NCBI RefSeq assembly: GCF_021032705.1 | Contig: NZ_JAHVXI010000001.1 | Location: forward strand, 992,001 to 1,056,000 | From: Psychroserpens luteolus | GTDB lineage: Bacteria; Bacteroidota; Bacteroidia; Flavobacteriales; Flavobacteriaceae | Length of the DNA: 64,000 nt | Reading direction: 5' to 3' | In this document: positions 1-64,000 of the stretch, in pieces | How the letters are laid out: each line of letters starts with the position of its first letter | How positions within the stretch are numbered: position 1 is the stretch's first letter | Position numbers and translations under genes: made by a program | The notes under the pieces: model-generated | What the model was told of the DNA's origin: nothing | Databases searched by the model: none | The model's input: the letters and a program-made list of their open reading frames with translations, nothing else

Positions 1-168
1 AGTGACAACGATTTGGTTTGATTTATGATCTAGAACTGCAGCATCATCTCCTATACTTTTTAAGGTTGAAGTATGTTTTACATCAAAATTTTTGGTCAAA
101 TGTTCTATAAGACCAAATTCTCCAAGTTGTTCTAATGATGTGCGTTGTGGATTTTTATCTTCTATCAT
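1..168 (-). CDS. thiL: Thiamine-monophosphate kinase, 5' part only
   Basis: ThiL phosphorylates thiamine monophosphate to thiamine diphosphate, the last step of cofactor synthesis, in the cytoplasm. Only the first 56 codons lie in the window. The minus-strand translation begins MIEDKNPQRTSLEQLGEF, then GLIEHL, and contains SIGDDAAVL, the N-terminal GDDAA motif that binds nucleotide and metal in the ThiL/PurM-like fold. The start with QLGEFGLI is typical of flavobacterial ThiL. The gene is divergent from the small ORF at 331. A TATTTTTG box (180 to 173) ends only four bases before the ATG, so the message may be leaderless. The rest of the gene lies left of the window. Confidence 0.85.
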   Translation of the reverse strand, partial: MIEDKNPQRTSLEQLGEFGLIEHLTKNFDVKHTSTLKSIGDDAAVLDHKSNQIVVT

Positions 169-172
169 AATG

Positions 173-180
173 CAAAAATA
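173..180 (-). promoter_or_regulatory. -7 box of thiL, abutting the start codon
   Basis: TATTTTTG on the minus strand fits the Bacteroidota TAnnTTTG box. It ends 4 nt before the thiL ATG at 168, which places the likely transcription start at or next to the A of ATG. No clear -33 TTG is seen at the right distance. Bases 181-330 otherwise hold no gene that I can support. Confidence 0.45.
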
Positions 181-330
181 AGTAGCTTTTTCAGAAGAAC
201 ATGACCGCTAAAGGTATTTTTATGACTTTCGAGAATAAGAAAATATGCATTTCAACGAAAAAACCAGTATTTCATCGGTTAAATGAATAAAAACTGTTAT
301 GTTAGCTTCCCCAAATCTTATTAACCTACT

Positions 331-570
331 ATGCAAACCACTTCTAACAACGAATTGTCGTGTTCGGTATTTGGACACAATTTAGAGCGTTCGTCATTGA
401 TATCTAAAGATAATCATGAACTCACTTGTAAAACATGCCATTCAAAAGTAATGATAGGTGATCATGGTGAATTTAATGCGCTTCCCTACAAAAATAGAGA
501 TATCAATACGACCATGAGACAACTTTTTCTGTTGAAAAATAGACGTTTTCATCATCCAATTTCGGCTTAG
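331..570 (+). CDS. Small putative zinc-ribbon protein (79 aa)
   Basis: Function unknown. The protein has C11, H16 (CSVFGHN) and a CKTC pair at C33/C36 followed by H37. This C-x4-H-x16-C-x2-C layout resembles small zinc-ribbon proteins such as DUF1660, whose members share a C-x-xFGH start and a C-x2-C end. There is no signal peptide or membrane segment, so it should be cytoplasmic. The C-terminus is basic (KNRRFHH). It lies alone between divergent thiL and the suf operon with no clear promoter box. The coding call rests on the metal-ligand pattern and a plausible ATG. A database search for close flavobacterial homologues would settle it. Confidence 0.6.
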   Translation: MQTTSNNELSCSVFGHNLERSSLISKDNHELTCKTCHSKVMIGDHGEFNALPYKNRDINTTMRQLFLLKNRRFHHPISA

Positions 571-669
571 AACAATAACTACTTTTCTCATTGGAATTAG
601 GTTCTAGATCTCAGGTCTTTGCATTAATTATACTTATGTAATCATTTGCTAATATAATGTTAGGTTCTA

Positions 670-699
670 TTGAAAAAATAGACTTATGTCGTATATTTG
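670..699 (+). promoter_or_regulatory. Promoter of the suf operon
   Basis: A TTG at 670-672 is followed after 19 bases by TATATTTG (692-699), a full match to the Bacteroidota TAnnTTTG box. The expected start near 705 gives a leader of roughly 115 nt before sufA at 823. I saw no clear IscR-type operator and no other gene in 571-822. Confidence 0.6.
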
Positions 700-822
700 C
701 AATCTATTTAGATAAAACATTCAAGCAAAGTTTTTTTGTTAAAGGTGTTTGGTATTTATATAGATGTTCAATCTAATATTTGAAAAAGGATATTAAGAAC
801 AGATTAAATCTATAAATAAGAC

Positions 823-1152
823 ATGATTAAAGTATCTGAAACAGCAAAAAAGAAAGTCATTCAGTTAATGAATGATGATGGCTTTAACTCTGCTACCGAT
901 TATATACGCGTTGGTGTAAAAAGTGGAGGATGCTCAGGTTTATCATATGACTTAAAATTTGATAAAGAACAAAAAGAAGATGATAAGGTCTTTGAAGACA
1001 ATGGAGTAAAAATCATCGTTGATAAAAAGAGCTTTTTATATTTAATAGGAACAACCCTAGAATATTCGGGAGGTTTAAATGGTGCTGGATTTGTATTTAA
1101 TAATCCAAATGCCAATAGAACTTGTGGTTGTGGAGAGTCATTCTCACTTTAA
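823..1152 (+). CDS. sufA: Iron-sulfur cluster assembly carrier SufA/IscA type
   Basis: A-type carrier that accepts Fe-S clusters from the SufBCD scaffold and passes them to target apoproteins in the cytoplasm. At 109 aa it has the usual family length. The three cluster ligands are present: C37 in SGGCSG and C101/C103 in the C-terminal CGCGESF motif. It is the first gene of a suf operon that continues with sufB nine bases downstream. Its position at the head of sufB-C-D-S supports a SufA role rather than IscA. The ATG follows a long leader with its own promoter box. Confidence 0.93.
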   Translation: MIKVSETAKKKVIQLMNDDGFNSATDYIRVGVKSGGCSGLSYDLKFDKEQKEDDKVFEDNGVKIIVDKKSFLYLIGTTLEYSGGLNGAGFVFNNPNANRTCGCGESFSL

Positions 1153-1161
1153 AAAAGATGT

Positions 1162-2613
1162 ATGAGCAATAAATATACAGAAGATGATCTTCGCGAAGAA
1201 CTGAAGACTAAGGAATACGAATACGGTTTCTACACAGATATTGAATCGGAAACATTTCCTGTTGGTTTAAATGAAGACATAGTTAGAGCAATTTCTAAAA
1301 AGAAAGAAGAGCCAGAATGGATGACCCAATGGCGTCTTGAAGCCTTTAAGATCTGGAAAGAAATGATTGAGCCTGAGTGGGCAAATGTGCATTACGAGAA
1401 GCCAGATTTTCAGGCAATTTCGTACTACTCTGCTCCAAATAGCAAACCAAAATACGATAGTATAGATGAGGTTGATCCAGAGCTTTTAGCGACGTTTGAG
1501 AAATTAGGAATTTCATTGGACGAACAAAAGAAGCTAGCTGGAGTTGCAATGGATGTTGTAGTCGATTCTGTTTCGGTAGCAACGACATTTAAAAAGACAT
1601 TGGCCGAAAAAGGAATCATCTTCATGAGTATTTCTGAAGCGATACAAGAACATCCAGAACTGGTAAAGAAATATATTGGAACTGTAGTACCTCAAAAAGA
1701 TAATTTTTATGCGGCATTAAATAGTGCAGTTTTTAGTGATGGTAGCTTTTGTTACATACCAAAAGGTGTTCGCTGTCCAATGGAATTATCAACTTACTTT
1801 AGAATTAATCAGGCAGGAACAGGTCAATTCGAACGTACTTTGGTCATCGCAGATGAAGGTAGTTATGTAAGTTATTTAGAAGGTTGTACGGCACCTAGTC
1901 GTGACGAAAATCAACTGCACGCTGCTGTAGTAGAATTAATCGCCTTAGATGATGCCGAAATAAAATATTCTACCGTTCAAAATTGGTATCCAGGAAATGC
2001 AGAAGGAAAAGGTGGTGTCTATAATTTCGTGACTAAAAGAGGCTTGTGTGAAACCAATGCTAAAATATCTTGGACGCAAGTTGAAACGGGTAGTGCTGTC
2101 ACATGGAAGTATCCATCATGTGTTTTAAAAGGAGATAATTCTGTAGGTGAATTTTATTCTATTGCAGTGACTAATAATTATCAACAAGCCGATACAGGAA
2201 CTAAGATGATCCATCTTGGTAAAAATACCAAGTCAACTATTATCTCTAAAGGAATTTCTGCAGGGAAGTCTCAAAATTCTTATAGAGGATTGGTTCAAAT
2301 TAGCTCTAGAGCAGAAAATGCGCGTAACTTTTCACAATGTGATAGTTTGTTAATGGGTAATGATTGTGGTGCGCACACATTTCCATATATAGAAGTCAAA
2401 AATAAATCGGCTCAAATAGAGCATGAAGCTACAACCAGTAAAATTGGAGAAGATCAAATTTTTTACTGTAATCAACGTGGAATTGATACTGAAAAAGCTA
2501 TTGCATTAATTGTGAACGGATTTAGTAAAGAAGTACTTAATAAGTTACCAATGGAATTTGCTGTTGAAGCACAAAAATTATTAGAAATTAGTTTAGAAGG
2601 ATCGGTTGGATAA
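1162..2613 (+). CDS. sufB: Fe-S cluster assembly scaffold protein SufB
   Basis: SufB forms the SufB-SufC2-SufD complex on which Fe-S clusters are built from SufS-derived sulfur. The 483-aa length is normal. Recognisable family segments include the central beta-helix region with [19 protein letters not shown], the EGCTAPS stretch and the C-terminal [20 protein letters not shown] block conserved across SufB. It lies 9 bases after sufA and 20 bases before a lipoprotein gene that separates it from sufC. No anomalies are seen. Confidence 0.97.
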
Positions 2614-2633
2614 TAAAACCAAGAATTAAAGTC

Positions 2634-3068
2634 ATGAAAAAAGTATTTGTATTACTCATAACGCTAGTAGTATTTGTTAGTTGTAAAGATGACAAGACAT
2701 CAGAAGCAGAGATGTCTTCAGAAGAGAAAACAACGGTTGCCGAACCAGGCAAAACCTTAAAACAAAGTGATGGCTTAATCGCTATACAAGGTGATTTTTT
2801 ATATGTAGATGCAGATAAGGCGGCAGTCTTCAAAACACCAACACAAATGTATGGTGTTGTCATAGACGACAAGATGAATGAGTTAAATGAACAGGTTAAG
2901 CAATATAAAGCAGATCAATACACTATGGTGCCTGTAACCCTGAGAGTCCGCATGATTGAAAATAATGTTGAGAATCAATGGAAACAAAAAATTGAGATTA
3001 AAGAAATTCTAAAGGTATCAAAACCAAGTCCTGAAGAAAACGACGTTATAAAATTAGGAAGTAAGTAA
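2634..3068 (+). CDS. Small lipoprotein encoded inside the suf operon
   Basis: Function unknown. The N-terminus is a lipoprotein signal with lipobox ending at C17 (FVSCKDD), followed by an acidic/serine-rich linker to about residue 45. A compact domain of about 100 residues follows that is mostly beta, with no cysteine after C17, so it is unlikely to carry a cluster itself. It sits between sufB (20 bases away) and sufC (1 base away), on the same strand, so it should be co-transcribed with cytoplasmic Fe-S assembly genes although it is exported. This mismatch of compartment is odd. I do not recognise the domain. Confidence 0.85.
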
Positions 3069-3069
3069 T

Positions 3070-3822
3070 ATGTTAAAGATAAAAAATTTACACGCAAGTG
3101 TTGAAGATAAAGCCATTTTAAGAGGTATCGATTTAGAGGTAAAACCTGGAGAAGTACACGCTATCATGGGACCTAATGGTTCAGGAAAAAGTACTTTGGC
3201 CTCGGTTGTTGCTGGAAAAGAAGAATATGAAGTTGATAAAGGAGAAATTAGTCTTGATGGTGAAGATATTGAAGAGTTATCAGCTGAAGAACGTGCACAT
3301 AAAGGTGTGTTCATGTCATTTCAATATCCAGTGGAAATCCCTGGTGTTAGTGTGACTAATTTCATGAAAACGGCTATTAATGAAACTAGAAAAGCCAAAG
3401 GTTTAGACGATATGCCAGCAAATGAAATGCTGAAAATGATTCGCGAAAAATCAGAGCTTTTAGAAATTGATAGAAAGTTTTTATCACGCTCTCTTAATGA
3501 AGGATTTTCTGGAGGTGAGAAAAAACGAAATGAGATTTTCCAAATGGCCATGCTTGAACCTAAGTTAGCCATATTAGATGAAACAGATTCTGGTTTGGAT
3601 ATCGATGCATTACGTATTGTTGCCAATGGTGTCAATAAATTAAAAAGTAAAGATAATGCTGTAATCGTAATTACACATTACCAACGCTTGCTAGATTATA
3701 TTGTTCCAGATTATGTACATGTATTGTATGATGGTAGAATTGTAAAATCGGGAACAAAAGAACTAGCGCATGAGTTAGAAGAAAAAGGTTACGATTGGAT
3801 AAAAGAGGAAGTAAATGCTTAA
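3070..3822 (+). CDS. sufC: Fe-S assembly ATPase SufC
   Basis: ABC-type ATPase of the SufBCD complex, where ATP binding remodels SufB/SufD for cluster assembly. Walker A GPNGSGKS is at residues 34-41. The signature region reads [14 protein letters not shown] and Walker B ends [11 protein letters not shown], with the D-to-T exchange (DETDSGLD) usual in SufC. There is no transmembrane partner, as expected for the soluble Suf complex. 250 aa is the normal length. It starts one base after the lipoprotein stop, and sufD follows after 44 bases. Confidence 0.97.
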
Positions 3823-3866
3823 TTGAAGTTATTGGTAAATTTTACAAATAACCGAAGACACAACAC

Positions 3867-5180
3867 ATGGATTTAAAAGATAAATTAGTATCGTCATTTA
3901 TGGCATTTGAGAACACGGTAGATATAGATGCTCCTGTTCATGATGTTCGAAGTGAAGCAATTAAAACGTTTGAAGATGAAGGCTTTCCTTCTAAGCGCGA
4001 TGAAGCTTGGAAATACACCTCTTTAAACAGTGTTTTAAAACATGATTATAGCGTATTTCCAAAGCAAGAAAATGCTATAGAATATAGTGATGTTAAGAAG
4101 TATTTTATTCATGATATAGACACCTATAAGATTGTGTTTATTGATGGTAAGTATTCATCTCATTTGTCTCAAACCACTCATGATGGTATAGATGTATGCT
4201 TGATGTCTGCTGCACTATCAAAACCAAAGTATCGACTTATTATTGAGAACTACTTCAATAAAGCGGCTACTAAAGATGGTTTGTCATCTTTAAATACAGC
4301 CTTTTCTCAAGAAGGTGCTTACATTCATATTCCGAAGAACAAATTGGTAGAGAAACCAATTCAAATCATACATTTTTCAACAGGAAATGAGTCTGCATTA
4401 ATGCTGCAGCCACGTAATTTGATTGTTGTAGATGAAAATTCTCATGTTCAAATTATTGAGCGTCATCAAAGTCTTACTGAAAACCCAGTATTAACGAATA
4501 GTGTTACTGAAATATTTACCAATAAAAGAGCTATTGTTGATTATTATAAAATTCAAAATGATAAACAAAGCGCCTCTTTAATTGATAATACGTTTATCAA
4601 ACAAAAACGTGAAAGTCATGCCTCTGTTCATACATTTTCTTTTGGAGGACAATTAACGCGTAATAATCTTAATTTTTATCAAAACGGGGAACGTATTGAT
4701 TCTACATTAAAAGGTGTTACAATTATTGGTGATAAACAACATGTAGATCATAATACATTAGTACATCATATCGAACCAAATTGTGAAAGCCATCAAGATT
4801 ATAAAGGTATTTTTGGTGATAAATCAACAGGTGTGTTCAACGGAAAGGTTGTTGTAGATAAGATAGCTCAAAAGACGAATGCATTTCAGGCAAACAATAA
4901 TATCTTATTAAGTGATAAAGCGTCTATAAATACTAAACCTCAATTAGAGATTTTTGCTGATGATGTGAAATGTTCTCATGGATGTACCATTGGTCAACTA
5001 GATGACAGCGCTATGTTCTATATGCGCTCTCGTGGAATTCCAGAAAAAGAAGCAAAAGCCTTATTAATGTTTGCTTTTAGCAACAACGTATTGGATTCTG
5101 TTAAAATTCCTGAAATCAAACAACGTATTACAAAACTTATTGCCAATAAATTAGGCGTTAGTATCGGATTTGATTTGTAA
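3867..5180 (+). CDS. sufD: Fe-S cluster assembly protein SufD
   Basis: Partner of SufB in the SufBC2D scaffold, needed for iron acquisition. The 437-aa protein has the N-terminal KRDEAWKYTSL motif, the beta-helix core and the C-terminal CSHGCTIGQLDDSAMFYMRSRGI segment that carries the conserved histidine/cysteine region of the SufB/SufD family. The stop codon shares its last base with the ATG of sufS (TAATG), which suggests translational coupling. Confidence 0.96.
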   Translation: MDLKDKLVSSFMAFENTVDIDAPVHDVRSEAIKTFEDEGFPSKRDEAWKYTSLNSVLKHDYSVFPKQENAIEYSDVKKYFIHDIDTYKIVFIDGKYSSHLSQTTHDGIDVCLMSAALSKPKYRLIIENYFNKAATKDGLSSLNTAFSQEGAYIHIPKNKLVEKPIQIIHFSTGNESALMLQPRNLIVVDENSHVQIIERHQSLTENPVLTNSVTEIFTNKRAIVDYYKIQNDKQSASLIDNTFIKQKRESHASVHTFSFGGQLTRNNLNFYQNGERIDSTLKGVTIIGDKQHVDHNTLVHHIEPNCESHQDYKGIFGDKSTGVFNGKVVVDKIAQKTNAFQANNNILLSDKASINTKPQLEIFADDVKCSHGCTIGQLDDSAMFYMRSRGIPEKEAKALLMFAFSNNVLDSVKIPEIKQRITKLIANKLGVSIGFDL

Positions 5181-6418
5181 TGAGTAACACAGTAAGTCAT
5201 ATCAATCTTGATGTCGATGAAATCAGAAAAGATTTTCCAATATTAAATCGTGAGATTAACGGAAAACCTTTGATATATTTTGATAACGCTGCGACCTCAC
5301 AAACACCTAAACAAGTGATTGATGTGATTGTTGATTATTACTCAAATTACAACGCTAATATTCATAGAGGTGTACATACTTTAAGTCAGGAAGCAACCGA
5401 CTTATATGAAGCTGCACGATTAAAGATCCAAAAACATTTCAATACGAAGCATAGTTATGAAGTCATCCTAACTTCAGGAACAACACATGGGATTAACTTG
5501 GTGGCTAATGGATTTTCAACATTACTTAAAAAGAATGACGAGGTTTTAGTATCAGCCTTAGAGCACCACAGTAATATTGTGCCATGGCAAATGCTATGTG
5601 AGCGCACAGGTGCAAGCTTAAAGGTTATTCCTATGAATGAACATGGTGAATTGATCATGAGCGAATATGAAACCTTGTTATCAGAACGCACAAAACTTGT
5701 GTTTGTTAATCATATTTCAAATGCTTTAGGAACTATTAACCCTATTGAGCAGATTATCAAAAAAGCACATGATGTTGGTGCAGCAGTACTCGTTGATGGT
5801 GCACAATCTTGTCCGCATATCAAACCAGATGTGCAAGCATTAGATGTTGACTTTTACGTGACTTCAGCTCATAAAATGTGTGGGCCAACTGGTATTGGAA
5901 TGCTCTACGGTAAAGAAGAATGGCTTAATAAATTACCGCCTTACCAAGGTGGTGGCGAAATGATCGATGAGGTGACTTTCGAAAAAACGACTTATGCCGA
6001 ACTACCTCATAAGTTTGAAGCTGGAACACCTAATATTTGTGGTGGCATTGCTTTTGGTGCTGCTGTAGATTATATGAATACTATTGGCTTTGATGCGATT
6101 GCAGCATATGAATATGAGCTATTAAACTACGCCACGAATAAGTTAACTCAAATAGAAGGCTTAAAAATCTACGGAACTGCTAAAGAAAAAACCTCAGTAA
6201 TCTCATTTAATATTGAAGGGATTCACCCTTATGATATTGGAACAATACTTGACAAAATGGGAATTGCAGTTCGAACAGGTCATCATTGTGCGCAACCTAT
6301 CATGGATTTTTTTAAAATTCCTGGAACTGTTCGCGCATCATTCGCATTTTACAACACAAAAACTGAAATTGATACTTTAGTCGAAGGTGTTAAGAAAGCG
6401 AAACTAATGTTGAGCTAA
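5180..6418 (+). CDS. sufS: Cysteine desulfurase SufS
   Basis: PLP enzyme that takes sulfur from L-cysteine, forms a persulfide and passes it to SufE for Fe-S assembly. The 412-aa sequence shows the PLP lysine K232 in TSAHKMCGPTG, a histidine pair in the H129-H130 region (ALEHHSN) and the catalytic cysteine C370 in RTGHHCAQP, the short group II (SufS) active-site loop. It overlaps sufD by one base and ends the operon. Two hairpins follow, the second with a T-run. Its partner sufE is not in this operon but begins 2.5 kb downstream at 8881. Confidence 0.97.
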   Translation: MSNTVSHINLDVDEIRKDFPILNREINGKPLIYFDNAATSQTPKQVIDVIVDYYSNYNANIHRGVHTLSQEATDLYEAARLKIQKHFNTKHSYEVILTSGTTHGINLVANGFSTLLKKNDEVLVSALEHHSNIVPWQMLCERTGASLKVIPMNEHGELIMSEYETLLSERTKLVFVNHISNALGTINPIEQIIKKAHDVGAAVLVDGAQSCPHIKPDVQALDVDFYVTSAHKMCGPTGIGMLYGKEEWLNKLPPYQGGGEMIDEVTFEKTTYAELPHKFEAGTPNICGGIAFGAAVDYMNTIGFDAIAAYEYELLNYATNKLTQIEGLKIYGTAKEKTSVISFNIEGIHPYDIGTILDKMGIAVRTGHHCAQPIMDFFKIPGTVRASFAFYNTKTEIDTLVEGVKKAKLMLS

Positions 6419-6459
6419 ATTTTATTTCCAACTCTCTTTTTTTAATTACTTGTTTTTTA

Positions 6460-6507
6460 AAGACAGATTTTTCTGTCTTGCAATTACGGCTTTTCCGTAC
6501 TTTTTTT
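6460..6507 (+). terminator. Tandem hairpins ending the suf operon
   Basis: First hairpin: AAGACAGA (6460-6467) pairs with TCTGTCTT (6472-6479) around TTTT. Second hairpin: TACGG (6485-6489) pairs with CCGTA (6495-6499) around CTTTT and is followed by CTTTTTTT, a classical Rho-independent terminator. The remaining bases to 6615 are A/T-rich with no further feature that I can name. Confidence 0.7.
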
Positions 6508-6615
6508 ACTTATAAACAGCTTTTTTCAAAATCTTAATATTTTGTTAATGGTTTTTTAAAATTTATTCGTAAAAAATTATATATTCAGCAAAATTTTAAC
6601 CAAAATATATAAAAA

Positions 6616-7668
6616 ATGAAAAAAATGTTTTTGAGCCTTGCAGCTCTAGCCCTAATTTTTACATCATGTGAAAATGACAAAAATGAAATTTCTCAGGAGC
6701 AAACAAAAGTAGACATGAGTGACTTCTTTGTACACACCGAAACTGATGAAAATGATGAAAGACAACGAAATGGAGTAACTCAATGTTATTCGATGACCAA
6801 CTTGAACAGACTTTTAGAAGAAGATCCACAACTGTACAAAAAAATGTATGACATCGAGTATCAAACAAGAGCTAACATTTTACTCAGACCTGGAAATGGG
6901 AACGGAAATGGAAATGGCAACAACGGCGGTGACGGTGGCGATGGCGGTGGAGATAACTTAGGTGTTATCAATATTCCTGTATATGTTCATGTTATTTATA
7001 GCAATTCACAACAAAACATTAGCGCTGGACAAATTCAATCTCAAATAGATGTGTTAAACGAAGACTTTAGAGCAACTAATGGTGATGCGAGTCAAGTGCC
7101 AGGAGAATTTACTGGTTTAGTAGCAGATAGTGAAATTGAATTTACTTTAGCTGGAACATTTAGACATGCAGACTCAAGAAGCTCTTGGGGAACTAATGAT
7201 GCTATGAAAGCAGCGTATCCACCAGTAACACCAGAAACGCATTTAAACATTTGGGTATGTAATATTGGAGGTGGAATTTTAGGCTATGCACAATTCCCTG
7301 GAGGACCTTCATCTACTGATGGTGTTGTGGTGTCACCTCAATATTTTGGAAACACTGGATTTGTATCTGCACCTTTTAACGGCGGAAGAACAACAACTCA
7401 CGAGGTTGGACATTACTTAAACTTACGCCATATTTGGGGAGATGGAAGATGTAACAGAGATGATTTTGTTTCTGATACGCCTAAGTCTGATGCACCAAAC
7501 TATGGTTGCCCATCATATCCAACAGTGAACTGTAGATCAAATGATATGACAATGAACTATATGGATTATGTTGATGATGCATGCATGTATATGTTCTCTG
7601 AAGGACAAAAAACACGCATGAGAACTGTGTTCGCAGCTGGAGGACCAAGAGCAGCAATGGCTAACTAA
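6616..7668 (+). CDS. Secreted lipoprotein metalloprotease, M43 (pappalysin-like)
   Basis: Zinc endopeptidase of the metzincin M43 family. The N-terminus is a lipoprotein signal (ALIFTSCEND). A low-complexity glycine/asparagine/aspartate linker lies at about residues 93-115, and the catalytic domain follows. The zinc motif HEVGH is at 262-266 and extends to the third ligand in HEVGHYLNLRH. The Met-turn is MNYMD at 313-317. Cysteines around CNRDD, YGCPSYP, VNCRS and DDACMYM fit the family's disulfides. Unlike many flavobacterial M43 enzymes there is no T9SS C-terminal domain, so it is probably lipid-anchored. It stands alone, bounded by the suf terminator and its own terminator. Confidence 0.9.
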   Translation: MKKMFLSLAALALIFTSCENDKNEISQEQTKVDMSDFFVHTETDENDERQRNGVTQCYSMTNLNRLLEEDPQLYKKMYDIEYQTRANILLRPGNGNGNGNGNNGGDGGDGGGDNLGVINIPVYVHVIYSNSQQNISAGQIQSQIDVLNEDFRATNGDASQVPGEFTGLVADSEIEFTLAGTFRHADSRSSWGTNDAMKAAYPPVTPETHLNIWVCNIGGGILGYAQFPGGPSSTDGVVVSPQYFGNTGFVSAPFNGGRTTTHEVGHYLNLRHIWGDGRCNRDDFVSDTPKSDAPNYGCPSYPTVNCRSNDMTMNYMDYVDDACMYMFSEGQKTRMRTVFAAGGPRAAMAN

Positions 7669-7693
7669 TTTTTCAGTTTTATACTATGATATG

Positions 7694-7721
7694 AAGGATG
7701 CCTTTTCGGCATCCTTTTTTT
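7694..7721 (+). terminator. Rho-independent terminator after the M43 protease
   Basis: AAGGATGCC (7694-7702) pairs perfectly with GGCATCCTT (7708-7716) around TTTTC and is followed by a run of T. It lies between convergent genes and touches the stop codon of the minus-strand gene at 7720. Confidence 0.85.
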
Positions 7722-8178
7722 ATTCATTGTATTTTAATTCTACCTCATTACCATCAATGACCAGTGTTTTTATAAGCTCTTTTTTTGGAAGTGGTGGAAT
7801 AAACTGAGCTATAATCTTTCGTTTTTTATTGGCTTTTAATTTTTGTTGAAACTTCTTTATTGAAGAGGTTAGCTTCATTGACATAACCACCAAATCCACT
7901 TGATGTAGATTTCCATTTTTATCTTTAATGAATATCTTTTCGAAATCTATAATCTGCGCTTCAGAGCTCTTATTTTTAAACTCAAATACAATAGTAAAAA
8001 ACCGTTGTCCTTTTTCAGCGACGAAAATTTCTTGATTTCTATCAGCAGTTCTGCTTTTTTGAATGCTATAAATTCTAAATTCGACAGTGTCAGAATACGC
8101 ATACATTTGTTTTCGGTCAAGTTTTTGCGCAGATGCAGTAAAAGAAATAAGCAGAAAAAGAGATAGTAATGTTTTCAT
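7720..8178 (-). CDS. Small exported protein, DUF4352-like fold suspected
   Basis: Function unknown. A signal peptide with a likely SPase I site (SFTASAQ) precedes about 130 residues, mostly beta, with the pattern FTIVFEFKNKSSEAQIIDFEKI typical of immunoglobulin-like periplasmic domains such as DUF4352, which carry a conserved 'F-x-V-x-F-x-x-K-N' strand. No cysteine remains in the mature form. It is convergent with the M43 protease and divergent from the gene at 8332. The assignment is from pattern only. Confidence 0.7.
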   Translation of the reverse strand: MKTLLSLFLLISFTASAQKLDRKQMYAYSDTVEFRIYSIQKSRTADRNQEIFVAEKGQRFFTIVFEFKNKSSEAQIIDFEKIFIKDKNGNLHQVDLVVMSMKLTSSIKKFQQKLKANKKRKIIAQFIPPLPKKELIKTLVIDGNEVELKYNE

Positions 8179-8331
8179 TGTTAGTGTTTAAGATTAATGT
8201 ATGGTACTAAAAGTATTATTTTTTTCTTAGTTCTAAAGAATTAGTTTTTAAATAATTCTGAAAAGTAACAGTAACCATAAACTTTGGCTTCTTTTTTGTA
8301 ATATTACTACTAACAACAAAAGCACACAATT

Positions 8332-8826
8332 ATGAAACTACTTATATGTTTAGTATTTATGCTGATTTCAGCTAAAGAATGCGATAAAAATAAAGCACAA
8401 ATGACCAGTGATACATCTTCACAAGTCACTACCGAAATGACCGAAGCACGATTGCAAGAAGAGACGATGAAAATTAATTACAAAGCACATACCAGAGGCT
8501 TTTTTCTGCAAATATGGATTGAAGGCGATTCTATGTCTGTAACTAATGACTATAATCTCAAAGACATTCGTAAATATCAAATTCCGAAAGAAGAAAAAGA
8601 TGCATTAATGGCACTCATTAGTGAAACCGATGAAAAATCACTTCCAGGACTAGAACCACCTTCAAGAGCATTTCGATATGATGGCGCTCCTATGGCACAT
8701 TTAGAGATCTCAAAAGGCGAAGATACCTATAAGACTGAAAACTTTGATCACGGAACACCTCCAGAAGCTATTAAAAGCGTTGTTGAGAAAATCTTATCGA
8801 TTAAAACATTGTTTGAGAAACAATAG
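8332..8826 (+). CDS. Exported hypothetical protein (164 aa)
   Basis: Not recognised. The first 16 residues are hydrophobic and end in AKEC, a poor lipobox, so lipid anchoring at C17 is possible but uncertain. A Thr/Ser/Glu-rich linker (about 25-47) leads to a domain with FFLQIWIEGDSM, LEPPSRAFRYDGAPMAHLEI and FDHGTPPEAIKSVVEKI segments. The pattern suggests a secreted domain of mixed alpha/beta type. It lies just upstream of the sufE operon, whose promoter overlaps its 3' end, so it is probably a separate transcript. Confidence 0.7.
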   Translation: MKLLICLVFMLISAKECDKNKAQMTSDTSSQVTTEMTEARLQEETMKINYKAHTRGFFLQIWIEGDSMSVTNDYNLKDIRKYQIPKEEKDALMALISETDEKSLPGLEPPSRAFRYDGAPMAHLEISKGEDTYKTENFDHGTPPEAIKSVVEKILSIKTLFEKQ

Positions 8827-8841
8827 AGATGCGTATCTTTG
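8812..8841 (+). promoter_or_regulatory. Promoter of the sufE operon
   Basis: TTTG at 8812-8815 and TATCTTTG at 8834-8841 (18-base spacer) match the Bacteroidota consensus. The -33 element lies inside the end of the preceding gene. The leader would be about 35 nt before the ATG at 8881. Confidence 0.6.
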
Positions 8842-8880
8842 CATTATAAAAATGAATGCTAAAACGAAAACGAATTTTAG

Positions 8881-9303
8881 ATGACAATTGCTGAGATACA
8901 AGACGAGATTATTGATGAATTTTCGATGTTTGAAGATTGGGAAGAACGCTACCAATATATGATAGATTTAGGCAAGACCTTACCTTTAATAGATGAGCAA
9001 TATAAAACCGATGACCATATTATTAAAGGATGTCAAAGCAAAGTTTGGGTTCACGCCGAAATGATTAATGATAAGGTAAAGTTTACTGCAGATAGTGATG
9101 CCATTATTACCAAAGGCATTATTGCCATATTGATAAGAGCATTCTCAAATCAACATCCTAAAGATATCATTGAAAGTAATACAGATTTTATCGACAAAAT
9201 TGGTCTGAAAGAACACTTGTCCCCAACACGTGCTAACGGATTGGTAAGTATGATTAAACAAATTAAAATGTATGCAATTGCATATCAAACACAGTTAAAC
9301 TAG
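8881..9303 (+). CDS. sufE: Sulfur acceptor protein SufE
   Basis: SufE takes the persulfide from SufS and delivers sulfur to SufB. The 140-aa protein has the conserved cysteine C51 in the IIKGCQSKVWV motif, with the WEERYQYMIDLGKTLP helix in front that is typical of the family. It heads a short operon with a MIP18/DUF59 gene (6 bases downstream) and a DUF2480 gene, and is separated from sufABCDS by about 2.5 kb containing unrelated exported proteins. Confidence 0.95.
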   Translation: MTIAEIQDEIIDEFSMFEDWEERYQYMIDLGKTLPLIDEQYKTDDHIIKGCQSKVWVHAEMINDKVKFTADSDAIITKGIIAILIRAFSNQHPKDIIESNTDFIDKIGLKEHLSPTRANGLVSMIKQIKMYAIAYQTQLN

Positions 9304-9309
9304 TTCAAA

Positions 9310-9636
9310 ATGAGCGATACAACAATTGATACAAACCTTTTAGGTGAAAAAATAGTAAGAGTTCTAAAAACCATTTATGATCCAGAAATTCCTGTAGATA
9401 TATATGAATTGGGACTTATTTATGATGTTTTTGTAAATGAAGATTATGATGTTAAGATCTTAATGACCCTAACCACGCCTAATTGTCCAGTTGCAGAAAC
9501 GCTTCCATTAGAAGTTGAAGAAAAAGTAAAGTCATTGAATGATGTAAAAACAGCTGAGGTTGAAATTACATTCGATCCACCATGGAGTCAAGATCTTATG
9601 AGTGAAGAAGCCAAATTAGAATTAGGAATGCTTTAA
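9310..9636 (+). CDS. MIP18/DUF59 family Fe-S assembly protein (SufT-like)
   Basis: Small protein of the MIP18 family, which assists cluster insertion or carrier function in Fe-S maturation. The 108 aa include the DPEIPVDIYELGLIYD motif (24-39) and the conserved cysteine C59 in TTPNCP, plus the C-terminal DPPWSQDLMSEEAK stretch. It sits between sufE and DUF2480, with gaps of 6 and 1 bases, so one transcript is likely. The operon context supports a SUF role. The exact target is unknown. Confidence 0.92.
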   Translation: MSDTTIDTNLLGEKIVRVLKTIYDPEIPVDIYELGLIYDVFVNEDYDVKILMTLTTPNCPVAETLPLEVEEKVKSLNDVKTAEVEITFDPPWSQDLMSEEAKLELGML

Positions 9637-9637
9637 T

Positions 9638-10147
9638 ATGGCCGAGGAAATTGTAAATAGAGTTGCGCAAAGTAAATTGATGGTAGTCGACTTAGAAGAC
9701 TACTATCCAGATGGAGAGCGCCATGTTTTTGATATCAAAGATTGGCTCTATGAAGGTTTTGTGTTGAGAGAAAAAGAGTTTAGACAATATGTAAAAGATT
9801 ATGATTGGTCTCAACATCAAAATCAATATGTGGCTTTAACCTGTTCTACAGATGCCATAATTCCTGCTTGGTCCTTTATGTTGCTCACTTTAGAATTACA
9901 ACCCTATGCTAAAAAAGTGTGTGTAGGAAATCTCGAAATGCTTGAGACATCACTCTTTCAAGATGTTATCAATACATTGGATGTCGAATCTTACAAGGAC
10001 AAACCAATCATTATTAAAGGTTGTGCTAATAAACCCGTTCCAACCAATGCTTACCTCATGTTGTCTAGCAAATTAAAACCTGTTGCTAAATCTATAATGT
10101 ATGGTGAAGCGTGCTCATCTGTACCACTTTTCAAAAGAAAAAAATAA
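9638..10147 (+). CDS. DUF2480 family protein
   Basis: Conserved Bacteroidota protein of unknown function. It is 169 aa with no signal peptide or membrane segment. It carries cysteines in LTCSTDAIIPAWSF, KVCVGNLEM, KGCANKPVP and GEACSSVPLFKRKK, four or more in conserved-looking motifs. It starts one base after the MIP18 gene and ends the sufE operon. The linkage and the cysteines suggest a role in Fe-S or thiol chemistry, which is inference only. Confidence 0.88.
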   Translation: MAEEIVNRVAQSKLMVVDLEDYYPDGERHVFDIKDWLYEGFVLREKEFRQYVKDYDWSQHQNQYVALTCSTDAIIPAWSFMLLTLELQPYAKKVCVGNLEMLETSLFQDVINTLDVESYKDKPIIIKGCANKPVPTNAYLMLSSKLKPVAKSIMYGEACSSVPLFKRKK

Positions 10148-10232
10148 TATCATCGTTCAAGTGACTTTAATGAAAAAATAGAGTCAAATACTACAGATAC
10201 GAATTACTAAATTTTCATTTTCAGCTAAATTG

Positions 10233-10264
10233 TTGGCATTCAAATAGCTAATGATTTATATTTG
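10233..10264 (+). promoter_or_regulatory. Promoter of the DUF3078 outer-membrane gene
   Basis: TTG at 10233-10235, a 21-base spacer and TATATTTG at 10257-10264. This box overlaps an upstream in-frame ATG at 10251, so that codon cannot be the start. The first ATG after the transcription start is at 10311. Confidence 0.6.
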
Positions 10265-10310
10265 CATTCTAATTAACAATTTGAAAACTATTAAAACTAA
10301 AACAAGAACT

Positions 10311-11249
10311 ATGACAAAAAAATTACTTTTTACAGCAGTATTAATGTTATCAATGTCTTTCGGTTTCTCGCAAACTAAAGAGGAATTACAAGCTCAAAAA
10401 GCAGAAAAACAAGCAGAAGCTGATGCAGCTCAAGCTGAAGCAAATGCATTACAGGCGCAAATAGATGCATTACCTGGTTGGAGAGTTGGAGCCTTTGGTG
10501 TAATTGGAGGAAGTTTGTCTAACTTTAATAACTGGTATGCACAAGGTACTCCAAATAATTCATCGGGAAATATTGGGTTCACCGTAAATGGATATGCTAA
10601 CTTAATTCAAGAGAAATTTTTCTGGAGAAATGCCTTAACAACTAATTTAAATTGGACGAAGTTAGATGACAAAGATAATCCTGATGACAGTGATGATTTT
10701 GAACCAACAACAGACGTGTTTAATATTTCGTCTTTATACGGAAGAAAGTTGAGCGAAAAATTTGCCATTTCTGGATTGATGGAATACAGAACAACAATTT
10801 TAAATAACTTCAATGATCCTGGATATTTAGATGTTGGTGTTGGTGCAACTTGGACGCCACTTGAGAACTTGATAGTTGTGATCCACCCATTAAACTACAA
10901 TTTTGTTTTTGCTGATAATGATACCGTTTTCGAATCATCTTTAGGTGCAAAAATTGTTGCAGATTATACGCGTCAAATTGGTGCAATAGCATTTAAATCA
11001 AACCTATCAATGTTTCAGAGTTATGAAAGTGGTGATTTGTCTAACTGGACATGGACCAACTCATTTAGCTATACACTATGGAAAAGTATTGGTGTAGGAT
11101 TTGATTTTGGTTTAAGAAATAACAAGCAAGAAGCTTTAAATTTTGCCTTGGCAAATTTTGTAGGCGCACCAGAAGATGCTCCAACATTTGATACTGTTGA
11201 TAACGACTTACAAAGCTATTATACATTAGGATTAACTTATAAGTTCTAA
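10311..11249 (+). CDS. DUF3078 family outer-membrane protein
   Basis: Predicted beta-barrel outer-membrane protein of unknown function. A signal peptide (ends about GFSQ, residue 20) is followed by an alanine/glutamine/glutamate-rich coiled-coil (about 21-49) and then a barrel of amphipathic strands from GWRVGAFGVIGG to the terminal LGLTYKF, which ends in phenylalanine as outer-membrane barrels do. I chose the ATG at 10311 (312 aa) because the in-frame ATG at 10251 lies within the promoter and would put 20 unlikely residues before the signal. A bidirectional terminator follows. Confidence 0.85.
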   Translation: MTKKLLFTAVLMLSMSFGFSQTKEELQAQKAEKQAEADAAQAEANALQAQIDALPGWRVGAFGVIGGSLSNFNNWYAQGTPNNSSGNIGFTVNGYANLIQEKFFWRNALTTNLNWTKLDDKDNPDDSDDFEPTTDVFNISSLYGRKLSEKFAISGLMEYRTTILNNFNDPGYLDVGVGATWTPLENLIVVIHPLNYNFVFADNDTVFESSLGAKIVADYTRQIGAIAFKSNLSMFQSYESGDLSNWTWTNSFSYTLWKSIGVGFDFGLRNNKQEALNFALANFVGAPEDAPTFDTVDNDLQSYYTLGLTYKF

Positions 11250-11268
11250 TTCTAACAATAGATACTAT

Positions 11269-11303
11269 AAAAAAGCATCCTGTTAATTTCAGGATGCTTT
11301 TTT
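11269..11303 (+). terminator. Bidirectional terminator between DUF3078 gene and hflX
   Basis: The arms, with core AAAGCATCCTG (about 11272-11282) and CAGGATGCTTT (11290-11300), pair perfectly and are bordered by A- and T-runs, serving both convergent genes. Confidence 0.85.
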
Positions 11304-11321
11304 GTTTGTATAAAACTTGTC

Positions 11322-12533
11322 TTATGCTTCTTCGGTATAATCAGGATACAAAAAATGATTGTATGGAAATCGTGTGATATGAATTTCTCTTACTTCATCA
11401 TAGACTCGTTTTTTAAATGTATCGAGGTTCTTTTTATTTAATGCTGAAATAAACAAGGCATTATTGCCTACTCGATTCATCCACGTGTTTTTCCATTCGT
11501 CTAATGAATAATGTGATGATGTTCTCTCGGTGATGAGGTCATCATCATCAAAAGGTTCAGCTTCGTAAGCATCAATTTTATTAAATACCATTATTGTTGG
11601 TTTGTCTGAACTGTCAATCTCACCAAGAATCTTATTTACAGATTCAATATGCTCTTCAAAATTTCGGTGTGAGATATCAACAACATGAAGCAACAAATCT
11701 GCTTCTCGAACTTCATCAAGTGTACTTTTAAAAGATTCGACTAGTTGTGTAGGTAATTTTCTAATAAATCCAACAGTGTCAGTAAGTAAAAAAGGAAGAT
11801 TTTGAATCACCACTTTTCTTACAGTGGTATCTAAAGTTGCAAATAATTTGTTTTCAGCAAACACATCACTTTTACTAACGACATTCATTAATGTTGATTT
11901 ACCAACATTGGTATAACCAACCAAAGCTATGCGAACCATTTTTCCACGATTACCGCGTTGAACAGCCATTTGTTTGTCAATCGTTTTAATCTTTGCTTTG
12001 AGTAAAGCAATCTTATCACGCACAATACGCCTATCGGTTTCAATTTCTGTTTCACCAGGACCACGCATACCAATACCACCTTTTTGACGTTCAAGGTGAG
12101 TCCACATTCCTTTTAATCGTGGTAATAAATATTCACACTGAGCCAATTCAACTTGAGTTCGTGCATAACTTGTTTGAGCGCGTTGAGCAAAAATATCAAG
12201 AATAAGATTTGTTCTATCTAATACTTTACATCCTAAAATCTTACTGATGTTTCGTTCTTGAGCAGCAGACAATTCATCATCAAAAATTGCTGTACCAACA
12301 TTATGGTCTTCAATATAGTGTTGCACTTCATTCATTTTACCAGAACCAATAAATGTCTTTGGATTTGGCATATCCATTTTCTGGGTAAAACGTTTTAAAA
12401 CTTCACCTCCAGCTGTGTAGGTCAAAAATTCTAGCTCATCTAAGTATTCTTTAGATTGCTCTTCATTTTGATCTCTTGTGACCACGCCTATAAGTACTGT
12501 TTTTTCTAGTGCTATATTCTTTTTTTCAATCAT
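11322..12533 (-). CDS. hflX: Ribosome-associated GTPase HflX
   Basis: GTPase that binds the 50S subunit and splits stalled ribosomes. The 403-aa sequence has the HflX N-terminal domain with FIGSGKMNEV (61-70) and the glycine-rich GGIGMRGPGETEIETDRR linker (152-169). The G domain has G1 GYTNVGKS at 206-213, G3 DTVGF and G4 NKID. It is transcribed away from the EEP gene at 12605. A TAACTTTG box on the minus strand (12557 to 12550) leaves a leader of only about 11 nt. Confidence 0.96.
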   Translation of the reverse strand: MIEKKNIALEKTVLIGVVTRDQNEEQSKEYLDELEFLTYTAGGEVLKRFTQKMDMPNPKTFIGSGKMNEVQHYIEDHNVGTAIFDDELSAAQERNISKILGCKVLDRTNLILDIFAQRAQTSYARTQVELAQCEYLLPRLKGMWTHLERQKGGIGMRGPGETEIETDRRIVRDKIALLKAKIKTIDKQMAVQRGNRGKMVRIALVGYTNVGKSTLMNVVSKSDVFAENKLFATLDTTVRKVVIQNLPFLLTDTVGFIRKLPTQLVESFKSTLDEVREADLLLHVVDISHRNFEEHIESVNKILGEIDSSDKPTIMVFNKIDAYEAEPFDDDDLITERTSSHYSLDEWKNTWMNRVGNNALFISALNKKNLDTFKKRVYDEVREIHITRFPYNHFLYPDYTEEA

Positions 12534-12549
12534 ATATTCAAATAAAAGA

Positions 12550-12557
12550 CAAAGTTA
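12550..12557 (-). promoter_or_regulatory. -7 box of hflX
   Basis: TAACTTTG on the minus strand ends 16 bases before the hflX ATG. No good -33 TTG is visible. It faces the box of the divergent gene at 12593-12600. Confidence 0.45.
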
Positions 12558-12592
12558 CATAATTGAATCTTCGTCTATTGCATTTTAAAACC

Positions 12593-12600
12593 TAAATTTG
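12593..12600 (+). promoter_or_regulatory. -7 box directly before the EEP gene
   Basis: TAAATTTG matches TAnnTTTG and ends 4 bases before the GTG start at 12605. A -33 TTG at the right distance is not evident. If active, it makes the message leaderless. Confidence 0.4.
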
Positions 12601-12604
12601 TGAT

Positions 12605-13570
12605 GTGAATTCCCAAGACGAAAAAACAATTACTTATACCGTTGCGTTCTATAATCTCGAAAATCTCTTCGATATATATAATGATGCGTCAAAACATGAT
12701 GACGACTTTTTACCAAATTCTGAAAAACGTTGGACTCAAAAGCGTTATGACCGAAAGCTTTTTAAATTAGCACAGGTGATTTCTAAAATAGGTTTTGAAA
12801 ACACTCAAAAACCACCTTCTATTGTAGGCTTGGCTGAAGTTGAAAATAAAAATGTACTCCGAGACCTTATTGAGAGTAAGCATTTGGAATCATATAACTA
12901 TGGTATTGTTCATTATAATTCACAGGACGAAAGAGGTATTGATGTTGCCATGATTTATGATAAAACAGTTTTTACTGTCCAACATTCTAAAACCTATTCT
13001 ATATATCTTGAAGACGAAATTGGCGAGCAAGATTACACTCGAGATATTTTATTAGTATCAGGAATTCTTCACTCCGAAAAAGTACATTGTATAATTAATC
13101 ACTGGCCATCGCGGAGAGAGGGTGAGCAAGAATCGATGCCTAAGCGCTTAAAAGCGGCTCAAAAGGTTGTAGAAATAATTGATGCTATCAAAACAAAAGA
13201 TCCCAATGCTAAACTATTGGTAATGGGAGATTTTAATGATAACCCAAGTAATGAGAGTATAAAGTTTCTTTCTTCAAATGGTGATCTTTATAATCCAATG
13301 GAAACCATGTTGTCTTATAGTAGGGGAAGTTTGAACCATAATTTTAAATGGAACTTATTTGATCAAATATTATTTTCAACTAATTTTTTCGAAACTCAAA
13401 AGAATAAATTAAAGTTTGATGAAGCCGATATTTTTGATGAAAAGTTTCTCACTCAATATAAAGGTAAATTTAAAGGACAACCTTTTAGAACTTTTGTAGG
13501 TAAAAAATACAAAGGCGGTTACAGTGATCACTTTCCAGTTTTTGTACAATTAAATGTCTCTGAAACATAA
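12605..13570 (+). CDS. Endonuclease/exonuclease/phosphatase family protein, cytoplasmic
   Basis: Metal-dependent EEP (DNase I-like) fold hydrolase with an undetermined phosphodiester or phosphate substrate. Family motifs are in order: AFYNLENLFD near residue 15 with the metal-region asparagine, VGLAEVENK (Mg-binding Glu), INHWPSRR, MGDFNDNP and the C-terminal GGYSDHFPVF with the catalytic Asp-His. There is no signal peptide. The start is GTG at 12605. The overlapping ATG at 12603 runs into TGA at once. The gene at 32309 is a paralogue with the same motifs but a signal peptide, so the cell seems to have a cytoplasmic and an exported form. Confidence 0.88.
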   Translation: MNSQDEKTITYTVAFYNLENLFDIYNDASKHDDDFLPNSEKRWTQKRYDRKLFKLAQVISKIGFENTQKPPSIVGLAEVENKNVLRDLIESKHLESYNYGIVHYNSQDERGIDVAMIYDKTVFTVQHSKTYSIYLEDEIGEQDYTRDILLVSGILHSEKVHCIINHWPSRREGEQESMPKRLKAAQKVVEIIDAIKTKDPNAKLLVMGDFNDNPSNESIKFLSSNGDLYNPMETMLSYSRGSLNHNFKWNLFDQILFSTNFFETQKNKLKFDEADIFDEKFLTQYKGKFKGQPFRTFVGKKYKGGYSDHFPVFVQLNVSET

Positions 13571-13636
13571 GTTCTTAACGTCTTTTTCTTTTTGTCGATA
13601 ATAACTGCTTTTTATCTATTATAACAATGTTAACAG

Positions 13637-13665
13637 TTCGTTAACTACCATTTTTTTTATCTTCG
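13637..13665 (+). promoter_or_regulatory. Probable promoter of the T9SS surface locus
   Basis: TTCG at 13637-13640 and TATCTTCG at 13658-13665 resemble the Bacteroidota -33/-7 pair (TTCG variant). The -33 lies within GTTAAC-AGTTC-GTTAAC (13629-13645). A leader of about 115 nt follows. Confidence 0.4.
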
Positions 13666-13692
13666 GATACTTATTTAGGTCTTATAGAGAGA

Positions 13693-13742
13693 CTTAGTAA
13701 TGTCTTAATTATTCGGTCCTGCCCCTTTGGATTAAAACTAAG
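13693..13742 (+). other. Possible structured 5' leader hairpin
   Basis: CTTAGT (13693-13698) can pair with ACTAAG (13737-13742), and inside it TTAAT (13705-13709) can pair with ATTAA (13731-13735). The loop carries GGTCCTGCCCCTTTGG, unusually GC-rich for this AT-rich spacer. It lies in the leader of the 1803-aa T9SS cargo gene. It matches no riboswitch that I recognise. Confidence 0.3.
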
Positions 13743-13788
13743 ACGCTAACTATCAATTAATTAAAATAATTTAATAGCATTCATTGAT

Positions 13789-16700
13789 ATGAAAAAAGTT
13801 TTACTCTCGTTATCATTTTTATTTGCTTTTTCAATTTGGTGTGCCTCTGCACAGGTAACATCATATCCTTATCTAGAAGATTTTGAGTCTGGTGATGGAG
13901 GTTGGGTTGCAGATAATACTACAGCAGGAACATGGGCTCTAGGAGCTCCAACAGCAGCTGTCATTAATAGTGCAGATTCTGGAACTAATGCATGGGTGAC
14001 TAATTTAACAGGAAATTATAATACAAATGAAAACTCATTTGTTGTAAGTCCTGTTTTTGATTTATCATCACTAAATGCACCATCTATTGAGATGAGTATT
14101 TGGTGGAATTCTGAGTTTAGTTGGGACGGAATGGTTTTACAATCATCAATTGATGATGGTGCTTCATGGCAAAATGTAGGTGCTCAAGGCGATCCAAATA
14201 ACTGGTATAATGATGGAACTATAGCCGGAAACCCAGGAGGTCAACAAGTAGGATGGACTGGTAGAGGAACTACAGGTTCTGGTGGTTGGGTAGTTGCTCG
14301 ACATGCCTTAAACGGACTTGCAGGAGAAGCAAATGTGATTTTAAGAGTCGCTTTTGGTTCTGATGGATCTGTTCAAGATGAAGGTGTTGCTTTCGATACC
14401 GTATCAATTTTTGACGTAAGTTGTCCTGAGCCTTCAGGAATTGCTGTTGCTAATATTACGGCAACATCAGTAGATATTAGCTGGACAGCTGGTGGAACTG
14501 AAGCGGACTGGGAAATAGCAGTTCAACCAATAGGAACTGGTGTGCCAACAGGTGCAGGAACAGCAACTACAAACAATCCTTACACTGAAAATGGGTTAAC
14601 AGCCGTAACAGATTATGAAGTTTATGTAAGAGCAGATTGTGGAGGTAGCGGTTTTAGTAACTGGGTAGGTCCAGTAAACTTTTTATCTGGATGCGATGTA
14701 TTCGTTCCTGATTATTTAGAAGGCTTCGCCACAATAATACCGAATTGTTGGGATGAAGCTTCTGATGGAGATGCAACTACAGGTCCAACAGGACTTGGCG
14801 CTGGTGATTGGGGACCAGATGGATTTTTAAATAATGGTTTTGATGGCGCTTACAAAATAAATTTATGGCAAGCTGCCAAAAGCGATTGGATTTTATCCCC
14901 TCAGTTTGATTTAACAGGAGGTCCTTTTCAAGTCGATTTTGATTTTGGAATCATGCAATTCGCAAGTAGCACTACAGCAGGAACTTTAGGTTCTGATGAT
15001 ACTGTACAATTATTAATTAGTACAGATAATGGTGCAACATGGACGAGTTTATTAACTTTTGATAATACTACTGTGGTTCCTGTTACTGGGACTCAAGTTG
15101 TATTTGATTTAACAGCATATTCAGGTCAGATAGTACAGTTTGGGATTTTAGGATCTGAAGGAACTGTTGATGATGCAGAAGACAATGATGTTTTTGTAGA
15201 TAACTTTAGAGTACGTGCTATTCCTTCATGTCAGGAATTAACAGGTGTAGTCGTAGATAATGTTACCGATACATCGGCTGATATAAGTTGGACACCAGGT
15301 GGAACTGAGACGTCTTGGGAAGTAGCAATACAGCCTCAAGGAACTGGAGTTCCGGCAGGAGCAGGAACAGCAACAACAGATAACCCTTATACAGCAACAC
15401 CATTAAACCCAAGTACAGCTTATGAAGTATGGGTAAGAAGTGATTGTGGCGTTGATGGTTTAAGTAGTTGGGTTGGACCAATTAATTTTACAACATTAAA
15501 TACACCACCTCCACCACCAGTTGGAGTAACTTGTGTAACAGGTTCATCTTCATTTATTTTTACTGAAAACTTCGAACAAGATCCACCATCAGGTTGGACA
15601 GGAACAGGCTTTGATGGTTCTAATGGTAACTGGGATATTACAGCGGCTGGAGCCAATTCTTTTGGTACTGGTCCTGCAAATGCTTTTGATGGCGGCGGTG
15701 GAAACCATTTAGAATATGAAGCAACTGGCGATGCTACAGATATTGCATCAGCGATAAGTCCAGCAATTGATATGTCAACAGCTGTTGATGGTGCTGAATT
15801 GTCATTCTTCTTCCATGCTTTTGGAGATGATATGGGAACATTAAATGTTGGTGTAGGTACAGATGCAGCAGGTCCGTTTACTAATGTATTTACATGGGTA
15901 GGAGACTTACAAATCTCAGATGACGAAGCTTGGGTACCTGTAGGAATTAATCTTGATGCTTATCTAGGCCAAGTGATTTACTTAGAATTTAGCTATGGTG
16001 GAGCCGGAACAGGTTTTGAAGGCGATATGTCTATAGATTTTGTAAGAGTAGAATCTTGTGGAAACTTCTGTATTCCTCCAAGTGGGATTACAGTAGCTAA
16101 TATTACGGGAACTACTGCAGATATAAGTTGGACACCTAACAATGGAGAAACATCTTGGGAATATGTAGTTGTTCCTTCTGGAACAGGTGAACCAACAGGT
16201 CCTGGGACTACCGTAGGAACACCATCAGCAAGTATTTCTGGTTTAGATTTTGAAACCGAATATGAAGTATGGGTAAGAGCTGATTGTGGTAGCGAATTTA
16301 GTATATGGTCTGGACCAGTAATTTTTACGACAACAATACAAACCAATTTTGATGTGGATTGTGCTGTTGGTCCAGTAAACAGTTTCCTTTGTTATGGAAA
16401 TAATGATTCTGAAATATTTACATACACAAGCTCAGATGGTTCACTCCTTAATCTTACCATCAATGTAGGAGAAATTGAAGGGGCTCCTTTTGACTTTTTA
16501 CTTGTAACCGATGGAAATGGTACAGTACTATATAATGATGAAGGTAATGATGGTGTGCTTGATGGATTAACGTTTCAATCTATAACCGATACAATTACAA
16601 TCCAGATTTTATCTGATGGTTCTGTGAGTTGTCAGTCAGGTAGTGGATGCTGTTTAGATGGGATTGACTTTACTGTAGCTTGTGCTACGTGTGTAAACCC

Positions 16701-19200
16701 AGTAGCCACTTATCAAGTTATTGACGATTGTGATAATGGCGATCAGTTCTTAATTGACGTTAATGTTACAAGCTTAGGAGATGCTACATCACTTACAATT
16801 TCAAATAATATAGATGCTACAACAGTGCCAGTGACTGCGGTTGGAACATATCAAATTGGACCATTCCCATTCTTGGTTGATGTTGTTGTATCTGTAAGTA
16901 ATGATCAGGATGTTAACTGTATTATTAATAGTAGCCCAATTCAATTATTGGCATGTCCACCTGAAAATGACAATCCGTGTGACGCTACTGTTGCAGTAGT
17001 TAACGACGATGATTCTTGTGATTTAACAACTCCAGGTACAATAATTGAAGCAACACCGTCGGGAGTGCCAGATGGAACATGTACTGGTAATCCAGACGAC
17101 GATGTATGGTTTGAGTTTACAGCATTAAGTGAAGTTCAATTGATTTCCTTAGTAAATATAGCTGGAGGAACTTTCAATTTAGATCATGCACTATATGAAG
17201 GAACTTGTGATGGTCTAGTAGAAATCGATTGTACAGATGGTACAGCAAGTGTAACACCTCAATTAATTGTAGGTAATACTTACTTTATTAGAGTATTCTC
17301 AGGAGGAAATGATTCAGAAACATCAACCTTCGATCTTTGTATAAAAGAAGCACCTACAAATATCATTTGTGAAAATGCTGAAAACTTCTGTGCTGAACCA
17401 GGAGGAGCTTTAACAACACCTAATATTATTGGGATTCCAGATCCTTCGGATATTGCATGTTTGTTTTCTGCGCCTAACCCAACATGGAATATTATTCAAA
17501 TTGGAGATCCTGGTTTGATTGAAATAGAAATTTCTCAAGTGGATGATGCAGGAAACGGATTAGATGTTGATTTCGTTCTATGGGGACCTTTTGATTCTGT
17601 AGAAAATGCTTGTGGTAATTTAGACTTAGGATGTCCTAATCCTGGTGGAGATTGCCCTAATAATACTGCAGATCCTGATTTCTATCCTTTTGGAAATATT
17701 GTAGATTGTAGTTATTCATTTATTTCAACAGAAACACTTACTATAGATAATGCGCAGTCTGGAGAAATCTATCTTTTATTAGTAACTAATTTCTCTGATG
17801 ATCCAGGAACTATTTCAATTAGTCAAACCAATACAGGAGGTGAAAACGATGGTGATATTACCGCCGAGATTGAAGTAGATTTAGGACCAGATCAAGAGTT
17901 TTGTGGATTTGATTCTTATGAAATAATTGCGGATTCACCTTTCGCTGACACATGGGAATGGTATTGTGATGGTTTTATTATTGATGGCGAAACATCGTCT
18001 TCATTGATTGTTACAGAATCATGTACTTATACAGTTATAGTTTATGATGAACAATGTGATGCTCAGGCTCAAGATTCGGTGACCATAACTTTTGGAGATG
18101 AACCAGTTGCAAATGCAGTAGCAGATATTGTCACATGTGATGACATTTCAGCAGATGAAATTGAAGACTTTGACTTAGGGATTCAAACAGCAGGGGTTTT
18201 AGGAACACAATCAGAAACAGAGTTTAATGTAACTTACCACTTAACTTTAGCAGATGCTCAATCAGGTGCAAATCCGTTACCATTAAACTACACCAATACA
18301 TCTAACCCACAAACAATCTATGTTAGAGTTGAAGATGCTAATGCAACATTTTGTTCTGCTACAACATCGTTCCAGTTAATCATATCTGGACCAACTCCAG
18401 ATGCAACTAGTGTGCCAATTGAAGAATGTGATGATGACACAGACGGGGTTACGCTATTTGACTTAGCAGCGCATGACGCGAATATACTTAATGGTCAAAG
18501 TGCTACAGACTTTTCGGTGTCTTATTATGAAACTGAGGCAGATGCAGAGGCAGGAACGAATGCCATTGATACGTCTGTACTATACAGTAGTGCCTCTCAA
18601 ACTATCTATGCTAGAGTGGAAAGTAATATTGCTTTTGATTGCTTCTCTACAACACCATTTGATCTCATAGTTAAGCCATTGCCTAGTACATCATTCACTA
18701 CAGATTTTGATTACGAGGTATGCCCTAATGCAACAGTACCAATTTTAATTACTGCAACAGCCAATAACTATTCAGTGTCTGAAGTAACAATTGTATGGTA
18801 TCAAGATGGAGGTGTTATTGCTGGAGAAAACGGTTTAACCCTTCCAGTATTAGAAGCAGGACTTTATGAAATAGAAGTGACTTTTAACGATGCAACACAA
18901 TGTTCTAGTATTACCGCACAAAATGTAATTGAATTAGAAAGCTGTGTAATTCCTCAAGGGATTTCTCCAAATGGAGATGGGATGAATGATACTTTTGATT
19001 TAAGTAGTTATGATGTAAGCAAGCTTGAAATCTTTAATCGTAATGGAACTTTAGTTTACTCTAAAGAGAACTATACAAACGAATGGCATGGTCAAACCAA
19101 CGATGGTGATGAGCTGCCTGTTGGAACCTATTTCTATACGATGGAGTACGAAGGTGGTAAGCAGAGAAGTGCATGGGTTTACATACAACGACTCAACTAA
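13789..19200 (+). CDS. Giant T9SS cargo protein with type B sorting domain, FN3 and jelly-roll repeats
   Basis: 1803-aa cell-surface protein exported by Sec and then the type IX system. It has a signal peptide of about 22 residues, then choice-of-anchor-J/MAM-like jelly-roll modules alternating with fibronectin type III domains that begin at C212, C481 and C761. A CUB-like module starts at about C858, a DDDVWFEF pre-peptidase-C-like region lies around 1060-1190, and Ig-like cysteine-rich repeats run to about 1715. The C-terminal gliding-motility type B domain starts near 1718 (GISPNGDGMNDTFD at 1724) and ends WVYIQRLN. Its close paralogue is at 22252, and a PorP/SprF gene follows. Adhesion is the likely role, but the ligand is unknown. 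Confidence 0.92.
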   Translation: MKKVLLSLSFLFAFSIWCASAQVTSYPYLEDFESGDGGWVADNTTAGTWALGAPTAAVINSADSGTNAWVTNLTGNYNTNENSFVVSPVFDLSSLNAPSIEMSIWWNSEFSWDGMVLQSSIDDGASWQNVGAQGDPNNWYNDGTIAGNPGGQQVGWTGRGTTGSGGWVVARHALNGLAGEANVILRVAFGSDGSVQDEGVAFDTVSIFDVSCPEPSGIAVANITATSVDISWTAGGTEADWEIAVQPIGTGVPTGAGTATTNNPYTENGLTAVTDYEVYVRADCGGSGFSNWVGPVNFLSGCDVFVPDYLEGFATIIPNCWDEASDGDATTGPTGLGAGDWGPDGFLNNGFDGAYKINLWQAAKSDWILSPQFDLTGGPFQVDFDFGIMQFASSTTAGTLGSDDTVQLLISTDNGATWTSLLTFDNTTVVPVTGTQVVFDLTAYSGQIVQFGILGSEGTVDDAEDNDVFVDNFRVRAIPSCQELTGVVVDNVTDTSADISWTPGGTETSWEVAIQPQGTGVPAGAGTATTDNPYTATPLNPSTAYEVWVRSDCGVDGLSSWVGPINFTTLNTPPPPPVGVTCVTGSSSFIFTENFEQDPPSGWTGTGFDGSNGNWDITAAGANSFGTGPANAFDGGGGNHLEYEATGDATDIASAISPAIDMSTAVDGAELSFFFHAFGDDMGTLNVGVGTDAAGPFTNVFTWVGDLQISDDEAWVPVGINLDAYLGQVIYLEFSYGGAGTGFEGDMSIDFVRVESCGNFCIPPSGITVANITGTTADISWTPNNGETSWEYVVVPSGTGEPTGPGTTVGTPSASISGLDFETEYEVWVRADCGSEFSIWSGPVIFTTTIQTNFDVDCAVGPVNSFLCYGNNDSEIFTYTSSDGSLLNLTINVGEIEGAPFDFLLVTDGNGTVLYNDEGNDGVLDGLTFQSITDTITIQILSDGSVSCQSGSGCCLDGIDFTVACATCVNPVATYQVIDDCDNGDQFLIDVNVTSLGDATSLTISNNIDATTVPVTAVGTYQIGPFPFLVDVVVSVSNDQDVNCIINSSPIQLLACPPENDNPCDATVAVVNDDDSCDLTTPGTIIEATPSGVPDGTCTGNPDDDVWFEFTALSEVQLISLVNIAGGTFNLDHALYEGTCDGLVEIDCTDGTASVTPQLIVGNTYFIRVFSGGNDSETSTFDLCIKEAPTNIICENAENFCAEPGGALTTPNIIGIPDPSDIACLFSAPNPTWNIIQIGDPGLIEIEISQVDDAGNGLDVDFVLWGPFDSVENACGNLDLGCPNPGGDCPNNTADPDFYPFGNIVDCSYSFISTETLTIDNAQSGEIYLLLVTNFSDDPGTISISQTNTGGENDGDITAEIEVDLGPDQEFCGFDSYEIIADSPFADTWEWYCDGFIIDGETSSSLIVTESCTYTVIVYDEQCDAQAQDSVTITFGDEPVANAVADIVTCDDISADEIEDFDLGIQTAGVLGTQSETEFNVTYHLTLADAQSGANPLPLNYTNTSNPQTIYVRVEDANATFCSATTSFQLIISGPTPDATSVPIEECDDDTDGVTLFDLAAHDANILNGQSATDFSVSYYETEADAEAGTNAIDTSVLYSSASQTIYARVESNIAFDCFSTTPFDLIVKPLPSTSFTTDFDYEVCPNATVPILITATANNYSVSEVTIVWYQDGGVIAGENGLTLPVLEAGLYEIEVTFNDATQCSSITAQNVIELESCVIPQGISPNGDGMNDTFDLSSYDVSKLEIFNRNGTLVYSKENYTNEWHGQTNDGDELPVGTYFYTMEYEGGKQRSAWVYIQRLN

Positions 19201-19271
19201 GTAACCAATTAAAATCTTAAATAGAATTCTAAGAATTCAACCAAACAAACTAAAATCAAACAAACTAACAA

Positions 19272-20174
19272 ATGAAAAAATTTTATATCATTATTGTATT
19301 GCTCATCGCAACACAGGTGTATGGACAGCAAGATCCACAATACACACAGTACATGTATAATATGAATGTCATCAATCCAGCATATGCAGGTTCTAAGGAG
19401 AATTTGTCATTTGGATTACTTTACCGTACACAATGGACTGGTATTGATGGCGCTCCAAAAACAGGAACATTTTTCGGACATCTTCCAGTAGGAGATAAAG
19501 TAGGTTTAGGTCTATCTGTTATTTCTGATGAAGTCGGGCCAATTAAAGAAACAAATGTGTATGCAGACTTCTCATACACATTGCAATTAGGTGGAGCGCA
19601 CAGATTAGCTTTCGGAGTTAAAGCTGGAGCAACGTTTCACGATATTGGATTAGCAGGAATAGATTTAATTGATCCAAATGATCCCTTTTTTCAAAATATA
19701 AATACAACGACACCAAATATTGGAGCAGGTGCTTTTTATTATACAGATAATTACTATTTAGCACTTTCTGTTCCTAATATTTTAAATTCTGTTCATTTAG
19801 ATGCTAACGGAAATAAATTAGGTTCTGAAGAAGCGCATTACTTTCTTACAGGTGGATATGTTTTTCAATTATCACCAAACGCTAAGTTAAAGCCTTCGTT
19901 TTTAGTGAAATCTGCATTTAGTGCACCAACTTCGTTTGACGTGAATCTTAATGCATTGTTTTATGAAAAATTTGAAATAGGCGCTTCGTATAGATTGGAT
20001 GACTCTTTCTCAGGCTTAGTTAATTTTGCAATTACGCCATCTTTGAGAATTGGATATGCATATGACAATGTAACTTCTGATATTAGAAGATATGCACCTG
20101 CATCTCACGAATTTATGTTATTATTTGATCTAAACTTTCCGAAGAAAGTTTCACGTTCACCAAGATATTTCTAA
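19272..20174 (+). CDS. PorP/SprF family type IX secretion outer-membrane protein
   Basis: Beta-barrel protein of the PorP/SprF family. Members help secrete or anchor specific T9SS type B cargo, as SprF does for SprB in gliding flavobacteria. The 300 aa have a signal peptide (ends about VYGQ), the family opening QYTQYMYNMNVINPAYAGS and a barrel ending near LLFDLNFPK. It lies 71 bases after a type B cargo gene and 19 bases before an OmpA/PD40 gene, which is the standard cargo-SprF-SprE-like arrangement. It most likely serves one or both neighbouring giant proteins. Confidence 0.95.
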   Translation: MKKFYIIIVLLIATQVYGQQDPQYTQYMYNMNVINPAYAGSKENLSFGLLYRTQWTGIDGAPKTGTFFGHLPVGDKVGLGLSVISDEVGPIKETNVYADFSYTLQLGGAHRLAFGVKAGATFHDIGLAGIDLIDPNDPFFQNINTTTPNIGAGAFYYTDNYYLALSVPNILNSVHLDANGNKLGSEEAHYFLTGGYVFQLSPNAKLKPSFLVKSAFSAPTSFDVNLNALFYEKFEIGASYRLDDSFSGLVNFAITPSLRIGYAYDNVTSDIRRYAPASHEFMLLFDLNFPKKVSRSPRYF

Positions 20175-20193
20175 TCAATTAAGCTAAACAATC

Positions 20194-22107
20194 ATGAAAA
20201 AATTATTGACACTTTTTACAATAGCAGCATTAAGTAGTTTCAGCTTAATAGCTCAAGATAAATCCACAAAAAGAGCAGACAAACATTTCAATAGATTTGA
20301 ATTTGTTGAAGCTGCTGAAGACTATGCCAAACTAATTGAAGACGGAAAGGGAAGTCCTTACGTTTACAGTCAGCTTGCAGAATCATATTACAATGTATTT
20401 AACACTCAAGAAGCTGAGCGTTGGTATGCAAAAGCTTTAGAAACATCTGATAGTCCAGAAATGGTTTTTAAATATTCTCAAATGTTAAAAGCTAATGGAA
20501 AGTATGAAGAATCAAATACTCAAATGGCAAAATTTGCTTCAATGCGACCAAGTGATGATAGAGCGATTGCTTTTAATAAAAATCCAGACTACTTACCTAA
20601 AATCTTAGAAAAAGGTAAAAAATTCAATATTCAAAATTTAGGATTCAATACGCAATATTCTGATTTTGGAGGAACGCTTCAAGATGGAAAGCTTTACATT
20701 ACATCTGCTAGAAATACATCTCGTAAAACATACTCATGGAATGAAGAACCATTTTTAGATATTTATGAAATGGCTAAAAATGAGGATGGGACATACCAAC
20801 CAGGAGCTTTAGTAGAAGATGAGGTAAATACAAAGTTTCATGAAGGAGTTGTTTCTTTTTCACCAGATGGAAATACCATGTATTTTTCTAGAGAAAGTTT
20901 CTATGAAAAAGAATATGAGAAAGATTCTATAACAAAATATAGATATAGCTTACTTCACCTGTTTAAGGCTACTAAATCTGGTGGCAAATGGAGCAATGTT
21001 GAAGGGTTTCCAATCAATAGCCAAAATTATTCAGTAAAAAACCCTTCAGTTAGCCCAGACGGAAAGACATTATACTTTGCATCGGATATGCCAGGAGGTT
21101 ATGGTCTATTTGATATCTATAAAGCAAGTATAAATGATGATGGTTCTCTAGGTGATCCAGAAAATTTGGGTCAGAAAGTAAATACTCAAGGACAAGAAAT
21201 GTTCCCTTACATAAGTAGTAATAATACACTTTACTTTTCTTCTAATGGTCATTTAGGTTTAGGAAACTTAGATGTATTTCATACTAAAGAAATAGATGGT
21301 AAAATGTCTCCAATTCGTAACATTGGTTTGCCAATTAACAGTAGCGCAGACGATTTTGCATTTCATTTAGATGAAGAAACAGAAGAAGGATATGTGTCTT
21401 CTAATAGAGACGGTGGATTAGGTGGCGATGATATATATGCTATCAAAAAATTACAACCTTTATGTGATGTTTTAATAACAGGTATTGTTACCGATTCTAA
21501 AACTAGAAATCCAATTAATGCTGCATCAGTAACTATGTATGATGATCAAGGAAATAGTGTATTGTCAAAAGTAACGAACTCTGATGGTACTGTTGAATTT
21601 ATAGTTGAATGTGGAAAAGGGTCTGAATTAGAAGTAACCATGGACGGTTATGAAAGTAGAAAAGTTACTGTAAGCGCTTCAGAAGAGGAAGAAGTAGAAG
21701 TTAATATTGCTTTAGATCCTATTGAAGTGATTATTACTCCAGAAGCTATTGTTTTAAATGCAATTTATTTTGATTTTGATAAGTCTAATATTACTGCCCA
21801 AGCTGCTTTTGAATTAGATAAATTAGTTCAAGTTATGAACAAATATCCTGACTTAGTTATTAATGCGACATCTCATACTGATAGTAGAGGGCCTGGATCT
21901 TATAATGAAGGATTATCTCAAAGAAGAGCGAAGTCAACTGTTCAATATGTGATTTCTAAAGGAATTGATAAAGCTAGAATTTCAGCAACAGGTAAAGGAG
22001 AGAGTGAATTAAAAGTAGATTGTGGCTCTAACTGTTCTGATGAAGATCATCAAATGAATAGAAGATCAGAATTTATCATTGTGAGTGGAGGACCACAAGC
22101 ACAATAA
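20194..22107 (+). CDS. OmpA family protein with TPR and PD40 repeats (PorE/SprE-like)
   Basis: Cell-envelope protein that links outer-membrane machinery to peptidoglycan. Order of parts in 637 aa: signal peptide (ends about LIAQ), TPR-like helices (about 25-115), WD40/PD40 beta-propeller repeats (about 140-420) with FSPDGNTMYFSRE and VSPDGKTLYFASD, a carboxypeptidase-regulatory-like domain starting at C424, and an OmpA C-terminal domain from about 524 (IYFDFDKSNI) to 630 with the NRRSEFIIV end. It follows the PorP/SprF gene at 19 bases. The same domain set occurs in T9SS component PorE. A hairpin terminator lies about 40 bases downstream. Confidence 0.93.
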   Translation: MKKLLTLFTIAALSSFSLIAQDKSTKRADKHFNRFEFVEAAEDYAKLIEDGKGSPYVYSQLAESYYNVFNTQEAERWYAKALETSDSPEMVFKYSQMLKANGKYEESNTQMAKFASMRPSDDRAIAFNKNPDYLPKILEKGKKFNIQNLGFNTQYSDFGGTLQDGKLYITSARNTSRKTYSWNEEPFLDIYEMAKNEDGTYQPGALVEDEVNTKFHEGVVSFSPDGNTMYFSRESFYEKEYEKDSITKYRYSLLHLFKATKSGGKWSNVEGFPINSQNYSVKNPSVSPDGKTLYFASDMPGGYGLFDIYKASINDDGSLGDPENLGQKVNTQGQEMFPYISSNNTLYFSSNGHLGLGNLDVFHTKEIDGKMSPIRNIGLPINSSADDFAFHLDEETEEGYVSSNRDGGLGGDDIYAIKKLQPLCDVLITGIVTDSKTRNPINAASVTMYDDQGNSVLSKVTNSDGTVEFIVECGKGSELEVTMDGYESRKVTVSASEEEEVEVNIALDPIEVIITPEAIVLNAIYFDFDKSNITAQAAFELDKLVQVMNKYPDLVINATSHTDSRGPGSYNEGLSQRRAKSTVQYVISKGIDKARISATGKGESELKVDCGSNCSDEDHQMNRRSEFIIVSGGPQAQ

Positions 22108-22146
22108 AAAATATAAAATTTTAAATAATGAATAACTAACCAATAT

Positions 22147-22176
22147 AAAGCCCTGAATTAATCAACCAGGGCTTTT
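22147..22176 (+). terminator. Terminator after the OmpA/PD40 gene
   Basis: AAAGCCCTG (22147-22155) pairs with CAGGGCTTT (22167-22175). The T-run is short. It separates the upstream set from the second cargo gene at 22252. Confidence 0.6.
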
Positions 22177-22251
22177 ATGGTTTATATCTAAAAGTTGCTA
22201 CATGATGATCATGTAAAAGAAAAGAAAAAGTAAAAAAAACAACCGACACAA

Positions 22252-25200
22252 ATGAAAAAAATAATCTTACTTATTGCGTTTATATTTACCTGTTCGTTGG
22301 TAAATGCGCAAACGTATTTACAAGAAAATTTTGATACTGAAATCCCTGCTACATGGACTGTAACAGACGAAGGTGGTGCTACTGGAGATTCATGGATTTC
22401 AGGTCAACAAGGAGGAGGAAACAGCCTAAATGGTACTAACTGTGCCATTGTAGATAGTGACTCTAACGGAAATGGAACCGAACTCATCGAAACATTAACG
22501 TCTCCTGTATTTGATACCACAGGAGCAACAGCATTATTCTTAGATTTCGATCAATTCTATAACAATATTGGCAATGATACTGCAGTTGTTGAAGTATTTG
22601 ATGGAACAAACTGGATTGAGGTTCTAAATCAAACAGCTGATGCTGGAGGTTTTGATGCTCCAGATGAACAGCATATAGATATCACAGCCTATTCTAATGC
22701 AGCGATGCAAGTACGGTTTATCTATAATGATGGTAACGTATGGGCATGGTACTGGTTAGTTGATAATGTACAAGTTTATAACTCTACATGTAACTTTCCG
22801 TCAGGGATTACTGTAACAAATATCACGTCTACTACTGCAGATATTAGTTGGACAGCTGGAGGTACAGAAACTAACTGGGAAATTGTTGTTCAGCCATTAG
22901 GTACTGGAGAACCAACAGGTGCTGGTACTCCAACAGCAACAAATCCTTATACAGTTACTGGTTTATCTCCAATCACACAATATGAAATATTTGTAAGAGC
23001 AGATTGTGGTCCAGATGGCTTTAGTATTTGGTCAAGCGTTGGGACTTTTGAATCTGCTTGTGATGTATTCGTACCTGAATACTTAGAAGACTTTACTACC
23101 ATAATTCCAGACTGTTGGGACGAAGCAGCTGATGGAGATGCAACCACAGGACCTACGAATCTCGGAGGAGGAGATTGGGGACCAGATGGATTCTTAAATA
23201 ATGGTTTTGATGGTGCTTATAAAATAAACTTATGGCAAGCTGCTAAAAGTGATTGGATCTTATCACCTCAATTTGATTTAACGGGAGGTCCATTTCAAGT
23301 GGATTTTGATTTTGGTATTATGCAATTTGGAAGTAGTACAAATGCTGGAACTTTAGGTTCTGATGATACAGTTCAATTATTTATAAGTACAGATAATGGA
23401 ACAAGTTGGGTCAACTTATTAACGTTTGATAACACAAGCGTTATTCCTGTAACAGGAACTCAAGTTGTTGCCGATTTAACAGCGTATTCTGGACAAACAG
23501 TTCAATTTGGTATTCTAGGATCTGAGGGAACTGTTGATGATCCTGAAGACAATGATATTTTTGTAGATAATTTTAGAGTACGTTTAATTCCATCTTGCCA
23601 AGAGCCAAGTGGATTAACTGTTTCTAATGTTGGAGGAACAGCAGCAGATATAAGCTGGACTGCTGGAGGTGCTGAAACGAGTTGGGAGTATGTTGTTCAA
23701 CCTTTAGGAACAGGTATGCCAACAGGATCAGGAACTACAGTAACCGCAACGACCGTTAACGAAACAGGCTTAACATTTCAAACAGACTATGAAGTTTGGG
23801 TTAGAGCTAACTGTGATGCAAATGGTTTTAGTAGTTGGGTTGGACCAGTAACCTTTACAACAACTGTGCAGTCGGATTACTCAATAGATTGTACGCAACC
23901 ACCAACTCAAATAACATATTGCTACGATAATAACGATACAACTAACTGGACCTTCACTTCAACAGATGGAAGTCCGATTAGATTAACATTTAATGCTGGA
24001 GGAATTGAAAGCTGTTGTGATGATATTTTAGTATACGATGGGCCAGACAATACTGCACCTTTAATTTTCCAAGGAAATAATGGTGGAGACCTTTCAGGAT
24101 TACAATTTGATTCTACTGGAGATACGATGTATATGGAAATTGACGCAGATGGATCTGTAAGTTGTGCATCAGGAAGTTTCTGTTGTACTACACAATGGGA
24201 TTTTACTGTGGCTTGTGCAACTTGTGTACAACCAGAAGCTACATATGCTGTTGTATCTAACTGTACGGTTGCACCAGAATTCTTTGTTGATGTTGACTTA
24301 ACAAATTTAGGTTCTGCGACGTCTATTACTCTTAGTGATAACCAAGGAAGTGCAGATCAAACAGTAAGTGCTACAGGAGTGGTTACTTTTGGACCTTATG
24401 CTAATAATACACCAGTTGAAATTACAGTAACAAACGATGATGATGCTAATTGTGTTTTAACAAGTGACGTGTTAACTCAAGAATTCTGTATTGACAATAT
24501 TGTTGATTGCTCTGCAGGACCATTAAACGCTTTTTACTGTTATGAAAACAATGATTCTAACCAGTTCTCATATACAAGTACAGACGGTTCGCCTATAAGA
24601 ATTACGATTAACTCTGGAGAAATAGAAGGTGCTCCTTTCGATTTCTTAGTTGTCTTAGATTCTGATGGTGTCACAGAATTATATAATGATGAAGGTAATG
24701 ATGGTGTTTTAGATGGATTAGTATTCCAATCAACTGGAGATACTATTTTCTTCCAAGTCACTTCAGACGGCTCTGTAAGTTGCTCATCTGGAAGTTTCTG
24801 TTGTTCGGCTGGAATAGATTATACTGTAACTTGTGCAACTTGTGTTAATCCGACAGCAACTTATCAAGTGATAGATGATTGTGATAATGGTGATCAATTC
24901 TTAATTGATGTAAATGTGACATCTTTAGGTGATGCAACGTCTTTAACAATCTCAAACAATATTGATGCTAATACAGTAGCTGCAACTGCAGCTGGTGTTT
25001 ATCAAGTTGGACCATTCCCATTTGGTGTTGATGTTGTTGTTACAATAAACAACGATCAAGATGCAAATTGTGTTATCAATAGTGATGCTATTCAATTATT
25101 AGCATGTCCACCTGAGAACGACAATCCTTGTGATGCCATAGTTGCAGGAGTTAATACGGATGACAGTTGTGATATTATTACGCCAGGAACATTATTGGAG

Positions 25201-27300
25201 GCTACACCTTCAGGTATTCCAAACGGAACCTGTGGTGGTGATCCAGATGATGATGTTTGGTTTGAATTTACAGCAGTAGATGAATTCCAAGTTATACAGT
25301 TAATCAATATAACTGGAGGAGGTTTCTTCCAAGATTTAGATCACGCGGTATATGAAGGCACATGTGATGCACCAGTAGAGTTATACTGTTCTCCTGCTGA
25401 TGCAAGTATTACACCAGCATTAACCGTTGGAAACACTTACTATGTAAGAGTATTTTCTGCTGGAGATGAAGGTGTTGATTATACATTTGATTTATGTATC
25501 AGACCAGGAACTGGAAATGTATCTATTGATCAAGACACCTATACCATAGAAGAATTAGTTGTGGATATTTTAATTGATAGCCCTTGTGCGCAAATTACAA
25601 ATATTGAATTTTCAACAGGTACAGACTTTGGAGATGTTAATGGTATAGGATATTTTACTTCTGATGAAGGGAGTTTCCCATTTGAAGATGGAATCATTTT
25701 AACATCTGGAGATGCTAGCTTAGCTGGAGGTCCAAATATTAACGCCATGAGTGATGGTGCATGGCCAGGAGATGCCGATTTAGAAGCTGCAGTAGGCATT
25801 GCGATTTCTAATAATGCATCTATCATAGAATTTGATTTTGTGCCGCTATCAGATGAAATAAGTTTTGATTTTATAATGGCTTCTGAAGAATATAATGGAA
25901 ATACAGGAGGTACATTTGAATGTACGTTCTCTGATGCATTTGCATTCTTATTAACTGATGAAGATGGTGATACAACTAATCTGGCAGTACTGCCTGGAAC
26001 AGATACACCTATCTTAGTCACTAATATTCACCCTGAAAACCCAGGTTGCCCTGCAATAAATGAGGAATATTTTGGAGGTTATATTCCACAAAACCTCCCT
26101 CCAATTTCTTTTGATGGTAGAACGGAAGTATTTACAGCATTTTCAGAAGTAAATATTGGAGAAACATATCATATCAAATTAGTGATTGCAGATGCAACAG
26201 ATTCGGCATTAGATTCGGGTGTATTCTTAAAAGCAGGAAGTTTTGATATTGGTGAAGTAGAGTTAGGTGAGGATATTACTATCGCATCAGGAACAGCAGC
26301 ATGTGTAGGCGAGCAAATTGTTTTAGAAACTCAAGCGCTATCTGTAGATCACGTTTGGTTTAAAGATGGTTTTGTTATTGAAAATGAAACGTCTAACACA
26401 CTTATTGTTACTGAAGATGGAACTTATACAACTCAAATTATTTTTTCACCATCATGTATTATATCTGATGAGATTTTAGTAGAGTTCTTACCATTACCAA
26501 TTGCAAATACTCCACCAGATTTAGTAGGATGTTCAATTGGGAATGACACAGCAGTATTTAACTTGTCAGATAATGATCTTGCTATATTGGGTGAGACTCA
26601 AAGTCCAGATGACTTTACTGTAACAATTCATTTAACAGAACAAGATGCTATTGATGGTGTTAACCCATTGGTGAGTCCTTATACAAGTTTGTCTAACCCT
26701 CAAACGGTTTATGCTCAAGTAACTAATAATGCTACTGGTTGTACAAATACAACTAGCTTTAACTTAGTATTAGGTACAGAGCCTGAGACCACATTCACCC
26801 AAGATTTCGATTATGAGGTATGCCCTAATGCAACTGTACCAATCATTATCGAAGCAACACCTGTAAATTATAATACATCTGAAGTGACTATTAACTGGTA
26901 TTTAGATGGTGTGTTGCAATCAGGAGAAAATGGATTGACATTCCCAGTATTAATTGCTGGAGATTATGAAATTGAAGTGATTTTTAATGACACAGGATGT
27001 TCTAGTATTACAAGCCAAACGGTTATTGAATTAGAAAGTTGTGTTATTCCTCAAGGTATATCTCCAAATGGAGATGGTATGAATGATACTTTTGATTTGA
27101 GTAGCTATCGTGTCACTAAATTAGAGATATTTAATAGATTAGGAACACTTGTGTATTCTAAAACAAATTATGTTGATGAATGGCATGGACAAACCAATGA
27201 CGGTGAAGAATTACCAGTAGGAACATACTTCTACACCATGGAATATGAAGATGGAACTAAGCAAAGAAGTGCATGGGTTTACATTCAACGTTTGAATTAA
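22252..27300 (+). CDS. Giant T9SS cargo protein with FN3, choice-of-anchor L and type B sorting domain
   Basis: 1682-aa surface protein and paralogue of the 1803-aa protein at 13789. It has a signal peptide of about 20 residues, a jelly-roll module, an FN3 from C180, a second jelly-roll/FN3 pair almost identical in protein sequence to that of the paralogue (DVFVPEYLEDF onward), two CUB-like modules, and the CPPENDNPCD/DDDVWFEF region. A choice-of-anchor L domain (about 1085-1340, with DFIMASEEY) is absent from the other copy. The type B domain begins near 1596 (G1602 in GISPNGDGMNDTFD). Shared segments differ mostly at synonymous sites, so the duplication is not recent. It probably has its own promoter after the terminator at 22176. 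Confidence 0.92.
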   Translation: MKKIILLIAFIFTCSLVNAQTYLQENFDTEIPATWTVTDEGGATGDSWISGQQGGGNSLNGTNCAIVDSDSNGNGTELIETLTSPVFDTTGATALFLDFDQFYNNIGNDTAVVEVFDGTNWIEVLNQTADAGGFDAPDEQHIDITAYSNAAMQVRFIYNDGNVWAWYWLVDNVQVYNSTCNFPSGITVTNITSTTADISWTAGGTETNWEIVVQPLGTGEPTGAGTPTATNPYTVTGLSPITQYEIFVRADCGPDGFSIWSSVGTFESACDVFVPEYLEDFTTIIPDCWDEAADGDATTGPTNLGGGDWGPDGFLNNGFDGAYKINLWQAAKSDWILSPQFDLTGGPFQVDFDFGIMQFGSSTNAGTLGSDDTVQLFISTDNGTSWVNLLTFDNTSVIPVTGTQVVADLTAYSGQTVQFGILGSEGTVDDPEDNDIFVDNFRVRLIPSCQEPSGLTVSNVGGTAADISWTAGGAETSWEYVVQPLGTGMPTGSGTTVTATTVNETGLTFQTDYEVWVRANCDANGFSSWVGPVTFTTTVQSDYSIDCTQPPTQITYCYDNNDTTNWTFTSTDGSPIRLTFNAGGIESCCDDILVYDGPDNTAPLIFQGNNGGDLSGLQFDSTGDTMYMEIDADGSVSCASGSFCCTTQWDFTVACATCVQPEATYAVVSNCTVAPEFFVDVDLTNLGSATSITLSDNQGSADQTVSATGVVTFGPYANNTPVEITVTNDDDANCVLTSDVLTQEFCIDNIVDCSAGPLNAFYCYENNDSNQFSYTSTDGSPIRITINSGEIEGAPFDFLVVLDSDGVTELYNDEGNDGVLDGLVFQSTGDTIFFQVTSDGSVSCSSGSFCCSAGIDYTVTCATCVNPTATYQVIDDCDNGDQFLIDVNVTSLGDATSLTISNNIDANTVAATAAGVYQVGPFPFGVDVVVTINNDQDANCVINSDAIQLLACPPENDNPCDAIVAGVNTDDSCDIITPGTLLEATPSGIPNGTCGGDPDDDVWFEFTAVDEFQVIQLINITGGGFFQDLDHAVYEGTCDAPVELYCSPADASITPALTVGNTYYVRVFSAGDEGVDYTFDLCIRPGTGNVSIDQDTYTIEELVVDILIDSPCAQITNIEFSTGTDFGDVNGIGYFTSDEGSFPFEDGIILTSGDASLAGGPNINAMSDGAWPGDADLEAAVGIAISNNASIIEFDFVPLSDEISFDFIMASEEYNGNTGGTFECTFSDAFAFLLTDEDGDTTNLAVLPGTDTPILVTNIHPENPGCPAINEEYFGGYIPQNLPPISFDGRTEVFTAFSEVNIGETYHIKLVIADATDSALDSGVFLKAGSFDIGEVELGEDITIASGTAACVGEQIVLETQALSVDHVWFKDGFVIENETSNTLIVTEDGTYTTQIIFSPSCIISDEILVEFLPLPIANTPPDLVGCSIGNDTAVFNLSDNDLAILGETQSPDDFTVTIHLTEQDAIDGVNPLVSPYTSLSNPQTVYAQVTNNATGCTNTTSFNLVLGTEPETTFTQDFDYEVCPNATVPIIIEATPVNYNTSEVTINWYLDGVLQSGENGLTFPVLIAGDYEIEVIFNDTGCSSITSQTVIELESCVIPQGISPNGDGMNDTFDLSSYRVTKLEIFNRLGTLVYSKTNYVDEWHGQTNDGEELPVGTYFYTMEYEDGTKQRSAWVYIQRLN

Positions 27301-27323
27301 TCAATCACTAAATAATTAAAAAG

Positions 27324-27355
27324 CCTCTAGTAATTATTACTGGAGGTTTTTTTTT
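27324..27355 (+). terminator. Terminator after the second T9SS cargo gene
   Basis: CCTCTAGTAA (27324-27333) pairs with TTACTGGAGG (27337-27346), with one G-U, followed by nine T. Confidence 0.85.
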
Positions 27356-27372
27356 ATAACTATATGTTTTAA

Positions 27373-27756
27373 TTAAAATACAGTACTTAATAAAATAATT
27401 GATAAGCTTATGCTGCCGAGGAGTAAAAACCATAATAACCAAATGTTATAGTGTTGAGGTGCATTTTTACTATTTCTTTTTGCATTTAAAACCTTTCTTT
27501 TTTTACCGCTATACTGAATCCAGTTCTTGAAGTAGATAAAAATACTTCCTATAACGAAAAGCACCCATGCTTTACCTGATGATAGTGTAATTGAATTCAT
27601 CTCATTTAAGAATGCCGATAACAATACACCAGAAAGTAATAATAAACTGCATTGCAGTGTTGAAATATAAAATAAGGCAATAGAGTTTGCTTTCTTTTTA
27701 TGTGTAGGCTTATAATGCTGAAATACATTAAAGAAAAACGTTTCAAAAATGGTCAT
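27373..27756 (-). CDS. Small integral membrane protein (127 aa)
   Basis: Not recognised. It has three likely membrane helices: about residues 29-49 (YISTLQCSLLLLSGVLLSAF), 60-76 (AWVLFVIGSIFIYF) and 104-125 (IWLLWFLLLGSISLSIILLS), with a basic loop between the last two. I chose the ATG at 27756. A longer GTG-started frame at 27786 would begin inside the terminator palindrome and upstream of the promoter box TACATTTG (27767 to 27760). That box ends only three bases before this ATG, so the message is probably leaderless. It is convergent with the T9SS cargo gene. Confidence 0.65.
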   Translation of the reverse strand: MTIFETFFFNVFQHYKPTHKKKANSIALFYISTLQCSLLLLSGVLLSAFLNEMNSITLSSGKAWVLFVIGSIFIYFKNWIQYSGKKRKVLNAKRNSKNAPQHYNIWLLWFLLLGSISLSIILLSTVF

Positions 27757-27759
27757 ATA

Positions 27760-27791
27760 CAAATGTATTGATAAAAGAAAAGCCACATCAA
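27760..27791 (-). promoter_or_regulatory. Promoter of the small membrane protein gene
   Basis: Minus strand: TTG (27791-27789), 21 bases, TACATTTG (27767-27760), then 3 bases to ATG. The -33 element lies inside the perfect palindrome that terminates the upstream DUF5689 gene. Confidence 0.5.
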
Positions 27792-27806
27792 TATTGATGT
27801 GGCTTT
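27779..27806 (-). terminator. Perfect 28-bp palindrome terminator of the DUF5689 gene
   Basis: Arms of 14 bp (AAAGCCACATCAAT and its complement) meet without a spacer. On the minus strand the hairpin is followed by TTCTTTTAT. It lies 20 bases after the DUF5689 stop. Confidence 0.75.
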
Positions 27807-27825
27807 ATTTATGTAAGCTTAATTT

Positions 27826-29244
27826 TTATTGCGCATCAATACTTACGAAATCTAATTCATAAGTTCCATCAAAATCAGATTGGCCACTACCAACATATTT
27901 AAATGCGATATAAATTTGGCCAGATCCACATGTTAAATCTACGTTTCCAGATTCAAACCACTCACCAAAGAAATCACTGTCTTGAGTCACATAAGCATCT
28001 GTAATGATTCCCCAAGTGGCAGTTGTAATTCCAGCTTCAGTTCCATCCCAATCATTTGAGAATAATATCTCTAGAGTACTACCATCAGAGAAACTATTTG
28101 ATGTTTCGAAGTTTAAAGTCACACCTGAGTTAGCATCAAGATCAATTTCAGGAGTAATCAACCAAGCTACTGTACTAGCATCGCCTGAGTTAAAAGAACC
28201 TACTCTTGCAGAAACACCTTGAGAAGAATTAGTTCCTCCTTGTGTATAAGCTTCCCATCCTTCAGATCCAGCTTCTATAAAGTTTGTCCATCCGTTTCCT
28301 GAAATTAATGAGTTTGTAGACTGGCTTTCAAAATCATCTGCAAATAAATTAGTCATTCCTGTTGTTGAAGCTAATCCACAAGATAATTCGATTGGGTCAC
28401 AACGTACCTCATTGGTAAAGTTGATATCTTCAGGAGAATTAATAACTAAGGTATAGAACTCATCAAAGAAATCTCTTGTTAAAACTCCGTCAATTGATCC
28501 TCTATTTGCAGGTAATAGAAGCGATTTAAAATCTGAAAAGGTACTTGTACTTAATATTACAGATGAACTTGTAGCACAGCTTTCTAAAACACGTTCTCCA
28601 TCAAATTGATCTGTATCTTCTGCAGCAAATGTTTTCAAATCATCACCTAACACATCATTTCTATTAAATTGAACATCAGTTAAACGAATATATAAGCTTT
28701 CAAGATCATTAGAAAAATCACTAATGCTCACTTCTAAAGGTACAATTGTAGCAACTTCTGGTGTACGTAGAATAGTCTCAGACATTTCCGAAGCGGCAAT
28801 TTTAGCCAATTCGTTGCCGTCTCTTCTTCCTATTTGAACAACACCATTATCAACAGCAACAGATAAACCATCTAGTTTAATATATACTTTTCTTCCGAAG
28901 TCATAAATTGTAAATAAAGGATTTACATCAACTTGTACAACAATACCAGCTGTTGGGTTTTCAGCTTTATCTTGTAATACCAATTCTTCGAAAAAGTTTC
29001 CTCCTTCATCACTAGAGATCACATAACCTTCCATAAAGTTATTTGTATCTTCAAAAGTGATAATATCTTCACCAGATTGGACTAGGTTACCAATAACAGC
29101 ATCTATATCTATAATGTTTCCATTGATTACAGGATCTGTAACGTCAACATTAGGTGTGTCAAAATCATCGTCCTGAACACAAGCATTAAATACTAATAAG
29201 CTTAAAGCAAATAGTACGATTTTGTTTAAATTAATTGTTTTCAT
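27826..29244 (-). CDS. DUF5689 lipoprotein with choice-of-anchor J domain
   Basis: 472-aa outer-surface lipoprotein. The lipobox ends at C22 (VFNACVQDDD). The DUF5689 domain (about 35-280) is an OB-like beta domain with EGYVISSDEGGNFFEELVLQD. A choice-of-anchor J jelly-roll domain (about 300-472) has FESQSTNSLISGNGWTNF and ends FDGTYELDFVSIDAQ. DUF5689 proteins are commonly paired with TonB-dependent receptors in Bacteroidota, and here the gene lies 67 bases downstream of one on the same strand. It probably acts as the receptor's surface binding partner. The substrate is unknown. Confidence 0.9.
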   Translation of the reverse strand: MKTINLNKIVLFALSLLVFNACVQDDDFDTPNVDVTDPVINGNIIDIDAVIGNLVQSGEDIITFEDTNNFMEGYVISSDEGGNFFEELVLQDKAENPTAGIVVQVDVNPLFTIYDFGRKVYIKLDGLSVAVDNGVVQIGRRDGNELAKIAASEMSETILRTPEVATIVPLEVSISDFSNDLESLYIRLTDVQFNRNDVLGDDLKTFAAEDTDQFDGERVLESCATSSSVILSTSTFSDFKSLLLPANRGSIDGVLTRDFFDEFYTLVINSPEDINFTNEVRCDPIELSCGLASTTGMTNLFADDFESQSTNSLISGNGWTNFIEAGSEGWEAYTQGGTNSSQGVSARVGSFNSGDASTVAWLITPEIDLDANSGVTLNFETSNSFSDGSTLEILFSNDWDGTEAGITTATWGIITDAYVTQDSDFFGEWFESGNVDLTCGSGQIYIAFKYVGSGQSDFDGTYELDFVSIDAQ

Positions 29245-29311
29245 TTTTTTCTTTTTTATCTCATCCTCATTAGAGGATATTATTTTTGAAATTTACTTTT
29301 TTAGCTTTTTT

Positions 29312-32161
29312 TTAAAATCTAAGGTATACGTTTAAATAGTATGTTGTTCCATTTCCGTTGAAATAACGAGAACCAAACACTGGACCATTAGCTCTTGATT
29401 TATCTTCTAACACACGATCATAAGTCGCTAGTCTTGATTGTTCAAATCCACCTGTTTTGTATTCTTGATCGAAGATGTTATTAATTGTTGCAAAGAATCC
29501 AACAAAATAATCGCCTACTCTCCATGACTTTCCACCTACAACATTAACAAGTACATAGTCATCAAACTCTTCTTGTTTTAACAAACCTCTAGCAATGTCT
29601 TCATCATAACCAACAGCCGCTTGACCATCAAAATCTGTAGTAAAGTTTGCAGATCTTGCTAGGTTACTTACATCTATATAAGCATTTGAGAAATAGTTTG
29701 TTGTTAAACCAACATTCCAAAAATCTGGATCACGATATTCAAATCCAATTTGATATGCACGTTCTGGTCCTCCAGCAACATGGTAATCTTTGATATTTGT
29801 TGTGCCATCTCCAAAAGTTAATGGACCATCAAAATCATCACTTGTTAAATATAAGTTTGGATTGTTGTTGAATGTGTATTGACCAAAAGAAGCTGCTGCT
29901 TTTAATTTGATTGTTGGTGTTACTTGAGCTTCAATACCCATCTCTACTCCAATATGTCTTTTTTCTACATTGGTAAGTACTTCTTGTACAAAGGCATCTC
30001 CAGTATCTAAACCTAGTCCAGCTAAATCTTCAGTGAAGTAGAAGCCGATATCTGTTCCGTCTTGGAATCCAGTATAAAAACCAGTAAGTCTCGCTTTAAT
30101 AATTGGAGATCTGAAAATGTAACTTGCATCTACAGACTGAATTTTCTCACTATCTAAACCAATAACAACATCATTGTTTTGTCTGGCATTACTGAATGAG
30201 TTTCTAATATTTGGTGCTTTAGTAAAGTAACTGGCATTGAAATCGATAAGATGACGACCTGTAACTTTATAAGTTCCACCAGCTTTAACGCCATAATTAG
30301 AGAAGTCTAATTTTTCGCTTTTTCCAAAAGAACGTGCACCTGCAAAGTTTCCGTTATTAAACAAACCATTTCTTTGGTATGTTGTTTGGGAAATATTAGC
30401 ACCTAAATAGAAATCTATTTTGTTGTATTTAAATTGAGCTTGTGCAAATCCAGTGATGACATTAGCGTCAATTTCATAGTTGTATTTGTAACGATCACCT
30501 TCCTGAACAATTCTATTAGGATTATTTAAGTCACTTTGCGCTACATCTTCTAATGATTCGATAACATTTGAATCTTCTTCAGCAAAGAAATCTACATCTA
30601 AGTATCCTGTTCCTCCTAAAAGATCTTTTAGGTTGGCAAAGTTCTCACTCTTTAAGCGCCTGTAGCTAATCGCAGCGTTTAATCTAACACGTTCTGATAG
30701 TTCAGAGTCTAAAATAGAGTTGATTGTAAATTGTGAATCGTCATTTCTATCTTCTTGAATCGCATAAATAGAATTTCCACCTTGAGCTCTTACAGTAGCA
30801 TTGGCACTGTATAATGCATTCCAATCTAATTGACCATCATTTCTAAAATCTTGCTCAGCTAAATATGCTTGTTCAAAATCTGCTGCAGTAGGATTTGGAA
30901 ATCTTAAGTGATAACTTGGTAAGTTTTGATAGTATGCTGGATCAGGATTTCTAGCACCACCTAGATAACTAGCTTGACCATTGAAGTTTACTAAACGTGT
31001 TCCTCCATTATCAATTCTAGTATTACCTATTTTACCAAATTGGTAAGCAACGTTTGTATTTAATTTTGTTTTAGATGAAATATCCCAAAAGTGGTTTAGC
31101 ATTAAAATAGGTTCTTCTATTTCTCTTACTCTTGAATTTCTAATATCTCCATCTTGCTCTCCCCAAAATGGGTTGTATTGTCTTCCTTTTAAAGCAAGCA
31201 CTTCATCTGTAATAGCCGTAGAACGACCACGTCTATTCTGTGCGTATATTCCAGTAAAGTTTATACTATGCTTATCGTTGATTTTTTTCTCAACAGCAGC
31301 AAAGAACGAATTCGAATCGTAGAGTGTTCCATCTACATAACCTTCATCTCCAAAACGTCTAGAGGCTAATACAGAATATGACCATCCGCCTTTAACTATT
31401 CCAGAATTATAACTGGCCATGATACGACCTGTGTAACTTCTGTTTGCCGATGCATAAGACACACGACCACCTTGTCGGTATCTAGATGCTCTCATCACAA
31501 TATTGTTAGTTCCTGCAAGGTCTCCAAAGGTGTAATCATTAGCAGACATTCCCATTGAAAATTCTTGATTTCTCTGAACATCATTTAATCCACCCCAATT
31601 TCCCCATTGTGGTCTACCAGTAAATTGCTTGTTCATTTCAATACCATTAATAAGAACTTTACCATTGGCGTTGTCTAAACCTCTTGGTCTAAAGAATGTT
31701 GCACTAAAATCAAATGCTGCTGCACTTAAGAACTGATCTCTGGATGCTTGTAGTAATCCTGAGATATTATCTGTTAAACCATCATCTTCACTATTTAAAT
31801 TATCATCAGAAATTGAAATAATGAATAAATCTGTCTTGTCACTAGAATCATAATCAAGTGTCATACCGCTTATATCAACGGTTTGACCTTCATTAACAAC
31901 AATAGGATAACGTTTTGTAACATAACCTACTTTTTCAACTCTAAGTACTTGTTCTCCAAGAGGAACAATAGTTTTAAATTGAAATTCACCATTCGCATCA
32001 GTTTTAACAGATTGCGAGGTTTCTTCAATAGTAATTGTTACATCAGGAATAGGTTCTCCTGTAGTTCCATCTAAAACACTACCCTTTACGATAGTATCTT
32101 GAGCGAAGGATGTCAACACGGAGAATATTCCGAATAAAAAAATAAAGAAACTTTTTTTCAT
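29312..32161 (-). CDS. TonB-dependent receptor with carboxypeptidase-regulatory-like domain
   Basis: 949-aa outer-membrane active transporter. It has a signal peptide (about 1-20, ends TSFAQ), a CarboxypepD_reg-like domain (about 24-105, VKGSVLDGTTGEPIPDVTI), a plug domain (about 115-225, with FRPRGLDNANGKVLINGIEM) and a 22-strand type barrel to the terminal LNVYLRF. It is followed by the DUF5689 lipoprotein and divergent from a secreted EEP-family enzyme at 32309. Their -7 boxes are 20 bp apart. The context suggests uptake of the product of that enzyme, possibly a nucleic-acid or phosphodiester breakdown product. This is inference. Confidence 0.93.
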   Translation of the reverse strand: MKKSFFIFLFGIFSVLTSFAQDTIVKGSVLDGTTGEPIPDVTITIEETSQSVKTDANGEFQFKTIVPLGEQVLRVEKVGYVTKRYPIVVNEGQTVDISGMTLDYDSSDKTDLFIISISDDNLNSEDDGLTDNISGLLQASRDQFLSAAAFDFSATFFRPRGLDNANGKVLINGIEMNKQFTGRPQWGNWGGLNDVQRNQEFSMGMSANDYTFGDLAGTNNIVMRASRYRQGGRVSYASANRSYTGRIMASYNSGIVKGGWSYSVLASRRFGDEGYVDGTLYDSNSFFAAVEKKINDKHSINFTGIYAQNRRGRSTAITDEVLALKGRQYNPFWGEQDGDIRNSRVREIEEPILMLNHFWDISSKTKLNTNVAYQFGKIGNTRIDNGGTRLVNFNGQASYLGGARNPDPAYYQNLPSYHLRFPNPTAADFEQAYLAEQDFRNDGQLDWNALYSANATVRAQGGNSIYAIQEDRNDDSQFTINSILDSELSERVRLNAAISYRRLKSENFANLKDLLGGTGYLDVDFFAEEDSNVIESLEDVAQSDLNNPNRIVQEGDRYKYNYEIDANVITGFAQAQFKYNKIDFYLGANISQTTYQRNGLFNNGNFAGARSFGKSEKLDFSNYGVKAGGTYKVTGRHLIDFNASYFTKAPNIRNSFSNARQNNDVVIGLDSEKIQSVDASYIFRSPIIKARLTGFYTGFQDGTDIGFYFTEDLAGLGLDTGDAFVQEVLTNVEKRHIGVEMGIEAQVTPTIKLKAAASFGQYTFNNNPNLYLTSDDFDGPLTFGDGTTNIKDYHVAGGPERAYQIGFEYRDPDFWNVGLTTNYFSNAYIDVSNLARSANFTTDFDGQAAVGYDEDIARGLLKQEEFDDYVLVNVVGGKSWRVGDYFVGFFATINNIFDQEYKTGGFEQSRLATYDRVLEDKSRANGPVFGSRYFNGNGTTYYLNVYLRF

Positions 32162-32227
32162 GCCTTATATTAGATTAATAATTCTTTTGCTCTAAATAAC
32201 AGTGTTTTTTAATTTATTTAAAGCGTG

Positions 32228-32235
32228 CAAATTTA
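32228..32235 (-). promoter_or_regulatory. -7 box of the TonB receptor operon
   Basis: TAAATTTG on the minus strand, about 66 bases before the receptor ATG. No strong -33 TTG is seen. The region where it should lie overlaps the divergent box at 32256. Confidence 0.5.
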
Positions 32236-32255
32236 CATTATTTATAATAAATACA

Positions 32256-32263
32256 TACTTTTG
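32256..32263 (+). promoter_or_regulatory. -7 box of the secreted EEP gene
   Basis: TACTTTTG fits TAnnTTTG, 45 bases before the ATG at 32309. The polymerase footprint would overlap that of the divergent receptor promoter. Confidence 0.5.
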
Positions 32264-32308
32264 GCTCGACATTTGTAATCATCATAACGATAACATAATA
32301 TTTAAACT

Positions 32309-33379
32309 ATGAAACCACTACATTTTTCTTTAGCAATTATTTGTTTTTTAATGACATTTAATGGCTTTTCTCAAGATGAGAAAAAAGAAAAACGCTTTAA
32401 AATTCACACTGTAGCATTCTACAATTTAGAAAATTTATTTGACACTATCAATGATACGACCAAGTTTGATGAGAGAAGTCCTATAATGGAAATCAAGGCT
32501 GATAGAGAAGGTATTTACAAGAAGAAAGTCAATAATATGGCTAGAGTTATTGCAGATATTGGAGCCGATATCACAGGGAATTCTCCTGCTATAATTGGTG
32601 TTTGCGAAATCGAAAACAGACAAGTGTTAGTTGATCTTGTTAACCACCCATTATTATTAGCTAAAAATTATGGGATTATACATTATGAATCTCCAGATGT
32701 TAGAGGAATTGATGTGGCATTATTATATCAAAAGCAATTGTTTAAACCAACAAGTCATGATTCTTTTGAATTATTAATTTATGATGATGTTAGTAGAAAG
32801 CGTGTCATTACTAGAGATCAGTTACTAGTTAGTGGTGAGCTAGATGGAGACCCTATACATGTCTTAGTTAATCACTGGCCATCTAGAAGTGGTGGAGAAG
32901 CTAGAAGTCGATCAAAACGTGTTGGTGCCGCAAAGTTAAATAAGCGCATTATCGATTCTATACAATCTAAAGATCCTTATGCTAAAATATTTACAATGGG
33001 AGATTTGAACGATGATCCTACAAATTCAAGTGTAAAAGACGTCTTGAAGGCTAAGGCAGACAAAGATGAAGTAGATTTAAAAGGGATTTATAATCCTTTT
33101 GAAAAAATGTTTACTGAAAAAGGCTATGGTACAACAGCATATAGAGATGCTTGGAGTTTGTTCGATCAAATTATGATGACACAACCTATCATTAAGAAAG
33201 ATGACTATTCGTCATTTAGATTTTATAAAGCAGGCATTTACAATAAATTATATCTTGCTAATAAAAGAGGACGTTACAAAGGCTATCCGTTTAGAAGTTT
33301 TGCCGATGGTGGATTTACAGGAGGTTTTAGTGACCACTTCCCTGTTTATGTTTACTTAATTAAACAAGTTGAAGACTAA
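32309..33379 (+). CDS. Secreted endonuclease/exonuclease/phosphatase family protein
   Basis: EEP-fold, metal-dependent phosphodiesterase or phosphatase of 356 aa. A signal peptide (MTFNGFSQ cleavage region, about residue 22) sends it out of the cytoplasm. Motifs in order are AFYNLENLFDT, IGVCEIENR (metal Glu), VNHWPSRSGGEARSRSKR, TMGDLNDDP and GGFSDHFPVYVY. The gene at 12605 is a paralogue without signal peptide. It is divergent from a TonB receptor/DUF5689 pair with overlapping promoters, so it may supply that receptor's substrate or act on extracellular DNA. A bidirectional terminator follows. Confidence 0.9.
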   Translation: MKPLHFSLAIICFLMTFNGFSQDEKKEKRFKIHTVAFYNLENLFDTINDTTKFDERSPIMEIKADREGIYKKKVNNMARVIADIGADITGNSPAIIGVCEIENRQVLVDLVNHPLLLAKNYGIIHYESPDVRGIDVALLYQKQLFKPTSHDSFELLIYDDVSRKRVITRDQLLVSGELDGDPIHVLVNHWPSRSGGEARSRSKRVGAAKLNKRIIDSIQSKDPYAKIFTMGDLNDDPTNSSVKDVLKAKADKDEVDLKGIYNPFEKMFTEKGYGTTAYRDAWSLFDQIMMTQPIIKKDDYSSFRFYKAGIYNKLYLANKRGRYKGYPFRSFADGGFTGGFSDHFPVYVYLIKQVED

Positions 33380-33394
33380 AACACAGATCACAAT

Positions 33395-33433
33395 AAAAAA
33401 ATGCGCTATTAAACTTTAATAGCGCATTTTTTT
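33395..33433 (+). terminator. Bidirectional terminator
   Basis: AATGCGCTATTAAA and TTTAATAGCGCATT form a long stem flanked by A- and T-runs between convergent genes. Confidence 0.85.
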
Positions 33434-33434
33434 A

Positions 33435-33875
33435 TTAAAAGTTAAACCAATTATTCCAGGGAATTCTAGATAAAATTAAAAGTAAGCCTATGGTGTAAAA
33501 TATGGATAGCATCTTAAACTTTGGTTTCGATGTTAATTTCTTTTTGTGTTTTGAGTAACCTATGGTAATAAATACAACGGCTAAAATCCCAACAAATGGA
33601 TGTTCTACCGCTAATAGTCGAGAAAAAGAATCTAATCCTCCCATACCATTATTCTGAATATTCTTAAATCCAAATGGAGATGTAAAATATAACACCAATC
33701 CAATCAGTAATTGAATGTGAGTCACAATCAAAGTAAACAATGAAATTCTAAAATCGACAGCTTGAAATTCTTTATTTCCAAAAAACTTTATCAAGGCATT
33801 AAAGGTCGCTAATACTACCATTACTACTACGAGGTAAGCCCAATAAGAGTGAAGCATTTTAACAATATCGTACAT
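33435..33875 (-). CDS. Small four-helix membrane protein, cytochrome-b-like
   Basis: 146 aa with four membrane helices (about 12-30, 44-64, 92-107, 122-138). Histidines H9, H53 and H92 lie at or near helix ends (MLHSYW, VTHIQL, VEHPFVG), the sort of placement seen in haem-b-binding membrane proteins, and flavobacterial homologues are often labelled 'cytochrome b'. Haem binding is not shown. The gene is alone, with a shared terminator at its 3' end. An upstream spacer of 137 bases separates it from the pbpC stop. Confidence 0.75.
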   Translation of the reverse strand: MYDIVKMLHSYWAYLVVVMVVLATFNALIKFFGNKEFQAVDFRISLFTLIVTHIQLLIGLVLYFTSPFGFKNIQNNGMGGLDSFSRLLAVEHPFVGILAVVFITIGYSKHKKKLTSKPKFKMLSIFYTIGLLLILSRIPWNNWFNF

Positions 33876-34012
33876 CTTTTATAGTTTAAAAATTACGAAA
33901 ACAAAGGTAAGAATTTAATACAACTAGAAGCGGAAAGACACTCTAGGCTCTCTAAACTCTTAATTAAGAGTATTATATATAGCGCAACTTTAATATAATA
34001 CCTTACTAGATC

Positions 34013-36361
34013 TTATTCTGAAATAGATATCTGTCGCTTTGCCTCATTACCAAATTCATCAACAACTGTAATAAGGTGTTTCCCTTTTTTAGGAAGAATA
34101 GCTAACTCATGAATATCCTTCGTTGTACCAACATAAGTCTGGTCGAGATACCAATAAATAGTAGCTTCAGGTTTTGAATGTGCAATTTTTAAAATGAGAT
34201 CATTGGTTTCACCATCAAAATCTTTAGGAAGAAATACAGAGTTGTTTTTCTTCGGATAAATAAAGTCCATGGTTAATTGTACGTCTCCCATACAATCCAT
34301 TCGCAATTTAGGAAGCGGTTTGTAAAACGGATTTTTCGTTTTGTAATAGTGTGATTTTAATGGAGATAATACAAACCAAGGTTTATGTTTGATATCGCTT
34401 AAGTTTTCACAAGAAGAATTTACTTGATAGGTTTCGGTTGCATCGACATGTGCTAAAATATGATAAGGACAAGGCGCTGTCTTTAACCCACTAACTTGAA
34501 TAAAATAATCTTCGGTTACATCACAAACTGGAGAAGCGCGATGACCACTTTTAGAACAGATACGCACATTCTGCATCTCATCATAAGGTGTTGCAAACCA
34601 ATTACTATTTGGTAATAGGTCAAAGACATCAAATAGTATTGGAGCTGCTGTTTGTACACCTACTAAACCTGGTCGACCTTCGCCATCTGCATTTCCAACC
34701 CAGACGCCAACCACATAATCTTTGGTGGTACCAATAGCCCATGCATCACGAAACCCAAAACTTGTTCCTGTTTTCCATGCGATTTGTTTAGAGTCATCAA
34801 AAAACTCCCAACTTTCATCACCTTCAGGTCTGTTTACCTTTTTTAAACTTTCATAAGTGAGATAAATAGAAGCAGCATCAAATAAGGTTTTATCAGAAGA
34901 TGTTGTTCCAAAGTCTACTGTTTCCGAAGCCATAAATGTAGGTTCTACAAATTCATTAGTATAGTATTCACTTGAGGTTTCAGAAAAATGATTTAACGTT
35001 GATGATAGCGCTGCATAACTTTTACATAGATCCCATAGATTGCTTTCGGCACCTCCTAAAATGAGTGATAAACCATAGTGATTTGCATTGTATTTTAAAT
35101 CTTTGAGATGCAATTGTTTTAGGTATTGATGAAAGCGATCCAATCCAAAATCTTGAAGCATTCGTACAGCAGGAACATTTAGCGATCGAGATAAGGCACG
35201 ACTTGCTGGCACGACACCATCAAATTCTTTATTGAAATTTTCTGGATTATAACTTCCAAATTGAGAAGGAATATCAGCAACTAAAGTATGTGGTAGTAGG
35301 TCACCAGCATCTAGCATGGCAGCATATAAAAATGGTTTCAATATACTACCTGTGCTTCTTGGTTTATCTATAATGTCAACATCTTTTTGATGTGCTCGAT
35401 CTGTTGGTGTATTCCCTACATAAGCCAAAACTTCTCTCGTATGTACATCTAAAACCAAAACCGACGCATTATGAATTTCATTTTGCTTTAGGAGATTATA
35501 TTGGTTTTTAACGATAAGATTAATACGTTCTTGAAGTTTCGTGTCAATAGTCGTTTGGATGTGCTCACCTCGATTTGATTTTGCGACTTTTTGAAGAAGA
35601 TGCGGTGAAATTTGTGGTAGTGCATAAGGTTTTTGCGGCAACTCTTCGGCAATTGATAGTTCATAAGTCAAGGAATCTATGATAGCATTTTCTAATAATT
35701 TATGAAGTAACCTATTGCGTTTATCTAGTAGACGTTGTTGATTTTTCCCAGGATAAATTAAGCTTGGGGCATTTGGTAGTACAGCAAGTGTCGCGCTCTC
35801 AGCCCAAGACAGTTGATGCGCATCTCGATTAAAGTAACGCCACGACGCCGCATCTAGACCTACTACATTACCTCCAAAAGGCGCATTGCTGCTATAGTAG
35901 CCCAGAATCTCATCTTTAGAATCACGAAGTTCTAATCGTGTTGCTAAAATGATTTCTTTAATTTTTTCGAGATAGGTTCTGGCTTGCCCTTTTCTAGACA
36001 AGCGAATCACCTGTTGTGTTAACGTACTTCCACCACGTTTCACTTCACCAGCACTTAAATTATCTTTTAGTGCTTTGAAAATAGAAATGGGGTTAAAACC
36101 CGGATGTTTATAGAAATACTCATCTTCAAATTGAATAATACAGGTTTTAAACTTCTCAGGAATACTATCATTATGAGGGAAACGCCATTGTCCGTCTGCT
36201 GCTATTTGCGCGCCCAGAAGTTCGTTGTTTCTACTCGTGATGACTGTAGCAGTTGGGTCTTTAAACAAATCACTAGGTAAACAAAAAGCATATATAATTA
36301 GGAGTATTGCCAAAATGACAAATCTCTTTTTACGTTGCTTTATATAATTAACTAGTTTCAT
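34013..36361 (-). CDS. pbpC: Penicillin-binding protein 1C
   Basis: Bifunctional peptidoglycan synthase homologue of 782 aa, anchored by a membrane helix (about 12-28). The glycosyltransferase 51 domain (about 55-225) has FEDEYFYKHPGF with the catalytic Glu and RGGSTLTQQV. The transpeptidase domain has SxxK at S339-K342 (GSILKP), SLN in SRSLNVPAV and KTG at 530-532. A BiPBP_C domain lies at the C-terminus (about 690-780). It is the last gene of an operon with an alpha-2-macroglobulin, the known pairing of PbpC with YfhM-type proteins. Its ATG overlaps the upstream stop as ATGA. Confidence 0.95.
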   Translation of the reverse strand: MKLVNYIKQRKKRFVILAILLIIYAFCLPSDLFKDPTATVITSRNNELLGAQIAADGQWRFPHNDSIPEKFKTCIIQFEDEYFYKHPGFNPISIFKALKDNLSAGEVKRGGSTLTQQVIRLSRKGQARTYLEKIKEIILATRLELRDSKDEILGYYSSNAPFGGNVVGLDAASWRYFNRDAHQLSWAESATLAVLPNAPSLIYPGKNQQRLLDKRNRLLHKLLENAIIDSLTYELSIAEELPQKPYALPQISPHLLQKVAKSNRGEHIQTTIDTKLQERINLIVKNQYNLLKQNEIHNASVLVLDVHTREVLAYVGNTPTDRAHQKDVDIIDKPRSTGSILKPFLYAAMLDAGDLLPHTLVADIPSQFGSYNPENFNKEFDGVVPASRALSRSLNVPAVRMLQDFGLDRFHQYLKQLHLKDLKYNANHYGLSLILGGAESNLWDLCKSYAALSSTLNHFSETSSEYYTNEFVEPTFMASETVDFGTTSSDKTLFDAASIYLTYESLKKVNRPEGDESWEFFDDSKQIAWKTGTSFGFRDAWAIGTTKDYVVGVWVGNADGEGRPGLVGVQTAAPILFDVFDLLPNSNWFATPYDEMQNVRICSKSGHRASPVCDVTEDYFIQVSGLKTAPCPYHILAHVDATETYQVNSSCENLSDIKHKPWFVLSPLKSHYYKTKNPFYKPLPKLRMDCMGDVQLTMDFIYPKKNNSVFLPKDFDGETNDLILKIAHSKPEATIYWYLDQTYVGTTKDIHELAILPKKGKHLITVVDEFGNEAKRQISISE

Positions 36362-36669
36362 TTATTTTCAAATTCGTATTCGCGTTCAACTTTACAGATT
36401 CTTACTTTGTACCAACTGTACCAATCTTGTCGTCCTTTTTGTTGCGCCACCAAATGATCGGTTTGCAGTTTCCAACTTTTGATGGCGTCTAAACTGTCCC
36501 AGTAACTTACTGTAATTCCCAATTCATTTCTTGCACTTTCAATGCCTATAAAACCTTGTTGTTGTTTGGCTAAGGTTTCCATTAGATCGGCCATTTCTGT
36601 ATAACCTTCTGTATTTTCAGAATGCGTTGAGGTGAAAATCACAGCATAGTATGGATTGTTATTTTGCAT
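36358..36669 (-). CDS. Antibiotic biosynthesis monooxygenase (ABM) domain protein
   Basis: Small ferredoxin-like dimeric alpha/beta-barrel protein (103 aa). The pattern YYAVIFTSTHSE, YTEMADLMETLAKQQQGFIGIESAR, ITVSYWDSLDAIKSWK and the end WYSWYKVRICKVEREY matches the ABM fold of small proteins of unclear activity. I chose the ATG at 36669. The in-frame ATG at 36696 would overlap the upstream gene more and has no better leader. It overlaps the lipoprotein gene by 11 bases and pbpC by ATGA, so all are translated from one message. Its place in a cell-wall/macroglobulin operon is unexplained. Confidence 0.82.
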   Translation of the reverse strand: MQNNNPYYAVIFTSTHSENTEGYTEMADLMETLAKQQQGFIGIESARNELGITVSYWDSLDAIKSWKLQTDHLVAQQKGRQDWYSWYKVRICKVEREYEFENK

Positions 36670-36907
36670 AGTCTTTATCTGTGTCATTATTGTCAATTTT
36701 TTTTATAATCAATACTCGACTGTTATCAAATCGTTGAATTTCTGATACTTTAATCGCAACAGGGATTCTGTCGTTATAAATTGTATCATTTTCAATTCTC
36801 AAGCTCCCATTTTCATAGTTCCAATTCAAGGGTTCGGCTTTAGAGCGATCTATTCCGCAAGAATAGAGAAGTTGAAAAGTAAACAGTAACGCAATATATG
36901 TTTTCAT
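36659..36907 (-). CDS. Very small lipoprotein (82 aa)
   Basis: Not recognised. Lipoprotein signal with C17 in QLLYSCGIDRSK, then about 60 residues rich in charged and asparagine residues (LRIENDTIYNDRIPVAIKVSEIQRF), predicted mostly beta. It lies 10 bases after the alpha-2-macroglobulin gene and overlaps the next gene by 11 bases. The size and its fit in the operon suggest an accessory envelope protein of the macroglobulin/PbpC system, which is inference. Confidence 0.72.
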   Translation of the reverse strand: MKTYIALLFTFQLLYSCGIDRSKAEPLNWNYENGSLRIENDTIYNDRIPVAIKVSEIQRFDNSRVLIIKKIDNNDTDKDYAK

Positions 36908-36917
36908 GGTCTTGAGT

Positions 36918-39900
36918 TTATTTTCTTACTTCAATCCAACGCCCTTTATTTCTCACAAAGAAGTCATTATCATACATGGCTTCTACTTGAGTACCCGGTA
37001 AATAATAGGTGCCAAGATAAGCTGCGTTAAGCATGACTGTAAATACTTTAGTACCATGTTTTCCTTTTGATGGTAAATCAAAATAGAAATTCACACGATC
37101 ATCTCTAATGTCTGTATATCTTGCACTACTTGTTGTTGTATCACCATAATCTGTAAAGCGTGTGTTTACAATTTCCCATCCTGAAGGAAAGATTTGCGTA
37201 AGCGCAACATCGTGTAATGACTGACTTTTTAAGTTGCTCACGCTAATTCTTGCGACAATATCTTGACCTTGTTGTAGCTTAGAAATATCTAGTCGATTTC
37301 CTTTTAGATCCTGATATATTACCGAAACACTTAAGCCGCGTTTCTCGGCTAACTCTTGACCTAATGGTAGTTTACCAGAATTTAAAACACGTACATACAC
37401 CAAATTACTTACCGCATTGTCTAACTTTAATGTATTTGAACCATCGTTAACTGCCAGTTCTCGTTGTGCTATGGTACTTTTGGTATCTATCGTTTCGGTT
37501 TTACCATTAAAGGTATAACTGAAATTCATATTCTTGCCTCCATTGGCTTCCACCATTTTAGCCATAGCCAATAAGCTGTAAGCTGTTGTTTGTGTACTCA
37601 TCCATTGATTGCTAGATAAATCTTTCGCGATATATTCTGATAACTCTCGTGCTTTTTGATTTTTAGTAATAATCATGGTTTCTAGCGCCATAGCTCTGTT
37701 TCTATCTACCGAACCATAAGTATAGTAATTATGTTTTGGTGGTTTGAAATCGATATTTGCCGTTTTTGATAATTGAGCACTTGCTTCATTTTGACCTGCT
37801 AAGGCATACGCTGCTGCTAAACGCCATTTGGCTTCATTTGAAATTTCGCTAAACTCACGTAATCTATTCATGGAAGAAAGATCTGGACTTCCAGCTAATG
37901 CCAAGGTATACAAGCGATACGCTTGTGCGAGATCTGAGTTATAACGTCTATAACTTGGTCTCCAGTTTCTCGCAGCTTCTTTTTGGTAACGTAACCAATT
38001 ACTTTTAAATGTTAACGGTAAAACAAATCCTTTTTTTTCTGCTTCTATCATAAAATGTCCAGCATAACTTGTTCCCCAATCATTAGCTGCACTTTCTCCA
38101 ATCCAATAGCTCATACCTCCACTAGGACGTTGGAAATTTCCCAAACGCTTAATTCCATTTTCAATGTTTGACTGGATTTGTTGTCGTTTTTCATATTTCA
38201 AATCGAAAATATCGCTTAAGTACAATTGTGGAAATACACTTGACGTGGTTTGCTCAACGCAGCCATGTGGATACTGAATAAGGTATTCTAATCGTTTCGA
38301 GAAATCCATTGGAGGGAGTGTTGAGAATTCTACAATAGCTGTATTGGTACCAGCAACACCAAAGGTTGAAAACTGAAGACTTTGTGATGCATTTGCTTCT
38401 AATTGGGCATTTTCATACCTAGAGGTTATTGGGTTTGGATTTACAACATCTAACTCGACCTTGTATGTTGATTTTTCACCATTTCCTGTTGCAATCACTT
38501 CAACAGTATTGATACCTTTTGCTTTGCTTACGTCTAGTTCAAAATAAGCCATTTGTTCATCAGGTTTTGCAAAAGACAATTTTTTCGAGCCATTACCAAC
38601 TACAGAGATACCATCGCTTAACTTCAAGCTTAGATTAACGTTTTTCACTTTAGGTTCCATAGCAAATACGGTCACAGGAAGTGTTACTTTTTCTCCAGGA
38701 CTCAGTTTTCTTGGTAATGTTGCCAAGACCATCAACGGCTTTTTAACTTCAACCGATTTATCTGTGCTTCCGTAAGCCTCTGTTTGATTATTTCCAGCTA
38801 CAACCATTGTTCTCACAGCTCCAACATAGTTTGGCATTTTAATTTTATGTGATTGTCGTCCGCCAGCTTCAAGTTTAAAAGGTCCTAAATAGGTGACTAC
38901 AGGTTTAAAGCGATTTGCTTTTTTGTTCTTGCCTTTTGCTGCGCTTCCATCACCACCAATGGCAAATACTTGGTCTATACTTCCAGAGTAAGCTCCAATC
39001 ACATCATCGAAAATGTCCCAAGTTTTTACACCAAGTGCTTCACGAGAATAGAAGGTATTCCAGGCATTAGGCGTTTTGAATCGCGTTAAATCTAACAGTC
39101 CTTCTTCTACCATGGCTATGGTATATGTCATTGGTTTTTTATTTTTTTCCGTAACATAAACTTCAAACTCTTGTTCTGGTCTTAATACACTTGCCATTCG
39201 TAATTCGGGTTCCAGAATGGTTTTTGGATCTTCAACTAGGATTGGAATGACACCATATAATCGTATAGGCAAATCATTACTAGTAATAGCATGAGGTTGT
39301 AATAAAGAGATGTTTACAAATACATTAGGCGCCATTTCCGAAGTAATAGGAATATCAACTGTAGTTTCTCCCTTTTTAGTTTTTACCCATTTATGTTCAA
39401 TAACATCTGAACCGTTTTCGATACTTACCAATGCACGACCTTCATGTCCTGATGGGAATTTAATTTTAGCCGTTTCACCAACAATATATTTGTCTTTATC
39501 AGATGCAAACACTAACATTTTAGCAGCTTCCTTATCGTTTCCTGTTGACATACCAGACCAATTTCTGTAGAAATATGCAGTGCGCCCAGTAGCATGACCA
39601 CTTACAGGGTCATAAACTCTAATGAGATAACGTCCTCTATCATTTTCGGGGATTTTAATTGAGAACGAGGTCCTTCCATTGGCTCCGGTAGATACTTTTT
39701 GATTTAATACAGGTCTGTGGTAACGACTCGACACATAATTTGAAAGGTTATCGTAAGAAGAGTTCCACCACCAACGCCATTCAATTTTGTAGACTTTAAT
39801 TTCTAAGCTATCGCGTTTTACAGGTTTTCCATCTTTATCAACAACTGCTAAGTCAAATGTTTGATTGGTATCTGTAAAGTAGGACCCATAATAATTCCCT

Positions 39901-42500
39901 TTAGGTGATTTTAATCCAACATAAGAGTCATAAGGAGAGTAGGTTTTGGTAAAAGCATCGAGAGAAAAATCACCACCATTTTCAAAGGCTCTCACTAAAA
40001 ATTGTGCGTTGAGCATTCCTGGGGCATTTTTTCCAATATCAAGATTGGTCTCAACGGTTGCCTTTCCATCTGCATCAAGATTACCTTCGAAAATATTAAG
40101 TTCTTCAGTATTGAATTGACGTGAAGGATCATTAAATACATAGCCTTTAAAGTTTTTGAAGCTAGTATATGAATTGCTAAACTTGGCTTTAATTTCGGTT
40201 TTTATATTTTTAGCTGGTGCACCATGTAGCCACTTTACGTCTAGTGTTCCGTTAATGGGTTCATTACTAGAAAGTATCTCGTCTTCAAAATCAACTTTAA
40301 TTTTAAGTCGGTTAGGTTTAACGGTTTCAACTTTTAATGATTTGTAGAATTGTGCACCACCAACAGAAACTTTGGCATTATAATTCCCTGTTTTTCCTTC
40401 GGAAACAGTAGGGACTATAAATTTGTAGAAATTATTAACATGATCGGAAGTTACGTTCTTATAAATGAGCTTTCCGTTTGGATCGGTCACTTCCATTTTT
40501 ACAGGGTGTCTTTTAGGAAGTTCATTGGCTTTGTCGTTAAGCATAAAAGTTAAGAATAGCGAATCTCCTGGTCTCCATACACCTCGCTCTCCATAGATGT
40601 AGCCCTTAAGTCCGCGTTGCAATCTATTTCCAGAAACATCAAATTTGCTCAGTGATAGTGAATTTCCATCGGTAAGTCTTAAATAGCTTGTGTTATTTCC
40701 TTTAGATATAATGGCAAATGATGCAAATTTATTAGCGCTATGTGTTGCCAAACCTTCACCATTTGTGGTGACAGTACCAATTTCTTGTTGTTGAAAATTA
40801 TACAACTTAATTGTGGCATTAGCCTCTGGATTGGTACTCAAAATATCAGTGACTGCAAAATAGTATTTGTTACCAGCACCTTGTTTCACAATAACGCCTA
40901 AATTAGAAGCTAGTAAATTTTGAGCAATGATTTTATTGTCGCCATAATACGCATCGTGGCAAGGGTTATCGCGCTGTCTCCAATTATAAGTATAGTTTCT
41001 GTATCGATACGTACGATTATCCCAATACTCTTGTTCTCTTAATTCGTCATCTTCAGTGTTGGTATCGGCATATTCATCGTAGTAGTAATCTTCTTCATAA
41101 TAATAATCATCATATTCGTCATTTTCATTGAGTGAGCTGTTAGGATTAGCTTCACAATCATAAAGAGAATATTGCCTTGAATAACTCAATTCGACTCTGT
41201 AAATGGCACCAGGATCGGCTTTAAAGTATTTAGAAAGATCGATACTGTAGGCTTTCCATTTTCCAGAATTTTCAGCAGCAGATTGTAATTGAATAGTTTG
41301 TTTAACAATACGACGACCTACACGTTTAATTTCGTTTTGGTTGTTACTGCTCATCACATTATCTTGAAGAAATTGAAGTATATTATCTTCAAAGATTTTA
41401 ATAACCCTTACATCTACTGCACTCAGGTTTACAGCTTCGAAATTAAATTTGAGATCATTAGAATTTGGTAATATAGTTCCGTTACTCACTAAGCGAACCT
41501 GTGGTTTCATTTCTTCAAATGAGATCGCTTCTGAAAATGGACTTTTTAGTTTGTAACCATCGGTATTTTTTATGCCTTGAAATACATCTACTTGAATATT
41601 TCCAATAAGCTTCGTGTCTGGATACACCTTTAAAACATTGCCAACAACTACAAATTTTGGATTCTTTACATTTTGAATAGTAACCAATCCATCAAAGTTT
41701 TGTTGGTTTTTAATTGGGTCAGAAAAGTTGATGTATAGATACTGTTCAGGGGATTTATAGGCTTCAATATTTACAATTTTAAAGTTATTTATGCCTGGAA
41801 TTTGAATGGTGTTTTCGCCTTTGTTTTCTGCTTTTATAATTTTCCCATCCCATTTTATAACAATTTCAGAATCTTCAACCAAGCGATTAATGCTATCGAT
41901 TTTAAATTCGAAATATTTTGAGTTTTTTTCAGTCTCATTAAAATGTAATTTGAGTTGCTTCCCATTTTGTGTCGCTTTTACCAATGTCTTAGCATCTTCC
42001 AACGAAATAATATCTGCCGATTTAATAACGGCTTCTAAGTGTTGCCATTTTTTACTGTAGGATTGTAGAGCATTAGTAACAATGTTGAAGTTTGGTGTTA
42101 TAGTTTTAAACTGAAATGTATAGTCTTCATAATCTTTAGGCATATCTTTGTAGATCTTATCAAGCTTTACGACCACAGTATATTCTGTTGCTGGATCCAA
42201 ATACTCATCTGGTGTGAAGATCAAGGTGTGTTTGTTGGCTGCTTTAAGTTTACCTTCGACATGAGGTGATATGCGAATAAGTTCGCCATTAATCTCTTGA
42301 TCCATATCCCAATTTTCCACATCATTAGATAGGTTAATAGTAATTGGATTGGCAACCGATTGTAAACCAGAAGTTGTATAACTAATATAGTCCCTAAACT
42401 TAAAAAGATTGTCAGTCTCCTGAGTAATTGGGTCTTTCTTTTTACAAGAAAGAATGATAGCTAGACATAGAATGAGTGCAGAAAGATGTTTTAGTTTCAT
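36918..42500 (-). CDS. Bacterial alpha-2-macroglobulin lipoprotein with thioester
   Basis: 1860-aa periplasmic or surface lipoprotein (C19 in IILSCKKKD) of the protease-trapping alpha-2-macroglobulin family. An N-terminal Big-like/MG region is followed by a Tyr/Asp/Glu-rich insert (about 450-530), MG domains, and an A2M domain around 1180-1290 with YLGPFKLEAGG. The thioester is GCVEQ with C1414 and Q1417, followed by the complement-like helical domain (TED) with YWIGESAANDWGTSYAGHF. A C-terminal MG10-like part ends WIEVRK. It heads the operon with pbpC, suggesting it guards the envelope where PbpC repairs peptidoglycan. The length is typical of the large YfhM type. Confidence 0.95.
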   Translation of the reverse strand: MKLKHLSALILCLAIILSCKKKDPITQETDNLFKFRDYISYTTSGLQSVANPITINLSNDVENWDMDQEINGELIRISPHVEGKLKAANKHTLIFTPDEYLDPATEYTVVVKLDKIYKDMPKDYEDYTFQFKTITPNFNIVTNALQSYSKKWQHLEAVIKSADIISLEDAKTLVKATQNGKQLKLHFNETEKNSKYFEFKIDSINRLVEDSEIVIKWDGKIIKAENKGENTIQIPGINNFKIVNIEAYKSPEQYLYINFSDPIKNQQNFDGLVTIQNVKNPKFVVVGNVLKVYPDTKLIGNIQVDVFQGIKNTDGYKLKSPFSEAISFEEMKPQVRLVSNGTILPNSNDLKFNFEAVNLSAVDVRVIKIFEDNILQFLQDNVMSSNNQNEIKRVGRRIVKQTIQLQSAAENSGKWKAYSIDLSKYFKADPGAIYRVELSYSRQYSLYDCEANPNSSLNENDEYDDYYYEEDYYYDEYADTNTEDDELREQEYWDNRTYRYRNYTYNWRQRDNPCHDAYYGDNKIIAQNLLASNLGVIVKQGAGNKYYFAVTDILSTNPEANATIKLYNFQQQEIGTVTTNGEGLATHSANKFASFAIISKGNNTSYLRLTDGNSLSLSKFDVSGNRLQRGLKGYIYGERGVWRPGDSLFLTFMLNDKANELPKRHPVKMEVTDPNGKLIYKNVTSDHVNNFYKFIVPTVSEGKTGNYNAKVSVGGAQFYKSLKVETVKPNRLKIKVDFEDEILSSNEPINGTLDVKWLHGAPAKNIKTEIKAKFSNSYTSFKNFKGYVFNDPSRQFNTEELNIFEGNLDADGKATVETNLDIGKNAPGMLNAQFLVRAFENGGDFSLDAFTKTYSPYDSYVGLKSPKGNYYGSYFTDTNQTFDLAVVDKDGKPVKRDSLEIKVYKIEWRWWWNSSYDNLSNYVSSRYHRPVLNQKVSTGANGRTSFSIKIPENDRGRYLIRVYDPVSGHATGRTAYFYRNWSGMSTGNDKEAAKMLVFASDKDKYIVGETAKIKFPSGHEGRALVSIENGSDVIEHKWVKTKKGETTVDIPITSEMAPNVFVNISLLQPHAITSNDLPIRLYGVIPILVEDPKTILEPELRMASVLRPEQEFEVYVTEKNKKPMTYTIAMVEEGLLDLTRFKTPNAWNTFYSREALGVKTWDIFDDVIGAYSGSIDQVFAIGGDGSAAKGKNKKANRFKPVVTYLGPFKLEAGGRQSHKIKMPNYVGAVRTMVVAGNNQTEAYGSTDKSVEVKKPLMVLATLPRKLSPGEKVTLPVTVFAMEPKVKNVNLSLKLSDGISVVGNGSKKLSFAKPDEQMAYFELDVSKAKGINTVEVIATGNGEKSTYKVELDVVNPNPITSRYENAQLEANASQSLQFSTFGVAGTNTAIVEFSTLPPMDFSKRLEYLIQYPHGCVEQTTSSVFPQLYLSDIFDLKYEKRQQIQSNIENGIKRLGNFQRPSGGMSYWIGESAANDWGTSYAGHFMIEAEKKGFVLPLTFKSNWLRYQKEAARNWRPSYRRYNSDLAQAYRLYTLALAGSPDLSSMNRLREFSEISNEAKWRLAAAYALAGQNEASAQLSKTANIDFKPPKHNYYTYGSVDRNRAMALETMIITKNQKARELSEYIAKDLSSNQWMSTQTTAYSLLAMAKMVEANGGKNMNFSYTFNGKTETIDTKSTIAQRELAVNDGSNTLKLDNAVSNLVYVRVLNSGKLPLGQELAEKRGLSVSVIYQDLKGNRLDISKLQQGQDIVARISVSNLKSQSLHDVALTQIFPSGWEIVNTRFTDYGDTTTSSARYTDIRDDRVNFYFDLPSKGKHGTKVFTVMLNAAYLGTYYLPGTQVEAMYDNDFFVRNKGRWIEVRK

Positions 42501-42627
42501 GGCTACAGAAATGTTTTATTGGTTTATATGATCGTTTCAAACCATCAATTTGATAGTTGAATACCATAAAATTATAGTAATTGTGAGGGATTCGCGCATA
42601 CGTTTTGTTATGCGTAATTAATAAAAT

Positions 42628-42658
42628 AGAATTCGTTACAAATAGAAAAGAATTCGTT
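42628..42658 (-). repeat. Direct repeat AGAATTCGTT, 21-bp period, upstream of the macroglobulin operon
   Basis: AGAATTCGTT occurs at 42628-42637 and again at 42649-42658, exactly two helical turns apart, in the 190-base spacer between the isoaspartyl peptidase and the macroglobulin gene. A CGCATA/TATGCG hairpin lies nearby (42595-42614). It could be an operator. Its role is unproven. Confidence 0.35.
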
Positions 42659-42690
42659 TTTTTAGAAAAAATAAAGAGATACGATTAGTG

Positions 42691-43764
42691 TTATTCTTTA
42701 TAAATTCCAATGACTAATTCGCCTTTGTCATTCATTGTTGCTCTATACATACCAGCAGTATTGAATTCGGCAACCATATTACCATTTTTATCAACGGCAA
42801 CAATACCACCATCACCACCAAGTTCAGGTACTTTATTTTGAATGACTTCTTGGGCAGCTTCCTTAAGTGATAATCCTTTGTATTGCATTAAGGCAGAAAT
42901 ATCATGAGCAACCATAGCACGTATAAAATACTCTCCCCAACCTGTACTTGAAACAGCGCAAGAGTTGTTGTTGGCATATGTGCCAGCTCCAATAATTGGT
43001 GCATCACCAACTCTACCATAACGTTTATTGGTCATACCTCCTGTCGATGTTCCAGCAGCAAGATTACCATTTTTATCTAAGGCTGCACAGCCAACAGTTC
43101 CAAATTTATAGTTTTGAATTTCGGCATCATAAAATGCTGTTTTATCATCATGGTCTAACTCTACCTGTTCTCTTTCCTTTGCTCTTTTTACCGAGTTTAA
43201 ACGTCTTTCAGTATGAAAATAACTAGGCTCAACTATGACTAAACCTTGTTCTTTGGCGTAGGTTTCGGCTCCAGAACCAGCCATCATCACATGAGGCGAT
43301 TTATCCATGATCACTCGCGCTAAATTTATGGGATTTCTAACAGTGGTTGTGCCTGCCGACGCTCCAGCATTTAGTGTTTTTCCATCCATAATTGACGCAT
43401 CCAATTCATTGGTTTCGGCATTGGTAAATACAGATCCCTTTCCAGCGTTAAATAATGGAGAATCTTCCATAACATTAATCGTTTTTTGAACAGCGTCTAA
43501 ACTTGTTCCGCCGTTTTTTAAAATCTCATATCCCACTTTAATGGCTTCCTCTAATTTAGCTTTATAAGCGGCTTCACGTTCAGGAGTCATATTTTTTTTC
43601 AGAATCGTTCCAGCACCACCGTGGATAATAATGGCAAAATCGGCTCTGGGATCACTAGTGTATTCTGGAAAACCTGTTTCGGAGTTTTCATCGGCTTTTT
43701 TAACTTCTTTTGCGCAACTAAAACAGATAATAAAAACAAAAAAACGAAGGATATAATGTCTCAT
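42691..43764 (-). CDS. Isoaspartyl peptidase/L-asparaginase, exported
   Basis: N-terminal nucleophile hydrolase of the plant-type asparaginase family, which removes isoaspartyl residues or deamidates asparagine. The 357-aa precursor has a lipoprotein-like signal (CFSCAKE, C17). The alpha part has IIHGGAGTI. Autoprocessing would occur before T223 in KFGTVGCAA to expose the catalytic threonine of the beta chain, which then has GTSTGGMTNKRYGRVGDAPIIGAGTYA. The motifs are intact, so the enzyme should be active. It is divergent from the ALDH gene and upstream of the macroglobulin operon on the same strand but separated by 190 bases. Confidence 0.93.
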   Translation of the reverse strand: MRHYILRFFVFIICFSCAKEVKKADENSETGFPEYTSDPRADFAIIIHGGAGTILKKNMTPEREAAYKAKLEEAIKVGYEILKNGGTSLDAVQKTINVMEDSPLFNAGKGSVFTNAETNELDASIMDGKTLNAGASAGTTTVRNPINLARVIMDKSPHVMMAGSGAETYAKEQGLVIVEPSYFHTERRLNSVKRAKEREQVELDHDDKTAFYDAEIQNYKFGTVGCAALDKNGNLAAGTSTGGMTNKRYGRVGDAPIIGAGTYANNNSCAVSSTGWGEYFIRAMVAHDISALMQYKGLSLKEAAQEVIQNKVPELGGDGGIVAVDKNGNMVAEFNTAGMYRATMNDKGELVIGIYKE

Positions 43765-43885
43765 GGTGATATCAAATTTATAAGTGCTTTAAAGTTACAT
43801 TATTAAACAAAATGCTTCAAGTAAAAATGACTTTTTATTAGTAACTTCGCGTCAAAATCTAATAAATCATAAAAAACATACAAAT

Positions 43886-45439
43886 ATGGAAGCTATTGCT
43901 ACCGATTTCGGAATAAAAGAAGCCTTAAAGCAGTTAGGTGTTCATGAGGTAAACGAAGGAACATCTACAGGTTCAAATAATTTTTCTAATGGAGAGATTA
44001 TTGAATCGTATTCTCCTGTTGATGGTCAATTAATAGGAAAAGTAAAAACAACTACAAGAGAAGATTATGATAGAGTAATGGATGCTGCTACAAAAGCATT
44101 TAAATCTTGGAGAGATGTACCGGCTCCGCAACGTGGAGAAATTGTTCGTCAATTTGGAAACAAATTAAGAGACCTGAAAGAACCACTTGGTAAATTAGTG
44201 TCATACGAAATGGGAAAATCTTTGCAAGAAGGTTATGGTGAAGTTCAAGAAATGATTGACATCTGTGATTTCGCCGTAGGTTTATCACGACAATTAAACG
44301 GACAAACAATTCCTTCTGAACGGCCAGGACATGTGATGAGAGAACAATGGCATCCAATAGGTGTTGTTGGAATTATCTCAGCATTTAACTTTCCTGTTGC
44401 TGTTTGGGCTTGGAATACAGCTTTAGCTTGGATATGTGGCGATGTATGTGTTTGGAAAGCTTCTGAAAAAGCACCTTTATGTTCTGTTGCTTGTCAAAAT
44501 ATTATTGCAGATATTTTGAAAGAAAATAATTTGCCAGAGGGTATTTCTTGTATCATAAATGGAGATTACAAAGTTGGAGAAATGATGACTACTGATTCTA
44601 GAATTCCTTTAGTTTCAGCAACTGGGTCTACAAGAATGGGAAGAATTGTTGGTGCAACGGTTGCCAAACGTTTTGGGAAATCTTTATTAGAATTAGGTGG
44701 TAACAATGCAATTATTATTACGCCTTCTGCAGATTTAAAAGTGGTGGTTCCTGGTGCAGTATTTGGTGCTGTAGGTACCTGTGGTCAACGTTGTACTTCT
44801 ACAAGGCGATTAATTATTCACGATTCTGTATATGATAAAGTAAGAGATGCAATTGTTGGTGCCTATGATCAATTAACTATAGGGAATCCATTAGATGAAA
44901 AGAACCATATAGGACCGTTAATTGATAAAGATGCCGTAAATACATATTTAGCCGCCATTGAAAAAGCAAAAGCAGAAGGTGGAAATGTATTGGTTGAAGG
45001 TGGTGTATTAGAAGGAGAAGGTTTTGAAAGTGGTTGTTATGTTAAACCAGCTATTATTGAAGCCGAAAATCATTTTGAAATTGTACAGCATGAAACGTTT
45101 GCTCCAATTTTATATCTTATGAAATATTCTGGTGATGTAGAAAATGCTATTGATAAGCAAAATGGTGTCGCTCAAGGATTATCATCTGCAATCATGACAA
45201 ACGAAATGAAAGAAGCTGAGAAGTTTTTATCTTATGCTGGTTCTGATTGTGGAATAGCTAATGTGAATATTGGAACTTCTGGTGCTGAAATTGGAGGTGC
45301 TTTTGGTGGTGAAAAAGAAACTGGAGGTGGACGCGAGTCTGGATCTGATGCATGGAAAATCTACATGAGAAGACAAACCAATACGATAAATTATTCAGAC
45401 GAATTACCTTTAGCACAAGGAATTAAGTTTGATCTTTAA
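43886..45439 (+). CDS. ALDH7-type aldehyde dehydrogenase (alpha-aminoadipic semialdehyde dehydrogenase)
   Basis: NAD(P)-dependent dehydrogenase of 517 aa resembling ALDH7A1/AmaB, which oxidises alpha-aminoadipate semialdehyde (piperideine-6-carboxylate) in lysine breakdown. F167 begins the FNFPVAVWAWNTALAWICGD segment that marks this subfamily. General base E269 is in LELGGNNA and the catalytic cysteine C303 in GQRCTSTRR. The C-terminus has GGAFGGEKETGGGRESGSD. No other lysine catabolic gene is adjacent, so the substrate is a family-based inference. It is monocistronic, with a bidirectional terminator downstream. Confidence 0.9.
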   Translation: MEAIATDFGIKEALKQLGVHEVNEGTSTGSNNFSNGEIIESYSPVDGQLIGKVKTTTREDYDRVMDAATKAFKSWRDVPAPQRGEIVRQFGNKLRDLKEPLGKLVSYEMGKSLQEGYGEVQEMIDICDFAVGLSRQLNGQTIPSERPGHVMREQWHPIGVVGIISAFNFPVAVWAWNTALAWICGDVCVWKASEKAPLCSVACQNIIADILKENNLPEGISCIINGDYKVGEMMTTDSRIPLVSATGSTRMGRIVGATVAKRFGKSLLELGGNNAIIITPSADLKVVVPGAVFGAVGTCGQRCTSTRRLIIHDSVYDKVRDAIVGAYDQLTIGNPLDEKNHIGPLIDKDAVNTYLAAIEKAKAEGGNVLVEGGVLEGEGFESGCYVKPAIIEAENHFEIVQHETFAPILYLMKYSGDVENAIDKQNGVAQGLSSAIMTNEMKEAEKFLSYAGSDCGIANVNIGTSGAEIGGAFGGEKETGGGRESGSDAWKIYMRRQTNTINYSDELPLAQGIKFDL

Positions 45440-45461
45440 TTCAATTAAATTGAATACATAT

Positions 45462-45491
45462 AAAAAGCCGCGTCATTTGATGTGGCTTTTT
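45462..45491 (+). terminator. Bidirectional terminator after the ALDH gene
   Basis: AAAAAGCCGCGTCA pairs, with G-U pairs, with TGATGTGGCTTTTT. It serves the convergent lipoprotein gene too. Confidence 0.75.
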
Positions 45492-45891
45492 AATTTGACG
45501 GAATTATAGTGTATCGTATTTCAGTAAAATCTGAAAATACTTCCATTGAGTTATTAATTGATTCTGCTCTAAACGTAAGTTGATTATCTGCAGCAGACAA
45601 AGAATAAAAGTAACTTCTATTTCCAAATTCATGAGGAATAGTATAGACGTCTCCTGAAGCAGTCCTAGCATAAACTTGAAATGCTGCCGAATTTACATTT
45701 GCCTCTGAAATGTTGGAATCATCTATGATTTGAATTTTAAAAGTATTTGGTGTAGGAGAAAAGTTAATAGTAATCCAATCTGAGGAAATTACATTAGCAT
45801 TTCCATCCATTCCATCATCACCATCTTCAGCAGAGCAGGACACTAAGCACAAGATGAACACAACACTAATAATTCTTGAAATTGTTTTCAT
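45490..45891 (-). CDS. Small lipoprotein with collagen-like tract
   Basis: 133-aa lipoprotein (C19 in LCLVSCSAED), then a short collagen-like tract GDDGMDGNAN at about 23-32 and a beta-rich domain with FKIQIIDDSNI and VFSDFTEIRYTIIP. The Gly-Asp tract followed by a compact beta domain is a common flavobacterial surface lipoprotein design of unknown role. It is convergent with the ALDH gene. Confidence 0.75.
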   Translation of the reverse strand: MKTISRIISVVFILCLVSCSAEDGDDGMDGNANVISSDWITINFSPTPNTFKIQIIDDSNISEANVNSAAFQVYARTASGDVYTIPHEFGNRSYFYSLSAADNQLTFRAESINNSMEVFSDFTEIRYTIIPSN

Positions 45892-46029
45892 AATTTACGA
45901 CTATATTTTACTTCATAATATAATAAAATTTAATCTAATGAGTTGATTTTGTTACTACTCTCTTGCTTTGGAATCATTTGTGAGCGGTATAATTAAACTT
46001 AAAATAATTTTTTAAGTCTTATAAGTTAT

Positions 46030-47403
46030 ATGAAAGTTCAATACATACAACATTTATATCAGAGGCTTGGTTTTGGTATTGTTCCAAATCAATTGGTTCA
46101 ACTCGCTAATAAAGACAGGCATCAAGTTGTTGAGGAACTGTTTTATATGTCATCGTCTATGACAAACTTAAGTATTGATACGACAGATTTAGATCATTAT
46201 ACTTCGGAAACGGTTATTGGAAATAAGAAAAAATTGTTCGAATTTAGAGATAAGAGCAAGGAGAAACTTAAAGCGTACAATTTGGCTTGGATAGAACGAC
46301 TCATTAACACCAGTGAAGCTTTAAGAGAACGAATGACTTTGTTTTGGGCGAATCATTTTGTTTGTCGAGATGAAAATATTTTTCATATGGTGCAATACAA
46401 TAATATACTTAGAGCGAATGCACTAGGCAATTTTGGAGATTTTGTCAAAGCTATTTCAAAAGAACCATCGATGCTCAAATATTTAAACAATAAACAAAAT
46501 AGAAAGCAAAAACCTAACGAAAACTTTGCTCGCGAACTTATGGAGTTATTTATGTTAGGAGAAAGTCATTATTCCGAAGAAGACATAAAGGAGAGCGCTA
46601 GAGCTTTTACAGGCTATAATAATAATTTTGAAGGCGAATTTATATTCCGGAGAATGCATCATGATTATGGTTTTAAAACGTTTTTTGGAAGTACAGGACG
46701 TTACAATGGTGATGACATTATTGATATTATACTTGAACAAAAACAATGTGCTCGTTTTATCTGTAAGAAGATATACAGCTATTTTGTAAATGAAACTATT
46801 GACGATGCCAAAGTTGAAGAACTAACATCTATATTCTATAAAGATTATAATATTGAAAAGCTCATGCGACATATTTTTATGTCGGATTGGTTTTACCAAC
46901 AAGAACATATAGGTGCTAAGATAAAATCGCCAATTGAGTTTTTGGTAGGGATTTGTCGAACAGTACCTGTGACATTCGAAAGTGCTATGGATGTATTGAA
47001 AATTCAAAAGTTATTAGGTCAAATGCTCCTCAATCCACCAAATGTTGCAGGTTGGAAAGGTGGTAAAAATTGGATCGATAGTAATACCATTATGATTAGA
47101 TTGAAGTTGCCATCAATACTTTTAGCTAATGCGCGAATATCAACAAAAGAAAAAGGTGAATTTGAAGACGCTTTTGAAACGTATATTACGAAAAAACGAA
47201 AAAATAAGTTTGTCAATGTGACCGTAGATTGGGAAACATTTGAGAAGCAATTTGCAGATTATAGCATTAACGAATTACAAGAGTTACTCTTATTACCTAA
47301 GCTAAGTGAAGGAACGAAAACCTATTTAAAGACATTGAGCAAATCGTCAAAACAAGAGTATTGTGTTCAGTTAATGTCATTACCCGAATATCAAATGTGT
47401 TAG
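46030..47403 (+). CDS. DUF1800 family protein
   Basis: 457-aa protein of the DUF1800 family, whose function is unknown and which is almost always paired with DUF1501. It begins YIQHLYQRLGFG and contains LRERMTLFWANHFV, PNENFARELMELFMLGESHYSEEDIKESARAFTGY and NPPNVAGWKGGKNWIDSNT, all typical. No signal peptide is seen. The DUF1501 gene starts two bases after the stop, so the two are made together. Confidence 0.93.
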   Translation: MKVQYIQHLYQRLGFGIVPNQLVQLANKDRHQVVEELFYMSSSMTNLSIDTTDLDHYTSETVIGNKKKLFEFRDKSKEKLKAYNLAWIERLINTSEALRERMTLFWANHFVCRDENIFHMVQYNNILRANALGNFGDFVKAISKEPSMLKYLNNKQNRKQKPNENFARELMELFMLGESHYSEEDIKESARAFTGYNNNFEGEFIFRRMHHDYGFKTFFGSTGRYNGDDIIDIILEQKQCARFICKKIYSYFVNETIDDAKVEELTSIFYKDYNIEKLMRHIFMSDWFYQQEHIGAKIKSPIEFLVGICRTVPVTFESAMDVLKIQKLLGQMLLNPPNVAGWKGGKNWIDSNTIMIRLKLPSILLANARISTKEKGEFEDAFETYITKKRKNKFVNVTVDWETFEKQFADYSINELQELLLLPKLSEGTKTYLKTLSKSSKQEYCVQLMSLPEYQMC

Positions 47404-47405
47404 TT

Positions 47406-48596
47406 ATGGACAGAAGACATTTTTTAAAACAATCCACATTAGCGAGTAGTCTCTTTTTTGTACCTAATTTTATAAAGGCCTTTGAAAGTTTACCTTCGCA
47501 TACTTTAGGTTTTAAACGCTTAGTTGTTATTCAACTTTCAGGGGGAAATGATGGTCTTAACACAATTATCCCTTTCAATAATGATAACTATTATCGAAAT
47601 CGACCAACTATTAGCATTTCTAAGAGTGATGTGTTAAGAGCAAGTGATGATTTGGGATTTCATAAGAGTCTACTACCTCTTAAGAAATTATTTGATCAAG
47701 GACATCTAACAATTATCAATAATGTTGGCTACCCAAACCCCAATCGTTCACATTTTAGAGCGACAGACATTTGGCAAACGGCCAGTAGTTCTAATCAATA
47801 CTGGCAAACAGGTTGGATTGGCCGTTATTTGGATGAGTATGGCAATAAACCATTTAATGCTCTTGAGATTGATGATAGTTTATCGCTCGCGTTAAAAGGA
47901 CAAAACACTACTGGTATTGCAGTTAAGAATCCTTATGTGTTGTTTAAAACATCCCAAGATCCCTATTTTAAAAATGTACTAAACCATTATCAAGATGAAC
48001 ATTTGAGTGAGCATAATCTTGGTTACTTATATAAAACAATGATTACTGCAGAATCCTCTGCAAAATATATTTTCGAAAAACATAAAACGGCAGTATCAAA
48101 ACAAGATTATCCAAATAATGAGTTTGCAAGACAATTGAAAACAACGGCAAAACTAATAGCCTCTAATATTGAAACTAAAGTATTCTATTCATCACTTGGT
48201 GGATTTGATACACATGCTGGTCAATTAAATAGTCAGGCTCGATTGTTAAAAACATATGCCGAATCCATGGAAACTTTTGTTAAGGACTTAAAACAACAAG
48301 GTACTTTTAACGATACACTTATTGTCACTTTTTCCGAATTTGGAAGACGAGTAAAACAAAATGCGGCAAACGGGACGGATCATGGTGCTGCAAGTAATGT
48401 GTTTATTATAGGCAATCAACTAAAAACGCCAGGGTTTTATAATAATCTGGCAAGCTTAAGTGATTTAGATGATAATGGAGACTTAAAATACACGATAGAT
48501 TTCAGATCAATTTATGCTACAATCCTAGATAAGTGGCTAGCTGTAGACGATGAAACAATATTAAATGCATCGTTTCAAAAATTAAAGTTCATATAG
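47406..48596 (+). CDS. DUF1501 family protein with twin-arginine-like start
   Basis: 396-aa protein of the DUF1501 family (alkaline-phosphatase/sulfatase-like fold, function unknown). The N-terminus MDRRHFLKQSTLASSLFFVP resembles a Tat signal. Core motifs are LVVIQLSGGNDGLNTIIP, RSHFRATDIWQTA and TFSEFGRRVKQNAANGTDHGAAS with conserved His and Asp. I start it at the ATG at 47406, two bases after the DUF1800 stop. The longer frame from 47361 would lie within the previous gene and precede the signal. It ends just before the repeat region at 48604. Confidence 0.92.
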   Translation: MDRRHFLKQSTLASSLFFVPNFIKAFESLPSHTLGFKRLVVIQLSGGNDGLNTIIPFNNDNYYRNRPTISISKSDVLRASDDLGFHKSLLPLKKLFDQGHLTIINNVGYPNPNRSHFRATDIWQTASSSNQYWQTGWIGRYLDEYGNKPFNALEIDDSLSLALKGQNTTGIAVKNPYVLFKTSQDPYFKNVLNHYQDEHLSEHNLGYLYKTMITAESSAKYIFEKHKTAVSKQDYPNNEFARQLKTTAKLIASNIETKVFYSSLGGFDTHAGQLNSQARLLKTYAESMETFVKDLKQQGTFNDTLIVTFSEFGRRVKQNAANGTDHGAASNVFIIGNQLKTPGFYNNLASLSDLDDNGDLKYTIDFRSIYATILDKWLAVDDETILNASFQKLKFI

Positions 48597-48600
48597 TATT

Positions 48601-48675
48601 AGAAAACAAAAACCCTGTTTCACATTCGACGAATCGGCATTGAAACAAGGTTATATGTAATTGATTAATAGCACT
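48601..48675 (-). ncRNA. Putative small RNA A (minus strand)
   Basis: Minus-strand unit between a weak -7-like box CATTTTTG (48684 to 48677) and a terminator. The predicted RNA starts near 48672, carries the block TGCTATTAATCAATTACA then TATAACCTT (48673 to 48647) that is identical in copy B, then a hairpin and TTTTTGTTTTCT. The hairpin loop differs from copy B. It has no ORF of note. This is inferred from paired repeats and stem changes, with no expression evidence. Confidence 0.4.
48611..48652 (-). terminator. Hairpin terminator of unit A
   Basis: Arms 48611-48622 and 48641-48652 form a 12-bp stem. The only imperfect pair (48615/48648) is G-U on the minus strand but C-A on the plus strand. 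Followed on the minus strand by TTTGTTTTCT. On the plus strand no T-run follows. Confidence 0.6.
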
Positions 48676-48713
48676 ACAAAAATGCTAAAAATTAAGATTG
48701 ATTTCTAAAAAAA

Positions 48714-48746
48714 ACTATAAGTGGTCAAAAAAACTGTATGAATGGT
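48714..48746 (-). promoter_or_regulatory. LytTR-like operator pair of unit A
   Basis: Minus strand half-sites ACCATTCATACAG (from 48746) and ACCACTTATAGT (from 48725) start 21 bp apart and share the core ACCAYTYATA. The LytTR consensus is [TA][AC][CA]GTTN[AG][TG] in direct repeats about 21 bp apart. The first site matches 8 of 9 and the second 7 of 9. Confidence 0.45.
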
Positions 48747-48811
48747 AAATATGATCAATTTTAAAAATCACATCTGTTTTTTTTGATGAAAAATCACTTA
48801 CATAAATTGCA

Positions 48812-48888
48812 GAAAAAAACAAAAACCTTATTTCGTTATTGACAAGTCAACATTGAAATAAGGTTATATGTAATTGATTAATAGCAGT
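48812..48888 (-). ncRNA. Putative small RNA B (minus strand)
   Basis: Second copy of the unit described for small RNA A. It has the same 27-nt block (48886 to 48860), a hairpin with a different loop, then TTTTTGTTTTTTTCTGC. The promoter box is degenerate (GATTTTAG near 48897-48890), so an activator would be needed. Confidence 0.4.
48824..48865 (-). terminator. Hairpin terminator of unit B
   Basis: Arms 48824-48834 and 48855-48865 pair perfectly over 11 bp. Position 48830/48859 is A-T where unit A has G-C (48617/48646), a full compensatory change. Followed on the minus strand by a T-rich run. Confidence 0.65.
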
Positions 48889-48926
48889 GCTAAAATCGTA
48901 AAAAACAAGGGTGGTCGGTGAAAAAA

Positions 48927-48959
48927 ACTATGAGTGGTTAAAAAACCTGTATGAATGGT
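48927..48959 (-). promoter_or_regulatory. LytTR-like operator pair of unit B
   Basis: ACCATTCATACAG (from 48959) and ACCACTCATAGT (from 48938) again start 21 bp apart. This pair is kept almost unchanged between units while the adjoining spacer is not. Confidence 0.45.
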
Positions 48960-49162
48960 GTTTTTTGGAAAATTTATCAGATTAACTGTATTCTGATTGG
49001 TGTAATAATCAAGTATAATCATCAACACCGTAAGAGTTTTCATATAAATAGTTTAGAAATTAGCTATTAATGTCTAATTATAAGATTTTCAGCGAATTAA
49101 ATTGATTTCGTGTTAAAATAATTCTTAAATTAAACCTGCTATTAATCAATACATAACCAATT

Positions 49163-49735
49163 ATGAAAACTTTTTTTAAGTTAATTCTGTTGACTTTTTT
49201 TGTTTCTTTTGCCTCGTGCGAGACAGAAGATGTGATTACAGAAAATAACAGTAATCGAGAACCAATTAATGAAAAGGAATGTGAAACGGCTTTTGCTTAT
49301 GGCAAAGAAGATGAAGCCATATGTTTTTTAGATGATGATGATTTAAATTCGAATAGATGGGGATGGTCAATTGGACCTCTTACACCAGATCATTATGAGT
49401 CGTATCTTATTTATCAAGCTGCAGGTGGATGTAATTTAAATAATGGAGAAGTCATAGGAACTTTGAATGTTGTTTATGAAGATGACTACGTATTAGTCGA
49501 TTTTGTTGCCAATGAAGGCTATGGATTTTTTGAAACACATTTGTATGTAGGTGCCACGAAGTATCCAACAAAAAGAAATGGCCAATATACCGTAGCTCCA
49601 GGGCAATACCCTTACAGTAATGATATTCCTGATGGAGCTTCAGATGATAGTTATAAAATCGATGATGTCGAAGGCGGCATCTATATTATAGCACATGCTG
49701 TTGTTTGTCCTTTTAAAAAAGACGAAAAAAACTAA
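49163..49735 (+). CDS. Secreted lipoprotein (190 aa)
   Basis: Lipoprotein signal with C19 in VSFASCETED, then an acidic/Asn linker and a beta-rich domain with cysteines in KECETAFAYG, AICFLDD, GGCNLNN and AHAVVCPF. The segments WGWSIGPLTPDHYESYLIYQAA, ETHLYVG and YTVAPGQYPY resemble a cysteine-bearing domain that I have seen in Bacteroidota surface proteins, but I cannot name it. It stands alone downstream of the 48.6-kb repeat region and convergent with the AlbA_2 gene. Confidence 0.8.
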   Translation: MKTFFKLILLTFFVSFASCETEDVITENNSNREPINEKECETAFAYGKEDEAICFLDDDDLNSNRWGWSIGPLTPDHYESYLIYQAAGGCNLNNGEVIGTLNVVYEDDYVLVDFVANEGYGFFETHLYVGATKYPTKRNGQYTVAPGQYPYSNDIPDGASDDSYKIDDVEGGIYIIAHAVVCPFKKDEKN

Positions 49736-49746
49736 CGCCAACTTCT

Positions 49747-49791
49747 AAATACAGTTAACTGTAAAGTGACAATTTATGGTTAACTGTATTT
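49747..49791. terminator. Long inverted repeat between convergent genes
   Basis: AAATACAGTTAAC (49747-49759) and GTTAACTGTATTT (49779-49791) form a 13-bp stem with a 19-base loop. The right arm encodes the last residues of the minus-strand gene. The T-tract is weak, so terminator function is probable, not sure. Confidence 0.5.
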
Positions 49792-50913
49792 TACTTTTCT
49801 TAAAATTCTGGTAGCTTCTTGATAAGAATTATAAACCGCTTTACTGTGTTTTTTTAAGTAAGGCTTGGCTTCATTTAATTTGTTAATAGCATCAGGAAAA
49901 TCATTGAGGTAACAGATGAGGTAAGTTGCTGGAAGATTTTTTAGATCGAGTTCTTCGTGTTTATTCAAAACGAAACCTTTCTTTAATTTTTCTAAAATGG
50001 TATTATTTGAATTATTAATATGATGGAGTAATTTTTTTTCAAATTGTGGTGGCTTAAATAACAAATTGGTTTCAATAGTATAATTAGCATTATCTTCAAA
50101 ATGAATAATGGTTTCTTCTAGTTGATAATACTTGTTTTGATTTTGAAGCCCTAAACTCACATATTCTATAATTTTAAATGTATCACTATCATAAGTAATT
50201 GACACTTCATCTAACGTAGAAAAGAACAAACGAACTTGCTCATTAATGAGTTCTATATCTACACGAGAATAAAAAACTTCGTCTTTAACTGCTTTTTTTT
50301 GCCCAGACCAACACAGCACAAAGTATTCTTTAAATACCTTGTATTGCGGATTGTAATCTTTTCGTTTATTCATAAAATCAAAAACACCATCTAAAGTATA
50401 TTCAATGTTGTTTTGCGCATGGGACTCGATGGCACTTACAATTTTAGAGTTGACATCTTTAATCTCAATGTCAAAAACCTTGGGCATACTCATACTGCCA
50501 TCTCTAAAAAATACGGTACCTCCATAATATTTCCAGATGTTTTTACGTAAGGATGTGAGATTGTCAATAGCTCTAATCGTAACTAAGCCAACAACTTTAT
50601 CATCTGGTAAATGCGGAAATGGGATATTTTCATATTGTACTATAGGTGGATTAGATAGATACGCATTTATAAGATTTTGAATTTTACTATCGTCAAAAAA
50701 ATTAACACCAATGATCTTATTGTCTTCGTCTTCAACACCAATAACAATATAAGAGTTGTTTTTTGGGTTGCTATTAGAAAGTGCACAAATGTGTTTTAAA
50801 AATTTAGCTTTTCCTTCTTTGTGTGTAATATCGACTTTTCGTTTTTTATCATAAAAACTATTCTCATCGTTATGAGCTAATAGATTTTTAATAAGTAGTC
50901 GTTTATTAATCAT
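49780..50913 (-). CDS. AlbA_2 (Schlafen-type) DNA-binding domain protein
   Basis: 377-aa cytoplasmic protein with an N-terminal AlbA_2/divergent AAA_4 domain (about 20-150): FLKHICALSNSN, YIVIGVEDEDNKIIGVNFF and GGTVFFRDGSMSMP are the usual motifs. The rest has no domain that I recognise, with helical HYLNDFPDAINKL and lysine-rich segments. Such domains occur in regulators and in defence-linked proteins. Its start overlaps the previous stop as ATGA and it ends the operon that starts with the aldo/keto reductase. Confidence 0.82.
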   Translation of the reverse strand: MINKRLLIKNLLAHNDENSFYDKKRKVDITHKEGKAKFLKHICALSNSNPKNNSYIVIGVEDEDNKIIGVNFFDDSKIQNLINAYLSNPPIVQYENIPFPHLPDDKVVGLVTIRAIDNLTSLRKNIWKYYGGTVFFRDGSMSMPKVFDIEIKDVNSKIVSAIESHAQNNIEYTLDGVFDFMNKRKDYNPQYKVFKEYFVLCWSGQKKAVKDEVFYSRVDIELINEQVRLFFSTLDEVSITYDSDTFKIIEYVSLGLQNQNKYYQLEETIIHFEDNANYTIETNLLFKPPQFEKKLLHHINNSNNTILEKLKKGFVLNKHEELDLKNLPATYLICYLNDFPDAINKLNEAKPYLKKHSKAVYNSYQEATRILRKVKYS

Positions 50914-51707
50914 TGTTCAGTTTCAGCAATAATAACTCCAAAATTCCCATCCAATTGCTCCCATTTTTTCTTCGGAATATAAGTTCTTGAGACAAAACCA
51001 TCAAGATACAATGCATTTTTACAACCAAGGTTTTTAAAAAATTCGGCGAAGTCATATAAGTTGATGAGATCTTTTGACATAGCAAATAAGACTTGACCAT
51101 TTGGTAAAATTCCAACGCCATTTCTAATGTGTAAGTTCTTAGATCCTTTTACAAATTTAGAATGAATATGACCATCTATAACTAACATAGGGCCAGATTG
51201 TGTTGCATAGCTAATGCTTGGGTTTATTTTAAAATCGGTGGTTTTACAAACGACACCTTGCTTGTTTTTTGTGATGTAGAAAATGCCATTAGGTTGTAAA
51301 TAAAAATTACCATACGCTTCTTTTGTGGTGTCTATTTGTGTTTTAACAATTCCATTTTCAATATATAAACCTTGAGGAGAACCATCTTTTAAATACATAC
51401 CGCCATTCATGGCAAAACGTAACTTTTGACCCTTTTTTTCTAATCTGGTTTTGAGTTTTTGGAGACTACCATAATTAACTCCAGAGGAATCTTTTAAATA
51501 AAACTTCAAGGCTTGTGACTTTAGATCTACCACATGGCCTACAAATCTATCATCATCTATATCTTGTGCGACAGAGGTACAAGATATACATAACATCAAA
51601 AGTGTACTTGCTACTATTAGAAATGTATTATTGAAAGTTCTAATACTATAATAAATGTTATAATAAACTAATTTCTTTTTCAATATTTTGTCGGGCTTGC
51701 GGTTCAA
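50910..51707 (-). CDS. Phosphodiester glycosidase family lipoprotein (DUF2233/NAGPA-like)
   Basis: 265-aa exported protein. A membrane/lipoprotein segment (FLIVASTLLMLCISCTS, C43) is preceded by about 25 basic residues that overlap the upstream HD gene by 50 bases. No closer ATG is suitable, so the true start might be a non-ATG codon after 51660. The NAGPA/DUF2233 domain shows FAMNGGMYLKDGSPQGLYIENG, SGPMLVIDGHIH, RNGVGI and ALYLDGFVSRTY, which include the conserved Asn and Asp of this fold. It likely cleaves a sugar-phosphodiester bond. The substrate is unknown. Overlaps the AlbA_2 gene by ATGA. Confidence 0.83.
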   Translation of the reverse strand: MNRKPDKILKKKLVYYNIYYSIRTFNNTFLIVASTLLMLCISCTSVAQDIDDDRFVGHVVDLKSQALKFYLKDSSGVNYGSLQKLKTRLEKKGQKLRFAMNGGMYLKDGSPQGLYIENGIVKTQIDTTKEAYGNFYLQPNGIFYITKNKQGVVCKTTDFKINPSISYATQSGPMLVIDGHIHSKFVKGSKNLHIRNGVGILPNGQVLFAMSKDLINLYDFAEFFKNLGCKNALYLDGFVSRTYIPKKKWEQLDGNFGVIIAETEQ

Positions 51708-52287
51708 ATTTGTCTCGATATAATTGGGTAAAATAAATTGATTTACGTTTTAAAAAATGTTGCATTGCTTCTTTTCGACCTCTTTTGTACATAAAATCGG
51801 GATAGATTGCATATTCTTTTCTAATGTTTTTAATATAAGTCTGGTAAATATCCCAATCTGTTCCTAAAATAGATAAATCGATATCCAAAAGATAAGCATT
51901 GTCATTGTTTTCTTGTAAAACAATATCGTGATTTTGTGTCGATTTAATTAAAATAACGACGTTTTTGATGCGTTTTTCATCAAAATTGAATGATTTTAGG
52001 CTTTTTTGAGCAAATTCTGCACTTTTTGTTTCGTTGTTCTTTTTTGTGGCTTTGTAAATAATATCATGATACCAAATGGCAAATCTAAAGACATCATAAT
52101 CTATAATCTCATGTGTAATATCTTTAGCTTGAACAAGCATATGATAAATATGAGTTAAATTATGATAATGCCTGTTTTTGGATGAGTAGTGTTTTTTAAT
52201 AGCGTTCCAATAGTGAGCTATCAAAAGTTCGTCTTCAGTATATTTTGAAGACAACTGTGTCCATTCACTTAGCAACCAATCTATCAT
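51658..52287 (-). CDS. HD superfamily metal-dependent phosphohydrolase (predicted)
   Basis: 209-aa cytoplasmic HD-domain protein of the COG4339 type. It has RHYHNLTHI near residues 40-47, the HD pair H74-D75 in WYHDIIY and a later Asp in YLLDIDLSILG that completes the metal site. The substrate is unknown. Its ATG overlaps the SDR stop (ATGA) and its 3' end overlaps the following glycosidase frame. Confidence 0.88.
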   Translation of the reverse strand: MIDWLLSEWTQLSSKYTEDELLIAHYWNAIKKHYSSKNRHYHNLTHIYHMLVQAKDITHEIIDYDVFRFAIWYHDIIYKATKKNNETKSAEFAQKSLKSFNFDEKRIKNVVILIKSTQNHDIVLQENNDNAYLLDIDLSILGTDWDIYQTYIKNIRKEYAIYPDFMYKRGRKEAMQHFLKRKSIYFTQLYRDKFEPQARQNIEKEISLL

Positions 52288-53036
52288 AGATCTTTGTTTA
52301 ATATGGTATTATTGGCTTGTGCTGTACAAAACATAAGTACATCGGCAATATTAACATGTGCAGGGCGAGAAATGGCAAACTGAATGACTTCAGCGATATC
52401 TTCTGCTTGAAGTGCTTTATAGCCTTTGTAGACATTATCTGCAATAGGATCGCCTTTAAAACGAACTTGAGAAAACTCGGTTTCTACTAGACCAGGATTA
52501 ATGGCTGTGACTTTTATTCCAAAGGGATTCAAATCAAGACGCATCCCTTCGGTAATAGCTAATACAGCATGCTTGCTACCACAATAAACATTACCTTTTG
52601 GATAGACTTCCCGACCAGCCGAAGACCCAATATTAATAATATGACCACTTTTGCGTTCGGTCATTTGAGGAATGATTGCTTTGCTTACATAAAGTAAACC
52701 CTTCACATTAATATCAATCATAGCATCCCAGTCTTCTAAATTACCAGTGTGTATCGGATCTTTCCCATAAGCATTTCCAGCATTATTAATTAAAATGTCA
52801 ATCGTTTTAAAACTATCGGGAAGAGAAGCGATGGCATTAGAAGTTGCTTTTTTATCTCTTACATCAAAGTTGAGTGTATAAACCTCTGTTTGTTTGCTCA
52901 AGGCTTTTTGTATGGTGTCTAGCCGTTCTTGTCGTCTTCCGCAGAGAATTAAATGAATACCGTGTTTTGCAAATTCGTGAGCTGTGGCTCTTCCTATTCC
53001 GCTTGTTGCCCCAGTAATCAATGCTGTTTTTTTCAT
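52284..53036 (-). CDS. Short-chain dehydrogenase/reductase (YdfG-like)
   Basis: NADP-dependent Rossmann-fold oxidoreductase of 250 aa. The cofactor motif TGATSGIG is at 8-15, NNAG at 84-87, the catalytic Ser near 139 and Y151-x3-K155 in YCGSKHA. The overall sequence, including QAEDIAEVIQFAISRPAHVNI, resembles YdfG-type 3-hydroxy acid/serine dehydrogenases, though the substrate is not certain. It lies 14 bases after the aldo/keto reductase and overlaps the HD gene by four bases. Confidence 0.92.
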   Translation of the reverse strand: MKKTALITGATSGIGRATAHEFAKHGIHLILCGRRQERLDTIQKALSKQTEVYTLNFDVRDKKATSNAIASLPDSFKTIDILINNAGNAYGKDPIHTGNLEDWDAMIDINVKGLLYVSKAIIPQMTERKSGHIINIGSSAGREVYPKGNVYCGSKHAVLAITEGMRLDLNPFGIKVTAINPGLVETEFSQVRFKGDPIADNVYKGYKALQAEDIAEVIQFAISRPAHVNIADVLMFCTAQANNTILNKDL

Positions 53037-53050
53037 GCTTATTTTTTTGT

Positions 53051-53917
53051 TTATGGTACCTTATGACCTTGGCATGCCACCAATATTTTAAACCAATCTT
53101 CGAGTTCCAAATTAATGTCTACTGCTTTAATTGCATTTGAAATACGTTTTGCATTTGTTGTGCCAATTACAGGATGAATTCGAGATGGATGTTTTAAAAT
53201 CCATGCTAAAAGTAATTGGTCTTCAGTTGCGTCGTATTTTTCCAATAATTCACCAAGCTGTCTATGAATGCGTCTTGTTTGCTCATTGTCTTCCCTAAAA
53301 ACACTACCTAAAGGAGACCAAGCCATAGATGTTATTTGATTGGTCATCATATGGTCAAGCGTACCATCATGCATAGCCTCATGTTGGGTTAGAGAAAATT
53401 CAATTTGATTGACTGAAATATCAACCGATGTGGACAATAATTCTACTTGGGAAGGCGAGAAATTAGACACGCCAAATGATCGTATTAATCCTCTTTCTTT
53501 TAAATTAGAAACTGCTTCTGCAATGTCATCTGGTTGCATTAAGGGACTTGGTCTATGAAGGAGTAACACATCTAGGTATTCCGTTTTTAAATGTTTAAGA
53601 GATGATTCGGCAGACCAAATAATATAAGACTTACTGTAATCATAATGTTTTACTGTATTATTAGGTCTGTTGTCACTTAAATATTGAATACCACATTTGC
53701 TAATCAATTCAATAGTGTCTCTTTGTATACCACTTTCAGCAAACGCATTACCAAATTCGGCTTCGGTAGTATAGCCACCGTAAATATCAGCATGATCAAA
53801 TGTTGAAATATTATGAGTTATACAATGATGTATAAGGTTAATCATGTCTTTCTTTGGGAGTTGTTTTCCCCAAGTACCCCAAGTCATAGTACCTGCAATT
53901 AATCGAGAATATTTCAC
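53051..53917 (-). CDS. Aldo/keto reductase (YdhF-like)
   Basis: NADPH-dependent TIM-barrel oxidoreductase of 288 aa. The catalytic set is visible as D41 and Y46 in FDHADIYGGY, K74 in ELISKCGI and His in LLLHRPSPL. The SFGVSNFSPSQVELL and VIGTTNAKRI segments are typical of the YdhF/oxidoreductase branch. It begins a minus-strand operon of five genes. No clear promoter box is visible in the 104-base spacer before the divergent lipoprotein gene. Confidence 0.92.
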   Translation of the reverse strand: MKYSRLIAGTMTWGTWGKQLPKKDMINLIHHCITHNISTFDHADIYGGYTTEAEFGNAFAESGIQRDTIELISKCGIQYLSDNRPNNTVKHYDYSKSYIIWSAESSLKHLKTEYLDVLLLHRPSPLMQPDDIAEAVSNLKERGLIRSFGVSNFSPSQVELLSTSVDISVNQIEFSLTQHEAMHDGTLDHMMTNQITSMAWSPLGSVFREDNEQTRRIHRQLGELLEKYDATEDQLLLAWILKHPSRIHPVIGTTNAKRISNAIKAVDINLELEDWFKILVACQGHKVP

Positions 53918-54021
53918 TTTTTTTTCTGTTTATGCCGTTTTTTTTGCAATTCACGTATAAAAATAGTCAAATCTGTAAGAAGAAAGTATTATTGCCATGT
54001 AATAATTAAGTCACCCAAATC

Positions 54022-54594
54022 ATGAAATTTTTAAGTCATTACAAAACTGCTATTTACAGTATCATATTCTTATTTTTTTTAAGTAGCTGTTCTAAAGAAA
54101 TCGAAACAGAAACTTTTGACAATAATAGCCTGATAACTGTTAAACTTCAAGGAACAAAAAGCCTCCTTAATCGCGCAAATATTGAAGTATTGGATGTACA
54201 ACTTAGAGTTTTAGAAGATGAATCAAGTCCAAATGCCTGGATGAGCCTCAATACAATTAATACTGGAATTCATGATTTAACCGATATAACAGATAATGAA
54301 GTTGTGACTTTGGTTGATTTTGATGTGATACCAACAGGATTTGTTTACAACATAAAATTAATCTTAGGTGATCGAAACTCTGTTGTGAAAAACGGTGTAG
54401 AGTATGTGGTGAGCATGGCTCCAGAATATGAAAATGAATCGATAAACATGATCGGAAAAGAATTGAATGCTAATAAGTTATATGAATTTTTAATTGAATT
54501 TGATGTTGACCGATCTATAGAATTTTCTTCTCAAGGTGAAGTCAATCTCAATCCTCAAATTAGTACACATTTAAGACGTTTTGAATTATTTTAA
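54022..54594 (+). CDS. Lipoprotein resembling DUF4382
   Basis: 190-aa lipoprotein (C23 in FLSSCSKEIE). The mature part reads LITVKLQGTKSLLNRANIEVLDVQLRV then HDLTDITDNEVVTLVDFDVIPTGFVYNIKLILG, the pattern of DUF4382 proteins, which are beta-rich surface domains of unknown function. It is followed by a strong hairpin terminator and is thus separate from the Bat operon. Confidence 0.78.
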   Translation: MKFLSHYKTAIYSIIFLFFLSSCSKEIETETFDNNSLITVKLQGTKSLLNRANIEVLDVQLRVLEDESSPNAWMSLNTINTGIHDLTDITDNEVVTLVDFDVIPTGFVYNIKLILGDRNSVVKNGVEYVVSMAPEYENESINMIGKELNANKLYEFLIEFDVDRSIEFSSQGEVNLNPQISTHLRRFELF

Positions 54595-54621
54595 GTCCCT
54601 ATAATTTCAAATAAAATATGT

Positions 54622-54650
54622 AAGAGCAGTACCAATGGTGCTGCTCTTTA
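54622..54650 (+). terminator. Terminator before the Bat operon
   Basis: AAGAGCAGTACC (54622-54633) pairs with GGTGCTGCTCTT (54637-54648) with one G-U, followed by TTTA. Confidence 0.75.
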
Positions 54651-54748
54651 ACTTTTAACCAATTATTAACAGCATCACAGAAAAAATTTTAACAATTTGC
54701 ATAACTAAATTAAAAAGAGATAATCACAGCGTTTAAAACATACAGATA

Positions 54749-55750
54749 ATGGAAGAAACTGGAACAATTGACATTAAGAGCATCAATGAAAAAATAGAAA
54801 AAGAAAGTGCTTTTGTTGATTTGTTAATGATGGAAATGAACAAAGTCATCGTTGGACAAAAACATATGGTAGAACGATTGCTAATAGGGCTTCTTGGTAG
54901 AGGTCATATTTTGCTGGAAGGTGTGCCTGGACTAGCAAAAACGCTAGCGATTAACACATTATCTCAAGCTGTAGATGGAAGTTTTAGTAGAATTCAGTTT
55001 ACTCCAGATTTGTTACCAGCCGATGTTGTAGGTACATTAATCTACAATATGAAACTAAATGATTTTTCTATCAAAAAAGGACCAATCTTCGCCAATTTTG
55101 TTTTAGCAGATGAGATTAACAGAGCACCAGCCAAAGTACAATCGGCTTTACTGGAAGCGATGCAAGAAAAACAAGTGACCATTGGTGACGAAACATTTAT
55201 CCTAGACAAACCTTTTTTAGTAATGGCTACGCAAAACCCGGTTGAGCAGGAAGGAACTTATCCTTTACCTGAAGCACAGGTAGACCGTTTCATGTTAAAA
55301 ACGGTTATAGATTACCCAAAGCAAGCCGAAGAGCAACTTATTATGAGAGCTAACCTCAAAGGAGACTGGGATAAAGTAAATCCAGTAGTATCTGTTGCCC
55401 AAATTATAAAAGCGCAAAGTGTTGTTCGAGAGGTTTATATGGATGAAAAAATTGAAAAATATATTCTCGACATCATCTTCGCAACACGTTATCCAGAACA
55501 ATACCGACTAGCCGATTTAAAACCACTCATATCATTTGGAGCTTCACCTCGTGGTAGTATCAATTTAGCAACTGCTGCTAAATGCTATGCGTTTATAAAA
55601 AGAAGAGGTTATGTGATTCCAGAAGACGTTAGAGCTGTTGTTCATGATGTACTTCGTCATAGAATAGGAATTACCTATGAAGCAGAAGCTGAAAATGTGA
55701 CTTCGGAAGACATTATCAACAAAATTGTAAATGAAATCGAGGTGCCTTAA
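54749..55750 (+). CDS. MoxR family AAA ATPase
   Basis: AAA+ chaperone-like ATPase of 333 aa, first gene of the Bat operon. Walker A GVPGLAKT is at 58-65, Walker B is in FVLADEINRAP, and sensor 1 is in ATQNPVEQEGTYPLPEAQVDRF. MoxR proteins act with neighbouring VWA-domain proteins in metal insertion or envelope complex assembly. The DUF58 gene follows after 116 bases, a gap without any visible promoter or terminator. Confidence 0.95.
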   Translation: MEETGTIDIKSINEKIEKESAFVDLLMMEMNKVIVGQKHMVERLLIGLLGRGHILLEGVPGLAKTLAINTLSQAVDGSFSRIQFTPDLLPADVVGTLIYNMKLNDFSIKKGPIFANFVLADEINRAPAKVQSALLEAMQEKQVTIGDETFILDKPFLVMATQNPVEQEGTYPLPEAQVDRFMLKTVIDYPKQAEEQLIMRANLKGDWDKVNPVVSVAQIIKAQSVVREVYMDEKIEKYILDIIFATRYPEQYRLADLKPLISFGASPRGSINLATAAKCYAFIKRRGYVIPEDVRAVVHDVLRHRIGITYEAEAENVTSEDIINKIVNEIEVP

Positions 55751-55866
55751 GAAATGGATCTGAAGAATTTCGACTTCAAAATTTTTCAAAAAAACATTTA
55801 GACAAAGTTCAGGATGCGCATCATAAGCATCAATAAAATTTTATGTCAAAACGATAGTTGAAAATA

Positions 55867-56733
55867 ATGGATACTAAGGAATTATTAAAAAAAGTACGAA
55901 AAATTGAGATTAAGACACGTCGATTGTCTGATCATATATTTGGAGGCGAATACCACTCGACGTTTAAAGGTCGTGGTATGACTTTTTCCGAAGTACGCCA
56001 ATATCAATTTGGAGATGACGTTCGTAATATCGATTGGAATGTTACTGCACGCTACAATGAACCTTTTGTTAAAGTGTTTGAAGAAGAACGAGAATTGACC
56101 ATGATGCTTATGGTTGATATTTCGGGATCAGAATTGTTTGGTACTGATGTTCAATTTAAAAATGAAATTGTAACCGAAATTGCAGCAACCTTAGCCTTTT
56201 CGGCAACACAGAATAATGATAAAATTGGACTTATCTTGTTTTCAGATGATATTGAACTTTATATCCCTCCAAAAAAAGGACGTTCGCACGTACTAAGAAT
56301 TATTAGAGAACTCATTGAATTTAAACCAAAGAGTAAACTGACTAACATCGCCGAGGCATTTAAGTTTTTATCTAATGTCATGAAAAAGAAAGCCATTGTA
56401 TTTGTGCTTAGCGATTTTATTGCAGATGATTACAAACAGAATTTGAAAATTGCTGCAGGACGTCATGATATTACAGGGATACGTGTTTATGACAAGAGAG
56501 AAGAAGCCATTCCAAATTTAGGAATGGTGCAAATGGAAGATGAAGAATCTGGAGAGTTGGTGTTGGTGAATACAGCATCAAAGACTGTAAGAAACAACTA
56601 CAGTAAATACTATAATGAAAAAGTAGAGTACTATAAAGACACCTTTACAAAATCAGGTTCGGGTACAATTAATTGTCGTGTGGACGAAAGTTATGTAAAA
56701 AAGTTATTAGGCTATTTTAAAAGAAGAGGATAA
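55867..56733 (+). CDS. DUF58 domain protein of the Bat operon
   Basis: 288-aa protein with the DUF58 signature RQYQFGDDVRNIDWNVTARYNEPFVK at about residues 43-68, followed by a VWA-like fold (LMVDISGSELFG). I start it at the ATG at 55867. An upstream in-frame TTG at 55858 is less likely. It is a usual partner of MoxR and Bat proteins. The next gene starts 3 bases after its stop with GTG. Confidence 0.93.
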   Translation: MDTKELLKKVRKIEIKTRRLSDHIFGGEYHSTFKGRGMTFSEVRQYQFGDDVRNIDWNVTARYNEPFVKVFEEERELTMMLMVDISGSELFGTDVQFKNEIVTEIAATLAFSATQNNDKIGLILFSDDIELYIPPKKGRSHVLRIIRELIEFKPKSKLTNIAEAFKFLSNVMKKKAIVFVLSDFIADDYKQNLKIAAGRHDITGIRVYDKREEAIPNLGMVQMEDEESGELVLVNTASKTVRNNYSKYYNEKVEYYKDTFTKSGSGTINCRVDESYVKKLLGYFKRRG

Positions 56734-56736
56734 GCA

Positions 56737-58392
56737 GTGACAGGATCAAAAATTAAACATATAATAAATGTCTTGAGTAAGCAACTTACCGTACTCACGG
56801 TTTGTTGTTTTTTCTTTACAATAGCTTCCAATGCTCAGGTAACATCATCAATTGATACCACCAAAATTAAAATAGGAGAGCAAATTACCTATAAGATTCA
56901 AGTTGAAGCAGATACTACCGATCTTGTTGTTTTCCCTGAAGGTCAAACCTTCACGCCTCTAGAAATGATTGAGTCTTACAAGGTGGATACCACAAAAAAT
57001 AATGCGAGATTCAAACTAATAAAAAAATACGGGCTAACACAATTTGACTCTGGGTCTTACATGATTCCAAAACAAAAGGTTGTCATTGGGACCAAAACGG
57101 TATTTACAGATTCGCTAAATGTTGAGGTCTTTTCTGTAGCTGTAGATACGACCAAGCAAAATTTATACGATATCAAACCGCTTATTAAAGTTGAAAAAGG
57201 AGCAAGTAATTGGTGGATTTACCTTTTAATTACTTTGATGGCTTTAGGTTTGATCGGATTTTTACTGTATTGGTTTATTTGGCGAAAAAAACCATTAACC
57301 GAAGAAGAGGAGATTGCAATGCTCCCACCTTATGACAGGGCAAAACTCGCACTAAAAAAACTTGACGAAAGTAACTATTTGCAACGATCAGAATTAAAAG
57401 ATTACTATTCTGAGTTAACCTTTATCATTAGAAAATATCTTGACGAAAAAGTATATGATCGTGCCCTAGAAAGTACGACAGATGAGTTGGTAGATCGACT
57501 AAATATGCTTAAAGATGCCAATCAAATAGAATTGAGTCAAACAGATATTGATAATATTGAAACGATATTGAAACGTGCCGATTTGGTGAAATTTGCTAAG
57601 TCTGCTCCAGATATCGAATTGGCGAGAATTGATAGAGATACCATTGATGTCGAAATTGATCAAGTGAAAGAAGCATTACCAGAACCTACTGAAGAAGAAA
57701 AACTACTAAATAAACAATATAAAGAAGAACAAGATCGCAAGAAGAAACGAGAGAAAATCGTACTTACCGTTTGCGCTAGTATTTTAATTTTGGTAGCGAC
57801 TTATGTTGGTTTCGGACTCAAATACGGATTCAAGTACGTTGCAGATACAATCATTGGGAATGAAACTAAGGAACTCTTAGAAGGAGATTGGGTTAAAAGT
57901 GATTATGGTGTACCACCAATTATGATATCAACACCAGTTGTTTTAGAACGAATAGAATTACAGGCTATTGACACAATTCAGCAAGTTAAACGAACGGCAT
58001 TTGGTTATGGAGATCTAGATAGCGCGTTTAATATTGGTGTTGGAACCACTCAATATAATCTCCCAGAAGGTGAAGAAATTGATATAAATGGAGCTGTTGA
58101 AGAAACTATAAAATCCTTAGAAAATAATGGTGCAAGAAATCTTATAGTAAAGCAAGAACAATTTATTACACCAAATGCTGCTGAAGGATTAAAAGTGTTT
58201 GGTACAGGAGAGTTTCCAACTGATGTTAAAGATCAATATAGATCTGGAGAATATTTGATTCTAATCTTTGTTGCTGATGATAAATCTGTAATGCAAAAAG
58301 TGGCATTGATTTGGAATAATGAAGATGAATATACGAATCAAATTATGGATCGTATTTTAAATTCTGTAGAACTTAAAAAAGTAGAAGAGTGA
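56737..58392 (+). CDS. Two-TM membrane protein of the Bat operon
   Basis: 551-aa protein, GTG start. It has a signal-like first segment (VLTVCCFFFTIASNAQ), an outer beta domain (about 35-155) and membrane helix 1 at about 162-184 (WWIYLLITLMALGLIGFLLYW). A cytoplasmic helical part follows with YYSELTFIIRKYLDEKVYDRALESTTDEL, a segment common to DUF4381-like Bat neighbours, then membrane helix 2 at about 345-366 and a final domain of unknown role (about 380-551). The next gene overlaps as TGATG. The product is probably a structural part of the Bat complex. Confidence 0.85.
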   Translation: MTGSKIKHIINVLSKQLTVLTVCCFFFTIASNAQVTSSIDTTKIKIGEQITYKIQVEADTTDLVVFPEGQTFTPLEMIESYKVDTTKNNARFKLIKKYGLTQFDSGSYMIPKQKVVIGTKTVFTDSLNVEVFSVAVDTTKQNLYDIKPLIKVEKGASNWWIYLLITLMALGLIGFLLYWFIWRKKPLTEEEEIAMLPPYDRAKLALKKLDESNYLQRSELKDYYSELTFIIRKYLDEKVYDRALESTTDELVDRLNMLKDANQIELSQTDIDNIETILKRADLVKFAKSAPDIELARIDRDTIDVEIDQVKEALPEPTEEEKLLNKQYKEEQDRKKKREKIVLTVCASILILVATYVGFGLKYGFKYVADTIIGNETKELLEGDWVKSDYGVPPIMISTPVVLERIELQAIDTIQQVKRTAFGYGDLDSAFNIGVGTTQYNLPEGEEIDINGAVEETIKSLENNGARNLIVKQEQFITPNAAEGLKVFGTGEFPTDVKDQYRSGEYLILIFVADDKSVMQKVALIWNNEDEYTNQIMDRILNSVELKKVEE

Positions 58393-59396
58393 TGTTTGAA
58401 GGTGTAGAGTTCTTAAATAAAGAGTTTTTCTGGTTGTTTTTATTGCTGCCTATAGCTATAGTTTGGTATGTGTTTAAGAGAAAACGTCAAACCGCAGAGC
58501 TCAAAATATCTAGTATTAAAGGATTTCAAGTAGGACAGTCTATTTTGCCTAAACTACGTCCAACGTTATTTGTTTGTCGTTTATTGGCTTTAGCATTTTT
58601 GATTACGGCACTTGCAAGACCAAGAACTTCAGATGAAACTACCAAAACGAAAACGACTAAAGGTATTGATATCGTTATGGCTATTGATGTATCGGCAAGT
58701 ATGTTGGCAAAAGACCTATTACCTAATCGTCTTGAGGCCTTAAAGAAAGTAGCTGCAGAATTTATTCAAGGACGACCAAATGATAGAATAGGTTTGGTTG
58801 AATATGCAGGAGAAAGTTATACAAAAACACCAATTACTAGTGATAAAGCAATAGTTCTACGTTCACTTAGAGATGTGAAATACAATGATATCATAGAAAC
58901 GGGAACAGCTATAGGTATGGGGTTGGCAACCTCAGTAAACCGATTAAAAGATAGTAAGGCCAAGAGCAAGATTATTATTTTATTGACAGATGGTGTCAAT
59001 AATTCGGGGTTTATAGATCCTAAAATCGCAAGTGAGTTAGCGGTAGAATACGGTATTAAAGTTTATACAGTTGGACTTGGAACCAATGGTATGGCTTTGT
59101 CACCTTATTCAATGAATAGAAATGGTACATTTCAATACCGAAGAGTACAAGTAGAGATCGATGAAGACTTACTAAATGAAATTGCAGATGTTACAGGAGG
59201 TAAATATTTTAGAGCGACTAATAACAAGAAATTAAAAGAGATTTACAACGAAATAAATAAACTGGAAAAAACTGAAATCGAAGAGATCAAATACACAAGC
59301 TACGATGAGAAATATCGTCCGTTGATTTTGATAGCTCTTGGCTTTTTAATTATTGAAGCCTTATTACGATTAACCGTTTTTAGAAGTTTTGTATAG
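58392..59396 (+). CDS. batA: BatA, VWA-domain membrane protein
   Basis: 334-aa inner-membrane protein with helices at about 11-27 and 57-76, and a C-terminal helix near 311-330. The VWA domain carries the MIDAS motif D99-x-S101-x-S103 (AIDVSASML) and LTDGVNNSG. Bat proteins form membrane complexes linked to aerotolerance and envelope stress. I use the ATG at 58392, where TGA of the previous gene overlaps (TGATG). A GTG at 58389 is the only alternative. batB follows after 5 bases. Confidence 0.92.
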   Translation: MFEGVEFLNKEFFWLFLLLPIAIVWYVFKRKRQTAELKISSIKGFQVGQSILPKLRPTLFVCRLLALAFLITALARPRTSDETTKTKTTKGIDIVMAIDVSASMLAKDLLPNRLEALKKVAAEFIQGRPNDRIGLVEYAGESYTKTPITSDKAIVLRSLRDVKYNDIIETGTAIGMGLATSVNRLKDSKAKSKIIILLTDGVNNSGFIDPKIASELAVEYGIKVYTVGLGTNGMALSPYSMNRNGTFQYRRVQVEIDEDLLNEIADVTGGKYFRATNNKKLKEIYNEINKLEKTEIEEIKYTSYDEKYRPLILIALGFLIIEALLRLTVFRSFV

Positions 59397-59401
59397 CGAT
59401 T

Positions 59402-60445
59402 ATGTTTGATTTTCAATTAGAAGAAAAAGTTTGGTTTTGGATATTACTGGTAATTCCGGTGATTATCTTCCTGTTTGCTATACTACAGTTTTGGAAATAT
59501 AGAACTCAAAAGCGATTTGCAAATTCGCAATTGTTAAAACGATTGAGCCCCAACCAATCCCTATTCAAGTCTATTTTAAAAATAGTAGTGCTAAGTCTCG
59601 CATTTGCTTGTCTAGCGATTGCCTTGGTAAATCCTAAAATAGGGACGAAATTAGAGACTGTAAAGCGATTAGGAGTTGATATTGTGTTTGCTGTAGATGT
59701 TTCAAAAAGTATGCTTGCCGAAGATATAGCACCTAATCGCCTAGAAAAATCAAAACAGTTAGTAACGCAGATTATAAACAATTTGGCTAGTGATCGTATT
59801 GGGATTATCGCCTACGCTGGCAAAGCATTTCCGCAGTTGCCAATTACCACAGATTATGGATCGGCAAAAATGTTTCTCCAAAATTTAAATACCGATATGT
59901 TGTCGTCTCAAGGAACAGCGATTAATGAAGCGATTGAATTGGCAAAGACTTATTTTAATGACGAAGAACAAACCAATCGCGTATTAATTATTATTTCCGA
60001 TGGTGAAGATCACAGCGATATTGCCAGTAATGTTGCTGAAGAAGCTGGAGACGAAGGCATTCGAATTTTTACTATAGGTGTAGGAGATGAGAAAGGTGGT
60101 CCAATTCCTATCAAACGAAATGGCGTGCTTTTAAATTACAAAAAAGACAATCAAGGTGAGACTGTAATTACCAAACTCAACGAAGAAACACTTAAGGATA
60201 TAGCAGATGAAGCCAATGGCGCATATATTAGAGGAAATAACACTTCTGAGGTAATCGATGAGATCAAAGATATTTTGAATCGGATGGAGAAAACCGAATT
60301 TGAAGCCAAAGAATTTGCCGATTTTAAAGATCAATTTCAATGGTTTTTAGGTTTTGGGATCTTCTTTTTGTTTATAGATATTTTCTTCCTCGAACGAAAA
60401 ACAGGATGGTTAAAACGACTCAATCTTTTTAATGAGAATATGTAA
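59402..60445 (+). CDS. batB: BatB, VWA-domain membrane protein
   Basis: 347-aa paralogue of BatA with two N-terminal helices (about 11-30 and 58-77), MIDAS D99-x-S101-x-S103 (AVDVSKSML), IISDGEDHSD and a C-terminal helix around 315-331. BatA and BatB interact in known Bat systems. It is followed 78 bases later by a small exported protein, not directly by batC. Confidence 0.93.
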   Translation: MFDFQLEEKVWFWILLVIPVIIFLFAILQFWKYRTQKRFANSQLLKRLSPNQSLFKSILKIVVLSLAFACLAIALVNPKIGTKLETVKRLGVDIVFAVDVSKSMLAEDIAPNRLEKSKQLVTQIINNLASDRIGIIAYAGKAFPQLPITTDYGSAKMFLQNLNTDMLSSQGTAINEAIELAKTYFNDEEQTNRVLIIISDGEDHSDIASNVAEEAGDEGIRIFTIGVGDEKGGPIPIKRNGVLLNYKKDNQGETVITKLNEETLKDIADEANGAYIRGNNTSEVIDEIKDILNRMEKTEFEAKEFADFKDQFQWFLGFGIFFLFIDIFFLERKTGWLKRLNLFNENM

Positions 60446-60523
60446 TCGTTTCGGTATTATATATTTTATAAATTCTTTAACTATATCAAGCCCTACAGTT
60501 TTTTATCTTGCTATTTACTAAAT

Positions 60524-61030
60524 ATGAGAATGAACCACATAAAAATTATAATTTTAGTCTTAGTGTTACCATTACTAAGTTTTGGTCAGGATAAAGATTT
60601 GTCTATATTCGAAAATCTAGTTGACAAAACTTGGAGTGCAGAAGGACAATGGGAAAACAACGGCCCAAAGTTTAAACAAGATGTGCATTTCAGTTTTGAT
60701 CTAGAGCGTTCGGTTGTAATAGCAAAGTCAAAAGGCTTTGTGAATAAAGAACAAACCGAGTTTGGAGACAGAAACCATGGCGTTAGACACTATGATAAAA
60801 CGACCAATACGATCAAGTTTTGGGAGTTTGATGTTTTCGGAAATGTAACTAAAGGAAAAGTGTTAGCCGAAGGTAAAAATATCATTTATCAGTATCAATA
60901 TGGAGAATCAATAATTACTGATATGTGGGAATATGTAGATGATTCTACTTATAATTTTAAAGTAGGAAGTTACTACAACGGAACATGGGAACAAGTTTAC
61001 TTGAATACCGTTTTTAAAGAACAGAAGTAA
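60524..61030 (+). CDS. Small exported protein inserted in the Bat operon
   Basis: 168 aa with a signal peptide (LPLLSFGQ) and a single beta-rich domain of lipocalin/DUF1579-like appearance: KTWSAEGQWENNGPKFKQDVHFSF, RNHGVRHYDKTTNTIKFWEFDVFGN and ending WEQVYLNTVFK. The name is not certain. The start may be M1 or M3 (60530). It lies between batB and batC with a one-base gap to batC, so it is co-translated in this locus. Typical Bat operons do not hold it. Confidence 0.8.
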   Translation: MRMNHIKIIILVLVLPLLSFGQDKDLSIFENLVDKTWSAEGQWENNGPKFKQDVHFSFDLERSVVIAKSKGFVNKEQTEFGDRNHGVRHYDKTTNTIKFWEFDVFGNVTKGKVLAEGKNIIYQYQYGESIITDMWEYVDDSTYNFKVGSYYNGTWEQVYLNTVFKEQK

Positions 61031-61031
61031 A

Positions 61032-61862
61032 ATGAGGAAACTACTTATAATTTGTACGGTCTTAATGACGACCTTGAGTTTTGCTCAAGATAAAGACAAA
61101 GAGCGTGAAGAAAAATTAAAACTAGAGAAAGCTACTAATTATGTATATGAAGGCAACGAATTGGTAGATGCCGATAATTATATCTCTGCTGAGATGGAAT
61201 ACAGAAAGGCAATTTCTAAAGCACCTTCAGTGGTTGCTGGCTCGTATAATTTGGGAAGTACATATTACGAAAAAGAGAATTACGATGAAGCTTTGTATCG
61301 TTTAAAACTTGCTGCTGATAATTCAGAATCTAAAGAAGAAAAACATAAGATATTTCACAATATTGGAAATATCTTAATGAAACAAGACTTATGCGAAATG
61401 GCTGTGGAGTCTTTTAAAAATGCATTAAGAAACAATCCAACTGATGATGAAACGCGTTACAATTTGGCTATAGCTAAACAATGTGCTGAGCAGCAAAAGA
61501 AAGATCAAGACAAGGAAGAAGAGAAAAAAGACGAGGATAAAGAAGACGAAAAGAAAGACGAAGAAAAGAAAGAGGACGAGAAAAAGCAGGACCCTAAAGA
61601 TGAAGGCGATCAAGATAAAAAGGAAGGAGACGATGAGAAAGATGAAGAAGGAAAGCCAAAAGATGAAAAAGATAAGGGAGAAGGAAAAGAAAAAGAGGAT
61701 AATAAGCAAAAAGGAAAGCCAAAACCAAAACCTGGGCAGCTATCACCACAGCAAATTAAAAACTTGCTAGAAGCTATGAACAATCAAGAACAGAAAGTTC
61801 AGGAAAAAATAAATGCTGATAAACAGAAAGGAGTAAAAGTCAAACCTGAAAAGGATTGGTAG
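61032..61862 (+). CDS. batC: BatC, TPR protein with charged tail
   Basis: 276-aa periplasmic protein: signal peptide (TLSFAQ), TPR repeats at about 36-152 (ISAEMEYRKAISKAPS, EALYRLKLAADN, AVESFKNALRNNPTDDETRYNLAIAK), and then a low-complexity Lys/Glu/Asp tract at about 155-236. A conserved tail follows, QLSPQQIKNLLEAMNNQEQKVQEKI, the part usual in BatC. The TPRs are a likely scaffold for the Bat complex. The repetitive tract makes open frames in other phases that are not genes. Confidence 0.9.
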   Translation: MRKLLIICTVLMTTLSFAQDKDKEREEKLKLEKATNYVYEGNELVDADNYISAEMEYRKAISKAPSVVAGSYNLGSTYYEKENYDEALYRLKLAADNSESKEEKHKIFHNIGNILMKQDLCEMAVESFKNALRNNPTDDETRYNLAIAKQCAEQQKKDQDKEEEKKDEDKEDEKKDEEKKEDEKKQDPKDEGDQDKKEGDDEKDEEGKPKDEKDKGEGKEKEDNKQKGKPKPKPGQLSPQQIKNLLEAMNNQEQKVQEKINADKQKGVKVKPEKDW

Positions 61863-61897
61863 TACCCTTTTAAACATACAACCAAAATCCGAACACT

Positions 61898-62707
61898 ATG
61901 AAATCTATTAAACAAACGCTATTGCTGCTGAGTATTTTTTCAGTTGGAATAGTATTCGCACAAGTGAATTTTGAAGTTAAAGTTAGTAAAGATAAAGTGG
62001 CTCCTAATGAATCTATTCGAGTAGATTTTGAGATGGATGCAGAGGAAGAGGAGTTTACACCACCAAGTTTCAGTGATTTTGAAGTGGTAAGTGGTCCACA
62101 AAAAAATGTGAGTAGAAGTTGGATTAAAGGCGAAGAGAGTTATAAAAAAACCATAACTTATTATGTTGTGCCTCAAAAGCAAGGCGATTTAACAATTGAT
62201 CAAGCTCGAATGACTGTTGATGATGAAACTTACCTAACAAAACCAATGTCTGTTAAAGTTAATGATATGTATAAAAGTAAGGAAGATAATCCTCAACTTT
62301 TAAAATTTAATAATACGGTTCACTTGGTTGCTGAGGTATCTAAGAAAACGGTTTCAGTAGGAAGCTCTATTGAAGTTACCTATACACTGTATGTGTCTCC
62401 AGAAGTTGGAATTTCAAATTGGAAAGCATTGACTAAACCAGAATATGAAGATTTTGAATCTGAAGACATTGATGTAAAACCACTGAAAGTTGAAGACGGA
62501 ACGTATAAAGGTGAAAAACAGCGCTATGTAGTGTTGAGCAAAACAAAATTAACGTCTAAAGAAAAAGGGCAGTTTCAATTAGAACCTTTAAAACTCAACG
62601 TCACAGTAGAAATGCCAACAGATAAGAATGATATTTTTGGTAGCCCTGTAATGCAAACTATAAATAAAACATTAACGACCAACGTTATTACAGTTACAGT
62701 TAAATAA
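61898..62707 (+). CDS. Short BatD-like protein
   Basis: 269-aa exported protein (signal ends IVFAQ) that corresponds to only the N-terminal half of BatD. The FEVKVSKDKVAPNESIRVDFEM start and the domain around VVSGPQKNVSRSWI parallel the longer gene downstream (FEAKLSKQKLGVNERLRIDF, VVGGPNTSVSNSWL). There is no membrane anchor. It ends TNVITVTVK with a normal stop, so it seems a designed short paralogue rather than a frameshift, since the following gene has its own start and signal. The role is unknown. It may be a soluble partner of BatD. Confidence 0.85.
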   Translation: MKSIKQTLLLLSIFSVGIVFAQVNFEVKVSKDKVAPNESIRVDFEMDAEEEEFTPPSFSDFEVVSGPQKNVSRSWIKGEESYKKTITYYVVPQKQGDLTIDQARMTVDDETYLTKPMSVKVNDMYKSKEDNPQLLKFNNTVHLVAEVSKKTVSVGSSIEVTYTLYVSPEVGISNWKALTKPEYEDFESEDIDVKPLKVEDGTYKGEKQRYVVLSKTKLTSKEKGQFQLEPLKLNVTVEMPTDKNDIFGSPVMQTINKTLTTNVITVTVK

Positions 62708-62730
62708 AAAATAGAAACGAATCTATTGAG

Positions 62731-64000
62731 ATGAAAATCGTAAAACACATAACATTATTACTTATTGTACTGACTTCGAGTATGGCTTCTACGCAAGTTA
62801 AATTTGAAGCAAAATTAAGTAAGCAAAAATTAGGTGTCAATGAACGGTTACGTATCGATTTTGTAATGAATAAGGATGGTGATAATTTCAATCCGCCAGA
62901 TTTTGCAAATTTTAATGTGGTTGGAGGCCCTAACACTTCAGTGAGTAATTCCTGGCTTAATGGACAGCATTCTTATAATAAAACCTACAGTTATTTCTTA
63001 GCACCTACAAAGAAAGGTAAACTAAAAATTAGTGAAGCCAGTATCGAAATTGAAGGTGTAGTTTATAAAACAAAAGCCGTAACGGTAAATGTGACTAATG
63101 CTGTAAAACGACCAAATGATCCTTATAATGTTGACGGTGTTGCAGCCGAAAACATACATTTAGTTGCCGAAGTTTCTAAGTCAGATCCTTACCTTAATGA
63201 AGCTATTACTGTGGTTTATAAACTATACGTTTCGGCAAATACAGGTGTAAGCAATTGGAGAGAAGTTGATAATCCAAGGTATAACGATTTTTGGAGTCAG
63301 AAAATTGATACGAAAGGATATCGCATTCAAAATGGAAAATATAAAGGTCAAGATTATAGATATGTCGTTCTTCGTAAGACTGTACTTTACCCTCAGAAAA
63401 CAGGAAAGCTAGAAATAGAGCCTTTAACACTGGATATCACAGTAGAAGTGCCAACTAAGAGGCGAGACATTTTTGGAGGAAGACATATGGCTCAAACCAA
63501 TAGAACGGTTTCTGCTGGAAGTAGAACCATTAACGTAAAACCTTTACCAGACGAAGGAAAACCAGAGAATTTTACAGGAGCTGTTGGTGATTTTAAATTT
63601 AATGTCATTACGTCAAAATCTGAGTTAAATGCATCAGAATCTCTACAAGCTAGAGTTGAAGTGACTGGAAAAGGTAATTTGAATTTGTTTCAGTTGCCAA
63701 AATTAACTGTGCCGAGTTCTTTAGAGGTTTACGAACCAGAGCATAATGAAAACATAAGAACGAGATTAGACGGAATGTATGGTTCTATCTCAGATAGCTA
63801 CACTATTATCCCACAATATAAAGGGAAATACCCGATACCAAGCCTTTCCTTCTCTTACTTTGATTTAGAGACCGAAACCTATAAAACCGTATCATCTGGT
63901 GAAATAGTTATTGATGTTATCGAAGGCCCAGTTAATAACAGTTCTAGTGATGATAATATTGCTGAATCTGATAGCAATAAAAAAGAAGTTACCTTAAATA
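62731..64000 (+). CDS. batD: BatD (BAM-like oxygen tolerance protein), incomplete at window end
   Basis: The frame is open from ATG 62731 to the window edge (423 codons). A signal peptide (MASTQ) is followed by two tandem BatD beta domains: about 20-115, then LVAEVSKSDPYLNEAITVVYKLYV and EVPTKRRDIFGGRHM, and a further domain from about 285 (NVITSKSELNASESLQARVEV). It is 24 bases downstream of the short paralogue. The C-terminal membrane part should lie beyond 64000. The GGR/Asp-Ile-Phe-Gly features are usual in BatD. Confidence 0.9.
   Translation, partial: MKIVKHITLLLIVLTSSMASTQVKFEAKLSKQKLGVNERLRIDFVMNKDGDNFNPPDFANFNVVGGPNTSVSNSWLNGQHSYNKTYSYFLAPTKKGKLKISEASIEIEGVVYKTKAVTVNVTNAVKRPNDPYNVDGVAAENIHLVAEVSKSDPYLNEAITVVYKLYVSANTGVSNWREVDNPRYNDFWSQKIDTKGYRIQNGKYKGQDYRYVVLRKTVLYPQKTGKLEIEPLTLDITVEVPTKRRDIFGGRHMAQTNRTVSAGSRTINVKPLPDEGKPENFTGAVGDFKFNVITSKSELNASESLQARVEVTGKGNLNLFQLPKLTVPSSLEVYEPEHNENIRTRLDGMYGSISDSYTIIPQYKGKYPIPSLSFSYFDLETETYKTVSSGEIVIDVIEGPVNNSSSDDNIAESDSNKKEVTLN

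Follow-up and report, generated by a model that had tools for sequence, protein, structure and literature searches.

RgaR belongs to the LytTR-type regulators. The C. difficile sRNA that it activates, SpoZ, has critical G residues at −72 and −51 (part of PMC10602386). LytTR sites have been described as two repeats of 9–11 nt with 11–13 nt between them, and an E. coli YehT oligonucleotide contains ACCGCTTA-N13-ACCACTCA (part of PMC4847170; the half-sites were marked in the present analysis). For flavobacterial promoters, 5′-end mapping in Flavobacterium psychrophilum has placed a sigma-A box, TAnnTTTG, at −12 to −5 (part of PMC9723704). Members of Bacteroides were reported to be without classical sRNA chaperones, and in Bacteroides thetaiotaomicron the sibling sRNAs FopS, present in 14 copies per genome, bind the RRM protein RbpB (part of PMC11697453).

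The window that was analyzed is a 64,000-nt stretch of the Psychroserpens luteolus genome (NZ_JAHVXI010000001.1, positions 992,001–1,056,000). Two tandem units on its minus strand (Table 1) form a gap-free alignment with an offset of 213 and 114 identical positions out of 143, in agreement with an earlier note on this DNA, in which two tandem, gap-free 143-bp units at that constant offset were said to look like paralogous small-RNA genes. A repeat search of positions 48300–49300 revealed them as the single direct-repeat family (48603–48746 and 48816–48959, spacing 213, 80% identity over 144 nt). The units are flanked by a DUF1501 gene (plus strand, end 48596) and a lipoprotein-like gene (plus strand). 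Read in minus-strand order, both start with an operator and a variable spacer; a weak −7-like box comes next, then an identical block of 27 nt, and a hairpin with a T-run closes the unit. Apart from the box, this is the order that had already been proposed. The block common to the two units is exactly 27 nt long, TGCTATTAATCAATTACATATAACCTT. It is not a single unit: positions 2–11 are a 5′-terminal tag, which occurs on other transcripts too, and the left arm of the terminator stem is formed by its final 6 nt.

In the window's ORF list no frame with at least 60 aa overlaps the units, so the earlier statement that neither contains an ORF stands at this length; it does not stand for shorter frames, four of which (20–59 aa) overlap the stretch 48601–48959. 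The longest of these, with 59 aa, an ATG start and minus-strand coordinates 48864–49043, extends into unit 2. None of the short frames recurs at the matching place in the other unit. An ORF-based explanation of the units was rejected.

Table 1. Predicted features of the two tandem units and of neighboring genes in the window
Feature	Position	Strand	Basis or remark
Unit 1, predicted sRNA gene (operator, promoter, RNA, terminator)	48604..48746	−	Repeat, orthologs; DUF1501 side, AlbA_2-distal
Unit 1 operator, ACCATTCAT-N12-ACCACTTAT	48717..48746	−	Score 12/12, period 21; half-sites from −74 and −53
Unit 1 predicted −7 box, CATTTTTG	48677..48684	−	Sigma-A consensus TAnnTTTG at −12 to −5
Unit 1 5′-terminal tag, GCTATTAATC	48663..48672	−	Predicted +1 at 48672
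Unit 1 predicted transcript, ~68 nt	48605..48672	−	Covariance match 48605–48673, E 5.8e-12 (training-set member)
Unit 1 terminator hairpin, then T-run	48611..48652	−	Fold and covariation
Unit 2, predicted sRNA gene	48817..48959	−	Repeat, orthologs; AlbA_2-proximal
Unit 2 operator, ACCATTCAT-N12-ACCACTCAT	48930..48959	−	Score 12/12, period 21, −74
Unit 2 predicted −7 box, GATTTTAG	48890..48897	−	Two departures from TAnnTTTG
Unit 2 5′-terminal tag, GCTATTAATC	48876..48885	−	Predicted +1 at 48885
Unit 2 predicted transcript, ~68 nt	48818..48885	−	Covariance match 48818–48886, E 3.2e-12 (training-set member)
Unit 2 terminator hairpin, then T-run	48824..48865	−	Fold
Tag at possible 5′ end of lipoprotein mRNA	49138..49147	+	ORF 49163–49735; box TAAATTAA poor in window
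SLFN_AlbA_2 + DUF5929 gene	49780..50913	−	Upstream of units, same strand; syntenic in 30/30 loci L166–L195

Counted from the TAnnTTTG box, the predicted start point of each unit is the G of GCTATTAATC. The box of unit 1 departs from the consensus at one position and that of unit 2 at two, departures that could fit activator-dependent promoters. The operator is a direct repeat of 9 + 12 + 9 nt with a period of 21 bp, its half-sites starting at −74 and −53. This geometry matches the published two-repeat description of LytTR sites and supports the previous assignment of an activator-type operator. A repeat of period 21 at −74/−75 that keeps 10 or more of the 12 key bases was found in 42 of 78 candidate units. 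This fraction is biased, since a few of the 78 are false units and many come from loci that had been selected by their operator. Among 1560 shuffled upstream sequences, 18 scored 10/12 or more at any position and none scored 12. Among the 27 loci that were found with an RNA model and independently of the operator (L169–L195), the operator is present in 15, namely nine scored directly plus L169, L171, L172, L174, L175 and L180, which were merged with identical units. The remaining loci score below 10/12 (11 loci) or are unscored (L182), suggesting that LytTR control is partial or a later layer.

The genome encodes 20 LytTR domains, the nearest about 61 kb from the units, and a LytTR domain search of the genome revealed no such gene adjoining them. 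By analogy with the described sites, LytTR control of the sRNA promoters is nevertheless likely. At one separate locus (L135, G000:C11:830768-831022) a LytTR domain is encoded by an open frame that is interrupted by a single TAA stop. Inspection by eye of the AlbA_2-near units at L024, L027, L033 and L034 indicated that such units often have a degenerate second half-site entering a TTGTAG...CTACAA-like inverted repeat; they look as if another regulator controls them.

The 73-nt 3′ parts of both units fold into a mostly single-stranded 5′ stretch followed by one stem-loop (z −2.7 and −4.4). When 30 units are aligned, 97.7% of the outer-stem cells are paired, compared to 38–59% in slid-register controls; the MAFFT alignment is sequence-based, but the structure was derived from the same alignment, which favors the unslid register. 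Four of ten stem pairs are changed on both sides, with 20 such cells against 4.8 in shuffles.

The operator pattern was matched by 25 stretches in named genomes. Eleven of them are from Psychroserpens, and most of the others from Subsaxibacter, Arcticiflavibacter, Ichthyenterobacterium, Aquaticitalea and several unclassified flavobacteria; matches in Lachnospiraceae and Aneurinibacillus, beside which no unit was found, look like chance, and viral contigs gave 0 matches. A DNA search with E up to 0.01 detected the units in 21 of 22 other Psychroserpens genomes, and the 22nd (G003) has an apparent divergent unit, L243. The 20 genus loci yielded 35 parsed and 4 unparsed units, which together amount to two units per locus at 15 loci, three at 2 and one at 3. 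The tandem design recurs in related species, and the units are therefore not a product of chance. One locus, L079 in G002, carries three nearly identical tandem units with a 268–269-bp period and a degenerate operator, probably as a result of recent local expansion.

A covariance model built from 30 units, R1, was used for searching at an E of 0.001 or better with strict filters. It matched 89 of 397 Flavobacteriaceae genomes and 60 of 237 genera (308 genomes had no match), and conservation in relatives, previously named as a test of the units, was found in this way. The 148 genomes drawn from the order gave three matches, all in Flavobacteriaceae, but this sample is weak for absence outside the family since many of the 148 are themselves Flavobacteriaceae. 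Weak R1 matches may be other tag-bearing sRNAs, because the tag contributes to the model's information; a third R1 match in the P. luteolus genome (C54:83563-83629) is one such case. In all 30 R1 loci inspected, which are among the best of 109 ranked places, an AlbA_2/DUF5929 gene lies within the 1.5-kb flanks, so the ancestral place of the units seems to be just downstream of this gene, on the same strand. Lipoprotein and DUF1501/DUF1800 genes are present at only some of these 30 loci. Conservation, stem covariation, operator and synteny all support two minus-strand sRNA genes, as had been predicted from the letters of the window, and we hold this assignment with high confidence.

The position of the tag was assessed with sites selected on other parts of the units. 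When sites at the 20 genus loci were chosen by operator only, 27 of 27 carried a mismatch-free GCTATTAATC at exactly +1. When they were chosen by hairpin only, 35 of 37 did; the remaining pair (4 and 5 mismatches) are apparently false hairpins, and the segment identities given below do not include them.

The tag is not confined to the units. The string TGCTATTAATCAA has 13 exact copies in the P. luteolus genome, and with up to one mismatch 55 copies were found versus 7 for a backwards control. Read in context, ten of the 13 exact copies sit at possible transcript starts. Six of these, unit 1 included, have TTTG 4 or 5 nt upstream, and the remaining four are unit 2, the lipoprotein leader, and L089 and L093, the last two with poorer boxes; at several possible starts a terminator-like hairpin follows shortly downstream. 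A search for TTTG-N(0-16)-GCTATTAATC in 23 genus genomes returned 221 matches versus 8 for the control. Among the 150 matches listed, TTTG and tag are separated by 4 nt, the sigma-A spacing, in 67, by 5 nt in 20 and by 7 nt in 16, ten of which are one string, while every other spacing accounts for 0–5 matches; these counts are not independent, as orthologs repeat, and represent at least 6 distinct loci. In 199 family genomes TTTG-N4-GCTATTAATC was matched 132 times in 71 genomes, versus 10 times for the control, and 128 genomes had no match. Thirty family loci from this search comprised about ten that are the AlbA_2-linked RNA as judged by the hairpin, the rest being other terminator-bearing short RNAs, mRNA starts and some loci without a recognized feature. 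As for the lipoprotein leader, its tag follows a TAnnTTTG-like box at the right distance in orthologs L022, L023, L025, L026 and L027 (by eye). That the tag keeps its +1 position on otherwise different RNAs speaks for a role of the 5′ end at the RNA level, although a role in DNA is conceivable.

Several of the tag-bearing transcripts are themselves conserved. A second short RNA with the tag has a small hairpin and a terminator, with a TACGTAGnnCTACGTA-like inverted repeat before it; it was found at L088 (G000:C11:1158588-1158600), L225, L231, L233, L237, L238, L239 and L246 and further at L248, L251, L252, L254 and L259. A repeat similar to TACGTAGnnCTACGTA is also located upstream of a gene for a 46-aa protein. 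This 46–47-aa protein, MKKLLLSVAALMFATLLFSQDD..., is probably exported, and its 23–24-nt leader opens with the tag (L095, G000:C53:43914, and L070, L071, L073, L074 and L076). A third tag-bearing transcript, GCTATTAATCAAAGTCCCAAACGTTGATG or close to it, is conserved in the genus (L096, L227, L230, L235, L245, L247, L256 and L264) and occurs in other genera as well (L292, L294); no ORF was recognized in it.

We consider it fairly probable that the units specify LytTR-activated, sibling trans-acting sRNAs with one 5′-terminal seed or protein-binding tag. Judging from the operator geometry, a LytTR-type response regulator would bind the direct repeat, centered near −60, and turn on a weak sigma-A promoter. 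The resulting RNA, as suggested by the spacing of the promoter and the covariation of the stem, would be ~68–70 nt long, begin with GCUAUUAAUC and end in its own terminator hairpin. The working part would be the unpaired 5′ end, acting as a base-pairing seed or as a protein binding site, and the hairpin loop would be a spacer. On balance, we lean towards the 5′ tag being the working part at the RNA level. A simple seed model would not predict that mRNA 5′ ends carry the tag as well. A broader and more tentative proposal is a 5′-end code of Flavobacteriaceae, in which GCUAUUAAUC at +1 marks unrelated sRNAs and a few short-leader mRNAs for one common reader. Such a code, if it exists, would span regulators, LytTR here and the TACGTAGnnCTACGTA operator elsewhere, and its reader might be an RNA-binding protein or a common target; we regard this extension as equally tentative.

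The tag could instead act at the level of DNA, as an initial-transcribed or repressor-binding element, and the short RNAs would then have no specific RNA-level function in it. Its single fixed promoter position, common to sRNAs and mRNAs, is compatible with such an element, but the consensus fold of the modelled sRNAs leaves the tag unpaired. Initial transcribed regions rarely have ten invariant bases starting at +1, and the position of a repressor site usually differs from promoter to promoter. We consider an action at the DNA level unlikely.

CsrB provides a precedent for an RNA decoy that titrates a regulator protein. The sRNAs might likewise be decoys, drawing a regulator off tag-bearing mRNA leaders, and the tag is indeed present in the same sense on the leaders of the window's lipoprotein gene and of the gene for the probably exported 46–47-aa protein. 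However, an RNA with a single site would make a poor decoy, and there is no candidate protein. A search of the genome for the RRM_1 domain, positive for a control in Bacteroides ihuae, gave no match. Titration appears slightly less probable still than an element in DNA.

Pairing of the tag at the window's 45 gene starts was no better than that of shuffled tags. A search for TTGATTAATA...ATGA in 8 genomes exceeded the control only twofold (75 vs 37) and brought up no convincing target. Three of the 13 exact tag copies are inverted and thus give a perfect 12-nt mRNA complement shortly after a stop codon; the genes concerned are YceI-like, CAP-domain and fasciclin genes (L092, L090 and L091), and the complement of the yceI-like gene is conserved in two further species, G004 and G011 (L307, L308). 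As possible sRNA targets, suggested by sequence, these post-stop complements are a lead only.

The earlier note had interpreted the units as a constant body with a variable loop, through which the copies could have different targets, and the loops of units 1 and 2 do differ in the window. To judge this, identities of individual segments were averaged over 17 same-genome and 578 between-genome pairs. The tag and the next 5 nt are identical throughout (mean 1.000 in both sets), and the operator has a mean identity of 0.73 in same-genome and 0.78 in between-genome pairs, while the spacer has 0.50 and 0.51. The outer stem arms are at 0.93 and 0.90 between genomes and at 0.95 and 0.92 between paralogs. 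Loop identity is higher for paralogs (0.68) than for different species (0.60), with 0.40 for shuffled loops; the loops have therefore not been diversified between paralogs. The arm and shuffled-loop figures come from units chosen by an exact 14-mer of the tag, the 4 unparsed units being omitted and the between-genome set being chosen by operator; in the 14-mer-chosen set the figures for tag and operator are partly built in, and the hairpin-only and operator-only figures were relied on. Moreover, an inner stem of at least 3 pairs can be formed in 34 of 35 loops (a raw count, without a shuffle baseline). With a constant 5′ end and loops of this kind, targeting by variable loops was rejected, and we see very little chance that it is correct. 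Since the 5′ end is the same in paralogs, whereas their operators, spacers and loops differ, extra copies of the proposed tag-bearing sRNAs would probably serve to raise dosage or to bring in further inputs rather than to reach separate targets. The part concerning different inputs is weak, as paralog operators diverge little more than operators of different genomes. Of the 17 loci with at least two units, nine have an AlbA_2-proximal copy whose operator falls short of 10/12.

Finally, the hairpins could also stop neighboring transcripts, but that the units are not genes at all, being terminator debris of convergent genes or a duplicated untranscribed DNA site, is the least credible explanation, and debris was rejected on the exact promoter-to-tag spacing, the operator, the stem covariation and the synteny across genera.

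Few sRNAs have been studied in Flavobacteriaceae, and the present analysis adds a widespread syntenic one with a predicted start, operator and terminator. A +1 tag common to unrelated transcripts makes the question of its 5′-end reader directly testable. As a seed, the tag would connect a single regulatory output to several input systems; as a protein site, it would offer a handle for finding a new RNA-binding protein.

At the gathering threshold, Rfam gave no match in the whole window or in 9 other loci, and nothing credible appeared at E up to 5; insofar as Rfam is concerned, this agrees with the earlier remark that no named family with such an architecture was known to its author. FopS was not matched in the Rfam scans of the window, the presence of a FopS model in the Rfam copy used being unconfirmed. 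Open-licence literature on flavobacterial, Bacteroides and LytTR-linked sRNAs and on Psychroserpens yielded no description of the tandem sRNA, and neither did a search for the string TGCTATTAATCA.

Rfp18 of Flavobacterium psychrophilum is, like the RNA described here, a conserved flavobacterial sRNA, but it is said to pair via its third stem-loop, whereas the present RNA has one stem-loop (part of PMC9723704). The E. coli sites of YehT (BtsR) and YpdB are close to the present operator in geometry and, for YehT, in sequence; the yhjX and yjiY promoters, on which that work was done, belong to protein genes, in contrast to the sRNA promoters here (part of PMC4847170). SpoZ shares with the units an sRNA promoter with a direct repeat, its critical bases at −72 and −51 being comparable to half-sites that start at −74 and −53. 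It differs in coming from another phylum and in its sporulation role, and the part of PMC10602386 consulted does not describe it as a tandem pair. The architecture is that of FopS, which are also Bacteroidota siblings of ~65–70 nt (a predicted length in our case) with a single-stranded 5′ stretch that contains a conserved seed, then a terminator hairpin, and with sequence diversity further downstream (part of PMC11697453). However, the FopS seed consensus, GTGTTTTTCATAGTATTAGATTTAAGGTTAACAAA, is not the present tag, with no common stretch exceeding TATTA (by eye); FopS has 14 copies per genome, compared to one to three in tandem at the 20 genus loci; and a LytTR operator, present here, is not mentioned for FopS in the same part of that paper. 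The partner of FopS is the RRM protein RbpB (part of PMC11697453), and the Psychroserpens genome is without an RRM_1 match. Since seed and partner protein differ despite an equal architecture, we regard the tandem units as a new variant rather than as a member of FopS.
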